Source: Actinoplanes sichuanensis
Lineage (GTDB): Bacteria > Actinomycetota > Actinomycetes > Mycobacteriales > Micromonosporaceae
Assembly: GCF_033097365.1 (NCBI RefSeq)
Contig: NZ_AP028461.1
Location: 4,030,001 to 4,094,000, forward strand
DNA: 64,000 bases
Reading direction: 5' to 3'
How positions within the stretch are numbered: position 1 is the stretch's first letter; the number at the start of each line of letters is the position of its first letter. This document shows positions 1 to 64,000 of the stretch, piece after piece. The notes beneath the pieces are model-generated. The model saw only the letters and a list, made by a program, of their open reading frames with translations, was not told the origin of the DNA and did no database searches. A program made the translations under genes and the position numbers.

Positions 1-1237
1 CCATGTGGTGCAGCATCCGGCAGAAGTGCTCGCAGAGCAGCCCGATCTTCAACGTCCAGGACGAGTTGGTGTACCCGATCGCATACGCGAAATTCGGCAC
101 CCCGGAGAGCATCATCCCCTTGTACGCGACGGTGTCCGACAATCGGACCGGGGTGCCGTCGACGGTGATCGGGACACCGCCGAAGGCCAGCACGTTCAGG
201 CCGGTCGCGGTGACGATGATGTCGGCTTCCAGTTCCCGGCCGGATTCCAGGAGCACCCCGTTCTCGGTGAACGACAGGATCCGGTCGGTGACCACCGATG
301 CCCTGCCCTGGCGGATCGACCGGAACAGATCACCGTCGGGTACCACGCACAACCGCTGGTCCCATGGGTCGTACGGCGGGTTGAAATGCTCGTCGACGGG
401 ATAGCCCGGCGGCAGCCGGCGGACGTTGACCCATCGGATGAGCTTGCGGGTCGCGGTCGGGTAGCGTTTCGACAGACCCCAGATGATCTTCTGTTGGGTG
501 ATGTTCTTACGCCTGGTCCAGGCGTATCCGCGCTGCTCGCCGAGATACCTGCGCAGCGCTTTGGCGAGGGCGTCCTTCGTCGGTGCGGGCACCACGTAGG
601 TGGGTGTGCGCTGCAGCATCGTCACGTGCGCGGCGTCGGCGGCCATCGCCGGGACGATGGTGACCGCGGTGGCGCCGCTGCCGATCACGACGATCCGTCT
701 GCCGCGGTGGTCGAGGTCGTCCGGCCAGTGCTGCGGGTGCACGATGGTGCCGCGGAACCGTTCACGGCCGGCGAAGGCCGGGGTGAAGCCCTCGTCGTAA
801 CGGTAGTAGCCGCTGGCGGAGAAGAGCCAACCGCAGGTCAGGGTGGTTCGCTCGCCGGTGTCGGTGCGTTGCACGTCGACCGTCCAGCGGGCCCGCTCGG
901 TCGACCAGGCCGCGCCGACGACCCGGTGGTGGTAGCGGATGTGGGCGTCGAGGCCGTTCTCGGTGGCGGTCTCCCGCAGGTAGGCCAGGATGCGCGGCGC
1001 GGAGGCGATCGATTCCTCGTCGCGCCACGGTTTGAACTCATACCCGAAGGTGTGCAGGTCCGAATCCGATCGGATGCCGGGGTACCGGAACAGGTCCCAG
1101 GTCCCGCCGGAGGCGGCCCGGGCCTCGAGGATCGCGAAGCTGTGTCCGGGAAGCTCGGTGCGCAGGTAGCGTCCGGCGCCGATGCCGGAGATGCCGGCCC
1201 CGACGATCAGCACGTCGAGATGTTCGAAGGTGGTCAT
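1..1237 (-). CDS. Flavin-containing (Baeyer-Villiger type) monooxygenase, EthA-like, 3' end cut by window
   Basis: NAD(P)H- and FAD-dependent monooxygenase that would oxygenate ketones, thioethers or similar substrates in the cytosol. The start ATG is at 1237 and 412 codons are visible before the window edge; the family is usually about 490 residues, so the C-terminus is missing. The FAD Rossmann motif GAGISG lies at residues 13-18. The Baeyer-Villiger fingerprint F-x-G-x3-H-x3-W appears as FRGTIVHPQHW (about residues 161-171), directly followed by the second Rossmann motif GSGATA for NADPH. This order is that of class B flavin monooxygenases such as mycobacterial EthA. Substrate cannot be told. 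It is divergent from the gene at 1580. Confidence 0.88.
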   Translation of the reverse strand, partial: MTTFEHLDVLIVGAGISGIGAGRYLRTELPGHSFAILEARAASGGTWDLFRYPGIRSDSDLHTFGYEFKPWRDEESIASAPRILAYLRETATENGLDAHIRYHHRVVGAAWSTERARWTVDVQRTDTGERTTLTCGWLFSASGYYRYDEGFTPAFAGRERFRGTIVHPQHWPDDLDHRGRRIVVIGSGATAVTIVPAMAADAAHVTMLQRTPTYVVPAPTKDALAKALRRYLGEQRGYAWTRRKNITQQKIIWGLSKRYPTATRKLIRWVNVRRLPPGYPVDEHFNPPYDPWDQRLCVVPDGDLFRSIRQGRASVVTDRILSFTENGVLLESGRELEADIIVTATGLNVLAFGGVPITVDGTPVRLSDTVAYKGMMLSGVPNFAYAIGYTNSSWTLKIGLLCEHFCRMLHHM

Positions 1238-1579
1238 GCCGCTCCGCTCGCCGTCGACTGCTGACAGGCCTCCAGGATCGGCAACCGGGGTCACGCGGCG
1301 CGAGAGAGGAATGCACCGGATCGGCGACCGGATGGTGCAGAGTGCAACACCCCGGAACCGGTCGGCCGTTCGGACGCCGGCGCGGGCTGCAAGATCCATC
1401 ACGCCACCGCAGCGCGACGACGTGGACCGGGCCCGCCGTCGCGGAGGCCGGCCGCTGAACTTCGACGCCGAGCGGCGCAGCCCCTCAACCCGTGGACCGG
1501 GAGTCCGATAGAGGCATCAGCGCACGGACGCCGAAGCACGGCCATGAGCCGGGCTGATTCACCTGAGGAGATCATCGCT
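1238..1579. other. Divergent intergenic region, no gene seen
   Basis: About 340 bases between the monooxygenase start and the GTG start at 1580. It must hold both promoters. I see no convincing coding frame, no strong terminator and no clear -35/-10 pair. A weak 6-base inverted repeat (TGCACC/GGTGCA) lies near 1313-1340. Confidence 0.5.
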
Positions 1580-2446
1580 GTGACGAACGAGGACGCCGCC
1601 CACCCCGCGGGCGCCGAAAGCTACGGCCCTGCCCAGCACTACGCCGCGCCGCAGCCACCGTTCGTCGGGCCGCCCTCGACCGCGCCCCGGATGCGGGGAC
1701 GGGCCGCCGTGGTGATCGCCGGTGTGGCCGGTCTGCTGGTGTTGAGCGGTGGCGCCGCACTCGGCAGCACCGCGTACGCCAAGAGTGAGCTGTGCCCGAT
1801 CGTCGCCGACGAGAACGGATCGTTCATGGACGCGACCAAGAGCAGCGACGACGCCGGCGCGGCGTTGAGCGGACTCCAGTCTCAGCTGCAGACCAAGGCC
1901 CGGATGCTGGTGTTCGACGACGAGTTGCAGTCCGCCGTACGAGGTCTGGCCGGTGATGTCGGCCAGGCGGCGACGCTGCGACGCGCGATCGCCGCCAATC
2001 CCGGCGCCGGCATGGGCGATTACTTCGCGGAGTTGCTGTCGCTGTTCGGGTCGATGAACACCCATGTCCGCGAGGCGCAGCTGGCGTGCGGGCTGCCGGC
2101 AACCGGTATCCGGACGGCGTCCGACGACACGTCGGGCCCGCTCGCGACCAAGATCTCCGCGGAGGCGACGGTCGGCGAGCAGACGGAGGCCGACCGGCAG
2201 GCTGAGCTCGAACGCCAGGAGCAGCAGTGCCAGGACTCCATGGACGAGCTCAACGAGAGTTACAGCAGGACCTATCGGGAGAAGAGCGACCTGCTGGCGC
2301 AGCTTCTCGGTGATGAGATCGAGCCCGAGAGTTACGAAGGCCTCGACGACTCACTGACCGACGAGCTGCACACCGTCATGGAAGACCAGACGGCGCTCGA
2401 GCAGTCCGCCGAGTGTTCCCAGTTCCGGCTCGACCGCAAGTATTGA
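1580..2446 (+). CDS. Membrane-anchored protein of unknown function
   Basis: A 288-residue protein. GTG at 1580 is preferred because GAGGAG (1565-1570) sits 9 bases upstream; an in-frame ATG at 1544 has no such site. The N-terminus is short, proline- and alanine-rich and cytosolic. One hydrophobic segment follows (about residues 43-68, AAVVIAGVAGLLVLSGGAAL), so most of the protein should be outside. The exterior part is helical and charged, with four cysteines (CPI, ACGL, QCQD, ECSQ) that could form disulfides. I recognise no named family. Confidence 0.72.
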   Translation: MTNEDAAHPAGAESYGPAQHYAAPQPPFVGPPSTAPRMRGRAAVVIAGVAGLLVLSGGAALGSTAYAKSELCPIVADENGSFMDATKSSDDAGAALSGLQSQLQTKARMLVFDDELQSAVRGLAGDVGQAATLRRAIAANPGAGMGDYFAELLSLFGSMNTHVREAQLACGLPATGIRTASDDTSGPLATKISAEATVGEQTEADRQAELERQEQQCQDSMDELNESYSRTYREKSDLLAQLLGDEIEPESYEGLDDSLTDELHTVMEDQTALEQSAECSQFRLDRKY

Positions 2447-2466
2447 GCGCGGCGTGGATGATCTTG

Positions 2467-2497
2467 TTGACGTAGTGGGGCGGCACGGCTGTTTAAT
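2467..2497 (+). promoter_or_regulatory. Possible housekeeping promoter
   Basis: TTGACG (2467-2472) and TTTAAT (2492-2497) with a 19-base spacer lie 34 bases before the methyltransferase start. The spacer is longer than ideal. The AT-rich -10 stands out in this GC-rich DNA. Confidence 0.3.
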
Positions 2498-2530
2498 AGA
2501 CCGCCTTGATCGGCCGGTACGCCGTACCGT

Positions 2531-3235
2531 ATGCCGGTGAATTCGGTTTATCGGGCCGCTGCCGCGGCCGGCTTGAGTTACAACGCTCCCCTCGGTGCAC
2601 AGCGGGCCGCCGATCTGACCGGGCGGCTCGCGCCGGACCGGCCGGGGTGGCGGGCCCTTGATCTGGGGTGCGGTAGCGGTGAGCTGCTGATGCAGCTGTG
2701 CGCGGCCTACCGGATCGCCGGTGACGGTGTCGAGAGTGATGCCGCCGCCGGTGAACGGGCCCGGCAACGCGCGGCCGAACGCGAACTGTCGGCACAGGTG
2801 ACGTTCCACAGCCAGGACGCCGCCGTCTGGAGCAAACCTGCTGAGCTGGTCGTCAACATCGGGGCCGGGCACATCTGGGGCGACACCGGCCAGGCGTTGA
2901 CGGCGTTGCACCGGCTCACCGAGCCCGGTGGGAAGGCGCTGTTCGCCGACGGTTTCTACCGGGCCGCTCCCGACGACAACGTCCGGGAGATGTTCGGTGA
3001 CCTGCCGGATCTGGCGGCGTTGGCGCGGGCGGCGGTGGACGCCGGGTTCCGTCCGCTGCACATCGCCGAGTCGACGCTGGCCGAGTGGGACGACTTCGAG
3101 TCGGACTGGCGGGCGGGTGTCGAGCGCCTCGGCACGCCGGACGCCCGCGCGTTCGCCGACCAGCGGCGCGACGGCTATCTCGGCGGCTACCGCGGGGTGG
3201 TCGGTTTCGGGTGGCTGATCCTGACCCCGGCCTGA
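2531..3235 (+). CDS. Class I SAM-dependent methyltransferase
   Basis: 234 residues. Motif I of the SAM-binding Rossmann fold reads ALDLGCGSGELL at about residues 38-49, followed by an acidic position (GVESDAAAGERAR) that would hold the ribose. Motif IV region reads ELVVNIGAGHIWGD, and the post-motif region (LTEPGGKALFADGFY) matches the family. Its substrate is unknown. It stands alone between a membrane protein gene and a convergent HIT gene, so context gives no pathway. Confidence 0.85.
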   Translation: MPVNSVYRAAAAAGLSYNAPLGAQRAADLTGRLAPDRPGWRALDLGCGSGELLMQLCAAYRIAGDGVESDAAAGERARQRAAERELSAQVTFHSQDAAVWSKPAELVVNIGAGHIWGDTGQALTALHRLTEPGGKALFADGFYRAAPDDNVREMFGDLPDLAALARAAVDAGFRPLHIAESTLAEWDDFESDWRAGVERLGTPDARAFADQRRDGYLGGYRGVVGFGWLILTPA

Positions 3236-3275
3236 GCCGGTAGGACGGCGGATCAACAGAGGATCAACGGCGTTT

Positions 3276-3698
3276 TCACGGTACGTACGAGGCGTGGCCG
3301 TGGTCGCGCAGGGCGGTCCGCAGCCGTTCGGCGGCGTCGTCCAGCGCGGCCTGGTCGTTCTCGACGGCGATCCGGTTGAAGTCGAGGTCGCTCATGTCCC
3401 ACATCGGGCTGACGTGCACGTGGGCGTGCGGGACTTCGAGTCCGGCGATGGCCAGTGCGGCACGCGGTGCGCCGAACGCCTGCTCGACGGCCCGGCCGAC
3501 CGCCTGGGCGACGGTCATCACCCGGCCGAGCAGCTCGGGCGGCAGGTCGGTCCACTTGTCGATCTCCTGGCGGGGAACGACGAGGGTGTGCCCGGCGCGC
3601 AGCGGTGCGATGGTCAGGAAGGCCACCACCTGGTCGTCCTGCCAGACGAACCGGCCGGGCAGGGCGCCGGTGATGATCTGCGTGAAGACACTTGTCAT
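3276..3698 (-). CDS. HIT family protein (histidine triad nucleotide hydrolase)
   Basis: 140 residues, the normal length for a HIT-domain hydrolase acting on AMP- or nucleoside-phosphate conjugates. The histidine triad H-x-H-x-H appears as HAHVHVSP near residue 90, and the N-terminal segment IITGALPGRFVWQDDQVVAFLTIAPLR fits the HIT fold (residue D/N contacts to ribose). Cytosolic. Converges on the methyltransferase with about 40 bases between stops and has no obvious operon partner. Confidence 0.9.
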   Translation of the reverse strand: MTSVFTQIITGALPGRFVWQDDQVVAFLTIAPLRAGHTLVVPRQEIDKWTDLPPELLGRVMTVAQAVGRAVEQAFGAPRAALAIAGLEVPHAHVHVSPMWDMSDLDFNRIAVENDQAALDDAAERLRTALRDHGHASYVP

Positions 3699-3747
3699 AC
3701 CGGCATTCTCCTCATCGGCCGGGGACGGGCGAAGCCGGACCGCCCGT

Positions 3748-4377
3748 TCAGCGGACCCGCACCGGCCGGGCCAGGCAGGCCGTCCGGAGCGCCTCGATCC
3801 GGGTGGCCAGGTCGGCGTCGGCCATCAGGTCGGCGGCGTAGTGGCGGACCAGGTGCACCAGGTCGCCGGGGCGTTCGATGCGCAGGGCCAGGTCGACGGC
3901 GTCGCGGAACACGGCCAGGTATTCGCGCCGTACCGCGGTGACCGGGGCGGGCCCGGGCCCGTACCGCATGGGTCCGGTTCGCATGGCGAGCATGGCGGCG
4001 AAGGTGTCGAGGGCGGCGCGGTCGTCGTGTCCGGCTTCGAGGACCCGGGCTCGGGCGACGCCGTCACGGAACCGCATGAGGTCGAGGGTGTCGGGGGTGG
4101 CCATCAGGCGGTAGCCGTCGCCGGCGCGGATGATGCGGCGTCCTTCGGAGTGTTTCGGCAGGCCGGGTTCGAGCAGCCGGCGTAGGCCGCCGATGTGTCG
4201 GTAGATCATGTTGGGTCCGGTCGGTGGGGCGTCCGGGCCCCACACGCAGTCGACCAGGTCGTCGCGGGGCACGCCCCGGCCCACCTGTGCGGCGAGCGCG
4301 AGCAGGATGGATCGTTGCGGGTGGCTCGCCACCAGTGTCGCCCGGCCGTGTCGGCGGACGGTGATCGCGCCCAGCAC
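3748..4377 (-). CDS. SARP-like winged-helix protein with BTAD-like C-terminus
   Basis: 209 residues from GTG 4377. No ATG, GTG or TTG lies further upstream in frame before the oppositely oriented gene at 4546, so this is the only standard start. Residues 1-90 look like the OmpR-type DNA-binding domain of AfsR/SARP regulators (ITVLGAITVRRHG, later GRGVPRDDLVDCVWG and MIYRHIGGLRRLLEPG). The rest is helical and resembles a shortened bacterial transcriptional activation domain. Members normally regulate secondary metabolism or stress genes, but no cluster is beside it. The ribosome site is weak, so the start is uncertain. Confidence 0.65.
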   Translation of the reverse strand: MLGAITVRRHGRATLVASHPQRSILLALAAQVGRGVPRDDLVDCVWGPDAPPTGPNMIYRHIGGLRRLLEPGLPKHSEGRRIIRAGDGYRLMATPDTLDLMRFRDGVARARVLEAGHDDRAALDTFAAMLAMRTGPMRYGPGPAPVTAVRREYLAVFRDAVDLALRIERPGDLVHLVRHYAADLMADADLATRIEALRTACLARPVRVR

Positions 4378-4545
4378 GGTGATGGCCGCGTCGTCGTGTC
4401 CCTGCCCGGTGATGGTCGCCTCCCCGGATTTCGTGATGTGCCGGCGAATGTAGACGCGCCACGACGACGATTCGTTGACAACCGATCGACGAAACTTCGG
4501 ATCGTGCCCATCCGGTGTCCGACGGTCACGTGGGAGCATCGGGGA

Positions 4546-4917
4546 ATGCTGCGGGGACGACTGTTGGCCGAGAGCTTGCGCGTCGGCTGGGATCTGCGGG
4601 TGCCGTCGCTGCGGGTCGTCCGGCTCGGTCGGCATGACGTGTCGGGTTCGACGTCGGCCGGCCGGCCCGGCATCTGGACCTTCGTCGACTTCGAGGCACC
4701 CGATGATGCGGCGGACGCGCTGGCGGAGGCGTTGGCGGAATCGCTGTCCGGCGATCCAGGCTGGTATGCGGACTTCGAGGTCGGCGACGACCACGTCGTC
4801 GTCTTCGCCGGTCGCGTGTTCCGGTACACCAAGGGTGACCGGGCCGGGCGGGAGGCCGCCGTGGAGTACGGCCGGACCGTCGGCGTTCCCGAGCATCAAC
4901 TCGATTGGGGCGAGTAG
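4546..4917 (+). CDS. Hypothetical protein
   Basis: 123 residues starting MLRGRLLAESLRVGWDLRVPSL. The middle is strongly acidic with an alanine/leucine helix (DAADALAEALAESLSGDPGWYADFEVGDDHVVVFAGRVFRY). I recognise no family; the length and the pattern of short strands suggest a small alpha/beta cytosolic protein. It is divergent from the SARP-like gene and ends just before a very strong hairpin. Confidence 0.6.
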   Translation: MLRGRLLAESLRVGWDLRVPSLRVVRLGRHDVSGSTSAGRPGIWTFVDFEAPDDAADALAEALAESLSGDPGWYADFEVGDDHVVVFAGRVFRYTKGDRAGREAAVEYGRTVGVPEHQLDWGE

Positions 4918-4942
4918 GGCAGGCCCCGACCCGCTGATCCAC

Positions 4943-4982
4943 GGCCCGGCCCGGCGCCTCCGTGGAGGCGCCGGGCCGGGCC
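4943..4982. terminator. Bidirectional hairpin terminator
   Basis: A perfect 19-base inverted repeat (arms 4943-4961 and 4964-4982, arm start GGCCCGGCCCGG) with almost no loop lies between the convergent stops at 4917 and 4990. There is no U-tract, as is common in high-GC actinobacteria. Confidence 0.85.
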
Positions 4983-4989
4983 GGTCAGG

Positions 4990-7263
4990 TCAGACTCCGC
5001 GGCATTGGAAGGTCGCCTTCGAGCCGTGGAAGACCGCGTCGCCGAAGGCGAAGATGCCGCCGTCGCAGCCGTTGAGCCAGTAGCCGCCGGCGCTCGGGGT
5101 GACCGACATGCCGGTGATGTGGCCGTTGAGTGATCGGCCGGCCATCGAGCCGTGGAATCCGGCGTTGCCGAAGGCGAACACGCCGCCGTCCTCGGCGGTC
5201 ATCCAGTACCCGCCGCCGTCGGGGGTGACGTCCATGTCGACGATCGGCGCGTTGAGTGGCTTGCCGCCCATCGAGCCGTGGAATCCGGCGTTGCCGAACG
5301 CGAAGATGCCGCCGTCTTTCGCGGCCAGCCAGTAGCCGCCGCCGTTCGCGGTGGCGCCGATCGCGGTGACCGGCTTGTTGAGCGGCTTGCCGCCCATCGA
5401 GCCGAAGAAGCCGGCGTCGCCGAAGGCGAAGACGCCGCCGTCGGCGGCGGCGAGCCAATACCCCTTGCCGGTGCGGGTGACGGCCATCCCGACGACCGGG
5501 GCGTTGAGCGGTTTGCCGCCCATCGACCCGTAGAAGCCGGCGTTGCCGAAGGCGAAGACGCCGCCGTCGCGGCCGACCAGCCAGTAGCCGCCGTTGTCGG
5601 GGGTGCGGGTCATGCCGATGATGTCGGTGACCCGTACGTTGAGGCCCGGTAGCGATCCGTGGAACGGGGCGTCGCCGTAGGAGAACACGCCGCCGTAGGT
5701 GTCCACCTGCCAGTATCCGTTGCCGGTCGAGGTGGCGGTGACGTCGGCGGCGGTGGGCAGCATGGCCACGGTGAAGGTGCCGCTGGTGGTCGCGGCGGCA
5801 CCGGACGGGTCGCGCACGGTGACGTCGAGGCGGTATCCGGTTCCGGGGTCGAGGCGGTGTGCGGGAACGGTCCAGCTCAGCCGGGTCGGGCCGGACGAGA
5901 CGTCGACCGACGGGCCGGTGACGCGGAAGGTCGCGGTGAGTGTGTCGCCGTCGGGGTCGGTTGCGGCGACGGTGAACGCCGGTGTGGTGCCGGCCACCAC
6001 GGTGCCGTAGCGGGGTGTCACTCCGGAGACGACCGGTTCCCGGTTCGGCAAGGACAGCGTCCTGGTGGCCTTGGCGGGGATGCCGTCGTTGTCGGTGACG
6101 GTCAGGGTCACCGTCGGCTCGGTGATCCCGGCGAACGAGGTGGTCAGTGTCCGGCCCGTTCCGATCTGGCGGTTGCCGGAGGTCCAGGTCCACGACGCGA
6201 TGGTGCCGTCCGGGTCGGTCGACGGGCTGCCGTCGAGGGTGACCCGGTTACCGGCGCCGGTCAGGCGGTCGGCGGTGAATGCGGCCACCGGCGGTTTGTT
6301 CCCCGGTTGCGGGGCGGGTCCGGTGGCCGGCGGTGGGACGGACACGACCGGGTGGGCGCGCAGGTAGCTCGCGACCACGTTCTTGATCGCGTTCTGGCCC
6401 TCCTTCATCGGGTGCGCCGAGATGGTGTTCCATTTACCGCTGGGTGCGGTGATGCTGCGCATCCACGACGGGTCGGTGCACAGCTCGTGGCCCTTCATCG
6501 TGTCGGTGACGTCGACGTACTCCACGCCGGCGAGCCTGGTCTGGGCGAGGATCTGCCCGTTCATCTTGATCACCAGGTCGTTCATCTTGCCGAGCGAGCC
6601 GGGCAGGCCGTTCGCCCAGGAGCAGCGGGTGTACGCCCGCAGGCCGGTCGCGAACAGGCGCGGGTAGCCGACGATGACGACCCGGCCGGTCGGTACCTGG
6701 TCCTTGACGGCGCGGTAGACCTCTTTGAGGCAGGTGTAGCCGTCGGCGGCCTCACGGGAGTCGGTGCAGTCGGCGAGTCTGTCGATGGCCTTACCGGCGG
6801 CGTTGATGGCGTCCGAGCACTTCTTGCCGCCCCAGACGTAGCAGGCCTCGGCGACCTTGCCGAAGCCGGCGTCGTTGCCGCCGATGGTCATGGTGACCAG
6901 TTCCGGGCGGGGGTTCAGCCTCTTGAGCCGGTTGATCTGCGGCTCGGCGCCGTTCTGGGTGGCCGTCGTGATGTGTTTGGTGAGCGCCCCCGAGCAGGCG
7001 AGGTGCGCGATACTCAGCCTGTTGGCGGGGTCGGCGGCGAGCATCCGTCCCCAGGCCAGGTCGCTGCGGTGACAGTCGTCGGCGGTGCCGAGGTCGTACC
7101 TGCTGTTGACGGCGTAGGTGCCTTCGCCGGAGGAGTACGAGTCGCCCATCGCGACGTAGCGGATCGAAGTGGCCGCCGACGCCGGGGTGACGGCGACGAG
7201 CCCGGCAGCTGCGATACAGAGAGTGACCACTCCTGCTCGAAACCAGGATATTGCTGTCTTCAC
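4990..7263 (-). CDS. Secreted SGNH-hydrolase esterase with PKD domain and six C-terminal repeats
   Basis: 757 residues. GTG 7263 is chosen because AAGGAG (7268-7273) lies just upstream; an in-frame TTG at 7278 overlaps that site. Residues 1-31 are a signal peptide ending TPASAA. The SGNH esterase domain follows, with block I GDSYSSGEG (nucleophile Ser in GDS, residue 42), block III GGNDAG and the catalytic His in ISAHPMKEG near residue 287. This is the Streptomyces-type extracellular lipase/esterase family. A PKD domain (GSPSTDPDGTIASWTW) and an Ig-like segment come next, then six repeats of about 43 residues that probably bind a surface or polymer. Likely exported and acting on acyl esters. 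Confidence 0.88.
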   Translation of the reverse strand: MKTAISWFRAGVVTLCIAAAGLVAVTPASAATSIRYVAMGDSYSSGEGTYAVNSRYDLGTADDCHRSDLAWGRMLAADPANRLSIAHLACSGALTKHITTATQNGAEPQINRLKRLNPRPELVTMTIGGNDAGFGKVAEACYVWGGKKCSDAINAAGKAIDRLADCTDSREAADGYTCLKEVYRAVKDQVPTGRVVIVGYPRLFATGLRAYTRCSWANGLPGSLGKMNDLVIKMNGQILAQTRLAGVEYVDVTDTMKGHELCTDPSWMRSITAPSGKWNTISAHPMKEGQNAIKNVVASYLRAHPVVSVPPPATGPAPQPGNKPPVAAFTADRLTGAGNRVTLDGSPSTDPDGTIASWTWTSGNRQIGTGRTLTTSFAGITEPTVTLTVTDNDGIPAKATRTLSLPNREPVVSGVTPRYGTVVAGTTPAFTVAATDPDGDTLTATFRVTGPSVDVSSGPTRLSWTVPAHRLDPGTGYRLDVTVRDPSGAAATTSGTFTVAMLPTAADVTATSTGNGYWQVDTYGGVFSYGDAPFHGSLPGLNVRVTDIIGMTRTPDNGGYWLVGRDGGVFAFGNAGFYGSMGGKPLNAPVVGMAVTRTGKGYWLAAADGGVFAFGDAGFFGSMGGKPLNKPVTAIGATANGGGYWLAAKDGGIFAFGNAGFHGSMGGKPLNAPIVDMDVTPDGGGYWMTAEDGGVFAFGNAGFHGSMAGRSLNGHITGMSVTPSAGGYWLNGCDGGIFAFGDAVFHGSKATFQCRGV
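4993..5745 (-). repeat. Six tandem coding repeats (GYW...DGGVFAFG type)
   Basis: The C-terminal quarter of the esterase is six units of about 43 residues (about 130 bases). Each has a GYW start, a DGGVFAFG core and an F-x-GS-x3-G-x-LN turn. Units 2-5 are most alike; the first and last have diverged (SYGDAPFHGSLPG, FHGSKATFQC). They resemble beta-propeller or beta-solenoid blades. Confidence 0.85.
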
Positions 7264-7467
7264 GGTGCTCCTTGACAACCTTTGTCGGGTTCACCACGAA
7301 TCACAGCAGTAATCGCGAAACACACATATCCATCTGCCGGCCGGACCGGGTTCTCCGAAGAAGCCGGCGCGGCGACGAGCGGACTGATCACTTCGGGAAC
7401 GCCGGAGCCGGCCCGGCCGTCCGGCGGGATGGCCCGACGAACGGCCGAGGCGGCCGCGGCGGGCGTC

Positions 7468-7983
7468 TCAGGTCCCGGCCGGCCGCCGGGTCGCCAGGTA
7501 CAGCCAGACGGCCACCGCGGCCAGGACCACTCCCCCGCCGCCGACCGCGAGGGCCGGGCCGGTGGAGTCCCGGGCCGCGGCGGGGACGGTGGCCGCCGGT
7601 GCCGGGGCGGCGGCGGGCCGGGCCGGGTCGGCCAGGGTGAACGGGTAGGAGCCGTGGACGGTGTGCCCGTCGACCGACACCACCCGGAACGCCACCGTGT
7701 AGACGCCGTTGCTCAGCGCCCCGGTCAGAGTGAGCGTGCCGCGGGCGCCGTCGACGGTCACCGGTGACGCGGGCACCCGCTGCCGGGCCGCGTCGCTGAC
7801 CACGATGGTGGTGAAGTCGGCGTCCAGCCGTTCACTGAACCCGAGGGTGACGGCCGTGGGCGCGGCCGTCAAGGTGGTGTCCGCGGCCGGGTCGGCGGTC
7901 ACCAGTCGGGCGTGGGCCCAGGCCGGGGTGCCGGGCCCGAGTGCCGCCAGCACCGCCGCGACGGTCAGGAGCAGCCGTTTCAC
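7468..7983 (-). CDS. copC: CopC-domain copper-binding protein, membrane-tethered
   Basis: 171 residues from GTG 7983. A signal peptide ends at TPAWA, and the mature protein begins with His (AHARLVTADPAAD), the CopC N-terminal copper ligand. The core keeps the CopC pattern FSERLDADF and the C-terminal DGHTVHGSYPF with two further histidines. A proline/alanine linker and a C-terminal membrane helix (GGGGVVLAAVAVWLYLATRR) anchor it outside the cell. Its start overlaps the stop of the peroxidase gene by 4 bases (GTGA, 7980-7983). Last gene of the copper operon. Confidence 0.92.
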   Translation of the reverse strand: MKRLLLTVAAVLAALGPGTPAWAHARLVTADPAADTTLTAAPTAVTLGFSERLDADFTTIVVSDAARQRVPASPVTVDGARGTLTLTGALSNGVYTVAFRVVSVDGHTVHGSYPFTLADPARPAAAPAPAATVPAAARDSTGPALAVGGGGVVLAAVAVWLYLATRRPAGT

Positions 7984-9167
7984 GTCAGCACCGGCTTGCC
8001 GATCCAGCCGTCCTCGGCGCAGCCGGGCGGTATCGCGAAGACGGCCGACCCGATCGGGGTGATCCACTCGTTGAGCAGGTCCTTCTCGGCGAGGCGGCGT
8101 TGGATCGGGACGAACTGTTCGGCGATGTCGCGCTGGTAGGCGGCGAAGATCAGGCCGCTGTCCGGTACGCCGTTCGCGTCCGGGACACCGTCGTAGTTGT
8201 ACGGCCGTCGCAGGATCTTGAGTCTCGGGTCTTCGACGCGGGCCCGGGTGACGTGCGAGAAGTCCGGCATCTTCGGCAGCCCGAACTCGTCCAGCGCGGT
8301 GAAGTCGGGTTTGTCGTGTTCCCGGGTGCCGCTCAGTGGTGCGCCGGAGTCCATCCGTCGGCCGACGGCGTTCTCCTTGTCGGTGACCGACAGTTTGTCC
8401 CAGGTCTCCATCTCGGCGCGGACCCGGCGGACCACGAGCGTGGTGGAGCCGTCGGGGTTCCACACCGCCGGGTCGATCTCGGTGCCGCGCGGGTTGGCGG
8501 TGCCGTCGAGTTGGCCCATCACGTTGCGTTGGGTGTGTTCCGCGGCCTGCACGCCGGGGCTGCGGCGGAAGCCCTGTTGGACCCAGCGGACGGCGGCGAA
8601 CGGCCGGGCGTCCTTGATCAGCATGCGTTGGGTGTGTGCGACGGTGAGCGGGTCGTCGGCGCAGATCTGCAGCAGCAGGTCGCCGCCGGACCAGCGGTCC
8701 TGTAGCCGGTCGATGGTGAATCGGGGCAGGTCGGCGACCGGTGACGGCAGTCCGGCCGCCCGGTACAGGCCCGGCCCGAATCCGAAGGTGACGGTCAGTC
8801 GGGCCGGTAGCACGGCCAGGGTCGCGTCGGTGTCGCCGAGCGCCGGGGTGCCCTGGGTGAGGCGGGCGGCGTCGTCGGACAGCAGCCGCATCATCCGGCC
8901 CAGGGCGGCCCGGTCGGTGCCGCGGTGCAGGGTGAACGCCGTGAAGGAGGCGTGCGCGGGCGGGTCTTCGGCGATCCCGGCCTGGCGGGGTCCGTGGAAT
9001 GCGACGGTCGCGGTGCCGATCTGCGGTGTGTCGGCGACCGTGACCGCAACGGGTGCCGGCCCGTCGTTCATCGCGACCAGGCCGGCCCCGGCGGCGACGC
9101 CGAGACCGGCGGCCGAACCCCCGGTGAGCAGGCGGCGCCTGCTCACCGGGGAGAGCCGGGACGTCAC
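7980..9167 (-). CDS. efeB: DyP-type peroxidase / EfeB-like, Tat-exported
   Basis: 395 residues. The N-terminus SRRRLLTGGSAAGLG is a twin-arginine signal, so the haem enzyme would be folded before export. The DyP fingerprint GxxDG is present as GQLDGTANP, with the later HVTRARVEDPRLKILRRPYNYDG block carrying the proximal haem His and the conserved Arg. Such enzymes oxidise dyes or porphyrins with peroxide, and EfeB types pull iron from haem. The position between copC and the PCu(A)C gene is the usual actinobacterial arrangement, suggesting a role in metal or cytochrome oxidase supply. It overlaps both neighbours by 4 bases. Confidence 0.93.
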   Translation of the reverse strand: MTSRLSPVSRRRLLTGGSAAGLGVAAGAGLVAMNDGPAPVAVTVADTPQIGTATVAFHGPRQAGIAEDPPAHASFTAFTLHRGTDRAALGRMMRLLSDDAARLTQGTPALGDTDATLAVLPARLTVTFGFGPGLYRAAGLPSPVADLPRFTIDRLQDRWSGGDLLLQICADDPLTVAHTQRMLIKDARPFAAVRWVQQGFRRSPGVQAAEHTQRNVMGQLDGTANPRGTEIDPAVWNPDGSTTLVVRRVRAEMETWDKLSVTDKENAVGRRMDSGAPLSGTREHDKPDFTALDEFGLPKMPDFSHVTRARVEDPRLKILRRPYNYDGVPDANGVPDSGLIFAAYQRDIAEQFVPIQRRLAEKDLLNEWITPIGSAVFAIPPGCAEDGWIGKPVLT

Positions 9168-9751
9168 GAGTCGCTGCTCGCCATCGGCATGCCGGACGGC
9201 GAACCGTGGCCCGGGGCGTAGCTCTCCTCGGCGCCCGCGAACGGTTTGGCGATGGCGGTGAACGCCATGGTCGTACCGTCGGAGATCTTGAGGGTGAAGG
9301 TCAGTTCGTCGCCGGCTTTGATCTCCTGCGCCGGGTTCATCAGCATCAGGTGGTCGCCGCCGGGTGCGAGTTCGTGGGTGCCGCCGGCTTTGATCACGAA
9401 GCCGCCCTCCTTGGGCTGCATGACCATCTTGCCGTCCTTCATGGCCATCTCGTGCAGTTCCATCGGTGAGGCGGGCGACTCGACGGCGGTGATGGTGATG
9501 TCGGCGGCGGTGCCGTTGACCAGTGTCCCGAACGCGGCGGTCATCTCACCCGCGGCGGAGGCCTTCACCCACGGGTCCTTGATCGTCAGTGCCGCGGCCG
9601 TGGTGGCCGAGGGCGCCGGGCTCGTACCGCCGCCGCTGTTCGTCTCGTCTTTGCCGCCGCAACCGGCCAGGGTGCCCGCGGTGAGGAGGCCGGCCAGCAC
9701 CGCCGTCGCGACGGTGCGCCGCCGGGAGCCGGAGAGGAAGGTGAGTCGCAT
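9164..9751 (-). CDS. PCu(A)C copper chaperone lipoprotein
   Basis: 195 residues. A lipobox (LAGC, about residues 28-31) follows a short hydrophobic signal, so it is a lipoprotein on the outer face of the membrane. The PCu(A)C copper motif H-x-M...M...H-x-M is seen as LHEMAMKDGKMVM and later GGDHLMLMN. Family members deliver Cu(I) to the CuA or CuB site of cytochrome oxidase. The stop overlaps the start of the peroxidase gene (9164-9167). Confidence 0.92.
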   Translation of the reverse strand: MRLTFLSGSRRRTVATAVLAGLLTAGTLAGCGGKDETNSGGGTSPAPSATTAAALTIKDPWVKASAAGEMTAAFGTLVNGTAADITITAVESPASPMELHEMAMKDGKMVMQPKEGGFVIKAGGTHELAPGGDHLMLMNPAQEIKAGDELTFTLKISDGTTMAFTAIAKPFAGAEESYAPGHGSPSGMPMASSDS

Positions 9752-9779
9752 GATGCCCGTTTCGTTGAGGGGTGGTTGC

Positions 9780-11789
9780 TCATTGGTGCGGGGTTCGGGC
9801 CGGTTCGGTTCCCGGCGAGGGTGGAGAATCTTTCGCGGCGGCGGCCAGGAAGGCGTTGTAGCGGGCCAGGTCGTCGTCGGTGCCGTCGTGCTCGGCGCGG
9901 TCGGCGGCCCGGTCCAGGCGGGCCTGTTCGCGTTCGTCGGAGCGGATCCACTGACGGACCAGGATCAGCATGACCAGTACCGCCGGGAGTTCACCGAACG
10001 CCCAGGCCAGGCTCGCGCCGAGTCGCTGGTCGGCGAGCAGCGGCTCGGCCCAGGGCGGATGCACGGCGGTGTACCAGTCGACGGCGATGACGGTGGTCGA
10101 CTGCAGCAGCACGAACCCGAAGAACGCGTGCGCGACCATCGCCAGCAGGTGCACGACGGTCAGCATCGCCGGGTGGATCCGGCGGCGGCCGGGGTCGACG
10201 CCGATCAGCACCCAGAACAGCAGGTATCCGGCGAACACGAAGTGCACCAGCATCGCCAGGTGGCCCAGGTGGTAACGCATCAGCGTGCCGGGCAGGTCGC
10301 TGAGGTACAGGCCGAACAGGCTGGTCACGTAGATCGCGAGTGCCACCAGTGGATGGCTCAGCAGGCGGGCGGGGCGGCTGTGCAGGAGCAGCAGCAGCCA
10401 TTCGCGGGCGCCGCGGACCTGCGGGTCGGCCGGGCGGCGCAGTGTCCGCAGGGCGAGGGTGATCGGGGCGCCGCCGACCAGCAGGATCGGCACCGCCATC
10501 GACAGGATCATGTGCTGCACCATGTGCACGCTGAACAGCACATAGGCGTAGCGGGCCACGCCCAGGCCGGTGACCGCGGCCAGCAGCAGCATCCCGCCGA
10601 CCCAGGAGAGCGTGCGGCCGACCGGCCAGCCGTGCCCGGCCCTTCGCATCCGGCGCACGCCCGCCAGGTAGGCGAGGATGCCCACCGCGACCACGGTCAG
10701 GAAGAACATGTCCGGCAGCGGGTCGCCGAGCAGCCGGGCGGCGGCCGGCGGGGCCGGCATGTCGAAGCCGAGCAGTTCCACCAGCGGGTCCGGGCCGTCC
10801 GGCTCCTGCGGCACCGGCGTGGGGCTGCGCGACAACGCCACCGCGAGCCCGGCCGCCGCGGCGAGAACGATCAGCTCACCGGCTGCCAGCCGAAGAAACG
10901 CCCCAGGTGATCCGGCACGCAGCGCCGGCAGGGTGCGGCTGCGATGTCCGGCACCGATCACCCCGACGATCACCAACGCCACGACCTTCAGCTGTACGAG
11001 TGACCCGTACCGTGAATCGAACAAGGCGGTGAGGCCGCCGAGACGAACCGCCGCACCGGCCACGCCGCTGATCGCGGTGGCCGCGAAACACGCCAGCGCG
11101 AGCCGGCTGTAGCGGGCGGCGGTGTCGGCGAACCGCCGATGCCGGCGCACCAGCAGCAGGCCCGCCAGTCCGCCGGTCCAGAGTGACGCGGCCAGGATGT
11201 GCAGGGCGAGGCCGGTCACCGCGACCTGATGGTTCCCGGCGCCGGCGGCGTGCCCGGTGAACGCGGGAGGCAGCAGCGCGACCATCGCCACGACGGCGGT
11301 GCCGGCGGCCAGGCCGCGGGAGACCCCGCCGCGGCTGAGGGCGGCGACCGTGAGGGCCAGGCCGGCCTGCAGCAGCAGTGCCCGGCCCTGGTCGATCGAC
11401 AGTGCGAAGCTGAGGACCGTCTGGTAGCCGAGTCGGTCGACGGGCAGGCCGAGCACGTCCGAGACGGTCAGGACGATCAGGGCGGTCGCGGTGAAGGCCC
11501 AGGCCAGGGCGAGGATCGTGGTGCGGCGCAGCAGTAGCCAGCCGTGGGCGGCCACACTGTCGCCGTCGCCGGGCAGCAGGAACGCCGCGGTCAGGGTGAG
11601 GCCGGCGGTCAGGGCCCCGAGCAGGTTCGCGAGGGTGCGCGCGCCCGGCAGCATCCAGGTGGTCAGCGGTCCGGGGTTCGGCAGGCCCGGCAGGACGGTG
11701 TCGTCGATCGCGCCGCCGAACCGCAGCGCGGCGATCAGGACGAGCGTCGTGGTCGCGGCGGCGGCCAGGGTCGTCAGGGTGTTTCGCAC
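9780..11789 (-). CDS. CopD / CtaG (caa3 assembly) fusion membrane protein
   Basis: 669 residues, first gene of the copper operon. The N-terminal half has about eight membrane helices and matches the CopD copper-import domain (GLALHILAASLWTGGLAGLLLVRR). The C-terminal half matches CtaG/DUF2140-like cytochrome oxidase assembly proteins, with histidine-rich helices (FSVHMVQHMILSM, YHLGHLAMLVHFVFAGYLLFW, VVHLLAMVAHAFFGF). GTG 11789 is chosen; it lies about one base from the expected transcription start of the ECF-like promoter, so the mRNA may be leaderless. Predicted to bring copper across the membrane and support haem-copper oxidase assembly. Confidence 0.9.
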   Translation of the reverse strand: MRNTLTTLAAAATTTLVLIAALRFGGAIDDTVLPGLPNPGPLTTWMLPGARTLANLLGALTAGLTLTAAFLLPGDGDSVAAHGWLLLRRTTILALAWAFTATALIVLTVSDVLGLPVDRLGYQTVLSFALSIDQGRALLLQAGLALTVAALSRGGVSRGLAAGTAVVAMVALLPPAFTGHAAGAGNHQVAVTGLALHILAASLWTGGLAGLLLVRRHRRFADTAARYSRLALACFAATAISGVAGAAVRLGGLTALFDSRYGSLVQLKVVALVIVGVIGAGHRSRTLPALRAGSPGAFLRLAAGELIVLAAAAGLAVALSRSPTPVPQEPDGPDPLVELLGFDMPAPPAAARLLGDPLPDMFFLTVVAVGILAYLAGVRRMRRAGHGWPVGRTLSWVGGMLLLAAVTGLGVARYAYVLFSVHMVQHMILSMAVPILLVGGAPITLALRTLRRPADPQVRGAREWLLLLLHSRPARLLSHPLVALAIYVTSLFGLYLSDLPGTLMRYHLGHLAMLVHFVFAGYLLFWVLIGVDPGRRRIHPAMLTVVHLLAMVAHAFFGFVLLQSTTVIAVDWYTAVHPPWAEPLLADQRLGASLAWAFGELPAVLVMLILVRQWIRSDEREQARLDRAADRAEHDGTDDDLARYNAFLAAAAKDSPPSPGTEPARTPHQ

Positions 11790-11797
11790 ATGATCAT

Positions 11798-11855
11798 CAG
11801 TCGGTCGTCGCCTTGTCGTGGTTCCCGGGAACCACGAGAAGCGACGCGACGACTG
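11798..11855. promoter_or_regulatory. Mirror-image divergent ECF-type promoters around a perfect palindrome
   Basis: A perfect 22-base palindrome (11816-11837, left half TCGTGGTTCCC) lies between the copper operon and the ECF sigma gene. Each half carries an ECF -35 (GGAAC) reading outward: 11828-11832 on plus, 11825-11821 on minus. Both are followed after exactly 17 bases by CGACTG (plus 11850-11855; minus 11803-11798). This looks like two equivalent promoters for the sigma factor encoded at 11907, giving joint autoregulation. Confidence 0.7.
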
Positions 11856-11906
11856 TAACGGTGTGTATGCCACAGTGCCGCCGGCCCGGCGGATCGAAGC
11901 CGCAGT

Positions 11907-12488
11907 GTGACGGCGGAGCAGGAGTCCGAGCCCGTCGATGTCCTGGCGGCCCTGGTCGAGGACGCGGTGCGGGGTGACGGCCGGGCGATCACCGCCCTGG
12001 TCCGCGCCACGCAGCGTGATCTGATGCGTTTCCTGGGCACGCTGGTGCCGGCCGCCGAGGTGGAGGACCTGACGCAGGAGACGTTCATCCGGATGGTGCG
12101 GTCGCTGCCCGGTTTCGCCGGCCGGTCCACGGTGCGTACCTGGCTGTTCGCCATCGCCCGCCGGGTCGCGGCCGACCACACCAGGACCACGTCGCGGCGT
12201 CCGCGGGCGGCGGCGCTGCCGGATTGGCAGGCCACCGCGGAGTCGGTGGTCTGGCCGGGCGGGTCACGTTTCGAGGAGCAGCAGGCGCTCACCGCCCTGA
12301 TCGGCGGTCTGTCGACGGACCGCCGGGACGCGTTCGTGCTCACCCAGATCGCGGGCCTGTCCTACGCGGAGGCGGCGGAGGTGATCGGCTGCCCGATCGG
12401 CACGGTCCGCTCCCGGGTGGCCCGGGCCCGCGACGACCTGCTCACCGCCATGCGCGACGAGCAGCCCCCGACCCGGGCGACCGGGTGA
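11907..12488 (+). CDS. ECF-family RNA polymerase sigma factor
   Basis: 193 residues from GTG 11907. Region 2 covers about residues 30-95 (DLMRFLGTLVP, then EDLTQETFIRMVRSLPGF and RTWLFAIARRVAADHTR). Region 4 covers about 125-185 (LSTDRRDAFVLTQIAGLSYAEAAEVIGCPIGTVRSRVARARDDLL). No anti-sigma gene is adjacent. It is divergent from the copper operon and shares a palindromic promoter region with it, so it is the likely activator of that operon and of itself. Confidence 0.93.
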   Translation: MTAEQESEPVDVLAALVEDAVRGDGRAITALVRATQRDLMRFLGTLVPAAEVEDLTQETFIRMVRSLPGFAGRSTVRTWLFAIARRVAADHTRTTSRRPRAAALPDWQATAESVVWPGGSRFEEQQALTALIGGLSTDRRDAFVLTQIAGLSYAEAAEVIGCPIGTVRSRVARARDDLLTAMRDEQPPTRATG

Positions 12489-12508
12489 CCGCGCCGGCAC
12501 CTGGGCGG

Positions 12509-13375
12509 TCACCCGGAGAACCCGTCGGGTAGGAGCCGGTTCAGCGCGTGTACGGCCCGGTACTGAAGTGCCTTGACGGCGCCCTCGTTCGTGCCCATGG
12601 CCTGGGCGGTCTCGGCCACCGAGAAGCCCTGCAGGAACCGGAGCACGATGCACTCCTGCTGTTGCGGGTCGAGCTGTCTGACCGCGGTGAGCAGGGCGAC
12701 GTCGTGCGGCTCCCGCACGTCGCCGGTGGTCGTCTCGAGGCGGTGGCGGCCGGACTCGACGTGGTCGGCGACCAGGTTGCGGGCGATGGTGACGAGCCAG
12801 GCGCCCAGGTCGCGGCCCTGCCAGGTGAAGCTCCCGATGCGCTGCAGAGCGCGCAGGAAGGTGTCCGAGGTGAGGTCCTCGGCGAGCCGGCGGTCACCGA
12901 CCCGGAAGTAGACGAACCGGAAGACGGTGTCCACATACCGGTCGTAGATCAGCCCGAACGCCTGCGCCTCACCGGCCTGAGCCCGCTCGACCAGCGCCCA
13001 CACCTCGGCCGCCGTGTCGCCGTACCCTCGATCGTCGGGCCCGGAATCCACCAGAACCGGCGGCATCGCCCCTGGCGCCAGGACGCCGGTGGTGTAGCCG
13101 ACGATGTCGCTGTCGACGGTGCGGACGCATCCGGCCCTGCTGCGGATCTGCTCGATGTCGTCGGCTGTCGCCGCTTCGGGAGCCTGTGGGTCGACCGTCA
13201 GTGAGCCCCGGTTCAGCCAGGTCTCGAACTCGTCGAGATCGACCTGTTCGGCCGCTCTGCCGGATCGCTGACCGGCGGTCGGCTGGGTCGGCGGCCGGAA
13301 ACCGGATCCGGCGCGCCGGACCGGGCGGGCGGTGTTGTCACCGGGGATGTTCAGACCGGACCTGATCGTCTTCAT
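12509..13375 (-). CDS. ECF-like sigma factor with long N-terminal extension
   Basis: 288 residues. The first 120 residues are a low-complexity, charged extension not found in ordinary ECF factors. Region 2 follows (AFGLIYDRYVDTVFRFVYFRVGDRRLAEDLTSDTFLRAL) and region 4 lies at the end (LDPQQQECIVLRFLQGFSVAETAQAMGTNEGAVKALQYRAVHALNRLL). ATG 13375 overlaps the stop of the next gene upstream (ATGA, 13372-13375), so the two sigma-like genes are translationally coupled. It converges on the copper-linked sigma gene with only 20 bases between stops. Confidence 0.88.
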   Translation of the reverse strand: MKTIRSGLNIPGDNTARPVRRAGSGFRPPTQPTAGQRSGRAAEQVDLDEFETWLNRGSLTVDPQAPEAATADDIEQIRSRAGCVRTVDSDIVGYTTGVLAPGAMPPVLVDSGPDDRGYGDTAAEVWALVERAQAGEAQAFGLIYDRYVDTVFRFVYFRVGDRRLAEDLTSDTFLRALQRIGSFTWQGRDLGAWLVTIARNLVADHVESGRHRLETTTGDVREPHDVALLTAVRQLDPQQQECIVLRFLQGFSVAETAQAMGTNEGAVKALQYRAVHALNRLLPDGFSG

Positions 13376-14067
13376 TTGTCCGCCTCTCCGAACGCGCTGA
13401 GCTGCTGCCTGCCGCGATAGATCAAGCCCTCGACCGCTCGGGGGGTGAGATTCATCTGGGTGGCGATCTCCGCGTGGGAGAATCCGTTGGCCTTGGCGAG
13501 CAGTGCCCGGCGCTGCTCCGGTGCGATGCCGTCGAGGAGCCGGTTCATCTCGTCGGCGGCGGCGACCGCCTCCTCCGGGCCCGGGACCGAGGGGATCGCG
13601 GTGTCCTCGCTCAGTTCGGTGTGGTGGCGCTTCTTCTGCTCCCGCAGCAGAGTGCGGAACTCGTTCGGGAACGCGGAGATACACAGCCCCAGGAAGAAGC
13701 TGCTCATGGTGGCACCGCCCGCCGGTGACCAGCCTCGGCCTTCGCGTGCCGCTTTCACGAAATGCTGCACGGCCGTGGACACCGATCGGAAGGCGAGGTC
13801 TTCCTGATCCTGGGGGAGCCAGGGGTCCGGTCTGCTCAATCTGATCATCGCATTGCGCTCCCGGCACCAGGTGAAGATCTTGCCGCTGCTCATCGCCGAC
13901 CGCATGATCGGAAGGGCGTGCCGGATCAGTCGGTCGATGAGCTCGTCCCAAGGCAGGCCGCGGAAATTCGCCAGTTCGACCTCCTCCCAATTAACGGTGT
14001 CCCAGGCCAGTTGCTCGGCGTCCACCGTCGGCTTCTCGGAGTCGCCGCCGTCATTGGTGGCCCCCAT
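13372..14067 (-). CDS. Sigma-70-like protein with C-terminal region 4
   Basis: 231 residues from ATG 14067, with GGAGGA (14071-14076) immediately upstream. The C-terminus is a clear region 4 helix-turn-helix (IAPEQRRALLAKANGFSHAEIATQMNLTPRAVEGLIYRGRQQL). The N-terminal part (VELANFRGLPWDELIDRLIRHALPIMRSAMSSGKIFTWCRER) is a divergent region 2. It is coupled to the long ECF-like factor downstream. It may act as a sigma factor itself or control its partner. Confidence 0.75.
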   Translation of the reverse strand: MGATNDGGDSEKPTVDAEQLAWDTVNWEEVELANFRGLPWDELIDRLIRHALPIMRSAMSSGKIFTWCRERNAMIRLSRPDPWLPQDQEDLAFRSVSTAVQHFVKAAREGRGWSPAGGATMSSFFLGLCISAFPNEFRTLLREQKKRHHTELSEDTAIPSVPGPEEAVAAADEMNRLLDGIAPEQRRALLAKANGFSHAEIATQMNLTPRAVEGLIYRGRQQLSAFGEADK

Positions 14068-14236
14068 CCGTCCTCCCCATTCGTGACCTCCCGGTTGTCG
14101 TGCGCAGGTTCTCTGTCCCGGGCATCGGCGAATCCCACGCGGATCACCGAAAGTCACTCCTTCGAGATCCTGGCGTGGGTTGAGCGCCGCTCGAACACAA
14201 CAAGTGCGACGGACATGCTCATCGAGAGAACGGAAA

Positions 14237-14434
14237 ATGATGCGGAATCACGTTTTTGAGAGCCTCGTGGCCTACGGCTTCGCCACCGTTTTCGCGGTCG
14301 TCGTCGGGCTGATCGTCGCGATCGTCCTGTGGGTCGACGATCGCCGGATCTCCAACGTGGTGCTCAGCGCGGGCGCCGCCGTCGGCGCGGTCCTGACCCT
14401 GGCGACGGCGGTGCTGGACCAGATCGTCGCCTGA
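14237..14434 (+). CDS. Small two-helix membrane protein
   Basis: 65 residues starting at the first of two adjacent ATGs (14237, 14240). Two membrane segments are plain: ATVFAVVVGLIVAIVLWV and VVLSAGAAVGAVLTLATAVL, joined by a short charged loop DDRRISN. Divergent from the sigma pair. Function unknown. Confidence 0.6.
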   Translation: MMRNHVFESLVAYGFATVFAVVVGLIVAIVLWVDDRRISNVVLSAGAAVGAVLTLATAVLDQIVA

Positions 14435-14484
14435 CACGCGGGGGTCGCGCCCTCGCGTTGCGGTCGTCGGCCCGGCCGGGATGG

Positions 14485-15213
14485 TCAGGCCGGCGGCACC
14501 CGGCGCCAGCGTTGGCTGAGCCGGTACGCGAGGGCGCGGGAGCCGTGGATGAGCCCGGTCGGATGCAGGTCGGCGGCGGCGTTGTGGACCGGGTTGAACG
14601 CGAGCGTCGCGTCGGCCGCCGGCGACAGTGGACGGCCGACGGTGAGCCGGCCGAAGGGGCGGTCCACCCGGCCGGACCTGACGTGCAGCGTGATGTCGGC
14701 GCCGCGGCGGGCCGCGGTGGTGAGCCCGGCCAGGGTGCGGCCCAGCGGCCGGTCTCCCGCGGTGGGCTCGGCACCGAGGTGGACCTGGTGGCCGTCGCCG
14801 GCGCGGTAGGCGGTGATCGAGCCGTACCGACTGTCGAAGGTCCTCCGGGGTATCGGGAGGTGCCGGGTGAGGCGACCGCGGCCGGTGGTGGACAGCAGGA
14901 TGTCGGCGGTCGAGGTTCGGACGGCCAGGCCGAGGATGTCCGGGCGGTCGCCGCGGGTACCGACGCCTTTGGAGAGTCGCACCGTCACCGGATGGCGGCC
15001 CGGCCGGTCGGTGAGGGTAGACCCGGCCGGTGGGTCGGCGCCCCAGATCTCCAGCTCGCCGGTGAACGACCGTCCGGCCGGATGCAGTGACCGGCGGTGA
15101 CGCGATCGGACGACGCGGACGCCGAGCCCGAGCCCGGCGGCGACCAGCAGGAGGCGGGCGGCTCTCATGATCGCGGGCAGACCGGTGAACGTCACGTCGG
15201 CGCTGGTCGTCAT
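14485..15213 (-). CDS. Catalase-like (haem fold) protein, membrane-anchored, function uncertain
   Basis: 242 residues. An N-terminal hydrophobic stretch (RAARLLLVAAGLGLGVRVV) may anchor it. The middle has a catalase-like pattern (TVRLSKGVGTRGDRPDILGLAVR), reminiscent of the beta-barrel strand and Arg-rich loop of small haem catalase-like proteins, but I do not see the distal His-Asn pair with certainty. An internal ATG at 15168 would remove the first 15 residues. It lies 9 bases after the CheB-like gene and is probably co-transcribed with it. Confidence 0.55.
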   Translation of the reverse strand: MTTSADVTFTGLPAIMRAARLLLVAAGLGLGVRVVRSRHRRSLHPAGRSFTGELEIWGADPPAGSTLTDRPGRHPVTVRLSKGVGTRGDRPDILGLAVRTSTADILLSTTGRGRLTRHLPIPRRTFDSRYGSITAYRAGDGHQVHLGAEPTAGDRPLGRTLAGLTTAARRGADITLHVRSGRVDRPFGRLTVGRPLSPAADATLAFNPVHNAAADLHPTGLIHGSRALAYRLSQRWRRVPPA

Positions 15214-15222
15214 GTGGGGCGG

Positions 15223-16236
15223 CTACCCGCCGGCGGGGCGGCGAAACGCGACTGTCCGGGCAGCGCTCGGCGGCGGGTGCACGTATTCGCGCAGCCCGTC
15301 GGCCGCGCGGGCGGCGCGTCCGGCTTCGGTCCGGAAGTCGTCGGCCGCGGTGGGGTCGCCTGCCGTCTGCGCCTGCTCCACCAGTTCCTCCAGGATCATG
15401 ACCTTCTCCTGCAGAGCGCTGACGGCGGTCCAGACCGCCGCCTCGATGCTGTCGTCGCGGACGGCCGACAGCGACTGCGGCGAGTAGGAGTGGCCGACGT
15501 GGCAGACGTAGTGGGCGGCGCGGCCGGTGCGTACCGCGTACATGCCGCCCGAGCATTCCGGGCAGCCGAGCACGACGGGTGGTCCGCGATCGGGAGTGTT
15601 CGAGGTGCCGTACGCGAGCATGTCGGTCTCCCAGACCAGTGGTGTCGGCGGCCCTGCCCCGGCGGTGATCGGCTTTCCGGCCACCTCCACGATCGCGTCG
15701 GCGAGGTCGATCGCGGGCAACGTCGCCGCGTCCGGGACGACGCGCAGCGCGGCGGTCGGCATGCCGGGGAAGCGCGCTTCGGTCGGGTCCTGCACCAGGG
15801 CGATCCCGCCGGTCGCGGTGATCGCGGCCAGGCCGGCGGCTCCGTCGTCGAGGCTGCCGGACAGGATCACGCCGACCAGCCGCGGCCCGCACCACCGGGC
15901 CGCCGATCGGAACAGGGCGTCCACGGCCGGGCGGACCCGGTTCTGTCGTGGGCCGTCGCTGAGCCGGATCACGTCGTCGTCGACGAGCAGGTGCCGGTCG
16001 GGCACCGCCACGTGGACGCGGCCCGGTTCCAGGCGGGTGCCGTCGACGGCCGGCAGTACCGGCAGGGCACAGGACCTGGCCAGGCTGTCGGCCAGGGTGG
16101 ACCGTGCCCCGGGGGCCACGTGCAGCACCACCAGCACGACGGCCGGCAGGTCGGACGGCAGCCGCGCCAGCGTCTGCGCCAGCGGTTTGTGAGAGCCCGC
16201 CGAACCGCCGATCACGACCACATCGCGACGCGTCAT
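15223..16236 (-). CDS. CheB-type methylesterase domain with C-terminal zinc-ribbon-like module
   Basis: 337 residues without a receiver domain. The CheB esterase fold is clear: nucleophile Ser12 in IGGSAGS, His in VLHVAPG, Asp in SGSLDDGAAGL. The C-terminus has CPECSGGMYAV...YVCHVGHSYSPQSL, a Cys-Cys-Cys-His module found in stand-alone CheB-like proteins of non-chemotactic bacteria, then a helical tail. No chemoreceptor or CheR gene is beside it, so it probably serves signalling other than flagellar chemotaxis. Likely first gene of a two-gene operon. Confidence 0.87.
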   Translation of the reverse strand: MTRRDVVVIGGSAGSHKPLAQTLARLPSDLPAVVLVVLHVAPGARSTLADSLARSCALPVLPAVDGTRLEPGRVHVAVPDRHLLVDDDVIRLSDGPRQNRVRPAVDALFRSAARWCGPRLVGVILSGSLDDGAAGLAAITATGGIALVQDPTEARFPGMPTAALRVVPDAATLPAIDLADAIVEVAGKPITAGAGPPTPLVWETDMLAYGTSNTPDRGPPVVLGCPECSGGMYAVRTGRAAHYVCHVGHSYSPQSLSAVRDDSIEAAVWTAVSALQEKVMILEELVEQAQTAGDPTAADDFRTEAGRAARAADGLREYVHPPPSAARTVAFRRPAGG

Positions 16237-16630
16237 CGCCGTCCGCCCTCCTCGGTGGTCGGGCGGCATTCCCGCGCGGAGATCCGGTAAACACCCCGAA
16301 CGGGTCACCTCCCGGGAACGACTCGCTCGATGGCCGCACACGATGAAGGCCCCGCCTGGGGGGCTGGGGCCGTCATCGGTCTCGGCCGGGCACGGGGATC
16401 TCAGCCGCACGAACCCGATCGGTGTCGATACCGCAACGGTGCCCCGGTCGGCGTCCGTGCCATCACACCGGCTGTGCGGTTTTCGCGCGGCGAACTCAGG
16501 CGCTCACGTCCGCCGGTACGGCCGTACGACGCGAAGCTGCTGCGGCATTGGCGGCTGGTGTCGGTGATGGCCGACCGCGAGGCGTACGTTGGAGAGGCAA
16601 GACGCCGACACCGAGGTACTGACCGGCGGC
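16237..16630. other. Intergenic, no gene supported
   Basis: Nearly 400 bases upstream of the CheB-like gene. Frames here change often and read as arginine-rich shadow sequence. It presumably holds the CheB promoter; no clear motif was seen. Confidence 0.4.
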
Positions 16631-16868
16631 ATGCTCGACGCGGACCTCGGCGTCCTCTTCCACGAGTTTCTGGCTGCGCTCGCCGCCCGATGGACGGCCG
16701 TTGGCCGGGCGGGACGTCAAGCTGCTCACCATCACCGGCTTCGACCACGTCAACATGAAGGACGCCGCCGACCGGTTGGGCATGAGCCTGGAGACCGCCT
16801 ACAAGCAACGCCAGCGCGCCAAGGTCCGTTTCGTGAAGTACCTCGCCGCCCGACCGGGAACCCGATGA
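16631..16868 (+). pseudogene. Frameshifted sigma-region-4 / HTH protein remnant
   Basis: Frame one reads MLDADLGVLFHEFLAALAARW from ATG 16631. After about 16700 the sense continues in another frame: PLAGRDVKLLTITGFD, then MKDAADRLGMSLETAYKQRQRA up to the stop at 16868. The second part is a helix-turn-helix like sigma region 4. One indel near 16700 would join them. Either a decayed gene or a sequencing error. Confidence 0.45.
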
Positions 16869-16900
16869 GAAACCGGCCGGTGGAGCTCTTAGGAAGTAGG

Positions 16901-17174
16901 CTACCGGTCGCGGTGCCACGGCATCCGCGGAGGCGGCGGCACCATCGACTCGTCGAACGGCTCCGAATCCTGCCCCACCGCGATCAGCTCGCCGATCAGC
17001 GCCGAAAGTACCTGCTGCCAGCTCGGATCACGATCGATCCGCAGCACCCCACGGATCCGATCCGAGACCACCAGCACCGGACCACCCGACCGACCGGCCA
17101 CACTGAAATCCGGCCCGCAGCTCCGACGCCAGGGCTTCCGCGTTCTCCCGGCGAGTAAGGGCCGCAACGGGCAT
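16901..17174 (-). pseudogene. Frameshifted small conserved protein
   Basis: From ATG 17174 one frame reads MPVAALTRRENAEALASELRAGF. The sense then moves, near 17107-17115, to a frame reading FSVAGRSGGPVLVVSDRIRG and on through DPSWQQVLSALIGELIAVG to the stop at 16901. Joined, this makes an ordinary protein of about 89 residues. A single-base indel explains the break. I do not recognise the family. It converges with the other broken gene at 16868. Confidence 0.5.
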
Positions 17175-17456
17175 GCCGCTCCCGTTGCTGCCGGGTTGAT
17201 CGGATGGTCTCGTCACGGATGCCAGCCTGCCGGCATCCCTGGGCAATCGATATCCGGGTCTCCATCGATGATCGGGGTCGCTATTGGGCGAGATGACAGC
17301 ACTCCGGATGAGAGCCGGCGGCTGGGGCGGTCTGGAGTGGTAACGGAAGCCGCTGCGGCATGGCGGTTCAACGCAAGCCGGTGGGTCCCCGATGGGGCGG
17401 GCTCTTCGGAGCGGCACGGCCGGCTTCGGCCGGGCGTGCCGGTCCTCGAGAGCACA

Positions 17457-17909
17457 TCATCGGGTGTATTCGATATCCGTGAGCAGGTCGGGTGCACGGC
17501 GCCTGTCGGTCGCGGCCGCCGCGGCGGCCATGGTCGCGTCGGCCGATGCCGGGGTGGAGTTCGGTGGCACGACGAAAAGGTCGAAGCGGTCGTTCCCGAA
17601 ATCGGTCATGACGGTGACCAGACCTGCCGGCTGAGAGAGATACCAACCGATCCGTACCGACCGGTCGTCCACGGCGACTCGTGGCGAGTGGGGCAGGTCC
17701 CACTCGGCGGAGCTCATCAGCACATGCGTGATCGTGCCGCGCAAGCCCGTCAAGGCGTCCACCAGCCGGGGAAGTTCGACCGTCACGTCCGTCGACCGGG
17801 GCCACCAGGCGCCGTCGAGGACGGTCACCCGGGAAGGATGCGGGTCCATCAGCAGACGTACGGCGTCATCCCGCGTTTGCGGTTGTGTGGACAGGATGGT
17901 CGGTGCCAT
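17457..17909 (-). CDS. DUF5994 family protein
   Basis: 150 residues. It matches the small actinobacterial family around the motif LDGAWWPRSTDVTVELPRLV, with later GWYLSQPAGLVTVMTDFGNDRFDLFVVPP. A second member is at 31246-31659 (FDGTWWPQSLDLDVELRILL), so this region carries two paralogs. Function is not established; members often lie among stress-response regulators, as here. ATG 17909 has GAGG about 11 bases upstream. Confidence 0.8.
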   Translation of the reverse strand: MAPTILSTQPQTRDDAVRLLMDPHPSRVTVLDGAWWPRSTDVTVELPRLVDALTGLRGTITHVLMSSAEWDLPHSPRVAVDDRSVRIGWYLSQPAGLVTVMTDFGNDRFDLFVVPPNSTPASADATMAAAAAATDRRRAPDLLTDIEYTR

Positions 17910-18213
17910 GGCGGCTACCTCTCGGTTGACGACCTCCGCACCGCCGAGGGTGGGCGCTGATTGCGCTCGTCGGAGATCGTGGAGAGGTCGTTGACGACCA
18001 CTGTACGCCGGGTACTGGCAAAGACGCGTACAGTAGGCGCGGCGGCTGTCCTCGCCCGCCGGTAGCCGGCCGGCCCAGCCGGACAAGATCTCTTCGGTGA
18101 TCACCAAGCGTCTTCGAGGTCGTGCGCCGTCGGCGCCGCGCTCGATACCGCTGTTCCCATGGGTGGGCGCCATCTCAAAGCCTCATCCCACGAATCGAAC
18201 GACAAGGACCTGC
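17910..18213. promoter_or_regulatory. Divergent intergenic region with inverted repeat and stress-sigma-like motif
   Basis: A perfect 9-base inverted repeat ACTGTACGC (18000-18008) / GCGTACAGT (18026-18034) lies here. It overlaps a plus-strand GTTGAC (17990-17995), N14, GGGTAC (18010-18015), which resembles SigB/SigH-type promoters of Streptomyces. It would drive the small ORF at 18214. No other coding content was seen. Confidence 0.4.
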
Positions 18214-18384
18214 ATGACACCGACTTACCACCGGGCCACGTTGTTCGTAGCGCCGGCTTCCAGCCGGGACGCCCAGCGGAACGGCCGGGCTCTTCCGGCG
18301 GCCGACCACCGAGCTGAGGCGATGCACAAGCTCCGCCACCCGTTCGCGGTCCGCGTCGAACCGGTCACCGGTTCCGTCCGCTGA
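18214..18384 (+). CDS. Small hypothetical protein
   Basis: 56 residues starting MTPTYHRATLFVAPASSRDA, with AAGGAC 7 bases upstream of the ATG. Basic, with no membrane segment. It ends 4 bases before the stop of the convergent phosphatase gene. No family recognised; it may not be real. Confidence 0.4.
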   Translation: MTPTYHRATLFVAPASSRDAQRNGRALPAADHRAEAMHKLRHPFAVRVEPVTGSVR

Positions 18385-18388
18385 CGGA

Positions 18389-19624
18389 TCAATCGCCGGA
18401 CACACTGAATGCCATGACGGCTACGTCGTCGTCGACGTCCGTCATGTCGGCGAGCAGGCCGGTGAGGGCGCGAACGGCGGCGGCGGCCTCGGTAGGGCCC
18501 TGGCTCTGGACGAAATCGCGCAGCGCGTCGTCGCCGAAGCGTTCCCCGTGCGGGGCGGTGCGCGCCTCGGTGAGCCCGTCGCTGTAGAGGATCAGCGTGT
18601 CACCGGGTTCCAGCCGGATCGTGCGGGTCGCCACCCGCGGTTCGGACAGGATGCCGATCAGGGTGCCGCCGTCGGTGGTCTGATAGTCGGTGGCACCGTT
18701 CGCCCGGACCAGCAGGGCGGGCGGATGCCCACCGGCGGCGATCGAGGCGGTGTACCCCCGGCCGTCTCGTTCGAGCACGCCGAAGATGACGGTGCAATGC
18801 CGGTGTCCCTGGTCGCGATAGTCCTGATAGAGCACCGCGTTGAGGTTCGCCAGTACCGCGGCGGGCTCCGGGTCGTAGACGGCGGCGGCGCGCAGCGTGT
18901 AGCGGGCAGCAGCGGTCACCGCCGCGGCACCGATGCCCTTGCCGCGTACGTCGCCGAGGAAGAAACCCCACCGGTCACTGCCCAGCGGGAACAGATCGTA
19001 GAAGTCGCCACCCACCTCATCGGGCGAAGCCATGTGATAGAGGGCGGAAGTCGCCATGCCTGGCGGCACCGCCAGCGTGGCCGGCAGCAGGCTGCGTTGC
19101 AATCCGGCCACGAGCAGGCGCAGCCGTTCCCGGTCACGATCGGCGCTCTGTCGCGCCCGGAGTAGTTCCTGCTCGTAAGCGCGCCGCTCGCGGGCGTCGA
19201 AGACGGTGATCCGGATCAGCACGGGCTCGCCGGTACCGCCGGTCTTGACAGCGGAGGTCACCAGGACCGGCAGTCTCGTCCCGTCGGCGGTGAGCACCTC
19301 CAGCGCGATGCCGCTGGCTTTTCCCTGCATACGCAACAGCGGCGCGACATGCGTCTCGTGGTAGAGGCGACTGCCGGATGCTAGGAGATCGGCGAAACGC
19401 CGCCTGCCGACCAGGTCGTCGCGAGAGTGACCGAGCCAGTCCAGCAGAGTGGCGTTGACCTTGGCGATCGTCCCGTCCAGCAGGGTGGAGAGAAAGCCGC
19501 ACGGCGCGTTGTCGTAAAGGTCGTCGATGTCGTCCTCCAGCAGCGCCGGAAAGATGGCCTCCTGCGTCGGGCGGTGCAGTATCGCCGGCAGGTCGTCGGA
19601 GGGCCGGCGAGTCGGCTCGCTCAT
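18389..19624 (-). CDS. PAS-SpoIIE (RsbU-like) PP2C-type protein serine phosphatase
   Basis: 411 residues. A PAS domain covers about residues 30-145 (DNAPCGFLSTLLDGTIAKVNATLLDWLG), followed by a coiled coil (ERRAYEQELLRARQSADRDRERLRLLVAGLQRSLLP). The SpoIIE phosphatase domain covers about 190-411, with metal-binding patterns EVGGDFYDLF, FFLGDVRGKG and LYSDGLTEAR. Such proteins dephosphorylate anti-anti-sigma (STAS) proteins after sensing a signal, starting the partner-switch release of a sigma factor. STAS proteins at 23218 and 24365 are possible substrates. Confidence 0.93.
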   Translation of the reverse strand: MSEPTRRPSDDLPAILHRPTQEAIFPALLEDDIDDLYDNAPCGFLSTLLDGTIAKVNATLLDWLGHSRDDLVGRRRFADLLASGSRLYHETHVAPLLRMQGKASGIALEVLTADGTRLPVLVTSAVKTGGTGEPVLIRITVFDARERRAYEQELLRARQSADRDRERLRLLVAGLQRSLLPATLAVPPGMATSALYHMASPDEVGGDFYDLFPLGSDRWGFFLGDVRGKGIGAAAVTAAARYTLRAAAVYDPEPAAVLANLNAVLYQDYRDQGHRHCTVIFGVLERDGRGYTASIAAGGHPPALLVRANGATDYQTTDGGTLIGILSEPRVATRTIRLEPGDTLILYSDGLTEARTAPHGERFGDDALRDFVQSQGPTEAAAAVRALTGLLADMTDVDDDVAVMAFSVSGD

Positions 19625-19817
19625 GGTCCTGCGATGCGAGCAGTGCCAGGGGGATATCGCTTCACGACGTGATCCTCGCACTAACCGGGCTTGCGAGCGA
19701 ACTGCGGTCAGTCGACGGCGTCTCGGATCACCGGCGGGTCGACCGACCGCTTCTCGCGGTCCAGTGGACCGTGCGATCACTGCCCGCGACCCGACCGTCG
19801 TGGTGCACAGTGAATCC

Positions 19818-20132
19818 ATGTCCGAGGACCACCTCACCACCGAGATGACGGCATCGTTGGAGCGGCTCCGCCGGGTCAGCAATGATCGCCAAGCCGACCG
19901 GCATGACCGACAGCCCACCGCGAGCGCATCCGACGCCGCGGACCGGCGGGAGGAGGCCGCGGACCGGCGGGAGGAGGCCGCGGACCGCCGTCGCGACGCC
20001 CTCGATCAGCGGGCCGAAGCCGCCGACCGCCGTGACGAGACACAAGCACAGCGAGAAGCCGTGCTCGACGACCGGCAGGCAGCGCTCGATCACCGAGCTC
20101 ACCTGCTGGACAGACGAGAGGGCGGAAATTGA
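19818..20132 (+). CDS. Charged coiled-coil protein with DRREEA repeats
   Basis: 104 residues. The central part is built of heptad-like units ADRREEA / ADRRRDA / ADRRDET, with one 21-base unit duplicated exactly in the DNA near 19936-19977. It is strongly charged and should form one long coiled coil. Similar stretches occur in actinobacterial signalling proteins as linkers. Nothing else in the protein hints at activity. Divergent from the phosphatase gene. Confidence 0.65.
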   Translation: MSEDHLTTEMTASLERLRRVSNDRQADRHDRQPTASASDAADRREEAADRREEAADRRRDALDQRAEAADRRDETQAQREAVLDDRQAALDHRAHLLDRREGGN

Positions 20133-20227
20133 CAGACGAAGCGCGCCCCGCGTACGGCAGGTGGCGGAGTCCGTTCACGTCGGAGACGATCCGGGGCCTG
20201 CACATCCCGATGTGCGGGCCTCGCGCG

Positions 20228-20700
20228 TCATGTCGGCCCGCCGGTCAAGCCGACTCGAGCCGAACCAGTTCGGCACGGGCGAATCGCACACGGTCTGTCT
20301 CGGCGCCCGCCGAAGCCGCGATCTGATCGGCGAGATCGTGCGCCGCTTCGAGCCGGTGTCGCCGTGCCCAAGCGTTCGGCTCGGCTGTTCGCCGCCTTGC
20401 GGTACGCCCGTCGCTGCTTCCACCCGCGGGACAGGGCGTCGAGTTCTTCGGTGGTGATCACACCCTGTTCGGCCTCGGGCGCCATCACGGCGCGCATCGC
20501 CGCGCGTTCCGGGCGGACGGTGTAATGGAACAACCAGATCACCACGGCCAGGCTGATGAGAATCTCCCCGATCAACAGCTGTATCAGCAGCGCCGTTGCC
20601 GCCGCTGATACACATGTTGGCGTCCCACACCCCGTGCAGCAGCACGGCCACCACGATCAGCATGGTGCCGAATCCGGCCCGTCGGCGCTGCGCCACCGTG
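20228..20700 (-). pseudogene. PrsW-like intramembrane protease remnant
   Basis: Two frames together read like the C-terminus of PrsW-type proteins. FGTMLIVVAVLLHGVWDAN is in one frame, then after about 20612 VSAAATALLIQLLIGEILIS continues in another frame into VIWLFHYTVRPERAAMRA and EEQGVITTEELDALSRGWK-like sequence. The catalytic N-terminal core is absent. The frameshift and missing half point to decay. Confidence 0.45.
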
Positions 20701-21035
20701 CCGAGAAGGTGGGGTTGCCCCAGCTGGTCTGCTCGATCGCGGCCTCCCGAGCCGTGATCGCAGGGTCGGGGCGCCGCTGCGTGACGCCCGCTGACCGAGG
20801 ATTTCCGCAGGCACCCGAGCCAAGCCGACCGGCCTCGACATCATCCCGCTTGAACCAACCGTCGATCGGGTAAGCGTGGGCGAGTTCCTGTGCCGGTTCG
20901 CGCCGGTGCCGGGCGTAAGGTGTAATTATCTATTGACTCAAGCCGCCCTGGTCCTCGGCGTCTGTGCGGGGAAGGGGCGGCCGTGTCGGCACGGAAGTGC
21001 GGATCGTTCCGTTCACACGCAGACGGTGCGGCATC

Positions 21036-21746
21036 ATGACCTCGCCTGCCCGCGGCGATGACCACGGGGCGCTCGTCCGGCGTCTCGTCGAGGCCCAGCC
21101 GGCGGATAGGGGTCTGTTACGACGGATCTGTCTCGCCGCCGTCGAGGCGTTGTCGGCGAGTGGGTCCGGGATCAGCGTGATGACCGCTGACGGGACACGC
21201 GGGGTGTGTGCGACGTCGGATCCGGTCAGCGAACGTGTCGAGGAATTGCAGTTCACTCTCGGTGAGGGGCCCTGTATCGATGCCTTCGCCGATCGCCGTC
21301 CGGTTCTCGCGGCGGATCTGTCCGATGGTGGTGGCCGCCGTTGGCCGGTCTACACTCCGGCCGCCCAGGACGCCGGCGTCCGGGCCGTCTTCGCCTTCCC
21401 GTTGCAGGTCGGCGCCGCCCGGCTCGGTGTCATGGACGTCTTCCGGGACCGGGTCGGGCCGATGAGCGGCACGGAACTGCAGTTGGCGTTCACGTTCGCC
21501 GATCTCACCGTGAAGGTCCTGCTGGACCTGCAGCAGGGTGAGGCCGCCGCTGACGACGGTGCCACGGTTCTGGACGTCGGGCGCCGGGCTGAACTGTTCC
21601 AGGCACAGGGGATGGTCATGATGCAGTTGGGGGTATCCATCAGTGAAGCTCTGGTGCGGATCCGGGCTTACGCCTTCGCCGAGAACCGTCGCCTGGAGGA
21701 TGTCGCCCACGACATCGTGCAGCGACGGCTGCGATTTGACGGTTGA
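21036..21746 (+). CDS. GAF-ANTAR transcription antitermination regulator
   Basis: 236 residues. A GAF domain occupies about residues 20-165 (FTLGEGPCIDAFADRRPVLAADLSD, then AGVRAVFAFPLQVGAARLGVMD). An ANTAR domain lies at the end (RAELFQAQGMVMMQLGVSISEALVRIRAYAFAENRRLEDVAHDIV) and would bind two-hairpin RNA to prevent termination. ATG 21036 is the first start that leaves the GAF domain whole. It is followed 45 bases later by a second protein of the same design. Confidence 0.92.
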   Translation: MTSPARGDDHGALVRRLVEAQPADRGLLRRICLAAVEALSASGSGISVMTADGTRGVCATSDPVSERVEELQFTLGEGPCIDAFADRRPVLAADLSDGGGRRWPVYTPAAQDAGVRAVFAFPLQVGAARLGVMDVFRDRVGPMSGTELQLAFTFADLTVKVLLDLQQGEAAADDGATVLDVGRRAELFQAQGMVMMQLGVSISEALVRIRAYAFAENRRLEDVAHDIVQRRLRFDG

Positions 21747-21791
21747 CACGAATGAGTGGTTGTTGGGTACCGAACTACCGGGAGGCAGGGC

Positions 21792-22529
21792 ATGAGCGGC
21801 GTTTCGGCTGAGCGATTGGCAAGCATCTTCGTGGAGGTCGCCGACACGTTGGTCGACGAGTTCGACCTCCTCGAGTTTCTGCACATGCTCACCGACCGGG
21901 CCCGCAGCCTGGTGGACGCGGCCGCCGCCGGACTGATGCTGGCCGACGAACGCGGACGGCTGGAGTTCATGGCCGGTTCGGACGAGAACGTACGCCTGAT
22001 CGAACTGTTCCAGCTGCAGAATGATCAGGGTCCCTGCCTGGAGGCGTACCGGACCGGACAGCCGGTCATCAACATCGACCTGGCGGCGGCAGCGGCGGCA
22101 GGCCGCTGGCCTCGCTTCGCGCCCAGGGCCTCGACGGCGGGCTTCCGGTCCGTGCACGCCTTCCCGTTGCGGCTGCGTTCCCAGGTGATCGGTGCTCTCA
22201 ACATCTTCGGCAGCACCAGCGGCGGCGATTTCGGGGCCGCCGATGTGCCGATCATGCAGGCTCTCGCTGACGTGGCGACCATCGGGCTGATGCAGGAACG
22301 TGCGATCCGCCGCAGTGAGGCGCTGACCGAACAACTACAGGGGGCGTTGAACAGTCGGATCATCATCGAGCAGGCCAAGGGCGCTCTCGCACAGGTCCAC
22401 AACGTCAGCGTCGATGAGGCGTTCCGCCGGATCCGCGCCTACGCCCGCAACCACAACCGGCGGCTCACCGAGGTTGCCGCGCTGGTCGTCAGCGATCTGG
22501 CATCACTGCCCGGTCTGGCGCAGCCCTGA
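21792..22529 (+). CDS. GAF-ANTAR transcription antitermination regulator
   Basis: 245 residues; GGAGG lies 6 bases before ATG 21792. The GAF domain (about 10-165) has NDQGPCLEAYRTGQPVINID and FRSVHAFPLRLRSQVIGALNIFG; the ANTAR domain ends the protein (SRIIIEQAKGALAQVHNVSVDEAFRRIRAYARNHNRRLTEVAALVV). Target RNAs are unknown. Its last 41 bases overlap the 3' end of the opposite-strand gene at 22489. A weak GGGTAC (21765-21770) upstream could be a stress promoter. Confidence 0.93.
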   Translation: MSGVSAERLASIFVEVADTLVDEFDLLEFLHMLTDRARSLVDAAAAGLMLADERGRLEFMAGSDENVRLIELFQLQNDQGPCLEAYRTGQPVINIDLAAAAAAGRWPRFAPRASTAGFRSVHAFPLRLRSQVIGALNIFGSTSGGDFGAADVPIMQALADVATIGLMQERAIRRSEALTEQLQGALNSRIIIEQAKGALAQVHNVSVDEAFRRIRAYARNHNRRLTEVAALVVSDLASLPGLAQP

Positions 22530-22941
22530 CCGTCACCGGCGGGGCACTGTCCGGCCCGCGCAGCAGAGCGGCGAACTCCAAGTGTGCGTACCCGGTCCGC
22601 GGCCCTTCGCCGTCCGGCACGGGGTCGGCGTGGGTCTCCGCCGCCCGTCGCCGCGCGATCCCGACGATCCATTTCGTGGCTTCGATGTCTGGCTGAACGT
22701 GACAGCCGGCAAGCCACCACACTTCCAGATAGGTGGCCGCGAGTATCTCGTCTCGCCATACACGCTCGGACAGGAGTTCTGCCAGCACGGCGCCGACGGC
22801 CACCGACGTCCGCTCGACCAGGGCGCGGAACGCGAGCACGCTGCCTTTCGAGACCGCTTCGAGCAACATGGTGTCGCTTGAGTCGCCGTTGATGTCGGTG
22901 GAAGGTGTTCTCCTGGCCGGACTGTCGCCGAAGTCCGTCAT
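22489..22941 (-). CDS. Truncated sigma-70-like protein with region 2 only
   Basis: 150 residues from ATG 22941 (GGAGC 5 bases upstream). Residues about 20-105 match ECF region 2: LLEAVSKGSVLAFRALVERTS, then RDEILAATYLEVWWLAGCHV and KWIVGIARRRAAETHA. No region 4 follows; the tail is proline-rich and unstructured, and no nearby frame supplies the missing domain. It could be a decayed sigma factor or a region-2 decoy that binds polymerase or an anti-sigma. Its 3' end lies inside the convergent GAF-ANTAR gene. Confidence 0.65.
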   Translation of the reverse strand: MTDFGDSPARRTPSTDINGDSSDTMLLEAVSKGSVLAFRALVERTSVAVGAVLAELLSERVWRDEILAATYLEVWWLAGCHVQPDIEATKWIVGIARRRAAETHADPVPDGEGPRTGYAHLEFAALLRGPDSAPPVTVRAAPDRAVMPDR

Positions 22942-23217
22942 GGTGCTCCATTTCAACGGCGAGCGGGAGTGCCGCCGAGGTCTGGAGCGACATGCGTAGG
23001 TCCTGCACCTGACGATGCTACGGCTTCAGCCTGCTCCGGCATGCCGGTCGTCACCCGGGAGATGGCTAGGGTTCCCTCCGTCGAGCACACGTGAATGCGT
23101 GGCCTCCTCACTCGGCAAGAGCCGTGCCACGGCGTGGACACGGGGTAGGGCGACGTGACTACCGGTTTTCCCGACGTCCCGCCTTGATCGAGTGCGCTCG
23201 CTGATGGACAGGCGTTG

Positions 23218-24045
23218 TCACGCGGAAACCGTCGCCCACACGACTTTGCCACCGTGGGCCGGTATGGCACCCCACCTCGCGGCGACCGCATGCACCAGCA
23301 TCAGACCCCGCCCACCCTCAGTGATCGGAAGCCGTTGGCCCGCGCGGGTGCGCTCGACCAGACGCGGGAAGCGGGTGTCACCGTCCCGGACAGCCAGATG
23401 CAGATCCCGGCCGCGGCGGAGCACGGTGAGCACGAATTCCGTGCCGGCGTGCTCGACGGCATTGGCGGCCAACTCCGACATGACCAGTGCGGCGCCCTGC
23501 CGCAGATCGTGCAACTGCCAGGTGTCACATGCCCGCTCCACCAGGCCACGGGCCGCCCGCACGGAGAGCGGGACCGGCGCCAGACGGGTCTGCCACCGGT
23601 GACCTCGTCTCAGCCTGCCGACGACCGCGGCCCGCGCCTCACCCATCGTGGCGAACAGCGGCAACGAGTTCCCGTCGTGATGCCGCAACCGGTATCCGAG
23701 CATCGTCGCCGGTGGCATGCACAGCGCCAGAATGACCGGCAGCGCGCCACCTTGCGCCTTCCGCTGTGCCGCCAGCCAGTACCGCAGGCTCAGTCCGTGC
23801 AGATCGCTGAAGTCACGCAGGTCCACGATGATGGCCTCGGACGGCCCGGCGAGGCAGAGTTCCAGTCCCGCGATGATCTGCTCGCCGAGCTGCTGTGACC
23901 AGTGACCGTACACCTTGATCTCGACAACGCTGCTGCTCGCATCGGCAACGACACCCACCGACACTCCACGACGGTCGGTGACAGTCGCCACCAGATACGG
24001 CGGTCGAAGGGGCGGTGCTCCCTCGCGCCGCTCAACGGCGGTCAT
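23218..24045 (-). CDS. STAS domain fused to RsbW-like ATPase
   Basis: 275 residues. The N-terminal half is STAS-like (VVEIKVYGHWSQQLGEQIIAGLEL, then IIVDLRDFSDLHGLSL, where Ser/Asp positions match the phospho-loop). The C-terminal half is an HATPase with an N-box (ALVMSELAANAVEHA) and a G-box (ITEGGRGLMLVHAVAARWG), as in anti-sigma kinases. Uniting an anti-anti-sigma domain and its kinase in one chain is uncommon and suggests an internally regulated switch. ATG 24045 is chosen; 15 further codons upstream are possible. Confidence 0.87.
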   Translation of the reverse strand: MTAVERREGAPPLRPPYLVATVTDRRGVSVGVVADASSSVVEIKVYGHWSQQLGEQIIAGLELCLAGPSEAIIVDLRDFSDLHGLSLRYWLAAQRKAQGGALPVILALCMPPATMLGYRLRHHDGNSLPLFATMGEARAAVVGRLRRGHRWQTRLAPVPLSVRAARGLVERACDTWQLHDLRQGAALVMSELAANAVEHAGTEFVLTVLRRGRDLHLAVRDGDTRFPRLVERTRAGQRLPITEGGRGLMLVHAVAARWGAIPAHGGKVVWATVSA

Positions 24046-24364
24046 CGGCCGCCGTCGCCCGCACCGGGACCGGGTGGGACAAGGCTCCATTCACCCGGCG
24101 GCGCGGCCGGCATGATGTCCACCGGACGTGTTACGGAATCCACGGCTGCTCCAGGGCACCTACTCAGAAGGTGCGCCGCCGGGGTCCGGAGCAGCGAACG
24201 ACGATGGGACACCGCCGCAGCCCAACGTTATACCAGCAGGCCGAAGATCGCAGTTGTGCTCATGAATCTCACATGGACTCGGAGCGTCGGAACGCAGTAC
24301 TTCACACCCGGTGCGTGATGCTGAGGGCGGCTCGGGCGCGCTGAGGCCGCACCGGGGTCCGAGG
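24046..24364. other. Intergenic, no gene supported
   Basis: About 320 bases between two minus-strand signalling genes. It should contain the promoter of the STAS-ATPase gene. Frames here are shadows; no strong hairpin or promoter pair was seen. Confidence 0.4.
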
Positions 24365-24727
24365 TCATTCCGCTGGGCCGGGCTCGTCCTCGGAACCGCC
24401 CGACTCACCGAAAGGCCGCATGCCGGTCAGGTCGGCCAGCATCCGCGCCGCTTCGGAGATCGCGACCACCCGCACCCGCACCCCGCGAGCGCCGGCTCGA
24501 TCCTGAAAGCTGATCAGCATTCGCAGCCCGGCCAGATCACAGAAACTCAACTGGGAGAGATCCAGTCGCAACAGGTGCCCCGGTTGGTCGAGTGCGCCCA
24601 TCAACTGCTCGATCACCGTGGCGTCCACGGGCCGTGCCAGCTCACCCGCCACGACAACCAAGGTCACTCCGTCGACCGGCGGATGCACCGTCACCCACGC
24701 CTCCGGACCGAGGTCCGACACCGTCAT
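24365..24727 (-). CDS. STAS-domain anti-anti-sigma factor
   Basis: 120 residues. The STAS fold is clear: VTLVVVAGELARPVDATVIEQLMGAL, then LRLDLSQLSFCDLAGLRMLISF, where the phosphorylatable Ser is expected in the SFCDLAGL loop (canonical D-S-T/S-G is altered). It would bind an RsbW-type kinase when unphosphorylated. ATG 24727 is chosen; GTG 24736 in frame has poorer spacing to GAGG. Likely works with the phosphatase at 18389. Confidence 0.85.
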   Translation of the reverse strand: MTVSDLGPEAWVTVHPPVDGVTLVVVAGELARPVDATVIEQLMGALDQPGHLLRLDLSQLSFCDLAGLRMLISFQDRAGARGVRVRVVAISEAARMLADLTGMRPFGESGGSEDEPGPAE

Positions 24728-25041
24728 CGTGAGCACCGCCTCGCCACCACCGACAGCGGGACACCGGGAACGGCAGTCCACCACTGCAACACTTGCGACA
24801 CCTGCGAGACATCAGCACCCCGACGGCACACCGAATCGTAGTCCCGATCCGGGACGCGGGACACAACACGGCAGGCGTACGAAATGTCCGTCTGCCCTCA
24901 CCACGTCGCGCTACTGTGACCCGCATCGTGCGGACATCACCATGACCGCACCTCGCGCACCGATCCACGGACCCCGTTCCGTCCGCGTCGAAATCGCTGC
25001 CCCAGACCCTGGTAGCGCTGCCACCCAGTCAAGGAGCAGCG
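24728..25041. other. Divergent intergenic region with short dyad
   Basis: About 310 bases between STAS and GAF-ATPase genes. A dyad GTCCCG-ATC-CGGGAC (24841-24855), followed by another CGGGAC, could be an operator. No coding frame is supported. Confidence 0.4.
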
Positions 25042-26070
25042 ATGTACCAGCACGGTGCCATGGGTCTCGGCAGAACACGTCCGGGCCATGTGTGGAACCT
25101 GATCCGCATGTACGGCCCGGACCTGACCGGGTTGTGCCGCGCGGGCACGGCACTCATACCGAATGTCGCGGGGATCGGTCTCTCGGCCGGCCCGGAGGGC
25201 GACCCGTTCCCGCAGATCCGATTCAGCAGCGACCAGGGCAGCACCAGTCTCGAGGACGCCCAGGAGAGACTGGACGACGGCCCGTGCCGCGACGCCACCT
25301 CCACCCGCCGGCCGGTGCATGCCGCCGATCTGAGCGATCCGTGGTGGCTTGAGCACTGGCCGCGGTTCACCCCGGCAGCGCTGCACTCCGGGGCGCGGGC
25401 GGTGTTCGCACTGCCCTTACACGCCGGCGGCGTCCGGCATGCCGGAGCCGTAGACCTGTACCGGCGTACGCCAGGTGATCTCTCTCGCGCGGATCAGACC
25501 ACCGCGGCGGAACTGACCGCCGCAGCCACCGAGTTGCTCACCCTGGAACGCCTCGGCTTGGACTGGACCGGCGCCTTCACCGATGCCCGGCAGGACGCTT
25601 CCGGAGCGGGCACGCCGATCGTCCTCATCTCGCGGCGGACCGGTGCCAGGGCCGCCGTGCCGCCACTGGTCCGCTGGTTCGACCAGGCCTCGATGGGATG
25701 GGTGCGCCTTCGGGTCCACACCGACAGCATCCGTCACGGCCTGGTCCGTGCCGACGCGGACCGATTCGCGCTGGCCGTGCACGAGACCATGGCCAATTCC
25801 GTGCAGCACGGCGGTGGCCTCGGCCAATTACTGCTGTGGGGCCGCAACAGTCGCCTCTGGTGCGAGATCAGCGACCACGGCGCCGGCATCGGCACGACCC
25901 TGCGATCCACTCACGCCCACCGGCCGCGAACCGGCGTGCGGCAGCGGCGGGTCACCGGATTCCAGCTCATCGAACGCGCTTGCACCAGCATGGATCTCAC
26001 CACGGACACCACGGGCACCCGGGTGAGGCTGAGCTACCACAACGACGCGGGCGGTTCCGGCCACTGCTGA
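25042..26070 (+). CDS. GAF domain fused to RsbW-like ATPase
   Basis: 342 residues; AAGGAG precedes ATG 25042. Residues 1-180 form a GAF domain similar to the one at 21036 (DDGPCRDATSTRRPVHAADLSD, SGARAVFALPLHAG). Residues 205-342 form an anti-sigma type ATPase: N-box ALAVHETMANSVQHGG, D-box EISDHGAGIG, G-box RRVTGFQLIERACTSMDL. It would sense a ligand and kinase or sequester a STAS partner. Its closest partner candidates are the STAS gene next door and the phosphatase at 18389. Confidence 0.88.
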   Translation: MYQHGAMGLGRTRPGHVWNLIRMYGPDLTGLCRAGTALIPNVAGIGLSAGPEGDPFPQIRFSSDQGSTSLEDAQERLDDGPCRDATSTRRPVHAADLSDPWWLEHWPRFTPAALHSGARAVFALPLHAGGVRHAGAVDLYRRTPGDLSRADQTTAAELTAAATELLTLERLGLDWTGAFTDARQDASGAGTPIVLISRRTGARAAVPPLVRWFDQASMGWVRLRVHTDSIRHGLVRADADRFALAVHETMANSVQHGGGLGQLLLWGRNSRLWCEISDHGAGIGTTLRSTHAHRPRTGVRQRRVTGFQLIERACTSMDLTTDTTGTRVRLSYHNDAGGSGHC

Positions 26071-26253
26071 GAGGGTCATGGTCACGACCGTGTCGCGTCA
26101 CCGCGAGCAGCACGTCCCGAAGCACAGCTCGGCCCCTCGGGTCATTCAGGCGTAGTCTGACTGATGTCGCTCCAGACTCCGGCGGCTCGAGACCCTTTTC
26201 GGTGTGCCCTCATCCGAGGGTCCTCGTCCTGGGCAACGTTCGGAGCGGGGACA

Positions 26254-26427
26254 ATGATCATCATGAAGGCGACAGTGGTCGCGGTGGTCCGCGAACGCGG
26301 CCGGCAGATTCGAGCCGATTTCGCCGAACGCGAATTGCCCGACCGCATCGATCCGTCACATCACGGCGGACGGCCGGCCATGCTTCATCTCGATCTCTCC
26401 ACTTTGGCCGAACCCGACCGGGGGTGA
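26254..26427 (+). CDS. Small hypothetical protein
   Basis: 57 residues starting MIIMKATVVAVVRERGRQIR. GGAG (26242-26245) lies 8 bases before the ATG, which argues for translation. Basic N-terminal helix, acidic tail. No family recognised. Confidence 0.45.
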   Translation: MIIMKATVVAVVRERGRQIRADFAERELPDRIDPSHHGGRPAMLHLDLSTLAEPDRG

Positions 26428-26556
26428 GGTTCGGCACCCTGCTCCTCGGCTGTGGGATCCAACAGGACGAACGGTGCCGACGGCGTTGGTGCGCCGGCAC
26501 CGTGTAAGGCCCCGTCACGTGATCCGCGGCGGTTCGACCGACAGAGGGCACGGCTC

Positions 26557-27693
26557 ATGACCATCAAGTACGGATTCCTCAGTACCCATCCGCCTACCCG
26601 ATGCGGCCTCGCGACGTTCAACTCCGCGCTCGTCACCCACCTCGACCGGTCCGCCGCCGCTGTCGGCATCGTGCGGGTTGCGGCACACGGCGACGACCTC
26701 ACACCCGGGGCCGAGGTGGTCCACACGTGGACGGCCGGAACGGCGGCCGGGTGGCGCGTCAGCGCGGAGGCGCTGAACAGTTTCGACATCGCGGTCGTTC
26801 AGCACGAGTACGGCATCTACCCGGGCCATGACGGCGGCGAGGTCCTGTCCGTGCTGCGTCTGCTCACCGTGCCGAGCCTCGTCGTCCTGCACACCGTGCT
26901 CGCTCATCCCACCCCGAATCAGAAGTCGCTGCTCGAACAGATCGTGGCGGACGCCAGCGCGGTCGTGACCATCACTCGGTCCGCACACGACCGGCTGCTC
27001 AACGGCTACGCCGTCGATGCCACGAAGATCTCGGTGATCCCGCACGGTGCCTCCGACTACGCCGGCCCCTCGAACCGCCGGCACCCGGAATCGCACCTGT
27101 TGACCTGGGGTCTGCTCGGGCCGGGCAAGGGAATCGAATGGGCCCTGCGCGGCCTGGCCCGGCTACGCGACCTGGAGCCCATGCCCGTGTATACAGTGGC
27201 CGGTCGAACTCACCCCAAGGTTGCCGAACTCCACGGCGAGGATTATCGGGCCGGCCTGCACAAACTCGGCGCGGTTCTCGGCATCGCGCAACAGGTGCGC
27301 TATGCGTCGGCCTACCTTGACGATGAGGCGCTCGGCAGTCTGATCCGCTCCGCCGATGTCGTCGTGCTGCCGTACGACTCCACTGAGCAGGTCACGTCAG
27401 GTGTCCTGGTCGAGGCGGTGGCGGCACGGATCCCGGTCGTCGCGACCACCTTCCCGCACGCGATCGAACTGCTCACCGACGGCCCCGGCCTGCTCGTTCC
27501 GCACAAGAACCCCGCAGCGCTCGCCACCGCCGTCCGGCGTATCCTCACCGAACCTGCCCTCGCCGCCACATTGCGCGACCGCAGCGGGCACGCCGAACCG
27601 GCACTGCGCTGGCCCGCTGTAGCTCAGCGTTACCACGAACTGGCTGCGACCCTCGTTGCCGACCGCCACCTGACCACCGTGGCCGGCAAGTGA
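26557..27693 (+). CDS. GT4-type glycosyltransferase
   Basis: 378 residues with the GT-B fold. The acceptor half begins MTIKYGFLSTHPPTRCGLATF; the donor half shows LLTWGLLGPGKGIEWALRGL and the E-x7-E type block STEQVTSGVLVEAVAARIPVVAT that binds a nucleotide sugar. It overlaps the next gene by 4 bases (GTGA, 27690-27693). The pair resembles glycosyltransferase plus alpha/alpha-barrel partners thought to build or trim mannose-type glycans; the product is unknown. Confidence 0.88.
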   Translation: MTIKYGFLSTHPPTRCGLATFNSALVTHLDRSAAAVGIVRVAAHGDDLTPGAEVVHTWTAGTAAGWRVSAEALNSFDIAVVQHEYGIYPGHDGGEVLSVLRLLTVPSLVVLHTVLAHPTPNQKSLLEQIVADASAVVTITRSAHDRLLNGYAVDATKISVIPHGASDYAGPSNRRHPESHLLTWGLLGPGKGIEWALRGLARLRDLEPMPVYTVAGRTHPKVAELHGEDYRAGLHKLGAVLGIAQQVRYASAYLDDEALGSLIRSADVVVLPYDSTEQVTSGVLVEAVAARIPVVATTFPHAIELLTDGPGLLVPHKNPAALATAVRRILTEPALAATLRDRSGHAEPALRWPAVAQRYHELAATLVADRHLTTVAGK

Positions 27694-28754
27694 CCACGAG
27701 GACCGTCAGCACGACGCCGGAACCCGACTCGGCCCGGTTCTCCTCCGTCACCTTCACCCACCTGGCCCGGCTGACCGACGACACCGGCCTCTTCGAGCAT
27801 GCCCGGCACGCCGTCGCCCGCCGCGAGCACGGCTATTGCACCGACGATGCCGCCCGAGGGCTGGTCGTCATCAGCCGCGAGGTCGGCCCGTCCGCCGAGG
27901 CGCTGCGTCTCGCGGAGCGCTATCTGACGTTCCTCACGCACGCACAGGACGCCACCGGCGCCTTCCACAACCGGCTCGGCTTCGACCGGGTGTGGTCGGA
28001 TGAACCCGGTCTCGGGGACTGGTGGGGCCGTGCCCTGTGGGGTCTCGGGACCGCCGCGGCACGGTGCCCCGCTCCGTGGATCCGCCAGGAGGCCCACCAC
28101 GCTTTCGTCCAGGGCGCCTCACGCCGGTCCGCCAGCCCACGGGCCATGGCATTCGCCGCGCTCGGTGCCGCTGAAGTGCTCCGCGCCGAACCGGGGGCCG
28201 AACCGGCCGCCTCGCTCCTGTCCGCGGCCGCGACGGTGATCGGACATCCCGGCTCCGATCCGCACTGGCCATGGCCCGAGGAACGGCTCACCTACGCCAA
28301 TGCCGCGCTCGCCGAGGCAGTCACCGCCGCCGGCGATCTCCTCGGCGATCCCCCGGTCCTGGCCGCCGGCCTGCGCATGCTCACCTGGCTGCTGGACGTC
28401 CAGACGAGCGACGGCCACCTGTCGGTACTGCCGGCGACAGGCTGGCGACGCGGAAACCCGCGGCTGCGGTACGACCAGCAACCGATCGAGGTCGCGGCGC
28501 TGGCCGACGCCTGCGCCACCGCCGCCGCGGTCACCGGCGCTCCGGCCTGGCATGCGGGTGTACACCGATGCATCACGTGGTTCCTCGGTGACAACGACAT
28601 CGGCCGACCGATGTGGGACGCCTCAACCGGCGGCGGATACGACGGTCTCACCCCGACCGGGCCCAACCTCAATCAAGGCGCCGAATCCACTCTCGCCCTG
28701 ATCGCCACCTTCCAGCGCCGCGCCTCTCTCCGCGCCGTTTCGCCGGCCGGGTAG
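27690..28754 (+). CDS. Alpha/alpha-barrel protein paired with glycosyltransferase
   Basis: 354 residues from GTG 27690. The sequence has repeated helix pairs with aromatic/acidic turns (EHGYCTDDAARGLVVISRE, DEPGLGDWWGRALWGLG, SPRAMAFAALGAAEVL, QQPIEVAALADACATAAA, NLNQGAESTLALIATFQ), typical of six-hairpin glycosidase-like barrels. Several conserved Asp/Glu could be catalytic. It is translationally coupled to the glycosyltransferase, so both probably act on the same sugar. Confidence 0.75.
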   Translation: MTTRTVSTTPEPDSARFSSVTFTHLARLTDDTGLFEHARHAVARREHGYCTDDAARGLVVISREVGPSAEALRLAERYLTFLTHAQDATGAFHNRLGFDRVWSDEPGLGDWWGRALWGLGTAAARCPAPWIRQEAHHAFVQGASRRSASPRAMAFAALGAAEVLRAEPGAEPAASLLSAAATVIGHPGSDPHWPWPEERLTYANAALAEAVTAAGDLLGDPPVLAAGLRMLTWLLDVQTSDGHLSVLPATGWRRGNPRLRYDQQPIEVAALADACATAAAVTGAPAWHAGVHRCITWFLGDNDIGRPMWDASTGGGYDGLTPTGPNLNQGAESTLALIATFQRRASLRAVSPAG

Positions 28755-28762
28755 CGGGGTAT
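28737..28762 (+). promoter_or_regulatory. Stress-sigma (SigB/SigH-like) promoter
   Basis: GTTT (28737-28740), 16 bases, GGGTAT (28757-28762). This matches the GTTT-N14-16-GGGTAT consensus known for Streptomyces SigB/SigH. It lies at the end of the preceding gene and reads toward the leader ORF at 28918 and the permease operon. Confidence 0.55.
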
Positions 28763-28917
28763 CACGGATGTGATCGAACCCCGTGTCGTGGCCATGTCGC
28801 CTACGTGATCACGGCGGCCGTCCAGACTCCCGCAGCCCTTCTTCGCCGCATCCGATCGTCTGCCCGATGTGACCTCGCCTCACCATTCACGGCCGACAGG
28901 ATTCAAGGAGTCGCCTC

Positions 28918-28959
28918 ATGAGCAACGTCGTCATCGTGTCCCTGCTCAAGGCGGCCTGA
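28918..28959 (+). CDS. Possible 13-residue leader peptide
   Basis: ATG 28918 follows a perfect AAGGAG (28905-28910) by 7 bases and encodes MSNVVIVSLLKAA, then TGA. The stop is 2 bases before ATG 28962 of the permease gene, which lacks a well-spaced ribosome site of its own. Translation of the leader would carry ribosomes to the permease start. Confidence 0.55.
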   Translation: MSNVVIVSLLKAA

Positions 28960-28961
28960 GG

Positions 28962-30260
28962 ATGGCCCCGGTGTGGGCCGGCATCGCCCGTAAGCAGACG
29001 CTGGACCGGCTCGCCGTTGCCCGGCGAGGTTGGACACCACCGCCGTTCACGGCAGATCCCGCGCTCGGTGAGTCCCCGGTCGTGCTGGTCGAACAAGCCC
29101 CGTCGGTGGACGACCGGCTACCGGACGGCGTACGGATCGCCGGCGCCTGGGCTTGGCGCGTCATTCTCCTCATCACCTGCGCCTACCTGCTGATCCGGGT
29201 CGTCAGCCTGCTGCAGATCGTGGTCGTCCCGGTCGCGATAGCCCTGCTGCTGGCCGCGCTCCTCGAACCGGTGTCGGCCGCCCTGCAACGACGAGGCGTC
29301 AACCGCTCACTCGCGGCCGGTCTCGTAATGGTCGGCGGTCTGCTCGTGGTCTTCGGTGGTCTCACCCTGATCGTGCAGACGGTCATCTCGCAGCTGGACG
29401 ACCTGAGCGCCCAGGTCGCCGACGGTCTCGCCGAGGTGCAGGGCTGGCTGTCACAGGGCCCGCTGCACCTGTCGCAAAGTCAGCTCAGCGGCGGGCTCGA
29501 ACGGTTGCGTACGGCGATCACCGACAACCAAGGAGCGCTGACCTCCGGGGCCTGGAACACCGCCGCCACGCTCGGTGAGGTCGTGGCCGGTTTCCTCCTG
29601 GTGCTGTTCACCCTCTTCTTCTACCTCCGTGACGGTGGACAGATCTGGACGTTCGTGTGCCGCGTGTTGCCGCGCGCCGCCCGGATCCCCACCGCCAGGG
29701 CGGGGCACTACTCCTGGCACACCCTGGTCTCCTACGTACGGGCCACGGTACTGGTCGCCTTCGTCGACGCCGCCGGGATCGGGATCGGTCTCGCCATCCT
29801 GCGTGTGCCGCTCGCTCTGCCGCTGGCCGCGCTGGTCTTCCTCAGCGCGTTCATCCCGGTGATCGGCGCCACCCTGTCCGGCACGGTCGCCGTCCTGGTC
29901 GCGCTCGTCACCGTCGGACCGGTCAAGGCGCTGATCGTGCTGGGAGTGGTCCTCGCCGTTCAGCAGATCGAAGGCCACGTCCTACAGCCGCTGATCATGG
30001 GGCGTGCCGTCGCACTGCACCCACTCGCCGTGATCCTGGCTATCGCCATCGGCGTGGTCGTCGCCGGCATCGTCGGCGGGCTGGTCGCCGTACCGCTGCT
30101 CGCAGTCCTCAACACCGCCATCCGATATCTGTCCAGCCACCCGGACGGCGAGCCCACCCTAGACCGCGAACCGCCGGGGACCGAGCCGACCGAGCCCGCT
30201 GTTCCCAGCGGCGACCCCGCACTGACCGGAACACCCAACGAAAGCGGGCCGTCACGATGA
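28962..30260 (+). CDS. AI-2E family permease (PerM/YdiK-like)
   Basis: 432 residues. A cytosolic N-terminus of about 60 residues is followed by seven to eight membrane helices: RVILLITCAYLLIRVV, VVPVAIALLLAALLEPVSAAL, AAGLVMVGGLLVVFGGLTL, VVAGFLLVLFTLFFYLRDG, then LPLAALVFLSAFIPVIGATL (family signature) and HPLAVILAIAIGVVVAGIVG. Members transport autoinducer-2, ions or unknown solutes. It begins a chain of four genes each overlapping the next by ATGA. Confidence 0.92.
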   Translation: MAPVWAGIARKQTLDRLAVARRGWTPPPFTADPALGESPVVLVEQAPSVDDRLPDGVRIAGAWAWRVILLITCAYLLIRVVSLLQIVVVPVAIALLLAALLEPVSAALQRRGVNRSLAAGLVMVGGLLVVFGGLTLIVQTVISQLDDLSAQVADGLAEVQGWLSQGPLHLSQSQLSGGLERLRTAITDNQGALTSGAWNTAATLGEVVAGFLLVLFTLFFYLRDGGQIWTFVCRVLPRAARIPTARAGHYSWHTLVSYVRATVLVAFVDAAGIGIGLAILRVPLALPLAALVFLSAFIPVIGATLSGTVAVLVALVTVGPVKALIVLGVVLAVQQIEGHVLQPLIMGRAVALHPLAVILAIAIGVVVAGIVGGLVAVPLLAVLNTAIRYLSSHPDGEPTLDREPPGTEPTEPAVPSGDPALTGTPNESGPSR

Positions 30261-31249
30261 CCGTAACCACCAGCCACACCAACCGGGCGCCCCGATCGGC
30301 GGTCGTCGTCAACCCTTCCAAGATCGACAACTGGGACGGATTGCGCAGCACCGTCGACGGCACGCTGATCCGGGCCGGCTGGCCCGCGCCGCGATGGTTC
30401 GAGACGACCGAGGACGACCCCGGGATCGGCCAGACACACGCGGCGGTCGAATCAGGCGCCGAGGTGGTGTTCGTCTGCGGCGGCGACGGGACCGTGATGT
30501 CCGCGGTGTCGGCGCTGGCCGGTACCGAGGTGTCGCTGGCCGTCCTGCCCGCCGGCACCGGCAACCTGCTCGCGGCCAACCTCGGGCTGTCCACTGATCT
30601 GGCGACCGGTCTCGCGGTCGCGCTGGAAGGCGGGCTGCGACGCCTGGACGTGGGCACTCTCGACGGCCGGCACTTCGCGGTGATGGCGGGCATGGGCTTC
30701 GACGCGCACATGCTCGACGCCACCTCGGACACCGCGAAGAAGCACATCGGCTGGCCCGCGTACGTTCTCGGCGCCATGAGGCATCTCAAGGACCGGCCGA
30801 TGCGGGTCACCATCCGCATCGACGGCGGCACGCCGATGCGCCGGCGCGCCCGGTCGGTCCTCGTCGCCAACGTGGGCCGCCTGCAGGGCGGGCTGAGGCT
30901 GCTGAGCGAAGCTCAACCGGACGACGGGGTCCTGGACGTCGCCGTCCTGACCCCCAACACGCTGCGCACCTGGTTGGCGCTGGGGTGGGGCCTCCTCCGG
31001 CGCACCGACCGGGTTCCCGCGTTGGAGGTCTTCCGCGGCAGCCGCATCGAGGTGCTCAGCAACCGGCCACAGCCGCGCCAACTCGACGGCGATCTCATCG
31101 AGAGCGGCGACCGGCTGATCGTCGAGGTCATACCGCAGGCACTCTGGTTGTGCGTGCCCGAACCGGCCGACCACCCCGACCTCAGCATCGACGCCGACCG
31201 CGCGGGCGCGGCTGTCGCCCGATCGTCGGGAACGACGGTGACGTCATGA
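30257..31249 (+). CDS. Diacylglycerol/lipid kinase-like protein (DAGK catalytic domain)
   Basis: 330 residues. The nucleotide loop VFVCGGDGTVMSAVSALAG and the following AVLPAGTGNLLAANLGL are the signature of the DgkB/YegS/sphingosine-kinase family. The C-terminal lobe has LVANVGRLQGGLRLLSEAQPDDGVLDV and PRQLDGDLIESGDRLIVEV. It would phosphorylate a membrane lipid. Overlaps the permease stop (30257-30260) and the start of the DUF5994 gene (31246-31249). Confidence 0.9.
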   Translation: MTVTTSHTNRAPRSAVVVNPSKIDNWDGLRSTVDGTLIRAGWPAPRWFETTEDDPGIGQTHAAVESGAEVVFVCGGDGTVMSAVSALAGTEVSLAVLPAGTGNLLAANLGLSTDLATGLAVALEGGLRRLDVGTLDGRHFAVMAGMGFDAHMLDATSDTAKKHIGWPAYVLGAMRHLKDRPMRVTIRIDGGTPMRRRARSVLVANVGRLQGGLRLLSEAQPDDGVLDVAVLTPNTLRTWLALGWGLLRRTDRVPALEVFRGSRIEVLSNRPQPRQLDGDLIESGDRLIVEVIPQALWLCVPEPADHPDLSIDADRAGAAVARSSGTTVTS

Positions 31250-31659
31250 CCCTGCGCCCGGCATTCCTGTCACCTGCCGAGCGGCCCGATTGCTCTTCGT
31301 TCGACGGCACCTGGTGGCCCCAGTCGCTCGACCTCGATGTCGAGCTGCGCATTCTGCTGCCGATGCTCGACCAAGTCCGTGGACCGGTGCGACGCCTGGC
31401 GCTGAGCGCCGAGGGCTGGGCCAACGGTCCGGACCGGGTGGTCGTGGACGGGCGTACGGTCGACGTCGACTATCTAGCCGACCCGCCGCCGTGGACGATG
31501 ACCGTCGTCTGCGTCGACGGGGGCACCTTCACGAGGCGCGTGGTTCCGCCCGGCCCGAGTCCTGCGGCCCCGGACGGCACGGAAGCAGGGCTGGAGACGG
31601 AAACCTGGAAGACCGAGGGCGGTGGGCTCGGCCTGTCACGTGCGCGAGCGGTCCGATGA
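31246..31659 (+). CDS. DUF5994 family protein
   Basis: 137 residues. The family core is CSSFDGTWWPQSLDLDVELRILLPML, followed by LALSAEGWANGPDRVVVDGRTV and DYLADPPPWTMTVVCVDGG. Paralog of the protein at 17457. Coupled on both sides by 4-base overlaps, so its dose is tied to the lipid kinase and the nitroreductase. Function unknown. Confidence 0.82.
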   Translation: MTLRPAFLSPAERPDCSSFDGTWWPQSLDLDVELRILLPMLDQVRGPVRRLALSAEGWANGPDRVVVDGRTVDVDYLADPPPWTMTVVCVDGGTFTRRVVPPGPSPAAPDGTEAGLETETWKTEGGGLGLSRARAVR

Positions 31660-32573
31660 CCCCCCTCGCGGCCCGCGTGCCCCGCCCGGTCACCCCTCGT
31701 ATCGTCAACGAGGCCTTCTACCGGGCTGTCGTCGCCGCCGACCGGGCGCCGTCGGCGCAGGACCGGCGACCGTGGCGATGGCGCCTGAACCGCGGGGCAC
31801 TGGAGTTGTTCACCGTCCCCGCCCGGATGTCGGGTCTGCCCGATCCGGACGCCAGATTCACCATGCTCGGCTGTGGCGCCGCTCTGCATCACGCCCGGGT
31901 GGCTCTCGCGGCGCGCGGCTGGCGCGTGACGACCTCCCGGCTGCCCGACCCCGACGTGCCGGGCCTGCTGGCCCGCCTGCACATCGACGGGCGCGCGCCG
32001 GTGAGCCCGGCCACCGCCAACCTGGCCCGCTGCATCCGGGTCCGGTCCAGCGACGGACGCCCGGTCACCGGCGATCCGATCGGTCCGGAGGTCCTGCGGG
32101 CCATCGGCACGGCGTTGAAGTCTCAGTACGTTCGCCTTGCGGTGCTACGCCCGGACCAGCTCCTGGACCTCACTTTGACGACTGCCCACGTTCCGGATCC
32201 CGGTCCGGCTGTGGCCCGATGGCATGCGGAACTCGCGTTGTGGACCGGCAGTGACCGGATCGCCGGAACCACCGGAGTCGCACAGCCGTCCATCGCCCAC
32301 GGCGATCACGACCGGGCGGCGACCTTCGTGGTTCTGCACGGGCCGGGTGATCGAGACGTCGACTGGCTGCACGCCGGTGAAGCCCTCTCCACCGGTTCGC
32401 TCGTGGCCACCGGTCTCGGGGTGTCGGTGCTGTCGTTGAGCGCACCGATCGAGCACGCAGGTGCCCGGGAGCTCCTGCGTCGTGTGATGCCCGAGATCGG
32501 CTTCCCCTATCAGGTCATTCGACTGGGCCGATACCCGGCCGAACGGGAATGCCGCGGAGACGTCCATCCGTAA
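31656..32573 (+). CDS. Acg-type nitroreductase-like protein
   Basis: 305 residues. It resembles the Acg (Rv2032) subgroup of the nitroreductase family, induced in dormant mycobacteria: AVVAADRAPSAQDRRPWRWRL near the start is the FMN-contact region, and WLHAGEALSTGSLVATGLGVSVLSLS is the second conserved block. Acg proteins bind FMN but lack ordinary reductase activity, possibly storing flavin. Its placement behind a stress-type promoter fits a dormancy role. Confidence 0.85.
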   Translation: MTPLAARVPRPVTPRIVNEAFYRAVVAADRAPSAQDRRPWRWRLNRGALELFTVPARMSGLPDPDARFTMLGCGAALHHARVALAARGWRVTTSRLPDPDVPGLLARLHIDGRAPVSPATANLARCIRVRSSDGRPVTGDPIGPEVLRAIGTALKSQYVRLAVLRPDQLLDLTLTTAHVPDPGPAVARWHAELALWTGSDRIAGTTGVAQPSIAHGDHDRAATFVVLHGPGDRDVDWLHAGEALSTGSLVATGLGVSVLSLSAPIEHAGARELLRRVMPEIGFPYQVIRLGRYPAERECRGDVHP

Positions 32574-32682
32574 CGCTCCGGACCCCGGCGTTCATCGTGC
32601 TGACTCGAGATGCGGAGCCGGTCATGACATCCTCGATCCGCATCCCTTCCCCCACCACCGTCCATGTGCGCGACACGGCCCG

Positions 32683-32979
32683 GTGGTCCTGTTGAGCTAC
32701 ACCGACGTCATCGATCGCATGCTGGAGCAGCATGACGAGGTCCGCAGGCTGTGTGCAGGCGTCGAGCGCTCAGCGGGTCCAGAACAAGAACGGCGGTTCG
32801 CGGAGCTGACACACCTGGTCCACCTGCACGAGCGCAGCACGCAAACGGTCGTCCGTCCGGCCACCCGCAACCTCTCCGCCACCGGAGACACGGTCGGCGC
32901 GGCTCGCCTGCTGGAGGGCGCGGCCATCGAGCGATCCCTCACGTCACTGCGCGACGTCCAGATCATGGACGCAGCCTGA
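32683..32979 (+). CDS. Short hemerythrin-like (HHE) protein
   Basis: 98 residues from GTG 32683 (TTG 32692 is an alternative). The first two helices match HHE domains (DVIDRMLEQHDEVRRLCAGV and LTHLVHLHERSTQTVVRPATRN). The usual H-E-x2-E-E iron motif is altered (HERSTQT) and the last helices are missing; typical members are 150 residues or more. Probably degenerate and unable to bind a di-iron centre. Confidence 0.55.
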   Translation: MVLLSYTDVIDRMLEQHDEVRRLCAGVERSAGPEQERRFAELTHLVHLHERSTQTVVRPATRNLSATGDTVGAARLLEGAAIERSLTSLRDVQIMDAA

Positions 32980-33239
32980 TCCCACGGACGCCTGTGGGCC
33001 ACCGTTGCCCCTCTACGGCGTCCCACAGGCGTCCTCTCATCGGGTAAAGCTCGAATCAGCCACTCGCCGCCGGCCGGCCGCGGCTCGAGCCTCGCGCAGG
33101 GGCGTTACGTCCTCGAACGGCAGGGCTCCGATCTGGGGATTCGCGGCACGGGTGGCCTCTGTGGAGGCGGAAGTAGCGGGTGAGATCACGTCGTGATCAT
33201 GAAGTTCTATCTCTCATCGCCGCACCGACCGTCACGACA

Positions 33240-33750
33240 CCCCATGCCGGCAACGCACTGACGCGGGTCACCGACGGTGAACAGTGTGGGTTGCTGAACG
33301 CGCTGGCGAAGGTTCCCGATCCGCGTGACCCGCGCGGTGTCCGCTATCCGCTGTCGGCGGTGCCGGCCGTCGCGGTCTGCGCGGTCATGGCCGGCGCAGC
33401 TGATCCCTCTCGATCCGACTGACCACCATCGTCGCCGGCCGGCTGCACGCCCGGGTTCCTCAGCCGGGTTCGACGCCAAGCCGCTACCGCAGCGTGATCG
33501 CTGTGGACGGTAAGACCCTGCGCCCGCGTCCGCCTGGGCGACGGCCGTCAGGTTCATCTGCTGTCCGCGCTGGACACCGCGACCGGGATCGTGCTCGCCC
33601 AGGTCACCGTGGATACGAAGTCGAACGAGATAACGCCGTCGTGCCGCTGCTCGACGCTGTCGAGAAGGTGCTCGGTACTCTGGGCGGGGTCCTCGCTACC
33701 CCCCGGCGCCACCAACATCGCCTGCGCCACACGCCAAGCAAACCGCCGCT
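33240..33750 (+). mobile_element. Decayed ISAs1-family transposase
   Basis: Fragments in three frames: LLNALAKVPDPRDPRGVRYPL and AVAVCAVMAGA, then IAVDGKTLRPR, then (other frame) VHLLSALDTATGIVLAQVTV and DTKSNEI, then VPLLDAVEKVLGTLGGVL. Their order is that of ISAs1 transposases (VPDPR...RGVRYPL, AVDGKTLRG, VDAKTNEI). Several indels and a deletion between the first two blocks make it non-functional. No terminal repeats were identified. Confidence 0.75.
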
Positions 33751-33929
33751 CATACGACCTGATTACGGCCGTGACCAGCAGCTAACCGACAACGCAATGA
33801 CGCTGCCCGAAGCCTCGCCATCATCGATCACCGAACCCTGCCAAACGGGTCTGACCTGCAAGATCAGGCTGGAAGGCTCATTCAAACCGCTCCGGTGGAT
33901 CAAGACCGAGGGAGCCGTCGACGACGAAT

Positions 33930-35048
33930 CTATTGGGCGAACGTCTGGATGAAATAGTGGAGGGTCGCCGGGGCTCCGGCATTGGGCTGGCCCGCCGGGA
34001 CGAAGCCTTTGCCGACTGCCACTCCGACACCGGTGGTGCGGTAGGAGCAGTTTCGCATCGTGGCGTTGTGGCCCGGACTGTTCCGCCAGTAGTCGAGCGC
34101 GTGCTGGAATTCGGGCGCGGGCGCGCTTCCGATGTAATAGCGAACATAGGCGTTCTCGGTGCCGACTCGGCCGACTTCCCGGGAGATCCGGGTGGCGGCG
34201 TCGCTGCCGTCGGAGCCGATGTGGCCCTGCCTGTTGGCGTCGCCCTTCTCCCACAGGCCGGGTGGCCCGGGATGCCTGGACAGGTCGTCGGCGTGCCTGC
34301 GAGCCACGCCGACCAGACGCGGATCGACCTGGAGCGTCGTGCCGCATGACTCGCGGTGGATGGCGTTGACCTGGTCGAGGATCTGCTGCTCGGTCGGGTT
34401 CAGCGGCGCGGAGCCGTCAGGGACGATTCCCTGGTGCGGCAACACGAAGTTGTATCCCATCGGTTCGTGCAGGCCACTGGCGGGGCAGCGCTGATTCTGG
34501 CGGTAATAGGTGCCGTCACGGCCGGAGAAGAACATGCCGTTGCATTTACCGCAGAACCGCCAGTCAGGCTGCGCGGTGGCCGACGCCGGCACGTCGTGAG
34601 GCAACACGAAGTTGTATCCCATCGGTTCGTGCAGACCACTGGCGGGGCAGCGCTGATTCTGGCGGTAATAGGTGCCGTCACGGCCGGAGAAGAACATGCC
34701 GTTGCATTTACCGCAGAACCGCCAGTCAGGCTGCGCGGTGGCCGACGCCGGCACGTCGTGAGGCAACACGAAGTTGTATCCCATCGGCTCGTGCAGACCA
34801 CTGCCGGGGCAGCGCTGATTCTGGCGGTAATAGGTGCCGTCACGGCCGGAGAAGAACATGCCGTTGCATTTACCGCAGAACCGCCAGTCGGGTTGTCCCT
34901 GTTGCTGAAGCGCCGAGAATCCATGCGCTTTTTCGATCTTTCCTCCGGCGAGACCGGCCAAGACAGCGGAGGCTCCCAATCCGGCGATGACGAGGCCGCG
35001 TCGCGTCAGTGAAATGCCGGTACCGGTGCGTCGTCGGGCATGTTCCAT
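33930..35048 (-). CDS. Secreted CAP (SCP/PR-1) domain protein with three Cys-rich repeats
   Basis: 372 residues from ATG 35048 (GAGG 5 bases upstream; ATG 35084 is possible). The N-terminus has a twin-arginine-like signal (SLTRRGLVIAGLGASAVLAGLAGG). Residues 52-212 are three 54-residue repeats with W-R-F-C-G-K-C-N-G-M-F-F and a third Cys (RCP), perhaps a small metal-binding knuckle. The C-terminal 150 residues are a CAP domain (ILDQVNAIHRESCGTTLQV, TENAYVRYYIG, ALDYWRNSPGHNATMRNCSY). Exported; CAP proteins bind lipids or act at the cell surface. Flanked by two transposase remnants. Confidence 0.85.
   Translation of the reverse strand: MEHARRRTGTGISLTRRGLVIAGLGASAVLAGLAGGKIEKAHGFSALQQQGQPDWRFCGKCNGMFFSGRDGTYYRQNQRCPGSGLHEPMGYNFVLPHDVPASATAQPDWRFCGKCNGMFFSGRDGTYYRQNQRCPASGLHEPMGYNFVLPHDVPASATAQPDWRFCGKCNGMFFSGRDGTYYRQNQRCPASGLHEPMGYNFVLPHQGIVPDGSAPLNPTEQQILDQVNAIHRESCGTTLQVDPRLVGVARRHADDLSRHPGPPGLWEKGDANRQGHIGSDGSDAATRISREVGRVGTENAYVRYYIGSAPAPEFQHALDYWRNSPGHNATMRNCSYRTTGVGVAVGKGFVPAGQPNAGAPATLHYFIQTFAQ
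34441..34890 (-). repeat. Three nearly identical 162-bp tandem repeats inside the CAP gene
   Basis: Equivalent positions recur at 34441, 34603 and 34765, an exact 162-base period that preserves the frame (54 codons). Only a handful of base differences were seen between copies, such as GCAGGCC/GCAGACC and GGCGGGG/GCCGGGG. Such identity implies recent expansion or gene conversion. Confidence 0.92.
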
Positions 35049-35160
35049 ATCAGCCTCGATTCCTTGCTGTTGCCGTTTCAGCATCCCACATCAGAACCCC
35101 GGAGAAACGGGAGTCATCCTAATGAGCCATTCCGCGCAAGGTTCTGACCACTGACGGTCG

Positions 35161-35312
35161 TCATGTGGTGCGGTCAGGCTCGATGTGGACCACGACGAAG
35201 CGCTGCGGCGACGATCTTGCCGATCCGCCAGGGGGTTGGGGCTGACGTTGCATGGTGATGGTGCCGGACTCGCCTTCGTAGCCCAGGTCGCCGAGGGTGC
35301 GCAGGTCGGAGC
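35161..35312 (-). mobile_element. IS5-family transposase C-terminal remnant
   Basis: In one minus frame: DLRTLGDLGYEGESGTIT, then an internal deletion, then WRIGKIVAAAL in a second frame and FVVVHIEPDRTT in the first, ending at 35161. These are C-terminal signatures of IS5-type DDE transposases. The frameshift, deletion and missing N-terminus mark decay. The rest of the gap up to 35538 is comparatively AT-rich and appears non-coding. Confidence 0.7.
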
Positions 35313-35538
35313 TACCCAGTCACACCCGACATCACCGGCAAACGGTCAGCCGTCATCCATATTCCAGAAAGAATAATAGACACACCATTGACGGCGACTG
35401 CCGTGGCGACGGACGGCTGCCCTACCTGCCTTGGATACGGTCCCGATACATTCAAGGCGCGAGCGGAACCTTCGATATACCAACCGTTCCCCATGCCCGC
35501 ATCGGCACAGGTGGACGGCCGAGGTTAGGGTGGCCGGT

Positions 35539-36276
35539 ATGGCTGCCGACATGCCGGTTCTCGACGTGCGCGACCCGCTGGCGGTCGGCGTGGTCGACGC
35601 GATCCGCAGCGGCGATGTCGTGACGCTGCGACGGCTGCTGACCGAGCATCCCGGGTTGGCCGCGGCACAGCTCGGCGACCACGACGGCGGCATGACACGC
35701 ACGCTGCTGCATGTCGTCACGGACTGGCCCGGCCGATTTCCGAACGGCCCCGCCACGGTGGCCGCGCTGGTCCAGGCCGGTGCGGATGTCGACGCCCGGT
35801 TCACCGGCCCGCACACCGAGACGCCGCTGCACTGGGCCGCCAGTTGCGACGACGTCGACGTGCTCGACGTCCTCCTGGACGCCGGTGCCCGGATCGACGC
35901 CGACGGTGCGGTCATCGGCGGCGGCACACCCTTGGACGACGCGATCGCGTTCGCGCAGTGGCGGGCCGCACAACGCCTGGTCGAGCGCGGTGCACGGACG
36001 ACACTGTGGCACTCGGCGGCCCTGGGCCTACTCGACCGGCTCGAAGGACATCTCACCGCCGGGCCGACACGGGACGAGATCGACAACGCCTTCTGGGGTG
36101 CCTGTCACGGTGGTCGACTGCAAGCCGCTCAGATGCTGCTCGACCATGGCGCCGCTCTCGACGCGATCCCGACCTGGGAGAACATGACCCCGCTGGATGC
36201 CGCCACGCGAAGCGGCGCCTCCGACGTGATCGCGTGGCTGCGTTCCCGAGGAGCCAGGACCGCCGCCGGGTCGTAG
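35539..36276 (+). CDS. Ankyrin-repeat protein
   Basis: 245 residues. At least four ankyrin units are visible: AIRSGDVVTLRRLLTEHPGLA; PATVAALVQAGADVDARFTG; ETPLHWAASCDDVDVLDVLLDAGARID; GACHGGRLQAAQMLLDHGAALDAI followed by MTPLDAATRSGASDVIAWLRSRGA. No signal or membrane segment, so cytosolic. It should bind another protein. GTG 35530 is an alternative start. Divergent from the insertion scar. Confidence 0.9.
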   Translation: MAADMPVLDVRDPLAVGVVDAIRSGDVVTLRRLLTEHPGLAAAQLGDHDGGMTRTLLHVVTDWPGRFPNGPATVAALVQAGADVDARFTGPHTETPLHWAASCDDVDVLDVLLDAGARIDADGAVIGGGTPLDDAIAFAQWRAAQRLVERGARTTLWHSAALGLLDRLEGHLTAGPTRDEIDNAFWGACHGGRLQAAQMLLDHGAALDAIPTWENMTPLDAATRSGASDVIAWLRSRGARTAAGS

Positions 36277-36287
36277 CCGGGGTGTGC

Positions 36288-37061
36288 TCAGTCCCCCGTC
36301 GGGATCGACGGCGGCAGCGTGAACCAGAACCGGCTACCGCCGCCGGGGTTCTGCTCGACTCCGATGCGGCCGCCGTGCCGTTCGACGATGCGCCGGCAGA
36401 TCGCCAGGCCCAGACCCGTGCCCTGGTAGCCGCCGCTGTTGGCGGAGCGGTGGAAGGCGTCGAAGACCTTTGGCCGGTCGGCCTCCGGAATGCCGATGCC
36501 GTGGTCGGCGATCTCGATGCGTACGACGCCGCCCGGTGCCGTCTGTGCGGATACCTCGACCAGCGCGGCGGTGCCGGTGCGCCGGTATTTGAGGGCGTTG
36601 CCGATCAGGTTGTCGATCACGTGTCGCAGCAGGTTCGGGTCGGCGTACACGTACGGCAGAGTGCCGTTTGTGGTGATCTGTGATCCGTCGTCGGTGGTGA
36701 GGCGTTCGGCTGTCACGTCCGCGACCAGGTCGGCAAGCGACACGGGACGTACCCGCAGTTCCGACTCGTCGGCCCGGGCATGGGTGAGCAGGTCGTCGAC
36801 CAGGCGGCCCATGCGTCGGACGGCGCGTTCCATCACGTCGAGGTCGCGCTGCGCCTGCGTGCCCAGCCGGGACTCGTCGTCCTCGCGGAGCTGCTGCAGG
36901 TGGGCGGTGATCACGGCCAGCGGTGACCCGAGATCGTGGCCGGCCATGATGAGGAACGCACGCAGCTCGGTCTCGCGGCAGCCCGTTGAGCGCTCGGGGG
37001 CCGGGCGGCGGCGGGCGGTCTTCGCGAGCAACCTGGGGGCGGGACGGGTACGAACGCTCAT
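36288..37061 (-). CDS. Sensorless histidine kinase (HisKA-HATPase)
   Basis: 257 residues. The dimerization helix has the H-box [15 protein letters not shown] with His42. The ATPase has N-box [17 protein letters not shown]1 [21 protein letters not shown] and G2 [22 protein letters not shown]. No sensor or membrane domain precedes the H-box, so input must come from a partner. No response regulator is adjacent in the same direction; the NarL-type one at 39221 belongs to a different kinase class. Confidence 0.92.
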
Positions 37062-37233
37062 GACGGCCTCTTCCGGTTCGGTGGGGCCGGACGGCCCGCG
37101 ATGACCTCACCGTGCCGCGCCCGAGTGGGCGGGCGCATGAGACCCGGGTCCCGGGTGACCCGGGCAGGTTGCCCGGCCGAATCGGGCGCGAAACCCTAAC
37201 TTTCGGGACATACCGACGCTCAGACTGGGGGCT

Positions 37234-39210
37234 ATGCGACAACGGCTTCTGATCGGCTCACTGGTTCTGGCCTCGGCCGCCGCACTCGCGGCCGGCCTGG
37301 TCGTCAACCTCGACGCCTTCACGCGGATGCAGGGCACCCCCTGGGAATCCACCTTCTCGCTGCGCCCTGCCGACGGGTCCACGAGCCCACGCGTGATGGC
37401 CGCCGATCACCTGCTCCTCGGGGCCTCCTACGTCCTCGGCTGGGTCGCCGCCGGCTGGGCACTGGCCACGGCGCATCCCCGAACAACGCTGGGCTGGTGG
37501 TTCCTCTCGTACGGCCTGATGTTGTCCTGCCTCGAGGTCGCCGACGCGGTGAGCCGGTTGCATCTGATCACGACCGCCGTCGAGGACGGGATGGCGGTGG
37601 ACGCCTTGTCGTACGCCCGCTTCCTGCTCTCGCCCTTGACGGTGTTGCCGATGGTGCCGGTCGTGGTGGTGCTGGTACTGGCCCATCCCGACGGCCGGCT
37701 CCCGGCAGGCTGGTGGTGGCGGTGGCCGGCCGGGATGATCGTCGCGGGCATCGCGGTGGGCTATGCGGGCGAGTACGTATCGCCCTGGGTCGTGCTGGCA
37801 CCGGCGACCGCAACGGTGGTGATCGCCATCATCGTCTGCGGGCGGCACGCGCTGCACCTGCACCGCCAGCCGTGGGCCTGGTTCGCGGGGTGCGCCCTGC
37901 TCGTGTTCGCACTGCGCTACCTGTGGAGCCTCGACCGAAGCTACTCCGGCGACGGTCCCGTCGTAATGGCCCTGACCGACCCCATGTTGATCATTCCGCT
38001 CGGCCTGGCAGCCGCGGTGCTGCGCCCCCGCCTGCTGCGGATCCCCACGGTTCTGCGCCGTGTTCTCGTCTACGCCGCGCTGGCCGCTCTGCTCTACAAC
38101 GTCTACCTGCCCATCGCCGCACTCGCGGGCCTGTCCTGGATTCACCGCCCCGTGATCTTCGCAGTCGTGGTGGCGGGCCTCGCCCTGGCGCGCGACCGGC
38201 TGCGGCGCGCCGGCACCCGCCTGGTGTACGGCGCCAACCGCAATCCCCTGCAGGCCCTGGCCGAACTGAGCGACAACATCGCCGAGAACGACCGCCTCGA
38301 CCTGGTGCCGACCGCCGTCGCGACGGTGGCCGCCGCGGTCGGCGCCGACGGAGCGGTACTCGTCACCCCCGACGGGCAGGTACTGGCACGCACCGGACAC
38401 GAACCGGACCGCTACCTCGCACTGTCGTTACGGTTCGGCGGCGCGGAGATCGGCGAGCTCAGAGTGGCGCAGCCGGCGAGTGGCGAACTGTACTCCGAGG
38501 TCGAGATCCGGCTGTTGACCGCGCTGGCCACCCAACTCGCCGTCGTCGTCTCCGCCGCCGACCTGGCCGAGTCGCTGGAGGCCGAACGCAACCGGGTCGT
38601 CACCGCGACTCGCGACGAACGGGACCGGCTACGCCGGGACCTGCACGACGGGCTCGGACCGTCGCTGGCCGGCCTGAGCCTGGGGTTGCAGGCCCTCGCC
38701 AGGCAGATCGACGACCCGGACACCCCGACCGGCACACTCGTGCAACGACTGCAGTCCGGGACCGACACCGCAGTCCGCGACATCCGCCGCATCATCGACG
38801 GCCTCCGACCCACCGTCCTGGACACCGCGAACCTGACCCAGGCCGTCGAACGCCACGCCACCAGCCTCGGCCCGGCGCTACCGGTGGATGTGACCGCCGC
38901 GGGCCTGCCCGCCCTCGCACCCGACATCGAGGTGGCGGCGTACCGGATCATCACCGAGGCACTCACCAACACCGCCCGACACGCCCACGCCCGACACGCC
39001 CGAGTCACCATCAGCGCCGACGAGGCACTGCACATCGCGGTCGCCGACGACGGCCACGGTATGCCCGCGAACCTCGCCACCGCCGGGGTCGGCCTGTCGT
39101 CCATGCGCCGTCGCGCCGAAGCACTGGGCGGTGCCCTCGCGGTCGACTCCACCGACTGCGGAACCACCATCATTGCGACCCTGCCCCTGTCACCAGCACA
39201 CTGCGACTGA
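37234..39210 (+). CDS. Membrane NarL-type (HisKA_3) sensor histidine kinase
   Basis: 658 residues. About eight membrane helices fill residues 1-330, followed by a GAF-like domain (about 335-455), then HisKA_3 with RRDLHDGLGPSLAGLSL (phospho-His471), and an HATPase (AYRIITEALTNTARHA, DDGHGMPANL, GVGLSSMRRRAEALGG). It senses a membrane or cytosolic signal and passes phosphate to the regulator 10 bases downstream. Confidence 0.94.
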   Translation: MRQRLLIGSLVLASAAALAAGLVVNLDAFTRMQGTPWESTFSLRPADGSTSPRVMAADHLLLGASYVLGWVAAGWALATAHPRTTLGWWFLSYGLMLSCLEVADAVSRLHLITTAVEDGMAVDALSYARFLLSPLTVLPMVPVVVVLVLAHPDGRLPAGWWWRWPAGMIVAGIAVGYAGEYVSPWVVLAPATATVVIAIIVCGRHALHLHRQPWAWFAGCALLVFALRYLWSLDRSYSGDGPVVMALTDPMLIIPLGLAAAVLRPRLLRIPTVLRRVLVYAALAALLYNVYLPIAALAGLSWIHRPVIFAVVVAGLALARDRLRRAGTRLVYGANRNPLQALAELSDNIAENDRLDLVPTAVATVAAAVGADGAVLVTPDGQVLARTGHEPDRYLALSLRFGGAEIGELRVAQPASGELYSEVEIRLLTALATQLAVVVSAADLAESLEAERNRVVTATRDERDRLRRDLHDGLGPSLAGLSLGLQALARQIDDPDTPTGTLVQRLQSGTDTAVRDIRRIIDGLRPTVLDTANLTQAVERHATSLGPALPVDVTAAGLPALAPDIEVAAYRIITEALTNTARHAHARHARVTISADEALHIAVADDGHGMPANLATAGVGLSSMRRRAEALGGALAVDSTDCGTTIIATLPLSPAHCD

Positions 39211-39220
39211 GGAGACCCCG

Positions 39221-39886
39221 ATGTCAGAGATCGCCCCGGTGCGGGTCCTGATCGCCGACGACCACCCCATGTTCCGATTCGGGTTGGCCGCCGCCATCGG
39301 CGCCGCACCGGAGATCGACCTGATCGGCGAAGCCTCGTCCGGCGCCGAACTGATCGAGATGGTCGACCGAACGACACCCGACGTGGTGATCAGCGACCTG
39401 TCGATGCCCGGCACCGACGGTGTCAGCGCCACCCGCCAGATCAAGGCCCGCCATCCCGAGGTGGCGGTACTCATCCTGACGATGCACGAAGACGACGAGG
39501 CCCTCTTCGGTGCCATTCGTGCCGGTGCTCGGGGCTACCTTCTCAAAGGCGCCGACCAGGCCGACATCGTACGGGCAGTGCTCACCGTGGCCCGCGGCGA
39601 CGTCGTGTACGGCACCAACGTCGCCCAGCGGATCATGGACTTCTTCACCGGAGCCCAGCAGGACTACGCCATCACGGTCTTCCCCGACCTCACCAACCGG
39701 GAACGCGAGATCCTGGAACTCGTCGCCGCCGGCCACCACAATCACGAGATCGCCCGCCGTCTCGTCCTGTCCGAGAAGACCATCCGCAACAACGTCGCGT
39801 CGATTCTCACCAAACTCCAGGTCAGCGACCGGGCAGCCGCCGTCGCCAAGGCCCGCGACGCCGGACTGGGCCAGGCACTCAAATGA
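39221..39886 (+). CDS. NarL/LuxR-type response regulator
   Basis: 221 residues; GGAG precedes ATG 39221. Receiver domain 1-125 with phospho-acceptor Asp59 (VVISDLSMPG), Asp13/14 and Lys in YLLKGA. LuxR-type HTH at 155-215 (LTNREREILELVAAGHHNHEIARRLVLSEKTIRNNVASILTKL). It is the partner of the kinase just upstream. Confidence 0.95.
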   Translation: MSEIAPVRVLIADDHPMFRFGLAAAIGAAPEIDLIGEASSGAELIEMVDRTTPDVVISDLSMPGTDGVSATRQIKARHPEVAVLILTMHEDDEALFGAIRAGARGYLLKGADQADIVRAVLTVARGDVVYGTNVAQRIMDFFTGAQQDYAITVFPDLTNREREILELVAAGHHNHEIARRLVLSEKTIRNNVASILTKLQVSDRAAAVAKARDAGLGQALK

Positions 39887-40228
39887 GCCCGATGCTCGAA
39901 TCGAGATCTTGAGCGGCCACGGTACGGCAGCGCGCCGCCCGGGCTCGAAGGCCCGAACGGGATGAGCCCGACGACGGCACGACCACCGCGGACAGCCGCT
40001 CTCAGGACGAAATGCCACTCCCCCGTCCGCCGGTCGTCCCACCGGGGAATCCGACAGGCGGCCCCGCATTGCCTCGGCAGACCATCGGGTGATCGGCTCC
40101 TCGCTGAACAGCGGGGGCGCTGCGGAGCGTGGCTGCAGGGTGGGTAGGGCGCGACGTAATGTCGGAGGCGGGGGCCGAAGAAACGGTCGGCCTCCGCACC
40201 CTGACCGCTACCAGGGGGAGCTGCCGTC
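39887..40228. other. Intergenic region with weak hairpin
   Basis: About 340 bases. CGGGCTC (39940-39946) and GAGCCCG (39964-39970) may form a terminator for the response regulator. The rest should hold the promoter of the HTH gene. No coding frame is supported. Confidence 0.4.
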
Positions 40229-41395
40229 ATGGCCAACACCGTTGGCGAGACCTTGTTCATCGGTGCTCAAGTCGCCTACTGGCGACAGCGCCGTGGGAAG
40301 AGTCAGCGTGTCCTGGCCGGACTGGCCGGTATGAGCCAGCCCTACCTGAGCCAGATCGAGAACGGGGTGCGCCCCGTTGAGCGCCGCGCGACACTCGTCG
40401 CGCTCGCGTCGGCGCTGGACGTCTCCATCGCCGACCTCACCGGCCATTCCATGGATCCCACCGATCCGGTCCGGGCAGCCGCCGCGGCTCACGTACCGAG
40501 CATCCGCGAGGCCCTGATCCGCCGAGAGATCGGCGAACTGGAGGAGCCACGCCACGACGTCCGTGCGTTGATGCTGGCCGGCGGCGGCTACGACTTCGCG
40601 ACCGTCGCGCCCCGACTACCCAACATGCTCGGCGGGCTCCGCGGCGGCGATCTCATCCAGGTCGCCCATGTGGGCGTCTACACGCTGAAGCACCTCGGCT
40701 ACCCGGACCTGGCCCGGGATGCGGCCCGCCTCGCCGTCACCGAGGCTCGCGAACTCGGCCACCCGGCGTGGATCGGCATCGCCGAGTTCATCCGGATCCT
40801 GGCCATGCCGCCGGAGATGCCCGACACCCCGGCGCGGCTCGCCCAGCGGGTGGCCGACGAGATCCAGCCGTACATCGGCGATCCTGACGTCCGGCAGGCT
40901 TACGGCATGTTGCACCTGCACGCCGCGCTGCGTGCCGCCGTCGATCGCCGCGCCGATCAAGCCCATGAGCATCTGCAAGAGGCCGGCGAGTCAGCCGAAT
41001 CGCTGGGCGAGCCCGTAGACCTCGGGTTGGCCCGGTTCGCATTCGGTCCCACGAACGTGGGTTTCTGGACAGTGGCGACCGAGTTGGAGCTCGGCGAGCC
41101 TCGTCGGGCGCTGGAGGCCGCGGACCGGGTGGCACCCGGACGGCTGCCGATCGCGAACCGCCAGGCACCGTATTTCGCCGACCTGGCCACCGCGCTCGCC
41201 CAGGTCGGCCGTGATCACGAGGCGATCGCCACGTTCTTGCGAGCCGAGGCGAGCGGGCCTCAATGGTTCCGGCTACGGCCCACCGTACGCGACACGATCG
41301 GGTCGATCATTCGCCGCACGAAACGAAACTCCATCACCAAACAGATGCGTAGCGCAGCGACCGCCGCGAACCTCGGGCCCCTCGTCAAGGGTTGA
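40229..41395 (+). CDS. XRE-family regulator with TPR-like C-terminus
   Basis: 388 residues; GGGGGAG lies before ATG 40229. Residues 10-75 form an XRE helix-turn-helix (VAYWRQRRGKSQRVLAGLAGMSQPYLSQIENGVRP). The remainder is helical, with TPR-type pairs (VGVYTLKHLGYPDLARDAARLAVTEARELG, RADQAHEHLQEAGESAESLG), as in actinobacterial regulators that bind peptides or signals. The gene is followed by a large hairpin and two tiny coupled ORFs. Confidence 0.9.
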   Translation: MANTVGETLFIGAQVAYWRQRRGKSQRVLAGLAGMSQPYLSQIENGVRPVERRATLVALASALDVSIADLTGHSMDPTDPVRAAAAAHVPSIREALIRREIGELEEPRHDVRALMLAGGGYDFATVAPRLPNMLGGLRGGDLIQVAHVGVYTLKHLGYPDLARDAARLAVTEARELGHPAWIGIAEFIRILAMPPEMPDTPARLAQRVADEIQPYIGDPDVRQAYGMLHLHAALRAAVDRRADQAHEHLQEAGESAESLGEPVDLGLARFAFGPTNVGFWTVATELELGEPRRALEAADRVAPGRLPIANRQAPYFADLATALAQVGRDHEAIATFLRAEASGPQWFRLRPTVRDTIGSIIRRTKRNSITKQMRSAATAANLGPLVKG

Positions 41396-41416
41396 TAGCA
41401 GACGGCAATCATCTCA

Positions 41417-41513
41417 GCGCCCCGCCACCGTAACTTTCGGCTTCGCGGCGACGAGCGTCACGAGACACCGTGAAGTCTCCTGCTCGTCGCCGTCCAAAGT
41501 CGGCGGCGGGCGC
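41417..41513. terminator. Large multi-part hairpin after the XRE gene
   Basis: Nested inverted repeats: outer GCGCCCCGCC (41417-41426)/GGCGGGCGC, then ACTTT/AAAGT, a perfect 11-base CGGCGACGAGC (41446-41456)/GCTCGTCGCCG (41482-41492), and inner GAGAC/GTCTC. It starts 22 bases after the XRE stop. A terminator is likeliest; the size also allows a structured RNA element. Confidence 0.6.
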
Positions 41514-41550
41514 CCCGTGACGCGCCCGCCGCCCCTGATCGGAGGCGAAC

Positions 41551-41694
41551 ATGCGGGCCGAGCTCAAGCGGCTGATGATGTGGCGACGCCGGGTACGCGC
41601 AGCCCGGGCCTGGCAGGAAGCCGAACGGCGACAGGCCGCCGAACGCGACGCCGCAGTTCGCCGCATCCTCGACCAGGCGCAGCGTGCCACGTGA
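41551..41694 (+). CDS. Small basic protein (47 residues)
   Basis: GGAGG stands 5 bases before ATG 41551. The product MRAELKRLMMWRRRVRAARA continues as an arginine/alanine-rich helix ending LDQAQRAT. It overlaps the next ORF by GTGA (41691-41694), strong evidence that both are translated. Highly basic and probably helical; it may bind nucleic acid or its neighbour. Not recognised. Confidence 0.6.
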   Translation: MRAELKRLMMWRRRVRAARAWQEAERRQAAERDAAVRRILDQAQRAT

Positions 41695-41912
41695 GCTGGC
41701 CGATCCTCACCGTCGGCCCACGGAATCTACCGGCCGGCGGTGTCACACGCGTGTGGCTCGACACCGGATCCGGCCCGGGATATGTGAAAGAGGTGCGCTG
41801 CGACCAGCTGTCGTTAGCCGACATCGATGACGGCAAGAGCAGCAGCGCCTTCTACCTGCTGCACCCTGCACGCGACGATACCGACGGCGGCGCCCCGCTC
41901 CCCCGCACATAG
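41691..41912 (+). CDS. Small hypothetical protein coupled to the basic protein
   Basis: 73 residues from GTG 41691 (MSWPILTVGPRNLPAGGVTR). Mostly beta-like with an acidic patch (LSLADIDDGKSS). The start overlaps the stop of the preceding small gene by 4 bases. No family recognised. Confidence 0.55.
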   Translation: MSWPILTVGPRNLPAGGVTRVWLDTGSGPGYVKEVRCDQLSLADIDDGKSSSAFYLLHPARDDTDGGAPLPRT

Positions 41913-41974
41913 TGATCGGTGACGAGGCACGTCCCGGGCCGAGCACTGGACTCGGAGATCGCGACCGAGGTCAC

Positions 41975-42181
41975 CTAACCGTATACCCCGTCCGGCTTGC
42001 TGAGCAGGAACCGCGTCTCGACCAGGGAACCGGTGTTCTGCAGCCAGGTGGCGACCTTCTCCGGCCGGCGACGGCCGAGGTATGGGAATTCGGGGAGCGA
42101 GTCGCGGACCCGGTTGGCATAGTTGACGGTGATCGTGTCGTAAGAGCTTCGGGTATCGGCCAGCCCGCTGTCCACGCTCAT
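41975..42181 (-). pseudogene. Internally deleted SAM methyltransferase
   Basis: 68 residues. The start (SSYDTITVNYANRVRDSLPEFPYL) is the N-terminal helix of a class I methyltransferase. The end (EKVATWLQNTGSLVETRFLL) is the C-terminal helix-strand of the same family. The whole SAM-binding core is missing, but the frame is kept. The junction lies near residue 33. A deletion of roughly 400 bases would explain it. May still be translated. Confidence 0.6.
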
Positions 42182-42223
42182 GACGGGCACGGCAGTCGAT
42201 GATCACGTTGCTTCGTGGCGGTT

Positions 42224-43456
42224 TCAGACTCGGCGTAGGGTTCGGATCGCCGGGGTCAACAGTAGGGCGGCGCAGACCAGGATGCTTACGGCGGTGGAGA
42301 CTGTCAGCAGGGTTCGTGGGGCGATCAGTTCGACGGTCGGGCCGACCAGGGCCTGGCCGACGGCGACGCCGGCTACCGAGCCGGCCACCTCGTAGGCGGT
42401 GACTCGGTTGAGGACGTCCGGTGCGACCTGGGTCTGTACGCTCGTGGACCACATCACCGACCAGAACGCCCAGGCCATTCCGCCTACCAGGTGACCGGCC
42501 ATGATCAGGGGCAGCGGCAGGTCGAGTGTCACGGTCAGTGGGATGAACACGAAACCGGTCAGTGCCAGTCCGCCGGCGGCCAGGGGGCGGGGTGGGCGGA
42601 GCCGGATCGCGATCAGTCCGCCGAGGACCGTGCCGGCGCCGAGGCCGGCCATCACCCAGGCGTAGGCGACGTCGCCGAGGCGGTCGCCGATCAGGCGGGA
42701 GGCGAGCGGGACGTACGGTCCGAAGACGGCGATGCCGAAGACGACCCAGATCAGGATGACCGACCACATCCAGGTTCGGGAGCGGAACTCCGACCAGCCT
42801 CGGCGGAGGTCGGCCAGGACCGTGGAGGGCTGCCGGGCCCGTACCGGGGACGGTAGCCGGATGAGGGCCAGGCACAGGCCGCTCAGCAGGAACGTGCCCG
42901 CGTCCACGGCGTACACGGTCCCGGCGCCGGCGGCCACCATCAGCAGGCCGGCCAGGACCGGGCCGCCGACCTGGGTGGCCGCGTCGGCCATCTTCAGGGT
43001 GCCGTTGGCCCGCTGCGGGTCGGCCGCGACCAGCGGCACCATGCCGTTGACGCCCGGCTGGAACATCGCGGCGGCCACACCGGCCAGGAACGATGTGGAC
43101 AGCAGCAGCCAGAACGGCGGGGTCCCGGTGAGGAACGCGACGGCCAGGACGCCCTGGGTGACGATGCGGACGAGGTCGGCGCCGATCATCATGGTGCGGG
43201 CGCCGACCCGGTCCGCGAACACGCCGCCGAGCAGTACGAAGATCACGAACGGTGCCGTCCAGACGGCCAGGACGTAGCCGACGCCGGACACGCCGTAGAC
43301 GGCGCCGACGGCCAGGGCGGTCACCACGGGCAGCATCGTGTCGCCGAGCAGGGACACCGTACGGGCGCCGAAGAACAGGGTGAAGTTCCTGGTCCACAGC
43401 CGGTCGGGCAGGGTGGTGGGAGGCTGTTCGCCGAGTTGCGCGGGAGTCACGGTCAC
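42224..43456 (-). CDS. MFS transporter (MFS_3-type exporter)
   Basis: 410 residues from GTG 43456 (GTG 43450 is also possible). Twelve membrane helices are visible, starting FTLFFGARTVSLLGDTMLPVVTALAV. The cytosolic loop after helix 2 carries FADRVGARTMMIGADLVR, the MFS A-motif region. The family includes drug and siderophore exporters. It is divergent from the GlxA-type regulator, which probably controls it. Confidence 0.9.
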   Translation of the reverse strand: MTVTPAQLGEQPPTTLPDRLWTRNFTLFFGARTVSLLGDTMLPVVTALAVGAVYGVSGVGYVLAVWTAPFVIFVLLGGVFADRVGARTMMIGADLVRIVTQGVLAVAFLTGTPPFWLLLSTSFLAGVAAAMFQPGVNGMVPLVAADPQRANGTLKMADAATQVGGPVLAGLLMVAAGAGTVYAVDAGTFLLSGLCLALIRLPSPVRARQPSTVLADLRRGWSEFRSRTWMWSVILIWVVFGIAVFGPYVPLASRLIGDRLGDVAYAWVMAGLGAGTVLGGLIAIRLRPPRPLAAGGLALTGFVFIPLTVTLDLPLPLIMAGHLVGGMAWAFWSVMWSTSVQTQVAPDVLNRVTAYEVAGSVAGVAVGQALVGPTVELIAPRTLLTVSTAVSILVCAALLLTPAIRTLRRV

Positions 43457-43522
43457 CCATTGTCGGCGCGGCGGGTGTCGCCCGCAGGAGCCGAGCGGGA
43501 CGCCGGTGGGTACATTCGCGCC

Positions 43523-44470
43523 ATGCCGCACCGTGTCGTCGCCCTGGTCAGTCCGCCGGTCGAGATGTATCGGGTGACCAGTGCGTCGGCGGTTTTCGGC
43601 GATCACGGGCCGGACATTCCGATGCACTACGACTTCGTTCTCTGCGCGGAACGGCCGGGCGCCGTACGTACCACCATGGGGGTTGATCTGATCGTCGACC
43701 GCGGTCTGGAAGCGCTCGGTGACGCCGGCACCGTCCTGATTCCCGGCTGGCAGGCCGGTCCGGAGGTCTCCCCCGCGGTCGGTGCGGCGGTCCGCGACGC
43801 GCATCGTCGTGGCGCCCGCATCGTGGCGATCTGTTCGGGTATTCACATTCCGGCGAGTCTGGGTCTGCTCGACGGGCGGACCGCGGCCGTGCATTGGGAG
43901 ATGACCGCGGATCTGGCGGTTCGGTATCCGTCGGTGCGGGCGGATGCTTCGGTGCTTTATGTGGATCATGGCGATGTGGCGACCGCGGGTGCGTCGGCGA
44001 CGACCATCGATCTGTGTCTCAACCAGGTGCGGCGGGAGCACGGTGCGGCGTTGGCGATGCGGATCGGTCGGCAGTTGGCCGCGGCGCCGCATCGGGAGGG
44101 CGGGCAGCGGCAGTTTCCCCGGCTGCCGACGGCCGGTCCGGTGCCGGATTCCCTTGCGCCGCTGCTGGACTGGATCACCGCGCATCTGCATCGGCCGTTG
44201 ACGGTCGAGGAGATGGCGGCGCGGGCCGGGTTGTCGCCGCGTACGTTGACCCGGCATTTCACCGATCAGCTGGGTGTGTCTCCGGGGCGCTGGTTGTTGG
44301 ATCGGCGGATCGCGACGACGCGGGCTCTGTTGGAGGAGACCGATCTGCCGGTCGGTGCGATCGCTCAGCGTGTCGGGTTGTCGTCGGCGGTGAATCTGCG
44401 GCGCCGGTTCCGGGCGGCTCTCGACACGACGCCCGCCGCCTATCGGGACACGTTCCGTTCTCCGTGTTGA
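43523..44470 (+). CDS. GlxA-type AraC regulator with DJ-1/PfpI domain
   Basis: 315 residues. Residues 1-190 are a DJ-1/PfpI-like domain with the elbow Cys in IVAICSGIHIPASLGLLDGR. Residues 215-315 are an AraC double HTH (LTVEEMAARAGLSPRTLTRHFTDQLGVSPGRWLL and PVGAIAQRVGLSSAVNLRRRF). It likely senses a small metabolite and controls the divergent MFS gene and the SDR 14 bases downstream. Confidence 0.93.
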   Translation: MPHRVVALVSPPVEMYRVTSASAVFGDHGPDIPMHYDFVLCAERPGAVRTTMGVDLIVDRGLEALGDAGTVLIPGWQAGPEVSPAVGAAVRDAHRRGARIVAICSGIHIPASLGLLDGRTAAVHWEMTADLAVRYPSVRADASVLYVDHGDVATAGASATTIDLCLNQVRREHGAALAMRIGRQLAAAPHREGGQRQFPRLPTAGPVPDSLAPLLDWITAHLHRPLTVEEMAARAGLSPRTLTRHFTDQLGVSPGRWLLDRRIATTRALLEETDLPVGAIAQRVGLSSAVNLRRRFRAALDTTPAAYRDTFRSPC

Positions 44471-44483
44471 GGAGGGGTTCCGG

Positions 44484-45272
44484 ATGGATCTGGGGTTGGC
44501 CGGGAGGGGCGTGTTCGTCAGCGGCGGCAGTCATGGCATCGGTCGGGCGGTGGTGCGGTTGCTGCTCGCCGAGGGGGCGTCGGTGGCGGCCTGCGCGCGG
44601 CGGTCCGCGGACCTCGATGCTGTGGCGGCCGGCCTTGATCCGGCGGTTCGGGAGCGTTTCGCGGGCTTTCCGGCGGATGTACGTGACGCGGCCGCCGTTC
44701 GGGATGCGGTCGATGCCGCGGTGGCACGGTTCGGGCGGCTCGACGGGCTGGTCGTCAACGCCGGGTCGGGCCGTACCGGTGGGGCGCTGACGACGCCGTA
44801 CGACGGTTGGGTGGAGCAGTTCGAGATGAAGGTGGGGGCCGCGTTGAACACGGTCACCGCCGCCGTGGGTGCGCTGAGCGGGTCGGATGCGCCTCGGATC
44901 GTGATCGTCAACGGGATCACCGGGCGTGCGCCGGAACCGTCGATGGCTGCGGTCAGCGCCACTCGTGCGGCGCTGCTCAATCTGTCGCGGTCGTTGGCTG
45001 TCGAGCTGGCTGATCGCGGGATCCTGATCAACGCGGTCAACGTCGGCGCGATCCGCACCGAGCGGCAGCGGGTCCGGCATGCGGCGACCGCTTCCGAGAT
45101 GCCGTACGAGCAGTGGTGCGCCGCTGAGGCCGAGAGGCGTGGTGTGTTGCTCGGGCGGCTGGGTGAGGCTGATGAGGTGGCGCCGATCGTCGCGGTGTTG
45201 CTGTCGCCGCTGGCGTCGTATGTGACCGGTACTTCCATCGATGTGGCCGGCGGCAGCGGTGGGTACCTGTGA
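44484..45272 (+). CDS. SDR-family protein lacking the canonical catalytic Tyr-Lys
   Basis: 262 residues. The N-terminal cofactor motif is GGSHGIGRAVV (G-x3-G-x-G), and VNAGS fits the NNAG position. The expected Y-x3-K is replaced: the aligned segment reads MAAVSATRAALLNL, with Val and Arg where Tyr and Lys belong. It may bind NAD(P) without ordinary dehydrogenase activity or use other residues. Co-oriented with the AraC regulator (14-base gap), with GAGGAGG before ATG 44484. Confidence 0.85.
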   Translation: MDLGLAGRGVFVSGGSHGIGRAVVRLLLAEGASVAACARRSADLDAVAAGLDPAVRERFAGFPADVRDAAAVRDAVDAAVARFGRLDGLVVNAGSGRTGGALTTPYDGWVEQFEMKVGAALNTVTAAVGALSGSDAPRIVIVNGITGRAPEPSMAAVSATRAALLNLSRSLAVELADRGILINAVNVGAIRTERQRVRHAATASEMPYEQWCAAEAERRGVLLGRLGEADEVAPIVAVLLSPLASYVTGTSIDVAGGSGGYL

Positions 45273-45302
45273 TCGGTCGGTCGGGTCACGAGGATTCGGC
45301 GT

Positions 45303-46001
45303 CTACGGCAGGCGGGGCAGGAGCCCGGCCGCCTGCGCCGCGGTTGCGATCCGGCTGCGGAGCTCGTCGTCCGGCGGGACATCGGTCTCCAGATATGTGG
45401 TCAGGGTTCGGAATGCGTCGTCCAGCTCATGCAGGGCCGGGTCGGCGTCGTCTGCGGCAACCGCGTCGATCAGCACTCGGGCGCTGCGGGCCAGTTCCCG
45501 CTGGTACACCTCGACGATGCCGGGCCAGCCGTGGTGCACCCAGTCCGGCCACGCGTCGCGCATCCTCTCGACGTCCACGCACATCCGCAACCGGTAGAAC
45601 ATCACGCCGAGGTCGTAGTAGCGGCGACGCTCCGGGCGTACGTGGCTACCGGTGATCTGGATCAGCAGCTCGAACGTGTCACGGATGGATCGGCGCCGGC
45701 GGTTGAGCGACGGGTCGACCATGGTCTGCGGTCGGGTCCAGGTGGTCAGGTCGCCGGCGGCGTAGTCGGCGGCTTCGATCAGCATGGTGGGGACGCGCAA
45801 CTGTCGTAGCTGATGCACGGTCCATCGGCGTACGGTCCCGAGTTCCTCGACCGTCTCGGGGGGCAGCGCGAAGGCCACGAAGTACAACTCGCCGAAGATC
45901 TCGTAGAACTGCTCCAGGTCGAAGCCCAGCCACAGTTCCCAGGGTGGTTCCGGTGACAGGGCGGTGGGTGGGTTCAGATCCCGGTCGACGGATTCGGTCA
46001 T
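45303..46001 (-). CDS. CHAT-module partner protein, short form
   Basis: 232 residues, helical, without signal or membrane segment. It is a clear paralog of the N-terminal half of the protein at 50019: RRYYDLGVMFYRLRMCV here against VRYYDYGVMICRIRLCV there, followed in both by a Y-x-x-E-L-(A/S)-R helix. Start overlaps the stop of the CHAT gene (45998-46001), so it is made with that protease. Likely an adaptor or target-recognition partner in a CATRA-type system; the family name is from memory. Confidence 0.72.
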   Translation of the reverse strand: MTESVDRDLNPPTALSPEPPWELWLGFDLEQFYEIFGELYFVAFALPPETVEELGTVRRWTVHQLRQLRVPTMLIEAADYAAGDLTTWTRPQTMVDPSLNRRRRSIRDTFELLIQITGSHVRPERRRYYDLGVMFYRLRMCVDVERMRDAWPDWVHHGWPGIVEVYQRELARSARVLIDAVAADDADPALHELDDAFRTLTTYLETDVPPDDELRSRIATAAQAAGLLPRLP

Positions 46002-48019
46002 GGCGCACCGAACAGTTGGAACGCGGCTACGGTAGCCGCGCTGCCGGTCGCTGCTGCGGCCTGCCGCAGCGACTCTGCGGGCCGTCCGGTCTCAGCGTAG
46101 AGCCGGTGGAAACGGCGCATCAGGTCGGCGGTGACGGCGTCGTCGACCTGCCACAGTGGTGCGACGACGGTGCGGGCTCCGGCGGCGAGGAGAGCCCCGG
46201 GCAGCCCGACGTACTCGGCGCCGGCGAGGATCTCACCGGTCCCGGCGTGGCAGGCGCCGAGTACGACGAGCGCGGCTGAGAGCGGGGTCCGGCGGACGTC
46301 CGCGTACCAGAGCAGCGCGCCGTCGGCCAGTCGCAAGCCGGAGTAGTCCGGGTTCTCTGGAAGGTAGAAGCCGTGGCAGGCCAGATGCACGACGTCTGCG
46401 CCGCCGGCTTCCTGCCGATAGCGGTCCGGGGTGGCATCGGCGCCGGTGTGCACCGTGGATTCGGCGTAGTGGTGGGCGGCAGCCTTGCCCTCGCGGCGTG
46501 CGTGCGGCAGGGAGCCGTCCGGGTCGGCGAACGCGAGTAGGGTGGATGCCGGTCGGGCCGGGCTCTGCAGGATCCGCGCCAGGATGCTCAGGCTCGGCAC
46601 TCGGCCGACTCGATACCGTGCCGTCAGCTCCGGGTCGGCGGGTGTCGCCCACGCCCCCACGTCCGGGACCACGAACAGCCGGGCGCCAGGCGCCACCCGT
46701 GTGCCGACCGGGTCTTCGGTGATTCCGGCGCGATCGATCAGCCACCTGTCCCGCACCAGCACGGCGTCGTCTTCGTGGAGTAACTCGCGGAGTCGGGCGA
46801 CGGTCACCGGGGGCGGGATCTCTCCGGTGGCCCGGATTCGCTGCGCGGCGATGCGTTCCCGGTCGCGCTGTCGCCGTAGGCCGACGGTGAGTAGGTGCCG
46901 GTTCGCGTCGCTCGGCCGTGCCGCGTAGCTGCGGACGAGATCGTCGAGCGTGCCGCCGGCCGCCGGGGCGGTGGCGGCCAGCAGCGATCGGCTGGCATTG
47001 CGCTCGAGCACGTCGACGGCTTCGGCACCGGTCACACAGCGTGCCAGCGCCTCGTAGACCGGCGTGTATACGGCGGACAGTCCCCGATGAATCGTCCCGG
47101 ACCGGGTCGTCGCTCGCATCCGCTCGGAGCGTGCGACCAACGTTTCCAGGCGTTCTCGTAGGGCGGGGGACGGTGGCGCCTCGGCGAGGGCGGGCGGTAG
47201 GGCGGACAGTTCACCGGTGTGGCCGGTGGCGACCGCTAGGCGGTGCTCGCAGAGTGGGATCCAGGTCGCGGCGTCGGAGCCGAGCTTGGTCGTGTTCTCG
47301 AGGCACCATTCCAGTTGGGCGCGGGTGTACTCCGGATCGTCACTCTGCACCGCCTGCACGTAGGTGAACCACCACGGCATGCCGCGTGGGTCCACCACGC
47401 CGAGCCGGCCGATGGTCTGCGTCAGAAGCGGTTCGTCGCCGAGCCCGAGCGCGGCCACCAACAGTCGACGGAGCGCGGCGGCCAGCCCGGTGTCGTCCCT
47501 GGCTCGGGAGAGTGCACGGACGGCGCGGTCGGCGTGTTGGGCGAGCCGCTCCAGGGAACCCGGCGCCGGCCACACCGTGCGGAGGATCAGGTCGCAGAGC
47601 ATGCCCTCGGCGTGGCCCTCCGAACGCGGATCACCCGTGTCCCGGGCCGCTTCGGCGGCGCGGACGAGGATCGATTCGGCCTCCTCCACGCGGTCCGCTG
47701 CGATCAGTTCCCGCGCATGCTGTAGGGCGTCGGTGTCCGCGGCGTCCGCCGGTGCGGTTCGGTGCTGGGGCTCCTCGAAGGGGGGCAACCGGCTCAACAT
47801 GTCCCGCAATGCCTCCAGGTAGCCGAGCGAGAGGCCGGATGCCGCCGCGTCCTCGATCAATTCCCCGACGAAAGCGGTGGCGGCCGGGGTACGCAGTGCG
47901 TGTTCGGCCTGCACCACCTCCGCCATCTCCGCCGGGCTGGAGGCGTGCATGAGGGCGCACACCGCGTAGACGGCCGCGTGCCGCGCCTCCAGGTGATCCT
48001 CGAAGAACATGTGCTGCAT
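45998..48019 (-). CDS. CHAT-domain protease with helical N-terminus
   Basis: 673 residues. Residues 1-330 are helical, TPR-like (ARELIAADRVEEAESILVRAAEAARDTGD). The C-terminal CHAT domain has the catalytic His in VVHLACHGF (His549) and Cys in LGACHAGTG (Cys590), with EYVGLPGALLAAGA and VVAPLWQVDD after it, the standard CHAT layout. It is a caspase-like Cys protease. It follows the caspase gene by 3 bases and overlaps its partner gene, so the three form one transcript. Confidence 0.92.
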   Translation of the reverse strand: MQHMFFEDHLEARHAAVYAVCALMHASSPAEMAEVVQAEHALRTPAATAFVGELIEDAAASGLSLGYLEALRDMLSRLPPFEEPQHRTAPADAADTDALQHARELIAADRVEEAESILVRAAEAARDTGDPRSEGHAEGMLCDLILRTVWPAPGSLERLAQHADRAVRALSRARDDTGLAAALRRLLVAALGLGDEPLLTQTIGRLGVVDPRGMPWWFTYVQAVQSDDPEYTRAQLEWCLENTTKLGSDAATWIPLCEHRLAVATGHTGELSALPPALAEAPPSPALRERLETLVARSERMRATTRSGTIHRGLSAVYTPVYEALARCVTGAEAVDVLERNASRSLLAATAPAAGGTLDDLVRSYAARPSDANRHLLTVGLRRQRDRERIAAQRIRATGEIPPPVTVARLRELLHEDDAVLVRDRWLIDRAGITEDPVGTRVAPGARLFVVPDVGAWATPADPELTARYRVGRVPSLSILARILQSPARPASTLLAFADPDGSLPHARREGKAAAHHYAESTVHTGADATPDRYRQEAGGADVVHLACHGFYLPENPDYSGLRLADGALLWYADVRRTPLSAALVVLGACHAGTGEILAGAEYVGLPGALLAAGARTVVAPLWQVDDAVTADLMRRFHRLYAETGRPAESLRQAAAATGSAATVAAFQLFGAP

Positions 48020-48022
48020 CGG

Positions 48023-49861
48023 TCATCGCCCGCATGGGCAGGTCGTGCCGCCCGGACACAGCAGGAACGTCACTTGTCGGATCGCGAACCGTGCCGTCTC
48101 CGGTCCGGTCCAGAATTCGCGTGTGCCAGACCGCAGCATCGCCGCGAGCGTTCCTCCCGCGCTCGGGCCGCCGCGCTCGGTGACTCCTTCGCGGGCTAGG
48201 CCGCGAAGGTCCTGTGGCACGTCGGAGAAGACCGCCAGGAGCGTCTCACAGCGGGGTCCGGCGGGCGGCACCGCCGACGGCCAGAGCAGCGGGAGGCCCG
48301 GGTCGTGCCCGCCGGGTCGCTCGCCGATGGCTCGGGTGTCGCCGGGGGCGAGCGCCATCCCGGCCGGTTCGGACTCGTTCAGGATCGTGACTCGGCCCGC
48401 GAGACCGAGGTCCAGCACACTCGCATAGACGGTGGCCGAGGCATCGGCGCCGCTGGTCACGGCGATGCGGATTCCGTCGCCCCGGTGAAGGACGACGCCG
48501 TCGGTAACCGGCCCGGTGGGACCGTCGAGGCGCAGTTGCACGGGCGCGTCCAGGTCGCCGGGCTCGTCGCCGAGGCTGCGTAGTCGCGCCGAGGTGACCA
48601 GGCCGTCGACCTGGCGTCGCAGCCGGACCGGGTCGGGCTGCGGGTCGCGGTGCAGAGGGAGACCGGCGCCGTCGTGCAGCAGGTAGCCGGCGGAGACCGT
48701 CACGATCGCAGCCTCCTCGCCCTCCGTCACGACACGGACGCCCGGGATCGAGGTCAACGCCGCGACGATCGCGTCGTCCGCGTGGGCTACCCGCACGCAG
48801 ACATCCTGGCCGGTACTGCGCCAGGGGTGCGCCGTTCCCTCGATGGTGACCTCGCTGGGAGCCGTCAGTGCGGCCGCCTCCCCCTCGAGGTGGCTGACAC
48901 GGACGATCGGCGCGTCCGGGTCCGGGGATCGTCCGGCGGGAGCGAGCAGAAGTTCATCGCCGGGACGGACGCCGTGTAGGCGGGCGCCGTCGATCCACGC
49001 CTGGCCGGTCATCGTGTCCACCCGGATCGGGTGTGGCCGCCCGGACGGGCGCAAGGTCGTCGTGAACGCCACGCGGTCGGACGGGCCCGCCGCCTCCGGT
49101 CGCTGCAGAGGGTTACGGGCCATGACCGGCAGACGGGCGCGGTCGATCGCCTCCGTCCAGGTCACGTACGGATCGTCGCGCAGGATCGGCATCAGCGCGG
49201 CCGTGAGGTAGCCGTGGGAGCGGCCCAGTTCGGGGGACCAACCCTCCATTGCGGTCTCCAGAGAACCGCACGCCATCACCCGTACCGCGTCGGGGTTGGC
49301 ATCGTTCCATCGGGCGTCCGGATGGGCGGCCTGCAGTCGAGCGAAGGCGTCCGCCGCCTCCTGCCACCGCCGCGTCACCGCCGTGACCGGCCAGTCCATC
49401 TCCCAGCCGCGCGCCCGGGGGCCATCCCCGCGGGCCATCCGCGACGAGTAGCAACAGTCCAGGATCGCGGTCACGTTCGGGCTGCGCAGCGTCAGCCGAC
49501 ACAGCAGCACGCTCAGTTCGTCCGCCAGAATTCCCCGAAAGTCCTCTGTCCTGGTTTCGGCCACGTCGGTCGGTAGCAGGAATCGCAGTTCTCGAGGCAC
49601 ACCGGGCAGGTCCGTCGTCGCGCGCCCGCCGTGGCCGGAGTAGTAGACGACCACGGCGTCCCCCGGCCGGGTCGCGGTGATCAAGTCCTCGAACGCTTCG
49701 AGCACGCCGGCCCGGGATGCCGAGCGCTCCCGCAGCGAGGTGACCTCGAAACCACGCGACTTCAGGACGTCGCCGGTCAGGTCGGCGTCATCGTGGCAGC
49801 CGAACAGGCCGTGGATCTGACTCGCGACAACCAGAGCACGATCCGTCACATCGCTCACCAT
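48023..49861 (-). CDS. Caspase-like (C14) protease with DUF4384-like C-terminus
   Basis: 612 residues. The caspase fold is at 5-260: His77 in VVYYSGHGG and the catalytic Cys in AILDCCYSS (136 or 137), with SHGYLTAAL later. A variable beta-rich section follows. The end (GVVLHRGDGIRIAVTSGADASATVYASVLDLGLAGRVTIL) resembles DUF4384, and a Cys-rich tail (LCPGGTTCPCGR) closes it. No signal peptide. It is the first gene of the second CHAT module. ATG 49861 is chosen; GTG 49846 is possible. Confidence 0.9.
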   Translation of the reverse strand: MVSDVTDRALVVASQIHGLFGCHDDADLTGDVLKSRGFEVTSLRERSASRAGVLEAFEDLITATRPGDAVVVYYSGHGGRATTDLPGVPRELRFLLPTDVAETRTEDFRGILADELSVLLCRLTLRSPNVTAILDCCYSSRMARGDGPRARGWEMDWPVTAVTRRWQEAADAFARLQAAHPDARWNDANPDAVRVMACGSLETAMEGWSPELGRSHGYLTAALMPILRDDPYVTWTEAIDRARLPVMARNPLQRPEAAGPSDRVAFTTTLRPSGRPHPIRVDTMTGQAWIDGARLHGVRPGDELLLAPAGRSPDPDAPIVRVSHLEGEAAALTAPSEVTIEGTAHPWRSTGQDVCVRVAHADDAIVAALTSIPGVRVVTEGEEAAIVTVSAGYLLHDGAGLPLHRDPQPDPVRLRRQVDGLVTSARLRSLGDEPGDLDAPVQLRLDGPTGPVTDGVVLHRGDGIRIAVTSGADASATVYASVLDLGLAGRVTILNESEPAGMALAPGDTRAIGERPGGHDPGLPLLWPSAVPPAGPRCETLLAVFSDVPQDLRGLAREGVTERGGPSAGGTLAAMLRSGTREFWTGPETARFAIRQVTFLLCPGGTTCPCGR

Positions 49862-50018
49862 CCTCGCCGTCGGCAGTCGGCTCCATTGAGGATATGGATC
49901 GAGCGGGGCCGTTCGGTGGCCTCGCGGTGTGAACGGGCCGAACGGTTCGCGGTCCGGCACGAACGGGCGGCCCATTCCGAGTAGCCGGCCACGGTGATCG
50001 GGTCTGCGGCGGCGTTTG

Positions 50019-51263
50019 TCAGGAAGCGTCCATGCCGAGCGATTCCCGGATGGTTCGGCGAGCCTGGTGCAAGCCGGATGGCAGATCCGTTTCCGCACGC
50101 TCGACCAGGGACTTGAGTGGAAAGTCGTAAAGTTCTCCGGCCGACTCCGGATCCGTGAGCGTGAGATACGAATGGGCGTGAGCGGCGATCAGGTACCTGG
50201 CCGGGTGGTAGGGCCCGTAGTAGTACAGCGCGGTGTTGACGATGTCATGAAGCATCAGGGTTGCCGTGCCGGAGCGGCCGACAGCGACGTAGCCCGCGGC
50301 GAAGTCGACATGGACGTGCAGGGTGAGAGGGTGGATCGGGCCCAAGACGGCACGGTACATGTGGAGCAGATGTCGCATCCGCTCGAGGAAGCCCTCGACG
50401 TCTCCGTCCGCCACCAGCTGTTTCGTCTGGTCCAGCAAGAACGCGAGCCGCTCGCGATCGTCGGAGGAGTGCGGGACGGGCAGAGGTAGCCGATCCTCCT
50501 CTGCCAGCGGTTTCGGATGCCGCAGCCAGACCAGTTCCTGTTTGGACCGGTCGCTGCCGCGGAAACCGATCGCTGTGGTGAGTTCCCGCAGATGTCCGGT
50601 CAGGTCGTCGGTGACGAGGGCCTCACCGGTCCGCCAGATCGCGAGATAGTCGGTGAACGCTTCGAAGGCCCGGTCCAGGTGGATCTGACCGGGGTCGCGC
50701 TGCCGGGTGGGGCTCTCCTGCGCGACCATCGTCTGGAGGACGGCCGTGGCGCGTGACAGTTCCGCGTGATAGGTCTGTTGGAGGTGGGAGAACTGGTCCG
50801 CCAGGTTCTCGGGGAGCGCCGGGATCAGGCGGATCATTCGTACGCACAGCCGGATCCGGCAGATCATGACGCCGTAGTCGTAGTACCGCACCCGGTGACT
50901 GTCGATCGCGGTGCGCACGAGATGTTGCATGTTCTCCATCTCCGCGCTGATCTGCACTCTGGACTGCGCCCAGTCCGGTCCGAACCGGGCGAACTCGGGG
51001 TGCCCCGGCAGTTCGGCCACGATCTCCTCGAACCGATCCACGACGGTCGGATCCACTCCCAGCTCGCGGATCCGGTCGGCGGTCCATCCGCACATGTCGT
51101 GCATCCTCTCCAGGACGAAGTCCGGAAAACCCCGAGTGATGATCACGTCCGCCTCGGTGTAAGCGCAGTAGACATCCTCCAGGTCGTGGCCGATCTGGAG
51201 TTCGTCGGGCGGTCTGGCCAGGGTCTCGGGCGGAGGTGGCTCGATGTCCCGTGCGCCGGTCAT
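50019..51263 (-). CDS. CHAT-module partner protein, long form with TPR tail
   Basis: 414 residues. The N-terminal 230 residues match the 232-residue protein at 45303. The C-terminal part has TPR_10/12-like units: LHMYRAVLGPIHPLTLHVHVDFAAGYVAVGRSG and NTALYYYGPYHPARYLIAAHAHSYLTL. This combination fits the predicted caspase/TPR repeat-associated proteins. Its start overlaps the stop of the CHAT gene upstream (51260-51263). The paralogs suggest duplication of a two-gene unit. Confidence 0.75.
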   Translation of the reverse strand: MTGARDIEPPPPETLARPPDELQIGHDLEDVYCAYTEADVIITRGFPDFVLERMHDMCGWTADRIRELGVDPTVVDRFEEIVAELPGHPEFARFGPDWAQSRVQISAEMENMQHLVRTAIDSHRVRYYDYGVMICRIRLCVRMIRLIPALPENLADQFSHLQQTYHAELSRATAVLQTMVAQESPTRQRDPGQIHLDRAFEAFTDYLAIWRTGEALVTDDLTGHLRELTTAIGFRGSDRSKQELVWLRHPKPLAEEDRLPLPVPHSSDDRERLAFLLDQTKQLVADGDVEGFLERMRHLLHMYRAVLGPIHPLTLHVHVDFAAGYVAVGRSGTATLMLHDIVNTALYYYGPYHPARYLIAAHAHSYLTLTDPESAGELYDFPLKSLVERAETDLPSGLHQARRTIRESLGMDAS

Positions 51264-53710
51264 GACGCACCGGGAAATCTGTACGTGGCTGGTGCGCCGA
51301 ACAACTGGAAACCCGCCCAATGATAAGGATGGGTCGTGCTCGGATCGGCAGCCATCGCCTGCTGTGCCTGCCGCAACGCCTCGGCGGGCGGGGCGAACTT
51401 CTGGAGGGCCCGATAGAAGTGCCGCATGAGCGTTTCGGTCGAGGCGTCGGAGACCGCCCACAGGGGTGCCAGCACTCCCTGCGCTCCGGCGGCGAGAAAC
51501 GCGCCGGGGAAGCCGACGTACTCCGAACCGAACCGCATCACGCCGGTCCCCGCGTGACAGGCCGCCAGAACGACCAGCCTCGCGTTGAGCTCGTAGCGTG
51601 CGAGTTCGCCGTACCAGAGCACCTCGGGACGGTCGGCGGGACCGGCGAAGTGTAGGGCGGAGAAGTCCGGATCATCGGGGAAGAAGAACCCGTGGCAGCC
51701 CAGATGGGCGACGTCGGCATCGGCGAGGTGGGCCATCATCATGTGGTAGTCGAGCCGATCCCCGGTCACGGTGAACGCGTCGATGAACGTGCTCGCCGCG
51801 TAGTCGATCTCCGCTCTGGCGTGCGGCAGGCTGCCGTCGGGATCACCGAATCCGACGAAACGTTCGAGGACGCGCTTGAGCCGTGGCTTGGTCAGCAGGT
51901 GCGCCAACAGGGTGAGGCTCGGCACGTAGCTCACTTCACGGGTCGCGGAAAGCATCGTGGGCGCCAGCACTCCCAGGGGGATCCGCCATAGCGACCCGTG
52001 CGGCACGAAGAACAGCCGGCACCCCCGCGGAACGTGATCTGAGACCGGTTGCAGGAGATGGGCCGTGAGCCAGGAGAGCGCCTCGGAGCCGGCCTGCGCT
52101 CCGCCCAGCGGGCTGGACAGCTGAGCCAGTATGCCCTCGACCACCTCGTCGACCTCCTCCACGCGGAAACGGCCGATCGCCCGGCAGCCGCCCCCGCTGA
52201 TGAGGAAGATCGAACCGTCGGCGCCGCAGACCACCACGCGGTCGTTCTCGGCGAGCAAGGCCCGCACCGACCAGGTCGGCATCGGTGACGTGGCCGTGGT
52301 GAGGCCGGGCGTGGCCGCCAGGAGCCTTTGCTCCTGACGCTCCAGTGCATCCCGCTGGTCGCCGAACACCCGGGTGAGCAACCGACGGTTCGGTTCGGTC
52401 GGCGCGACGACGTACGTCCCGAGCGCCTCCTGAAGCACCGTCGAACGGGAGTCCTCCCACACCTGCGGATGCCATTGTCGCCACAGCTTGTGCATCGCCG
52501 TCTGCGCGAGCAGGGCCCGACTCGCGGCGAGCTCGTGGACGTCGATCGCCTCCTCCGCGCCACGCAGCGTTTCGGCGCACCGCTCCGCCGTCCGGTAGGT
52601 GATCTCATGGGCGTCCGAGAGCTCTCGCTGGAGGGCCTGCGACCGCCCGTACTTCCGCAGCTCCTCGACCTTGCGAAGGATCTCGTCAAGTCGACGCGCC
52701 GCCTCCTCGGTCGGGCCGTCGGCCGCCACCTCGAGTGCGGTCACCGCGGCCCGGAAGAACTCGGAATCACCGTCACCCAGGGGTATTCGTCGGCCTTCCA
52801 GGAGTGCCAGCTTGCCCTCGCACATCTTGCGGTAGAAGTCGGCGTGGGAGCCGAGCAGGTCGGCCGACTCGACGCACCACTGCAGCCCAGTGATCATCGG
52901 CTCGATCTCTTTCGCGGTCATCGCGGCCGCGTAGGCCCGCCACCACCGCGCCTGATCCTCATCCAACCGTTGCAGGCGATTCAGCGCGCTTTCCAGGTTC
53001 CGCTGGTCGGCGAGGTCGGTCAGGACGGTGATCATCGCCACGACCGCGTTGGCTTCGCCGGTGGGGTCGGGAGCCCGGCGGTAGGCGTCCGCACCGCGGC
53101 GGGCGTGTACCAGCATCCGCTGACGGGTTCCCTTCACCATGTGGGCGGTCCTCGACAGCAAGGTGAACAGGCCGATCTCCGCACTGCCCTCGACCGAGGC
53201 CTCGCCCTCGGCCCGGGCCAGGCGAACGGCCTCGACGAAGGCCGCCCTGGCCTCTTCGATCTGGCCGCGGTCACGCAGGGTACGCGCCCGGTCGTCCCAC
53301 TCCCCGGCGTTCTGCGGCCGGTCCGCTCGAAAGTCCGCGTCGGGCGGCTCCACCGGCATGTCATCGGCCTCGACCGCGCCCGTACGGACGGTTCTGATCA
53401 TCTCGAGGTGCGCGGTGAAGAACCGCTCATAAGAGTCGTCGGGCAGGGGCACGGTGCGAACGAAGTCGATGATGCGGTCCATCAGCCGTTCGGCCTTGGG
53501 ACTGCGGAACTCCTCGCGCTCAGCGATCATCCGAAATCTGGCGCGCGGACTGCGTTCCGTGACCAGGCTCACCACCGCGTCGCGGACAGATACCTCGGTG
53601 CTCTCGCCCATTCTCGACTGCAGAAGCCACGCCGCCTGAACGATGTCTGTGACGAAGCGCGCGACCTTGCTGAGATGTTCCTTCTCCGGGTCGCGCGCGG
53701 AACCCTCCAT
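51260..53710 (-). CDS. CHAT-domain protease with long helical N-terminus
   Basis: 816 residues from ATG 53710 (TTG 53725 in frame). The first 480 residues are helical repeats resembling TPR (ARTLRDRGQIEEARAAFVEAVRLARAEG). The CHAT domain has His673 in VAHLGCHGF and Cys718 in LAACHAGTG, with SEYVGFPGAFLAAGA and LAPLWAVSDA after it. It is about 140 residues longer than its relative at 45998, mostly in the repeats. First gene of the cluster, divergent from the LacI regulator. Confidence 0.92.
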   Translation of the reverse strand: MEGSARDPEKEHLSKVARFVTDIVQAAWLLQSRMGESTEVSVRDAVVSLVTERSPRARFRMIAEREEFRSPKAERLMDRIIDFVRTVPLPDDSYERFFTAHLEMIRTVRTGAVEADDMPVEPPDADFRADRPQNAGEWDDRARTLRDRGQIEEARAAFVEAVRLARAEGEASVEGSAEIGLFTLLSRTAHMVKGTRQRMLVHARRGADAYRRAPDPTGEANAVVAMITVLTDLADQRNLESALNRLQRLDEDQARWWRAYAAAMTAKEIEPMITGLQWCVESADLLGSHADFYRKMCEGKLALLEGRRIPLGDGDSEFFRAAVTALEVAADGPTEEAARRLDEILRKVEELRKYGRSQALQRELSDAHEITYRTAERCAETLRGAEEAIDVHELAASRALLAQTAMHKLWRQWHPQVWEDSRSTVLQEALGTYVVAPTEPNRRLLTRVFGDQRDALERQEQRLLAATPGLTTATSPMPTWSVRALLAENDRVVVCGADGSIFLISGGGCRAIGRFRVEEVDEVVEGILAQLSSPLGGAQAGSEALSWLTAHLLQPVSDHVPRGCRLFFVPHGSLWRIPLGVLAPTMLSATREVSYVPSLTLLAHLLTKPRLKRVLERFVGFGDPDGSLPHARAEIDYAASTFIDAFTVTGDRLDYHMMMAHLADADVAHLGCHGFFFPDDPDFSALHFAGPADRPEVLWYGELARYELNARLVVLAACHAGTGVMRFGSEYVGFPGAFLAAGAQGVLAPLWAVSDASTETLMRHFYRALQKFAPPAEALRQAQQAMAADPSTTHPYHWAGFQLFGAPATYRFPGAS

Positions 53711-53893
53711 CAATCGATTATGCAAATGTCGACGGAGCTCGGCCGAGTCATGGTCGGCCCCTGTCGCCTCGAAGCGTTGATCATGCGTGGCCGCACACCA
53801 GCCGCACAGTCGACGAGGCCTACGTCGGCGAAGGCGGAGAACCGGGCCTCAGCGAACACGAGGAAGAAGCGAAGGTGCTGGTACGGTTCACCG

Positions 53894-54913
53894 ATGTCGG
53901 GGCGTGCGGGGGCCGGTCGGCCGCGTTCCGGGCGCGCCACGATCTATGACGTCGCCCGTGCCGCAGGGGTGTCCGTCGGGACCGTCTCGCGGGTTCTGAA
54001 CGGTCATCCGGTCGGCGACGCCAGCCGCCGGGCCGTGCAGCGTGCGCTGGCCGGCACCGGGTATGTGCCCAACGAGCACGCCCGTCGGCTCGCCGGTGCC
54101 CGTCCCGCGACGGTGGCGTTTCTGCACTGTGTGTCCGGGGACCGGTTGCTGGCGGATCCGAACGTCAACGCGCTGCTGCTCGACTGCCTGCGCTCTCTCG
54201 GCGAGCAGCAGATCATGATGGTCACGCCGGTCCCCGGCGACGGGCCGCCCGAGGTGGCCGTGCGGATGTTGGCCGCCCGGCTCGACGACCCGGTGCTGAT
54301 GTTCTCCGCGCCGCTCGCGTCGCCTGCGGTCGACGACCTGGTCGGCCGTCATGTGCCGGTGGTGGCCTGTGGAACGCCGCTGGGTCACGAGCGGCGGGTC
54401 TCCTATGTGACCAGCGACGATCGTGAGGGTGCGCGGCAGATGGTCGCCTACCTGCGTTCGCGGGGGCGGCGGCGGATCGGCGTCGTCACCGGGCCGATGG
54501 ATCTGCCCGGTGGCGTCGAGCGGCTGGCCGGCTATCGTGACGCCGTCGGCGCGTTCGATCCCGCGCTCGTGGTTCACGGCGACTACACGTACGCCGGTGG
54601 TGTCACCGCGGCCGAGCGGCTCCTGCGTCAGGCGCCCGACCTGGACGCGATCTTCGCCGCCTCCGACGTGATGGCCGCCGGCGTGCTCGACGCCTGCGCA
54701 CGGGCCGGACGGCGGGTCCCCGAGGATGTGGCGGTGGGCGGCTACGACGACGCCCCGATCGCTGTCGGTACCACGCCGCAGCTGACGACCGTGCGTATCC
54801 CGTGGCGCCGCTACGCCGATCGGCTGACCAGTCAGCTGCTGCGTCGCATCGACGGCGACGACGCGTCCGGCGTGGTCATGCCGGTGGAATTGATCGTTCG
54901 CGGGTCGACCTGA
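53894..54913 (+). CDS. LacI-family transcriptional regulator
   Basis: 339 residues. HTH at 15-40 (ATIYDVARAAGVSVGTVSRVLNG) and a periplasmic-binding-like ligand domain (DLDAIFAASDVMAAGVLDACARAGRRVPEDVAVGGYDDAP). It is divergent from the CHAT1 gene with about 180 bases between. No sugar-uptake genes are near, so its operator may be in this gap; that it controls the CHAT cluster is only inference. Confidence 0.93.
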   Translation: MSGRAGAGRPRSGRATIYDVARAAGVSVGTVSRVLNGHPVGDASRRAVQRALAGTGYVPNEHARRLAGARPATVAFLHCVSGDRLLADPNVNALLLDCLRSLGEQQIMMVTPVPGDGPPEVAVRMLAARLDDPVLMFSAPLASPAVDDLVGRHVPVVACGTPLGHERRVSYVTSDDREGARQMVAYLRSRGRRRIGVVTGPMDLPGGVERLAGYRDAVGAFDPALVVHGDYTYAGGVTAAERLLRQAPDLDAIFAASDVMAAGVLDACARAGRRVPEDVAVGGYDDAPIAVGTTPQLTTVRIPWRRYADRLTSQLLRRIDGDDASGVVMPVELIVRGST

Positions 54914-55066
54914 TCGGTCGGGCGGGGCCCGTTCTCGGCGCAGCGCCGGGTCATCGCGAGGTGGCCTGGTAATAGGATGCCAACTTTTCCGTTCGCCCCC
55001 TACGGGAATCGACGAGTGACGATACTGTCCGGTGTGGATCTGTTCGATACACAACGGGGGAAAGTG

Positions 55067-56626
55067 ATGACGGTAAAGAAGCGAAGGCTGCTCGGCGCCC
55101 GGGCGACGGCGATGCTGGCGGCCTCGGTCCTCGGGTTGGCCGGTCTGGCCGCGGCCGATCAGGCGTTGGCCGGTGCGGTCCCGACGGCGGACGCGGCGTA
55201 CGGGTATGTGGTCAAGGTGGCTGTCGGAGGCGATCGGGCCTGCACCGGGGTGCTGGTCGATCCCAACCTGGTGGCCACGTCGAAGGAGTGCTTCACCGTC
55301 GGGTCGGCCGTCGCGGTCACCGGCCCGGCGCCGGCCGGCAGTAGGGTGACGACCCGTTCGGATCAGCCGACGGCCGCGCAGACCGTGGTGGTCGACTACC
55401 TGCACGTGCGCGACGACCGGAACCTGGTCGTGGCGCATCTGGCCAAGAGCGTGACCGGGGTACGGGGCAGCGCTCCGGTGTCTGCCGCCGCCCCGGTGGC
55501 CGGGGAGACGTTGCGGGTCCTCGGCTTCGGTCGGACCTCGACCGAGTGGGTGCCGGCGCTGCCGCACACCACTCAGATCTCGGTGCAGGACGTCTCGGCG
55601 ACGGGTCTGGCGGTCATGCCGCTGGCGGACGGCACGATCTGCAAGGGCGACGCCGGTGGGCCGGTGATCCGGGAGAAGAGCGACGGTACGGCCGAACTGG
55701 TCGCAGTGCTCAGCACCTCGCGACAGGGTGGGTGTCTCGCCGAGACGAGCACGTTGCGCGACGCCACGTCGACCCGGGTCGACGGGCTGGGCGACTGGGT
55801 CGGCCAGCTCAAGGAGTTCGAGCTGACCGGCCGGGTGGAGGCCGCCGGCGGGACCGGATGTCTGGTCGTCAAGGTCGGCAGCGGCACGTATCAGCTGGCC
55901 GGGGGTGACGCCGCGGTCGTCAAGGCGGGGCAGACCGTTCATGTGTACGGCTATCGGGCCCCGAGCCCGGTGGGCTCCTGCACCCAGGGTCTCCGCTTCC
56001 AGGTCACTCAGGCGTACGCGGTGGAGACGGTGCTCGGCACGGTGACGCAGGGGGTCGAGGGGTGCCTGCTGCTGTCGTCCGGTGGTGTGACGTACCGTCC
56101 GATCGATGGTGATCCGGCCGTCGTCAAGGTGGGCGCGAAGCTGAGCATCGCGGGTTACCCCGTCCCTGGGGCCAGCAAGTGTGGCCAGGGCACGGCGTTC
56201 CGGGCCCTGTCGGTGACGCCGGCGAAGTCGGTCAGTCTGCGTGCCCGGGTCAACGGCAAGTACGTGACCGCGGATAACGGCGGGGCGAACCCGCTGATCG
56301 CCAACCGGGACACGGTGGGCGGCTCGTGGGAGAAGTTCGACTCGTTCGAGCTGGGTGACGGTGTGATCGCGTTGCGGGCGCAGGTGAACGGCAAGTACGT
56401 CACGGCCGACGGTGCCGGTGACCGGGAGTTGATCGCCAACCGTGACTACGTCGGCGGGACGTGGGAGAAGTTCCTGCTGGTCCGTAACGCCGACGGCAGC
56501 GTCAGCTTGAAGGCGGTGGTGAACGGCAAGTTCGTCACGGCCGAGGACGCCGGGGTCAAGCCGCTGATCGCCAACCGGGACACGGTCGGCGGTTCGTGGG
56601 AGAAGTTCGATCTGAACGCCCTCTGA
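55067..56626 (+). CDS. Secreted trypsin-fold pseudoprotease with fascin-like repeats
   Basis: 519 residues; GGGGGA precedes ATG 55067. Signal peptide ends near residue 37. Residues 44-265 follow the S1 trypsin pattern but the catalytic positions have changed: canonical TAAHC is TSKEC (Glu74 for His), the Asp region reads RDDRNLVV, and GDSGGP is GDAGGP (Ala196 for Ser). Two bridging beta units follow, then three repeats (RVNGKYVTADNGGANPLIAN type) resembling fascin-like beta-trefoils. It is probably a binding protein, not a protease. Confidence 0.85.
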   Translation: MTVKKRRLLGARATAMLAASVLGLAGLAAADQALAGAVPTADAAYGYVVKVAVGGDRACTGVLVDPNLVATSKECFTVGSAVAVTGPAPAGSRVTTRSDQPTAAQTVVVDYLHVRDDRNLVVAHLAKSVTGVRGSAPVSAAAPVAGETLRVLGFGRTSTEWVPALPHTTQISVQDVSATGLAVMPLADGTICKGDAGGPVIREKSDGTAELVAVLSTSRQGGCLAETSTLRDATSTRVDGLGDWVGQLKEFELTGRVEAAGGTGCLVVKVGSGTYQLAGGDAAVVKAGQTVHVYGYRAPSPVGSCTQGLRFQVTQAYAVETVLGTVTQGVEGCLLLSSGGVTYRPIDGDPAVVKVGAKLSIAGYPVPGASKCGQGTAFRALSVTPAKSVSLRARVNGKYVTADNGGANPLIANRDTVGGSWEKFDSFELGDGVIALRAQVNGKYVTADGAGDRELIANRDYVGGTWEKFLLVRNADGSVSLKAVVNGKFVTAEDAGVKPLIANRDTVGGSWEKFDLNAL

Positions 56627-56641
56627 CGCCGTCTTCAGCAC

Positions 56642-56672
56642 GGCAGGTCCGCGGTCTGGCCGCGGGCCTGCC
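56642..56672. terminator. Bidirectional hairpin terminator
   Basis: GGCAGGTCCGCGG (56642-56654) and CCGCGGGCCTGCC (56660-56672), 12 of 13 pairs, 5-base loop, between the convergent stops at 56626 and 56711. Confidence 0.75.
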
Positions 56673-56710
56673 AGGCGACGACCCGTAGCCCGGTCGGAGG
56701 TCTGGCGTGG

Positions 56711-56923
56711 TCAGCGTGTCCATTTCAGGAAGCGCTCGAACATCTCCGTCGCCGGGGTCGGCGGCAGATCGCGTACCGCCTCCTCGAGTCGGTCCCACAT
56801 GTAGATGGCGAGTTGCACCAGGTCATGGTCCGCCTTCAACTCCTCGCGGGCCGGATCACAGGGCCACAGGTGCCCGCACGCGAGGCAGTCCCACGACGGC
56901 CGTTCCGGCGTGTGGACTCTCAC
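56711..56923 (-). CDS. Small Cys-containing protein of HTH/DUF397 loci
   Basis: 70 residues from GTG 56923, whose GTGA overlaps the upstream stop (GTG 56941 is possible). It has WDCLACGHLWPCDPAREEL, a zinc-knuckle-like C-x2-C...C, and a helical tail (LVQLAIYMWDRLEEAV). Small proteins of this type recur beside HTH/DUF397 genes in Micromonosporaceae. Function unknown. Confidence 0.68.
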   Translation of the reverse strand: MRVHTPERPSWDCLACGHLWPCDPAREELKADHDLVQLAIYMWDRLEEAVRDLPPTPATEMFERFLKWTR

Positions 56924-57165
56924 TGCCGCCGGCTGCGCCACTGTTGACCCTTGGTCATCAGCGGCCGCTCATTGCCTCGCACCGGGCGGACCGCAACGAA
57001 GTGAACCGTCGGTCCGTTCCAGCGTGGATCCGCGATGCGCAGGGATTCGGTGACGGCGGGCGGATCGACGGTCACCGCGTCCGGGCAGGGGAACCAGGCA
57101 CAGCCGCAGGCGCATCGCGTCTTCCAGGGCATGAACCACACGCGCACTTCGCGGTGCCTTCGCAT
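56920..57165 (-). CDS. Small Cys-rich hypothetical protein
   Basis: 81 residues from ATG 57165, with AAGGAG upstream. It begins MRRHREVRVWFMPWKTRCAC and has CACGCAWFPCPD, a dense Cys cluster likely to bind metal. It overlaps the next gene by 4 bases (56920-56923) and is divergent from the XRE regulator. Confidence 0.68.
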   Translation of the reverse strand: MRRHREVRVWFMPWKTRCACGCAWFPCPDAVTVDPPAVTESLRIADPRWNGPTVHFVAVRPVRGNERPLMTKGQQWRSRRQ

Positions 57166-57263
57166 GGCCTTCTCCTTCCGTGGAGTAGGTGCGGGTGTGG
57201 CTGCCGCAGCACGGGATCCGCAGCCACCACACCCGCACCGCGGATTCTGCGCGCGCATTTTTA

Positions 57264-57297
57264 TTGAGTCAACTTTGGATGCGCGTTTTGATTCAAC
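57264..57297. promoter_or_regulatory. Paired dyads TTGANTCAAC, likely operator
   Basis: TTGAGTCAAC (57264-57273) and TTGATTCAAC (57288-57297) are 24 bases apart. Each holds the dyad TTGA-N-TCAA. They stand in AT-rich DNA about 50 bases before the HTH gene and upstream of the divergent small genes. Confidence 0.55.
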
Positions 57298-57344
57298 CGA
57301 AAGAGTGCACGCAGGGGTGATCAAGCGTCGATGCGTGAGGCAGA

Positions 57345-58196
57345 ATGCTCGGCGTGGACAGTCCGACGTTCGTGAGATTCCAGCTCGGCGCGCAGCTGCG
57401 CCGTCTGCGGGAAGAAGCCAAGGTGTCGACCGACAAGGCGGCTGAGTCCATCGAGGTCACGGCGAGCACGCTGCGCCGGATCGAGTCTGGCAAGGTCGGC
57501 ATCAAGGGACCTTCACTGACCGCGCTTCTCAACCGGTATGACGTGCAGGACGAAGAGCTGCGCGAGACCCTGCTGTCGATGGCGCGCGAGGGCAAGGCGC
57601 GCGGGTGGTGGGCGAAGTACAGCGACCTGCCGCAGGTCTACCGCCAGTACATCGGCCTCGAATCCGCGGCTGAGGAGATCCAGGACTTCCAGACCATCGT
57701 GGTCCCCGGCTTGCTCCAGACCGAGGCTTACGCCCGGGCCATGACGAGCGAGGATGCGTTCAAGCCGAGCACGGAGGCGATCGAGCAGCGAGTGACCGTC
57801 CGACTGGAACGCCAGAAGCTGATCACGGAAGGCCGACTGCGGCTTGTCGCCGTGATGGACGAAGCGGTTCTCCATCGGCAGATCGGCGGGGCCGAGGTCA
57901 TACGTGACCAGCTCACCGCCCTACTCGAAGCGGCCAAGCTGCGGAACGTCACTCTCCAAGTGATCCCGTTCCGCGAGGGCGCCTACGCCTCCATGCTTTC
58001 GAGCTTCGCCATCCTCAACTTTCCGGGCAGTCCGGGGGTGGTCTACATCGAGGGTTTGACCGGAGACCTTTACGCTGAGGGTGACGACGTGCAGCGCTGC
58101 ACGACCGTCTTCAATGACCTTCGATCGTCAGCGTTGTCACCCACCGCATCCCTTGAGATGATCAAGAAAATCCGCGACGCGGAGCACCAGCCATAG
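57345..58196 (+). CDS. XRE-family regulator with DUF5753
   Basis: 283 residues. HTH at about 12-65 (LGAQLRRLREEAKVSTDKAAESIEVTASTLRRIESG), then DUF5753 (IQDFQTIVVPGLLQTEAYARAM, VIPFREGAYASMLSSFAILNFP). Such regulators pair with DUF397 proteins and often control development or toxin-like activities in Streptomyces. The DUF397 gene follows 8 bases later. Confidence 0.95.
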   Translation: MLGVDSPTFVRFQLGAQLRRLREEAKVSTDKAAESIEVTASTLRRIESGKVGIKGPSLTALLNRYDVQDEELRETLLSMAREGKARGWWAKYSDLPQVYRQYIGLESAAEEIQDFQTIVVPGLLQTEAYARAMTSEDAFKPSTEAIEQRVTVRLERQKLITEGRLRLVAVMDEAVLHRQIGGAEVIRDQLTALLEAAKLRNVTLQVIPFREGAYASMLSSFAILNFPGSPGVVYIEGLTGDLYAEGDDVQRCTTVFNDLRSSALSPTASLEMIKKIRDAEHQP

Positions 58197-58204
58197 GAGT
58201 AGTC

Positions 58205-58393
58205 ATGCTCGACCACAACTGGCGCACCAGCACCCGCAGTGGCAGCAACGGCGCGTGCGTCGAGGTCCGGCGCGTGGACGACACGATCGAGGTCCGTGAC
58301 ACGAAAGACCGGACCAAGCCCGCGCACGCCTTCACCCTGGCGGAGTGGGAGGCGTTCATCGGCGCGGCCAAGGACGGCGAGTTCGACCTCTAG
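58205..58393 (+). CDS. DUF397 protein
   Basis: 62 residues. NWRTSTRSGSNGACVEVRR and VRDTKDR...FTLAEWEAFIGAAKDGEFDL are the family signature. In characterised pairs the DUF397 partner antagonises the DUF5753 regulator. Encoded just behind it. Confidence 0.95.
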   Translation: MLDHNWRTSTRSGSNGACVEVRRVDDTIEVRDTKDRTKPAHAFTLAEWEAFIGAAKDGEFDL

Positions 58394-58422
58394 GGATCGT
58401 CATCCGGTTGCGGATTCCGGGA

Positions 58423-58448
58423 GGCCGCCTGCGTTCCCGCGGGCGGCC
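58423..58448 (+). terminator. Hairpin terminator after the HTH/DUF397 unit
   Basis: GGCCGCCTGCG (58423-58433), loop TTCC, CGCGGGCGGCC (58438-58448), 10 of 11 pairs, 30 bases after the DUF397 stop. Confidence 0.65.
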
Positions 58449-58668
58449 GGAGGGCGCTGCGATCACCACCAGACACACGATCAGGCGAATCCGCCCCGGG
58501 GCCGTTGACTCACCGTCACGGTATCTCTTGAAGCGGGTCATACCGTGCCGAAGCGGTTCGCCCGGAGCTACAGCGCCGCCTGCCCTCTGACGCCTGCGAT
58601 GGGGACGCGACGGTCGCCGGCTGGGGAGCTTTGATCGAGGCGCATCCTCGCTGGCACGTTCACGCCTG

Positions 58669-59301
58669 TCACGTATCGCGGCGCTGATACCGCGCGACCA
58701 TGGTGTGCACCGCCTCCTCCACGGCCTGCTCGATCGCCGGGCGTTCCGGTGCCCAGTCGGTGAGCAGGAGCGCGGGCCAGAAGACGAAGTTGGCGATCAT
58801 GCCGAGGAACTGGGTCGCGGCGAGGTCGGCGTCGTCGACCTTCGCGGCACCCGCTTCGCGCGCGGCGATCAGGTAGCGGCTGACCGACTCGAAGTAGGGC
58901 ATCTTGCCCCGGCTGAACTGTGCTTCCCCGAGTTCGGGGAAGCGTGGGAGCTCGGCGATGACGATGCGGAACAGGGCGGTCATGCCGGGTCGGGTGAGTA
59001 GTTCGACGTACCGGTGACCGATCGCGGTGAGTCCGGCCCGCAGGTCGTCGGTGGGTAGGTCCGGGCTGCTGTCGGGCTCGTCGATCTGCCAGGCCTCGGT
59101 GACGATCGCGTCGAAGAGCGCCGCCTTGGTGGAGAACTGCTTGAACAGCGTGGCTTTGGAGACCCCGGCCGCGTCCGCGATCTTGGCGAGCGAGGTCCCG
59201 TCGTAGCCGGAGGCCAGGAACAGGTCGGTCGCGGCCTTCAGGATGGCCGTGCGTTTCTCCTCGGCCACCCGTCGGTGGTACGCGGAGGGTTCGGTGCTCA
59301 T
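58669..59301 (-). CDS. TetR-family repressor
   Basis: 210 residues. HTH at about 25-60 (GYDGTSLAKIADAAGVSKATLFKQFSTKAALFDAIV) and a C-terminal ligand domain. It is divergent from the SDR gene and has matching operator sites in the gap, so it should repress both itself and the SDR. Confidence 0.94.
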   Translation of the reverse strand: MSTEPSAYHRRVAEEKRTAILKAATDLFLASGYDGTSLAKIADAAGVSKATLFKQFSTKAALFDAIVTEAWQIDEPDSSPDLPTDDLRAGLTAIGHRYVELLTRPGMTALFRIVIAELPRFPELGEAQFSRGKMPYFESVSRYLIAAREAGAAKVDDADLAATQFLGMIANFVFWPALLLTDWAPERPAIEQAVEEAVHTMVARYQRRDT

Positions 59302-59325
59302 GGGCGCCAGTATGCCCGATGGCGA

Positions 59326-59394
59326 GGTGAGTCACTTGACTCACCACCTGGTGCACGCCTACCGTCATGGACGAGGTGAGTCGGTCGACTCACC
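59326..59394. promoter_or_regulatory. Two copies of a TetR-type operator
   Basis: Site 1 (59326-59345) and site 2 (59375-59394) are both GGTGAGTC-N4-GACTCACC, nearly perfect dyads 49 bases apart. Site 1 overlaps TTGACT (59336-59341), a -35 with TACCGT (59360-59365) for the SDR gene; CATACT (59314-59309) on minus could serve the repressor. Confidence 0.8.
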
Positions 59395-59420
59395 ACCGGC
59401 ATTTCGCAAAGGAACAGCTC

Positions 59421-60203
59421 ATGCCACGCTTCACCGACCAGACCGTCCTCGTCACCGGCGGCACCGGCGGGCTCGGCGAAAGCCACGTCCGCGCCTACCA
59501 CGCCGAGGGCGCGAACGTCGTCATCGGCAGCACCGCAGGTGGTTTCGACACGGCCTCCGTACTCGCCGCGGAACTGGGCGAACGCGCCCTGGCGACGCGA
59601 CTCGACGTCACCCGCGAGCAGGACTGGACCGTCGCGGTCGCCGCGGCCGAGCGGGCCTTCGGGGCGCTGACGATCCTGGTGAACAACGCCGGCGTGCAGA
59701 ATCCCGCCACCACGATCGAGGCCACCGACCTCGCCCGTTGGGACCGCACCCTCGCGGTCAACGTGACCGGTCAGTTCCTCGGGATCAAGGCCGTCACCCC
59801 GGCGATGCGGCGGGCCGGCGGCGGGGTCATCGTGAACATCGGTTCGACCATGGGCTACGGCGGTACGGCGCTGTACGCCTCGTACGTCGCGAGCAAATGG
59901 GCGATCCGAGGGCTGACGCTGACCGCCGCCCTCGAACTGGGCCGCGACGGCATCCGGGTCAACGCGATCCACCCCGGCGTTGTCTCCACCAAGCTGATCA
60001 ACGAGCCGTCGGCGCCGGGCGAACGACCGATCTCGGACTTCTACGACCCGGAGCCGTTCGCGGTCCCCCGGCTCGGTGATCCGGCCGACGTCAGCGCCGC
60101 GCTGCTGTATCTGACCTCACCGGAGGCGTCGTTCGCGACCGGCACCGAGCTGGTACTCGACGGCGGCCTGCTGTTGGGCCCGGCGCTTGCGGCCGGCGTC
60201 TGA
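59421..60203 (+). CDS. SDR-family oxidoreductase
   Basis: 260 residues; AAAGGA precedes ATG 59421. Cofactor motif TGGTGGLG, NNAG motif, catalytic Ser in NIGSTMG and Y-x3-K in ASYVASKWA. A 3-oxoacyl/hydroxysteroid-type dehydrogenase; substrate unknown. Under control of the divergent TetR gene. The small deazaflavin-type gene follows 13 bases later. Confidence 0.94.
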   Translation: MPRFTDQTVLVTGGTGGLGESHVRAYHAEGANVVIGSTAGGFDTASVLAAELGERALATRLDVTREQDWTVAVAAAERAFGALTILVNNAGVQNPATTIEATDLARWDRTLAVNVTGQFLGIKAVTPAMRRAGGGVIVNIGSTMGYGGTALYASYVASKWAIRGLTLTAALELGRDGIRVNAIHPGVVSTKLINEPSAPGERPISDFYDPEPFAVPRLGDPADVSAALLYLTSPEASFATGTELVLDGGLLLGPALAAGV

Positions 60204-60216
60204 GTCGGGCACGGAC

Positions 60217-60645
60217 ATGGTCACCGACCCCGCCGTCCGCGCAGCGCTGGAGCTGACGCCGGCCTCGCCGACCCGTGCACGGATCGTCGACATCACCACG
60301 GTCGGCCGCCGCACCGGCCGACCGCGCCGGATCGAGATCTTCTTCTACCGCGTGCACGGCAGGTTCTACCTCAACAGCGGCCTGCTGCGGCCGCCGAGTT
60401 GGTACGCGAATCTGCTGTCGCATCCCGATTTCACGTTCCACCTCAAGAACGGCGTGCGGGCCGATCTGCGCGCCCGGGCTCGGCCGGTCACCGATCCGGG
60501 CGAACGCAGGACGGTCTTCACCGAGGTGGTGGCCGACCTGAACCAGCCGAGCAATCCGGGCACCATCCAGCAGCCCACACATCTGGTCGACTGGCTGCGC
60601 ACGAGCCGTCTCGTCGAGGTCACCTTCCCCGACCTGCGGCGGTGA
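60217..60645 (+). CDS. Deazaflavin (F420)-dependent nitroreductase-type protein
   Basis: 142 residues of the Ddn/FDOR-A family: VDITTVGRRTGRPRRIEIFFYRVHGRFYLNSG, then SWYANLLSHPDFTFHLKNG, the usual F420-binding barrel. It probably reduces a quinone or similar substrate using F420H2. Co-oriented with the SDR, so likely under the same TetR control. Confidence 0.88.
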   Translation: MVTDPAVRAALELTPASPTRARIVDITTVGRRTGRPRRIEIFFYRVHGRFYLNSGLLRPPSWYANLLSHPDFTFHLKNGVRADLRARARPVTDPGERRTVFTEVVADLNQPSNPGTIQQPTHLVDWLRTSRLVEVTFPDLRR

Positions 60646-60648
60646 GGC

Positions 60649-61440
60649 CTACAGCAGCGTGGTCAGCGCGCCTCCGTCGACGCGCATGGCGGATCCGTTG
60701 ACCGCGGAGGCGACCGGGCTGGCGAGGAAGGTGACCGCGGCGGCGATCTCGGCCGGGTCGATGAACCGGCCCAGCAGCGACGTCTGGTTGGCGCCGATGA
60801 TCGCCGCCTTCATCTGCTCCTCGGGGATGGACTGCGCGGCGGCCAGTGTCGTGACCGTGTCGGCGACACCGTCGGAGTAGGTCGGGCCGCCGAGTACCGA
60901 GTTGACCGTCACGGCGGTGCCCTTGGTGAGTTTGGCCAGGCCGTTGCCCACCGCGAGCATCGCGGTCTTGGACGTGCCGTAGTGGATCATGTCGGCGGGT
61001 ACGTTGACGCCCGACTCGCTGCTGACGAACACGATCCGGCCCCAGCCCCGTTCGAGCATCGCGGGCATGAGCCGTCGGGCGAGCCGGACGCCGCTGAGCA
61101 CGTTGACCTCGTGATAGAGGCGCCAGTCGTCGTCGGAGATCGACTCGAACGGCTTGAGCTCGAAGAGTCCGACGTTGTTGATCAGGATGTCGACGCTGCC
61201 GAGCCGGTCGCACAGCCGGTCGACGTCGGTCGGGTTCGCGAAGTCGGCGGGCAGGCCGGTGACCGACACCCCGGGAACCTCGGCGCGCAGCGCCTCGACG
61301 GCCTTGTCGAGTCTCCCGGGGCCACGGCCGTTGAGGATCACGTCCACGCCTTCGCCGGCCAGGGCCTTCGCGGTGGCGTAGCCGATGCCTCGGCTGGAGC
61401 CGCTGATGACGGCGGTCTTACCGGTGAGCTGCAGATCCAT
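60649..61440 (-). CDS. SDR-family oxidoreductase
   Basis: 263 residues; GAGGAG precedes ATG 61440. Cofactor motif SGSSRGIG, NNVG, catalytic Ser in FVSSESG and Y-x3-K in IHYGTSKTAML. The stop is 3 bases from the convergent F420-type gene. Substrate unknown. Confidence 0.93.
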   Translation of the reverse strand: MDLQLTGKTAVISGSSRGIGYATAKALAGEGVDVILNGRGPGRLDKAVEALRAEVPGVSVTGLPADFANPTDVDRLCDRLGSVDILINNVGLFELKPFESISDDDWRLYHEVNVLSGVRLARRLMPAMLERGWGRIVFVSSESGVNVPADMIHYGTSKTAMLAVGNGLAKLTKGTAVTVNSVLGGPTYSDGVADTVTTLAAAQSIPEEQMKAAIIGANQTSLLGRFIDPAEIAAAVTFLASPVASAVNGSAMRVDGGALTTLL

Positions 61441-61503
61441 GGGTTCTCCTCGTTGCGGGCGGCTGCGGTTGATTCGATGCTGCCGGGCTGCGATGAGCAC
61501 CCG

Positions 61504-61912
61504 ATGAGCAAGCCGACCGGGACGAGGGAGTACGTGGTGAGGGGTGTGCTCAGCGGCCTGTTCGGCGCGGTCGAGGAGCAGTCCAACGGGTTGTACGCCA
61601 ACGAGTTCGCCCGTCGGGCCGGGCTCGAAGCGACGCCCCGCCTTGAGATCGGTCCCGTTGTGTCCGACTCCAGGTCTGCCGGCGGTGCTGATGGTCGAGC
61701 GACTCGCCTCCCGGACGGATGCCGCCTACCGGCACTGGCCGGCGTCGGTCGGCGACGACGTCGTCGCCGAAGCGGTGGCCGTCTTCTGCCGGGAATCCCT
61801 GCCGGCCGCGCTGCGCCGCGAGTTGGAACACTCCCCCGACGTGCGGGCGCACCTGTTCCACCTCACCGACACCCGACTCGAAACGGTCTGGCCGACCGAT
61901 ATCGCGGGGTGA
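61504..61912 (+). pseudogene. Possible frameshifted hypothetical gene
   Basis: From ATG 61504 one frame gives MSKPTGTREYVVRGVLSGLF and on to EATPRLEIGP; after about 61665 the more protein-like frame is MVERLASRTDAAYRHWPASV and onward to the stop at 61912 (ATG 61691, 73 residues). Either a broken gene or just the 73-residue ORF is real. Confidence 0.38.
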
Positions 61913-61915
61913 GGG

Positions 61916-62263
61916 TCACTGCGGGCAGCCCGCGTGGACGGATGCGACGTATCGCATCGCCCATGCCATCAGTAGGTAGGCCGGCAGCAGGGTCGCCGCC
62001 CAGCCGGCCAGTGCCGCGAGTCGCACGCCCCGATATCCGCGGCCGAGGACGCTGAGGGCCGCGGCGGTCAGGCCGACGGCCGCGACCATGACCGCCATGA
62101 CGAAGGCGTTCACGGCGGTCTCGTCGGCGCTGCAGAAGCCGTCGCTCTGCAGGTGGACGCCGAGTAGGAACACCGCCGTCGCCGCCGCGAGAGCGATGGC
62201 CGCCCGACCGGACAGGGCACGGGCGGCATTCATGGGCGTACGTGGTGTCGTCACGTCGGGCAT
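61916..62263 (-). CDS. Small integral membrane protein
   Basis: 115 residues from ATG 62263 (ATG 62233 possible). Three membrane segments: AAIALAAATAVFLLGVHL, AFVMAVMVAAVGLTAAALSVL, LAALAGWAATLLPAYLLMAWAM. No family recognised. Downstream of the TetR gene and perhaps co-transcribed with it. Confidence 0.65.
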   Translation of the reverse strand: MPDVTTPRTPMNAARALSGRAAIALAAATAVFLLGVHLQSDGFCSADETAVNAFVMAVMVAAVGLTAAALSVLGRGYRGVRLAALAGWAATLLPAYLLMAWAMRYVASVHAGCPQ

Positions 62264-62303
62264 CCTGGCATCCGGCCGCAAGGCGGGACCCCGGGTGCGC
62301 GGC

Positions 62304-62930
62304 TCAGGTGGTGCGGACCAGGTTCGCGAAGATGGCGGCGAACTGGTCGAGGCCGGCTCGGGCGCGGGCGTCGTCGCGGTGCGACAGCCAGGACCAGGCG
62401 ACCCCGTTGAGGGTGGCCAGCACCAGGTCGGCGAGCACGGCTTCGTCGCGTAGGTAGGTGAAGCCGGCCTCCTTGGCCAGGCGGGTGATGTAGCCGGTCG
62501 CCTTCTCCAGCGACTCGCGGTGCTCCGCCTGGGGAAGGTCCTGAAGTTCGGGGTCGCGGAGGGCGACGTTGCCGAGCTCGAAGAGGACCTGTTGGGCGCC
62601 GGGGTCGGATTCGATCTGTGTCCAGTAGGCGGTGAGCATCGTGGCGATGTTCTCCTCGGGGGTCGCCTCGGGACGGATGTCGGGCCAGGCGTCGTCGAGG
62701 TCGATCTCCCGGTCGCTGGCCAGGACGGCCGCGTACAGGTCTTTCTTGGTGTGGAAGCAGTAGTGGAAGGCGCCGTGCGGCATGCCGGCCTCGGCGCAGA
62801 TGGCGCGGGTGGTGGCGGCCGCGATGCCGTCGCGTCTCATGACCCTCAGTGCGGCGGCGACCAGCAACTTCCGGCGGTCGGCGGCGCTGATGTTGCGGCG
62901 GACGGTCTTCGCGCCCGTGCCCTCTTCCAT
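62304..62930 (-). CDS. TetR-family repressor next to CYP102, Bm3R1-like by context
   Basis: 208 residues from ATG 62930 (GTG 62954 would begin inside the palindrome). HTH: GIAAATTRAICAEAGMPHGAFHYCFHTKKDLYAAVL. Divergent from the CYP102-type gene, with a long palindrome between. In Priestia megaterium the TetR repressor Bm3R1 controls P450-BM3 through a palindromic operator, so the same logic is likely. Confidence 0.92.
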   Translation of the reverse strand: MEEGTGAKTVRRNISAADRRKLLVAAALRVMRRDGIAAATTRAICAEAGMPHGAFHYCFHTKKDLYAAVLASDREIDLDDAWPDIRPEATPEENIATMLTAYWTQIESDPGAQQVLFELGNVALRDPELQDLPQAEHRESLEKATGYITRLAKEAGFTYLRDEAVLADLVLATLNGVAWSWLSHRDDARARAGLDQFAAIFANLVRTT

Positions 62931-62946
62931 GGCCCGGATCGTAGCA

Positions 62947-62988
62947 TTGGCCACAGGACTTGGTCACTTGACCAAGTCCTGTGGCCAA
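62947..62988. promoter_or_regulatory. 42-bp near-perfect palindrome, likely repressor operator
   Basis: Arms 62947-62967 and 62968-62988 match at 20 of 21 positions (outer TTGGCCACAGGACTTGG). It contains TTGACC (62968-62973), which with TTAGCT (62990-62995) and a 16-base spacer makes a promoter for the P450; GTGACC with TACGAT (62943-62938) may serve the repressor. Confidence 0.82.
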
Positions 62989-63003
62989 GTTAGCTTGGGC
63001 GGC

Positions 63004-64000
63004 ATGCAGAACATCCCGGGTCCGAAGCCGCTCCCGCTGCTCGGCAATCTGCTCGAGCTGATCCGCGCACCGCACGAGACGAGCGGCGACTTCGCCGAGG
63101 ACTACCACCGGCGCTACGGCGGGGTCTTCTCCCTCGACGTCGGCGGCAAGCGGATGATCTTCGCCTCACACCATGCGCTGGTGACCGAGATGTGCTCCGA
63201 CCCGCTCTGGTCCAAAGCCGTCCACGACCCTCTGGAGCAGCTGCGTGACCTGGGCGGCGACGGCCTGTTCACCGCCTACGACGACGAACCCAACTGGGGT
63301 CGCGCGCACCGGCTGCTGATGCCCGCGTTCGGGACGGCGGCGATCCGCGACTACTTCCCACAGATGCTCGACATCGCCGAGCAGATGATGCTGCGCTGGG
63401 AGCGGTTCGGTCCGGACCACGACATCGACGTGGCCGAGGACATGACCCGGCTGACGTTGGACACCATCGCGCTGTGCGCCTTCGACGTGCGGTTCAACTC
63501 GTTCTACTCCGAGCAACCGCACCCGTTCGTGGGTGCGATGGTCCGGGCACTGGTCGAGGCGGGCGCCCGGGGGGAACGGCTGCCGGGCGTGCAGCCGTTG
63601 CTGGTCGGCACGAACCGGCAGTACCGCGCGGACATCACGCTGATGCACCGGATCGCCGACGACATCGTCACCGCGCGGATCGCCAAACCGCCCGCCGAAC
63701 GACCCGACGACCTGCTGGAACGCATGCTCACCGCAAGCGACCCGCTCACCGGGGAGCGGCTGTCGGAACAGAACATCCGCTACCAGCTGGCGACGTTCCT
63801 GATCGCCGGGCACGAGACCACCTCGGGGCTGCTGTCCTTCGCCGTCCATCGGCTGCTCACGCAGCCGACGGTCTTGGCACGCGCCCGCCTCTGCGTCGAT
63901 CAGGTGCTCGGGGACCGTACCCCCGCGTTTGAAGATCTTGCGAAGTTGGGTTTTCTCGGGCAGATCCTGCGCGAGACGCTGCGGCTGCATCCGACCGCGC
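63004..64000 (+). CDS. CYP102-type cytochrome P450 (P450-BM3-like), 3' end cut by window
   Basis: 332 codons visible from ATG 63004. It closely follows the BM3 haem domain: EDMTRLTLDTIALCAFDVRF, NSFYSEQPHPFVGAMVRAL, NIRYQLATFLIAGHETTSGL (I-helix oxygen motif AGHETT) and the K-helix ETLRLHPTA at the edge. The haem Cys and any fused reductase lie beyond the window. BM3-type enzymes hydroxylate fatty acids with NADPH. Divergent from the TetR gene. Confidence 0.93.
   Translation, partial: MQNIPGPKPLPLLGNLLELIRAPHETSGDFAEDYHRRYGGVFSLDVGGKRMIFASHHALVTEMCSDPLWSKAVHDPLEQLRDLGGDGLFTAYDDEPNWGRAHRLLMPAFGTAAIRDYFPQMLDIAEQMMLRWERFGPDHDIDVAEDMTRLTLDTIALCAFDVRFNSFYSEQPHPFVGAMVRALVEAGARGERLPGVQPLLVGTNRQYRADITLMHRIADDIVTARIAKPPAERPDDLLERMLTASDPLTGERLSEQNIRYQLATFLIAGHETTSGLLSFAVHRLLTQPTVLARARLCVDQVLGDRTPAFEDLAKLGFLGQILRETLRLHPTA

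Follow-up and report, generated by a model that had tools for sequence, protein, structure and literature searches.

Organization of the locus

The window, a stretch of 64,000 nucleotides of Actinoplanes sichuanensis DNA, harbours a chromosomal locus of five minus-strand genes at positions 45303–53710 (Table 1). Their order and coordinates agree with those of the first-pass annotation: a CHAT protease (CHAT1) is followed by partner protein A, a caspase, a second CHAT protease (CHAT2) and partner protein B. The CHAT1/A and CHAT2/B junctions are 4-base ATGA overlaps and the caspase and CHAT2 genes are 3 bases apart, as had also been described. Between A and the caspase lie 157 bases, a distance that makes two transcription units plausible, and on sequence grounds this spacer is a candidate for the promoter or leader region of the caspase–CHAT2–B unit. 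No sigma-70-type consensus promoter was found in the spacer, and terminators are no more numerous than in shuffled sequences.

Table 1. Features of the five-gene locus, in window coordinates
Feature	Position	Strand	Length	Description or basis
CHAT1	51260..53710	(-)	816 aa	TPR-like N-terminus and C-terminal CHAT cysteine protease
Partner A	50019..51263	(-)	414 aa	Helical N-domain, linker, TPR tail
Motif around R-x-P-L-P-V-P-H, linker/TPR edge of A	50469..50495	(-)		15-member family comparison
A–caspase spacer	49862..50018	(-)		Two-sequence alignment: DNA partly conserved 5' of the caspase gene in D. siamense
Caspase-family protease (Peptidase_C14)	48023..49861	(-)	612 aa, counted from ATG
CHAT2	45998..48019	(-)	673 aa	CHAT cysteine protease
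Partner B	45303..46001	(-)	232 aa	Helical domain of A without the TPR tail

The three proteases

The profile searches proposed in the first-pass annotation recovered the CHAT and Peptidase_C14 domains and the TPR tail of A; the CATRA models, also on that list, were not matched. PF12770 recognizes CHAT1 with E=6.7e-50 (residues 548–810 of an 821-aa frame) and CHAT2 with E=1.4e-38, and the N-terminus of CHAT1 gives a weak TPR match (E=0.02). The catalytic pairs lie exactly where they had been placed: His673 (near 51692–51694) and Cys718 (near 51557–51559) in CHAT1, 45 residues apart; His549 (near 46373–46375) and Cys590 (near 46250–46252) in CHAT2, 41 residues apart; and His77 (near 49631–49633) with Cys136/Cys137 (near 49451–49456) in the caspase. 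The suggested duplication of the module is borne out by alignments of CHAT1 with CHAT2 (33% over 767 aa) and of the paralogous partners A and B (29% over 210 aa, E=2e-21).

Loss of catalytic residues among homologues, which had been named as grounds for abandoning the proposed system, is mostly absent: the His and Cys are kept in all nine intact module CHATs and the SGHG and DCC motifs in all five module caspases, the exception being one CHAT, at locus L093, that is broken. The 12-Mb genome contains 11 CHAT matches and 9 caspase matches. The module CHATs form a clade of their own against eight of the nine other CHATs of the genome (96/99; 99/99 with one Saccharothrix outgroup row), in a tree that omits the ninth, a short match at 3201165.

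The caspase is matched by PF00656 (E=4.6e-11 to 5.8e-11), and its matches in the PDB include 3bij (E=1.6e-6) and metacaspases. Its C-terminal half was assigned to no family; the DUF4384 domain previously ascribed to this protein did not appear at E≤10, nor at E≤1 in a search with the caspase and three relatives. Comparison with Dactylosporangium siamense yields dN 0.117 and dS 0.470 for the caspase and dN 0.099 and dS 0.503 for CHAT2; the dN/dS ratios (NG86) of 0.25 for the caspase, 0.20 for CHAT2 and 0.25 for B indicate that all three are under purifying selection.

The partner proteins

The partner is predicted to be an all-helical domain, for which the libraries used gave no family match. 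Pfam gave no match for A or B at E≤10 and PADLOC none for the partners at E≤1, their NCBIfam matches are all far below cut-off, and nothing in a viral structure library matched A at E≤0.001. The AlphaFold2 model of A (mean pLDDT 81.1) comprises a helical N-domain (residues 20–231), a low-confidence linker (236–262, pLDDT under 50) and a TPR tail (267–409). This tail, already recognized in the first-pass annotation, is supported by PDB matches to kinesin-light-chain-like repeats (E=2.5e-12) and by structure comparison, and probably constitutes an added recognition surface. The model of B has a mean pLDDT of 88.3 and a pTM of 0.85. The family of A consists of 15 proteins, A included, and residues L261, V263, P264 and H265 of A are invariant in all of them. 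In the partner tree the A-type partners are not resolved as a single clade, a grouping that 3% of bootstrap trees contain; their CHATs do form one.

The CHAT–partner unit in other genomes

Homologues that are scattered singly, the other result held to count against a system, are also largely absent: a CHAT gene lies directly 5' of eight of the nine partner genes outside the window, and only L094, which carries a partner fragment, has no CHAT. All ten CHAT–partner junctions counted are exact 4-base ATGA/GTGA overlaps, two in the window and eight elsewhere (L008, two in L009, L053, L010, L011, L012 and L093). CHAT and partner distances correlate over nine pairs (Mantel r=0.87; 0 of 20000 permutations as high), the L053 partner being compared without its first six residues; both this permutation test and the tree tests draw on nine related pairs, and genes passed down together in a genome show such a correlation even without contact between CHAT and partner. 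CHAT and partner very probably constitute one functional unit. As the loci were located via the partner, partnerless CHATs of the same clade would go unseen.

The caspase had been taken for a component of the locus. It is present here and adjoins the pair at four of the eight outside loci, in divergent orientation at L008, downstream at L010 and L011, and upstream at L012; the chance expectation per locus in a 6-kb window is 0.001–0.004. No caspase was found beside L009 or L053, nor, by tblastn with three module caspases, beside L093 or L094. With none found beside half of the outside loci, the caspase is an optional companion of the CHAT–partner pair and cannot be its obligate target.

The same arrangement of genes is found again in other genera: the D. 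siamense locus (L012) has the order caspase–CHAT2–B, as here, and the CHAT1–A type is present by itself in Actinomadura bangladeshensis. At L011 the partner is split over two frames, by a frameshift or a sequence error, and the contig end falls inside the caspase. At L093 the CHAT is broken by a deletion, with the partner intact and the overlap still present. Eroded copies occur in two genomes of the Saccharothrix family.

Distribution and genomic neighbourhood

The partner family is rare, with at least 27 proteins, all from actinomycetes where named; Micromonospora haikouensis, M. sp. WMMD987, Amycolatopsis sp. NPDC051071, Streptomyces europaeiscabiei and Dactylosporangium cerinum are among the sources. 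With A as query there were no matches in 59 other relatives, and a profile of B found none in 393 other genomes of the class (six candidates scored per genome). A profile of A, with five candidates scored per genome, matched in 132 of 354 family genomes; among the matches listed, nearly all are to the generic TPR tail, and most of the helical domain is covered only in the two genes of the window and in one taken to be from D. siamense, the other matches being left out of the count. Further distribution searches scored 10 or 7 candidates per genome, and one scored the 7998 candidates sharing most words; with so few candidates scored, all distribution figures are lower bounds. A and B were unmatched in 72,556 plasmid records.

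The genes that could be recognized around the locus are metabolic, regulatory or trypsin-domain genes and not a defence island. The neighbours recognized are SDR oxidoreductases, LacI, TetR, histidine kinases and a trypsin-domain protein, and a Pfam scan of the flanking genes, in which nine of ten slices were informative (42224–43481 was left out), revealed no defence or CRISPR gene. When 67 genomes were searched for an unoccupied site, the LacI and trypsin neighbours had their best DNA matches in different places or genomes, and in 12 of these genomes the SDR flank gave nothing but short matches or matches on other contigs, so that a clean insertion could not be shown. Among the literature matches listed (titles and abstract openings, with few subscription journals), nothing describes the CHAT–partner module.

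Comparison with known systems

Csx29 of the type III-E Craspase resembles the present arrangement in its TPR-like region, its CHAT protease and its dedicated partner gene, and the His/Cys pair of a CHAT is found in both CHATs here. The Csx29 model NF041237 of NCBIfam scores them at 23.6 and 25.2 bits, below its cut-off of 300. PDB chains that bear the name 'CHAT domain protein' (7x8a among them), which we take to be Csx29, were reached at E=0.82–0.88 with a profile and were not listed with CHAT1 alone. Csx30 is not named among the nine PDB sequences that match the partner profile at E≤1. In the part of PMC10028731 drawn on here, Csx29 is an allosterically gated TPR-CHAT protein with H615 and C658 lying 43 residues apart, and Csx30 is cut within a flexible loop.

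The PADLOC model BovA, presumably the Borvo protein, matches the two CHATs weakly (E=0.0014 and 0.00097). Borvo is a single gene and is not known to have a partner. A PF12770 CHAT domain is given for it in an excerpt of PMC10952713. As far as the excerpted text of PMC7159879 goes, the two-gene EACC1-caspase systems include an actinobacterial caspase with a C-terminal extension, like the caspase described here; the latter scores 36.2 bits with the EACC1-associated caspase model NF047832, far below the cut-off of 140, and no EACC1 domain is named in the Pfam results, from a set that may hold no EACC1 model.

Canu, according to portions of PMC12799240, unites the caspase CanA, the helper CanB, which co-purifies with it, and a third protein activated by the caspase, the pro-nuclease CanC. 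The features in common are a caspase, a helper, TPR-rich loci and a protease with a dedicated helper. The Canu helper, however, serves the caspase, whereas the helper here pairs with the CHAT, and general family models, none of them specific to Canu, assigned none of the five proteins to a nuclease family. The partners of the caspase-like defence systems covered in the same portions are type III CRISPR, gasdermin/CARD, NLR, Thoeris or a nuclease (PMC12799240).

Functional interpretation

In sequence the locus brings together two rare, related modules of one kind, each with a core of a TPR-CHAT protease and a translationally coupled, dedicated partner; that a partner-regulated relay leads from them to the caspase is an evenly balanced proposition. 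In such a scheme the CHAT would be bound to its partner, which would keep the protease off or link it to a trigger; that the partner regulates or adapts the CHAT is somewhat favoured. Once triggered, the active CHAT protease would cut a local target, most plausibly the adjacent caspase, in a step analogous to that between initiator and executioner caspases, and the caspase would then damage proteins of its own cell, with arrest or death as the result. A protease cascade set off by infection or damage was the suggestion of the first-pass annotation, and both the cascade and such a trigger are hypothetical. A downstream role for the caspase, based on that analogy, is put forward tentatively; anti-phage or other conflict defence as the outcome falls a little short of an even chance. 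As CHAT1–A has no caspase of its own here, both pairs may feed the single caspase that lies between them. The most specific form of the proposal, in which two paralogous sensor–protease pairs with a new helical adaptor family would converge on one executioner caspase, is unlikely.

Several other readings can be weighed against this one. The locus might have nothing to do with conflict and provide multicellular actinomycetes with ordinary regulatory proteolysis for development, envelope or stress signalling. The chromosomal location, the purifying selection and the metabolic and regulatory neighbours listed above are in keeping with that role. A developmental function should be conserved, however, yet A matched in none of 59 other relatives and the B profile, with six candidates scored per genome, in none of 393 other class genomes, and the eroded copies in the Saccharothrix family likewise argue against it; this reading is rather unlikely.

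Alternatively, the partner could be the dedicated substrate of the CHAT, as Csx30 is of Csx29: a cut in the linker of A would release the helical domain from the TPR tail, and a fragment would carry the signal. The low-confidence linker joins two better-predicted domains and ends in the invariant motif, and the cleavage of Csx30 in a flexible loop, given in part of PMC10028731, offers a precedent. That motif, however, lies right against the first TPR helix, where its role may be simply structural, and B stops soon after the helical domain; with neither linker nor tail in B, the two modules cannot both act by linker cleavage. The substrate role is improbable on balance, and the same degree of doubt attaches to a toxin–antitoxin-like arrangement, in which the CHAT would be toxic alone, the partner would neutralize it and the caspase would be a passenger or second effector. 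Strict two-gene pairing, overlap, codivergence and patchy distribution suit such an arrangement, as does L093, where a wrecked CHAT beside an intact partner fits a toxin that was lost first. Against it stand the TPR array in A, which suggests sensing or scaffolding, the lack of mobile-element carriage in the plasmid records, and the size of the partner, which exceeds that of most antitoxins.

The first-pass annotation had put the locus forward as a candidate CATRA-type conflict system; membership of the CATRA ternary systems is now most improbable. The resemblance lies in the caspase, identified by its PF00656 match, and in a TPR-bearing neighbour, themes that CATRA shares in name; a CATRA system is itself present in the relative D. 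siamense. None of the three signature domains (CATRA-N, CATRA-C and CATASP) is matched in the five proteins by its Pfam model at E≤10, whereas the three models do detect a genuine CATRA locus of D. siamense (L078), where the CATRA-N/CATRA-C positive control L078:7564-9756 gives 2e-46 and 1.5e-30. Alignment of the partner-domain profile with two CATRA proteins by hhalign gave a probability of 1.1%. Genome searches found no CATASP (PF20271) and no CATRA-N in A. sichuanensis, and four CATASP matches in three of five relatives, none adjoining a partner gene; control genomes were also without a match in these searches, although the CATRA-N model matched L078 by hmmscan. As for chance neighbours, this 12-Mb genome is rich in genes for CHAT proteins and caspases, but order, overlap and codivergence are conserved between genera, which contradicts chance for the CHAT–partner pair and, given the identical order in D. 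siamense, for the caspase–CHAT2–B unit, so that this explanation is hardly credible.

Should the relay to the caspase be true, the locus would represent a two-input initiator/executioner arrangement assembled from two lineages that are separate elsewhere, CHAT1–A in A. bangladeshensis and caspase–CHAT2–B in D. siamense. With two paralogous pairs beside one caspase, the cascade is directly testable in vitro, and if CHAT1, CHAT2 or both cleave the caspase, the locus would be a clear-cut bacterial parallel to the initiator–executioner caspase pair. As the recurring core consists only of a CHAT and a partner of an unnamed family, it offers a small setting in which to learn how such proteases stay off and are switched on.

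The five-gene locus

The locus consists of five minus-strand genes, whose order and junctions agree with the first-pass annotation (table below), on the single 12.14-Mb contig that makes up the genome. CHAT1 and CHAT2 are TPR-CHAT cysteine proteases, and partners A and B are paralogous helical proteins, the former extended by a linker and a TPR tail. Each CHAT gene and the partner gene that follows share an ATGA overlap; 3 bases lie between the caspase gene and CHAT2, and 157 bases between A and the caspase gene. The catalytic residue numbering proposed earlier for the three proteases is exactly correct. A DUF4384 domain, also proposed for the caspase, was looked for and not found; with this exception the observation as a whole is confirmed. 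The partner had no match in the copies of Pfam and PADLOC that were searched, and NCBIfam returned sub-threshold matches only. Part of the gap between A and the caspase gene (49862-50018) is conserved at the DNA level upstream of the caspase of Dactylosporangium siamense, although CHAT1-A is absent there, and is a candidate regulatory element.

Features of the protease locus
Feature	Position or length	Strand	Remarks
Five-gene locus	45303-53710	-	CHAT1, partner A, caspase, CHAT2, partner B
CHAT1	816 aa	-	Pfam CHAT, 6.7e-50
Partner A	414 aa	-	no Pfam match at E<=10
Caspase	612 aa; start ATG at 49861	-	Pfam Peptidase_C14, 5.8e-11
CHAT2	673 aa	-	Pfam CHAT, 1.4e-38
Partner B	232 aa	-	no Pfam match at E<=10

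A recurrent CHAT-partner pair

A genome-collection scan with one degenerate pattern yielded five loci; whole-genome searches of the genomes concerned added one Saccharothrix copy, and 390 Saccharothrix-family genomes contributed two more genomes with the partner. Seven genomes outside the window together hold nine partner genes, which fall into eight loci. A CHAT gene lies directly upstream of eight of the nine, so that the genes are not scattered singly; partnerless CHATs of this clade would be missed, because the loci were found via the partner. All eight outside junctions, like the two in the window, carry a 4-base ATGA or GTGA overlap. Seven of the eight outside CHATs are intact; the eighth, at locus L093, has lost its catalytic His through an internal deletion and a frameshift, and its partner is intact. 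The ninth partner (L094:3720-8523) is a fragment that lacks a CHAT and comes after a gene for a TPR-rich protein and another whose GGDEF-like match stays below threshold; it looks like a remnant left by rearrangement. The first-pass annotation had named unconserved catalytic residues as grounds for abandoning its reading; the His/Cys pairs are kept in 9/9 intact CHATs and 5/5 caspases.

CHAT and partner are strictly paired, overlap and codiverge. Their distances correlate across nine pairs (r=0.87; 0/20000 permutations as high), within-genome co-descent adding to the correlation, and both this test and the trees draw on few, related sequences. Two related genomes carry, convergent with the partner gene and in the same position, a very long protein of ~1500 aa (L009:11247-15629 and L093:9885-14516, both minus strand), a TPR-CHAT by Pfam in L093 and with CHAT similarity in L009, which may be an extra component in that lineage.

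Caspase and module lineages

A caspase gene adjoins the pair at four of the eight loci outside the window. It is divergently oriented in L008, follows the pair in L010 and L011 and precedes it in L012 of D. siamense; for a 6-kb window the chance expectation is 0.001-0.004 caspases at each locus. L009 and L053 have no adjacent caspase, the nearest in L009 being ~11 kb away, and none was found in L093 and L094 using three module caspases as queries. The caspase is therefore a real yet optional companion. The window's whole genome has 11 CHAT and nine caspase matches, three of each within ~4.82-4.90 Mb.

In the CHAT tree of nine pairs, A-type CHATs (those of CHAT1-A units) group with 99/99 support and B-type CHATs (CHAT2-B) with 100/100, the latter value dropping to 93/88 or 95/90 in larger trees; in the partner tree the B-type is supported at 100/100 and the A-type is not resolved as a clade. 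All nine CHATs of the modules group together to the exclusion of eight of the nine other CHATs in the window's genome (support 96/99, or 99/99 when a Saccharothrix outgroup is included), which argues that the two units diverged long ago as sister lineages and do not stem from a recent local duplication. As D. siamense carries only the caspase-CHAT2-B unit, with order kept and 79-83% identity, and Actinomadura bangladeshensis has CHAT1-A accompanied by its own caspase, the window locus seems to unite two types of module. Values of dN/dS against D. siamense (caspase 0.25, CHAT2 0.20, B 0.25) point to purifying selection. A further CHAT-domain protein (PF12770, 1.7e-12) is encoded ~2 kb upstream of the D. 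siamense unit (L012:1363-3771, minus strand), and that genome yielded only one partner gene of this family.

Relation to CATRA

CATRA has been described as a caspase-dependent ternary conflict system (PMC8195603), and the first-pass annotation had proposed the locus as a candidate of this type. The label is rejected: the available Pfam models, CATRA-N, CATRA-C and CATASP, match none of the five proteins at E<=10 yet all match a CATRA locus elsewhere in D. siamense, and a profile comparison of the partner domain with CATRA gave 1.1%. The window's genome has no CATASP or CATRA-N match, control genomes likewise being without a match in both searches. The D. siamense CATRA locus (L078:7224-9756), a CATASP and a CATRA-N/CATRA-C protein adjoining ABC transporter genes, lies on a different contig from the CHAT-partner module.

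Distribution and neighbourhood

Partner A as query matched 0/59 other relatives. The B profile matched 0/393 class genomes besides the window's own and 0/249 of the A. bangladeshensis family besides A. bangladeshensis itself; a domain profile matched 3/390 Saccharothrix-family genomes, Saccharothrix among them. In a survey of 354 genomes of the Micromonosporaceae, to which D. siamense also belongs, the listed matches covering the domain came only from the window and from a genome taken to be that of D. siamense. These figures are lower bounds, because few candidates per genome were scored. Neither A nor B matched any plasmid record, and a clean empty site was sought and could not be shown. Genes that are rare, patchily distributed and in some cases eroded are in keeping with accessory conflict systems; the genes recognised nearby (SDR, LacI, TetR, histidine kinases and a trypsin-domain protein) are not. 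The trypsin-domain protein (54977-56626, plus strand) has repeated C-terminal units and ricin-lectin/DUF7910 matches; some genomes of the genus hold DNA relatives of its gene, and the LacI neighbour is not part of the best matches there.

A possible mechanism

The titles and abstract openings listed by literature searches contained no description of this CHAT clade paired with such a partner. One precedent is Csx29 of type III-E CRISPR, a TPR-CHAT described as being under allosteric gating and as having a substrate dedicated to it (PMC10028731); the likeness is that of a TPR-CHAT protease with a dedicated second protein. Another is Canu, in which a caspase is reported to co-purify with a helper and to activate another protein (PMC12799240), the likeness being that of a protease with a helper. 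Partner A is possibly the substrate of its CHAT: L261, V263, P264 and H265, at the end of its linker, are invariant in 15/15 family members. Partner B lacks this motif, so such a role cannot be the general rule.

A protease conflict module, as a general idea, is plausible but unproven. In such a module the partner would bind its CHAT and regulate or adapt it, CHAT activation would cause a local target to be cleaved (the caspase, if there is one, being the most plausible), and the end result would be arrest or death.
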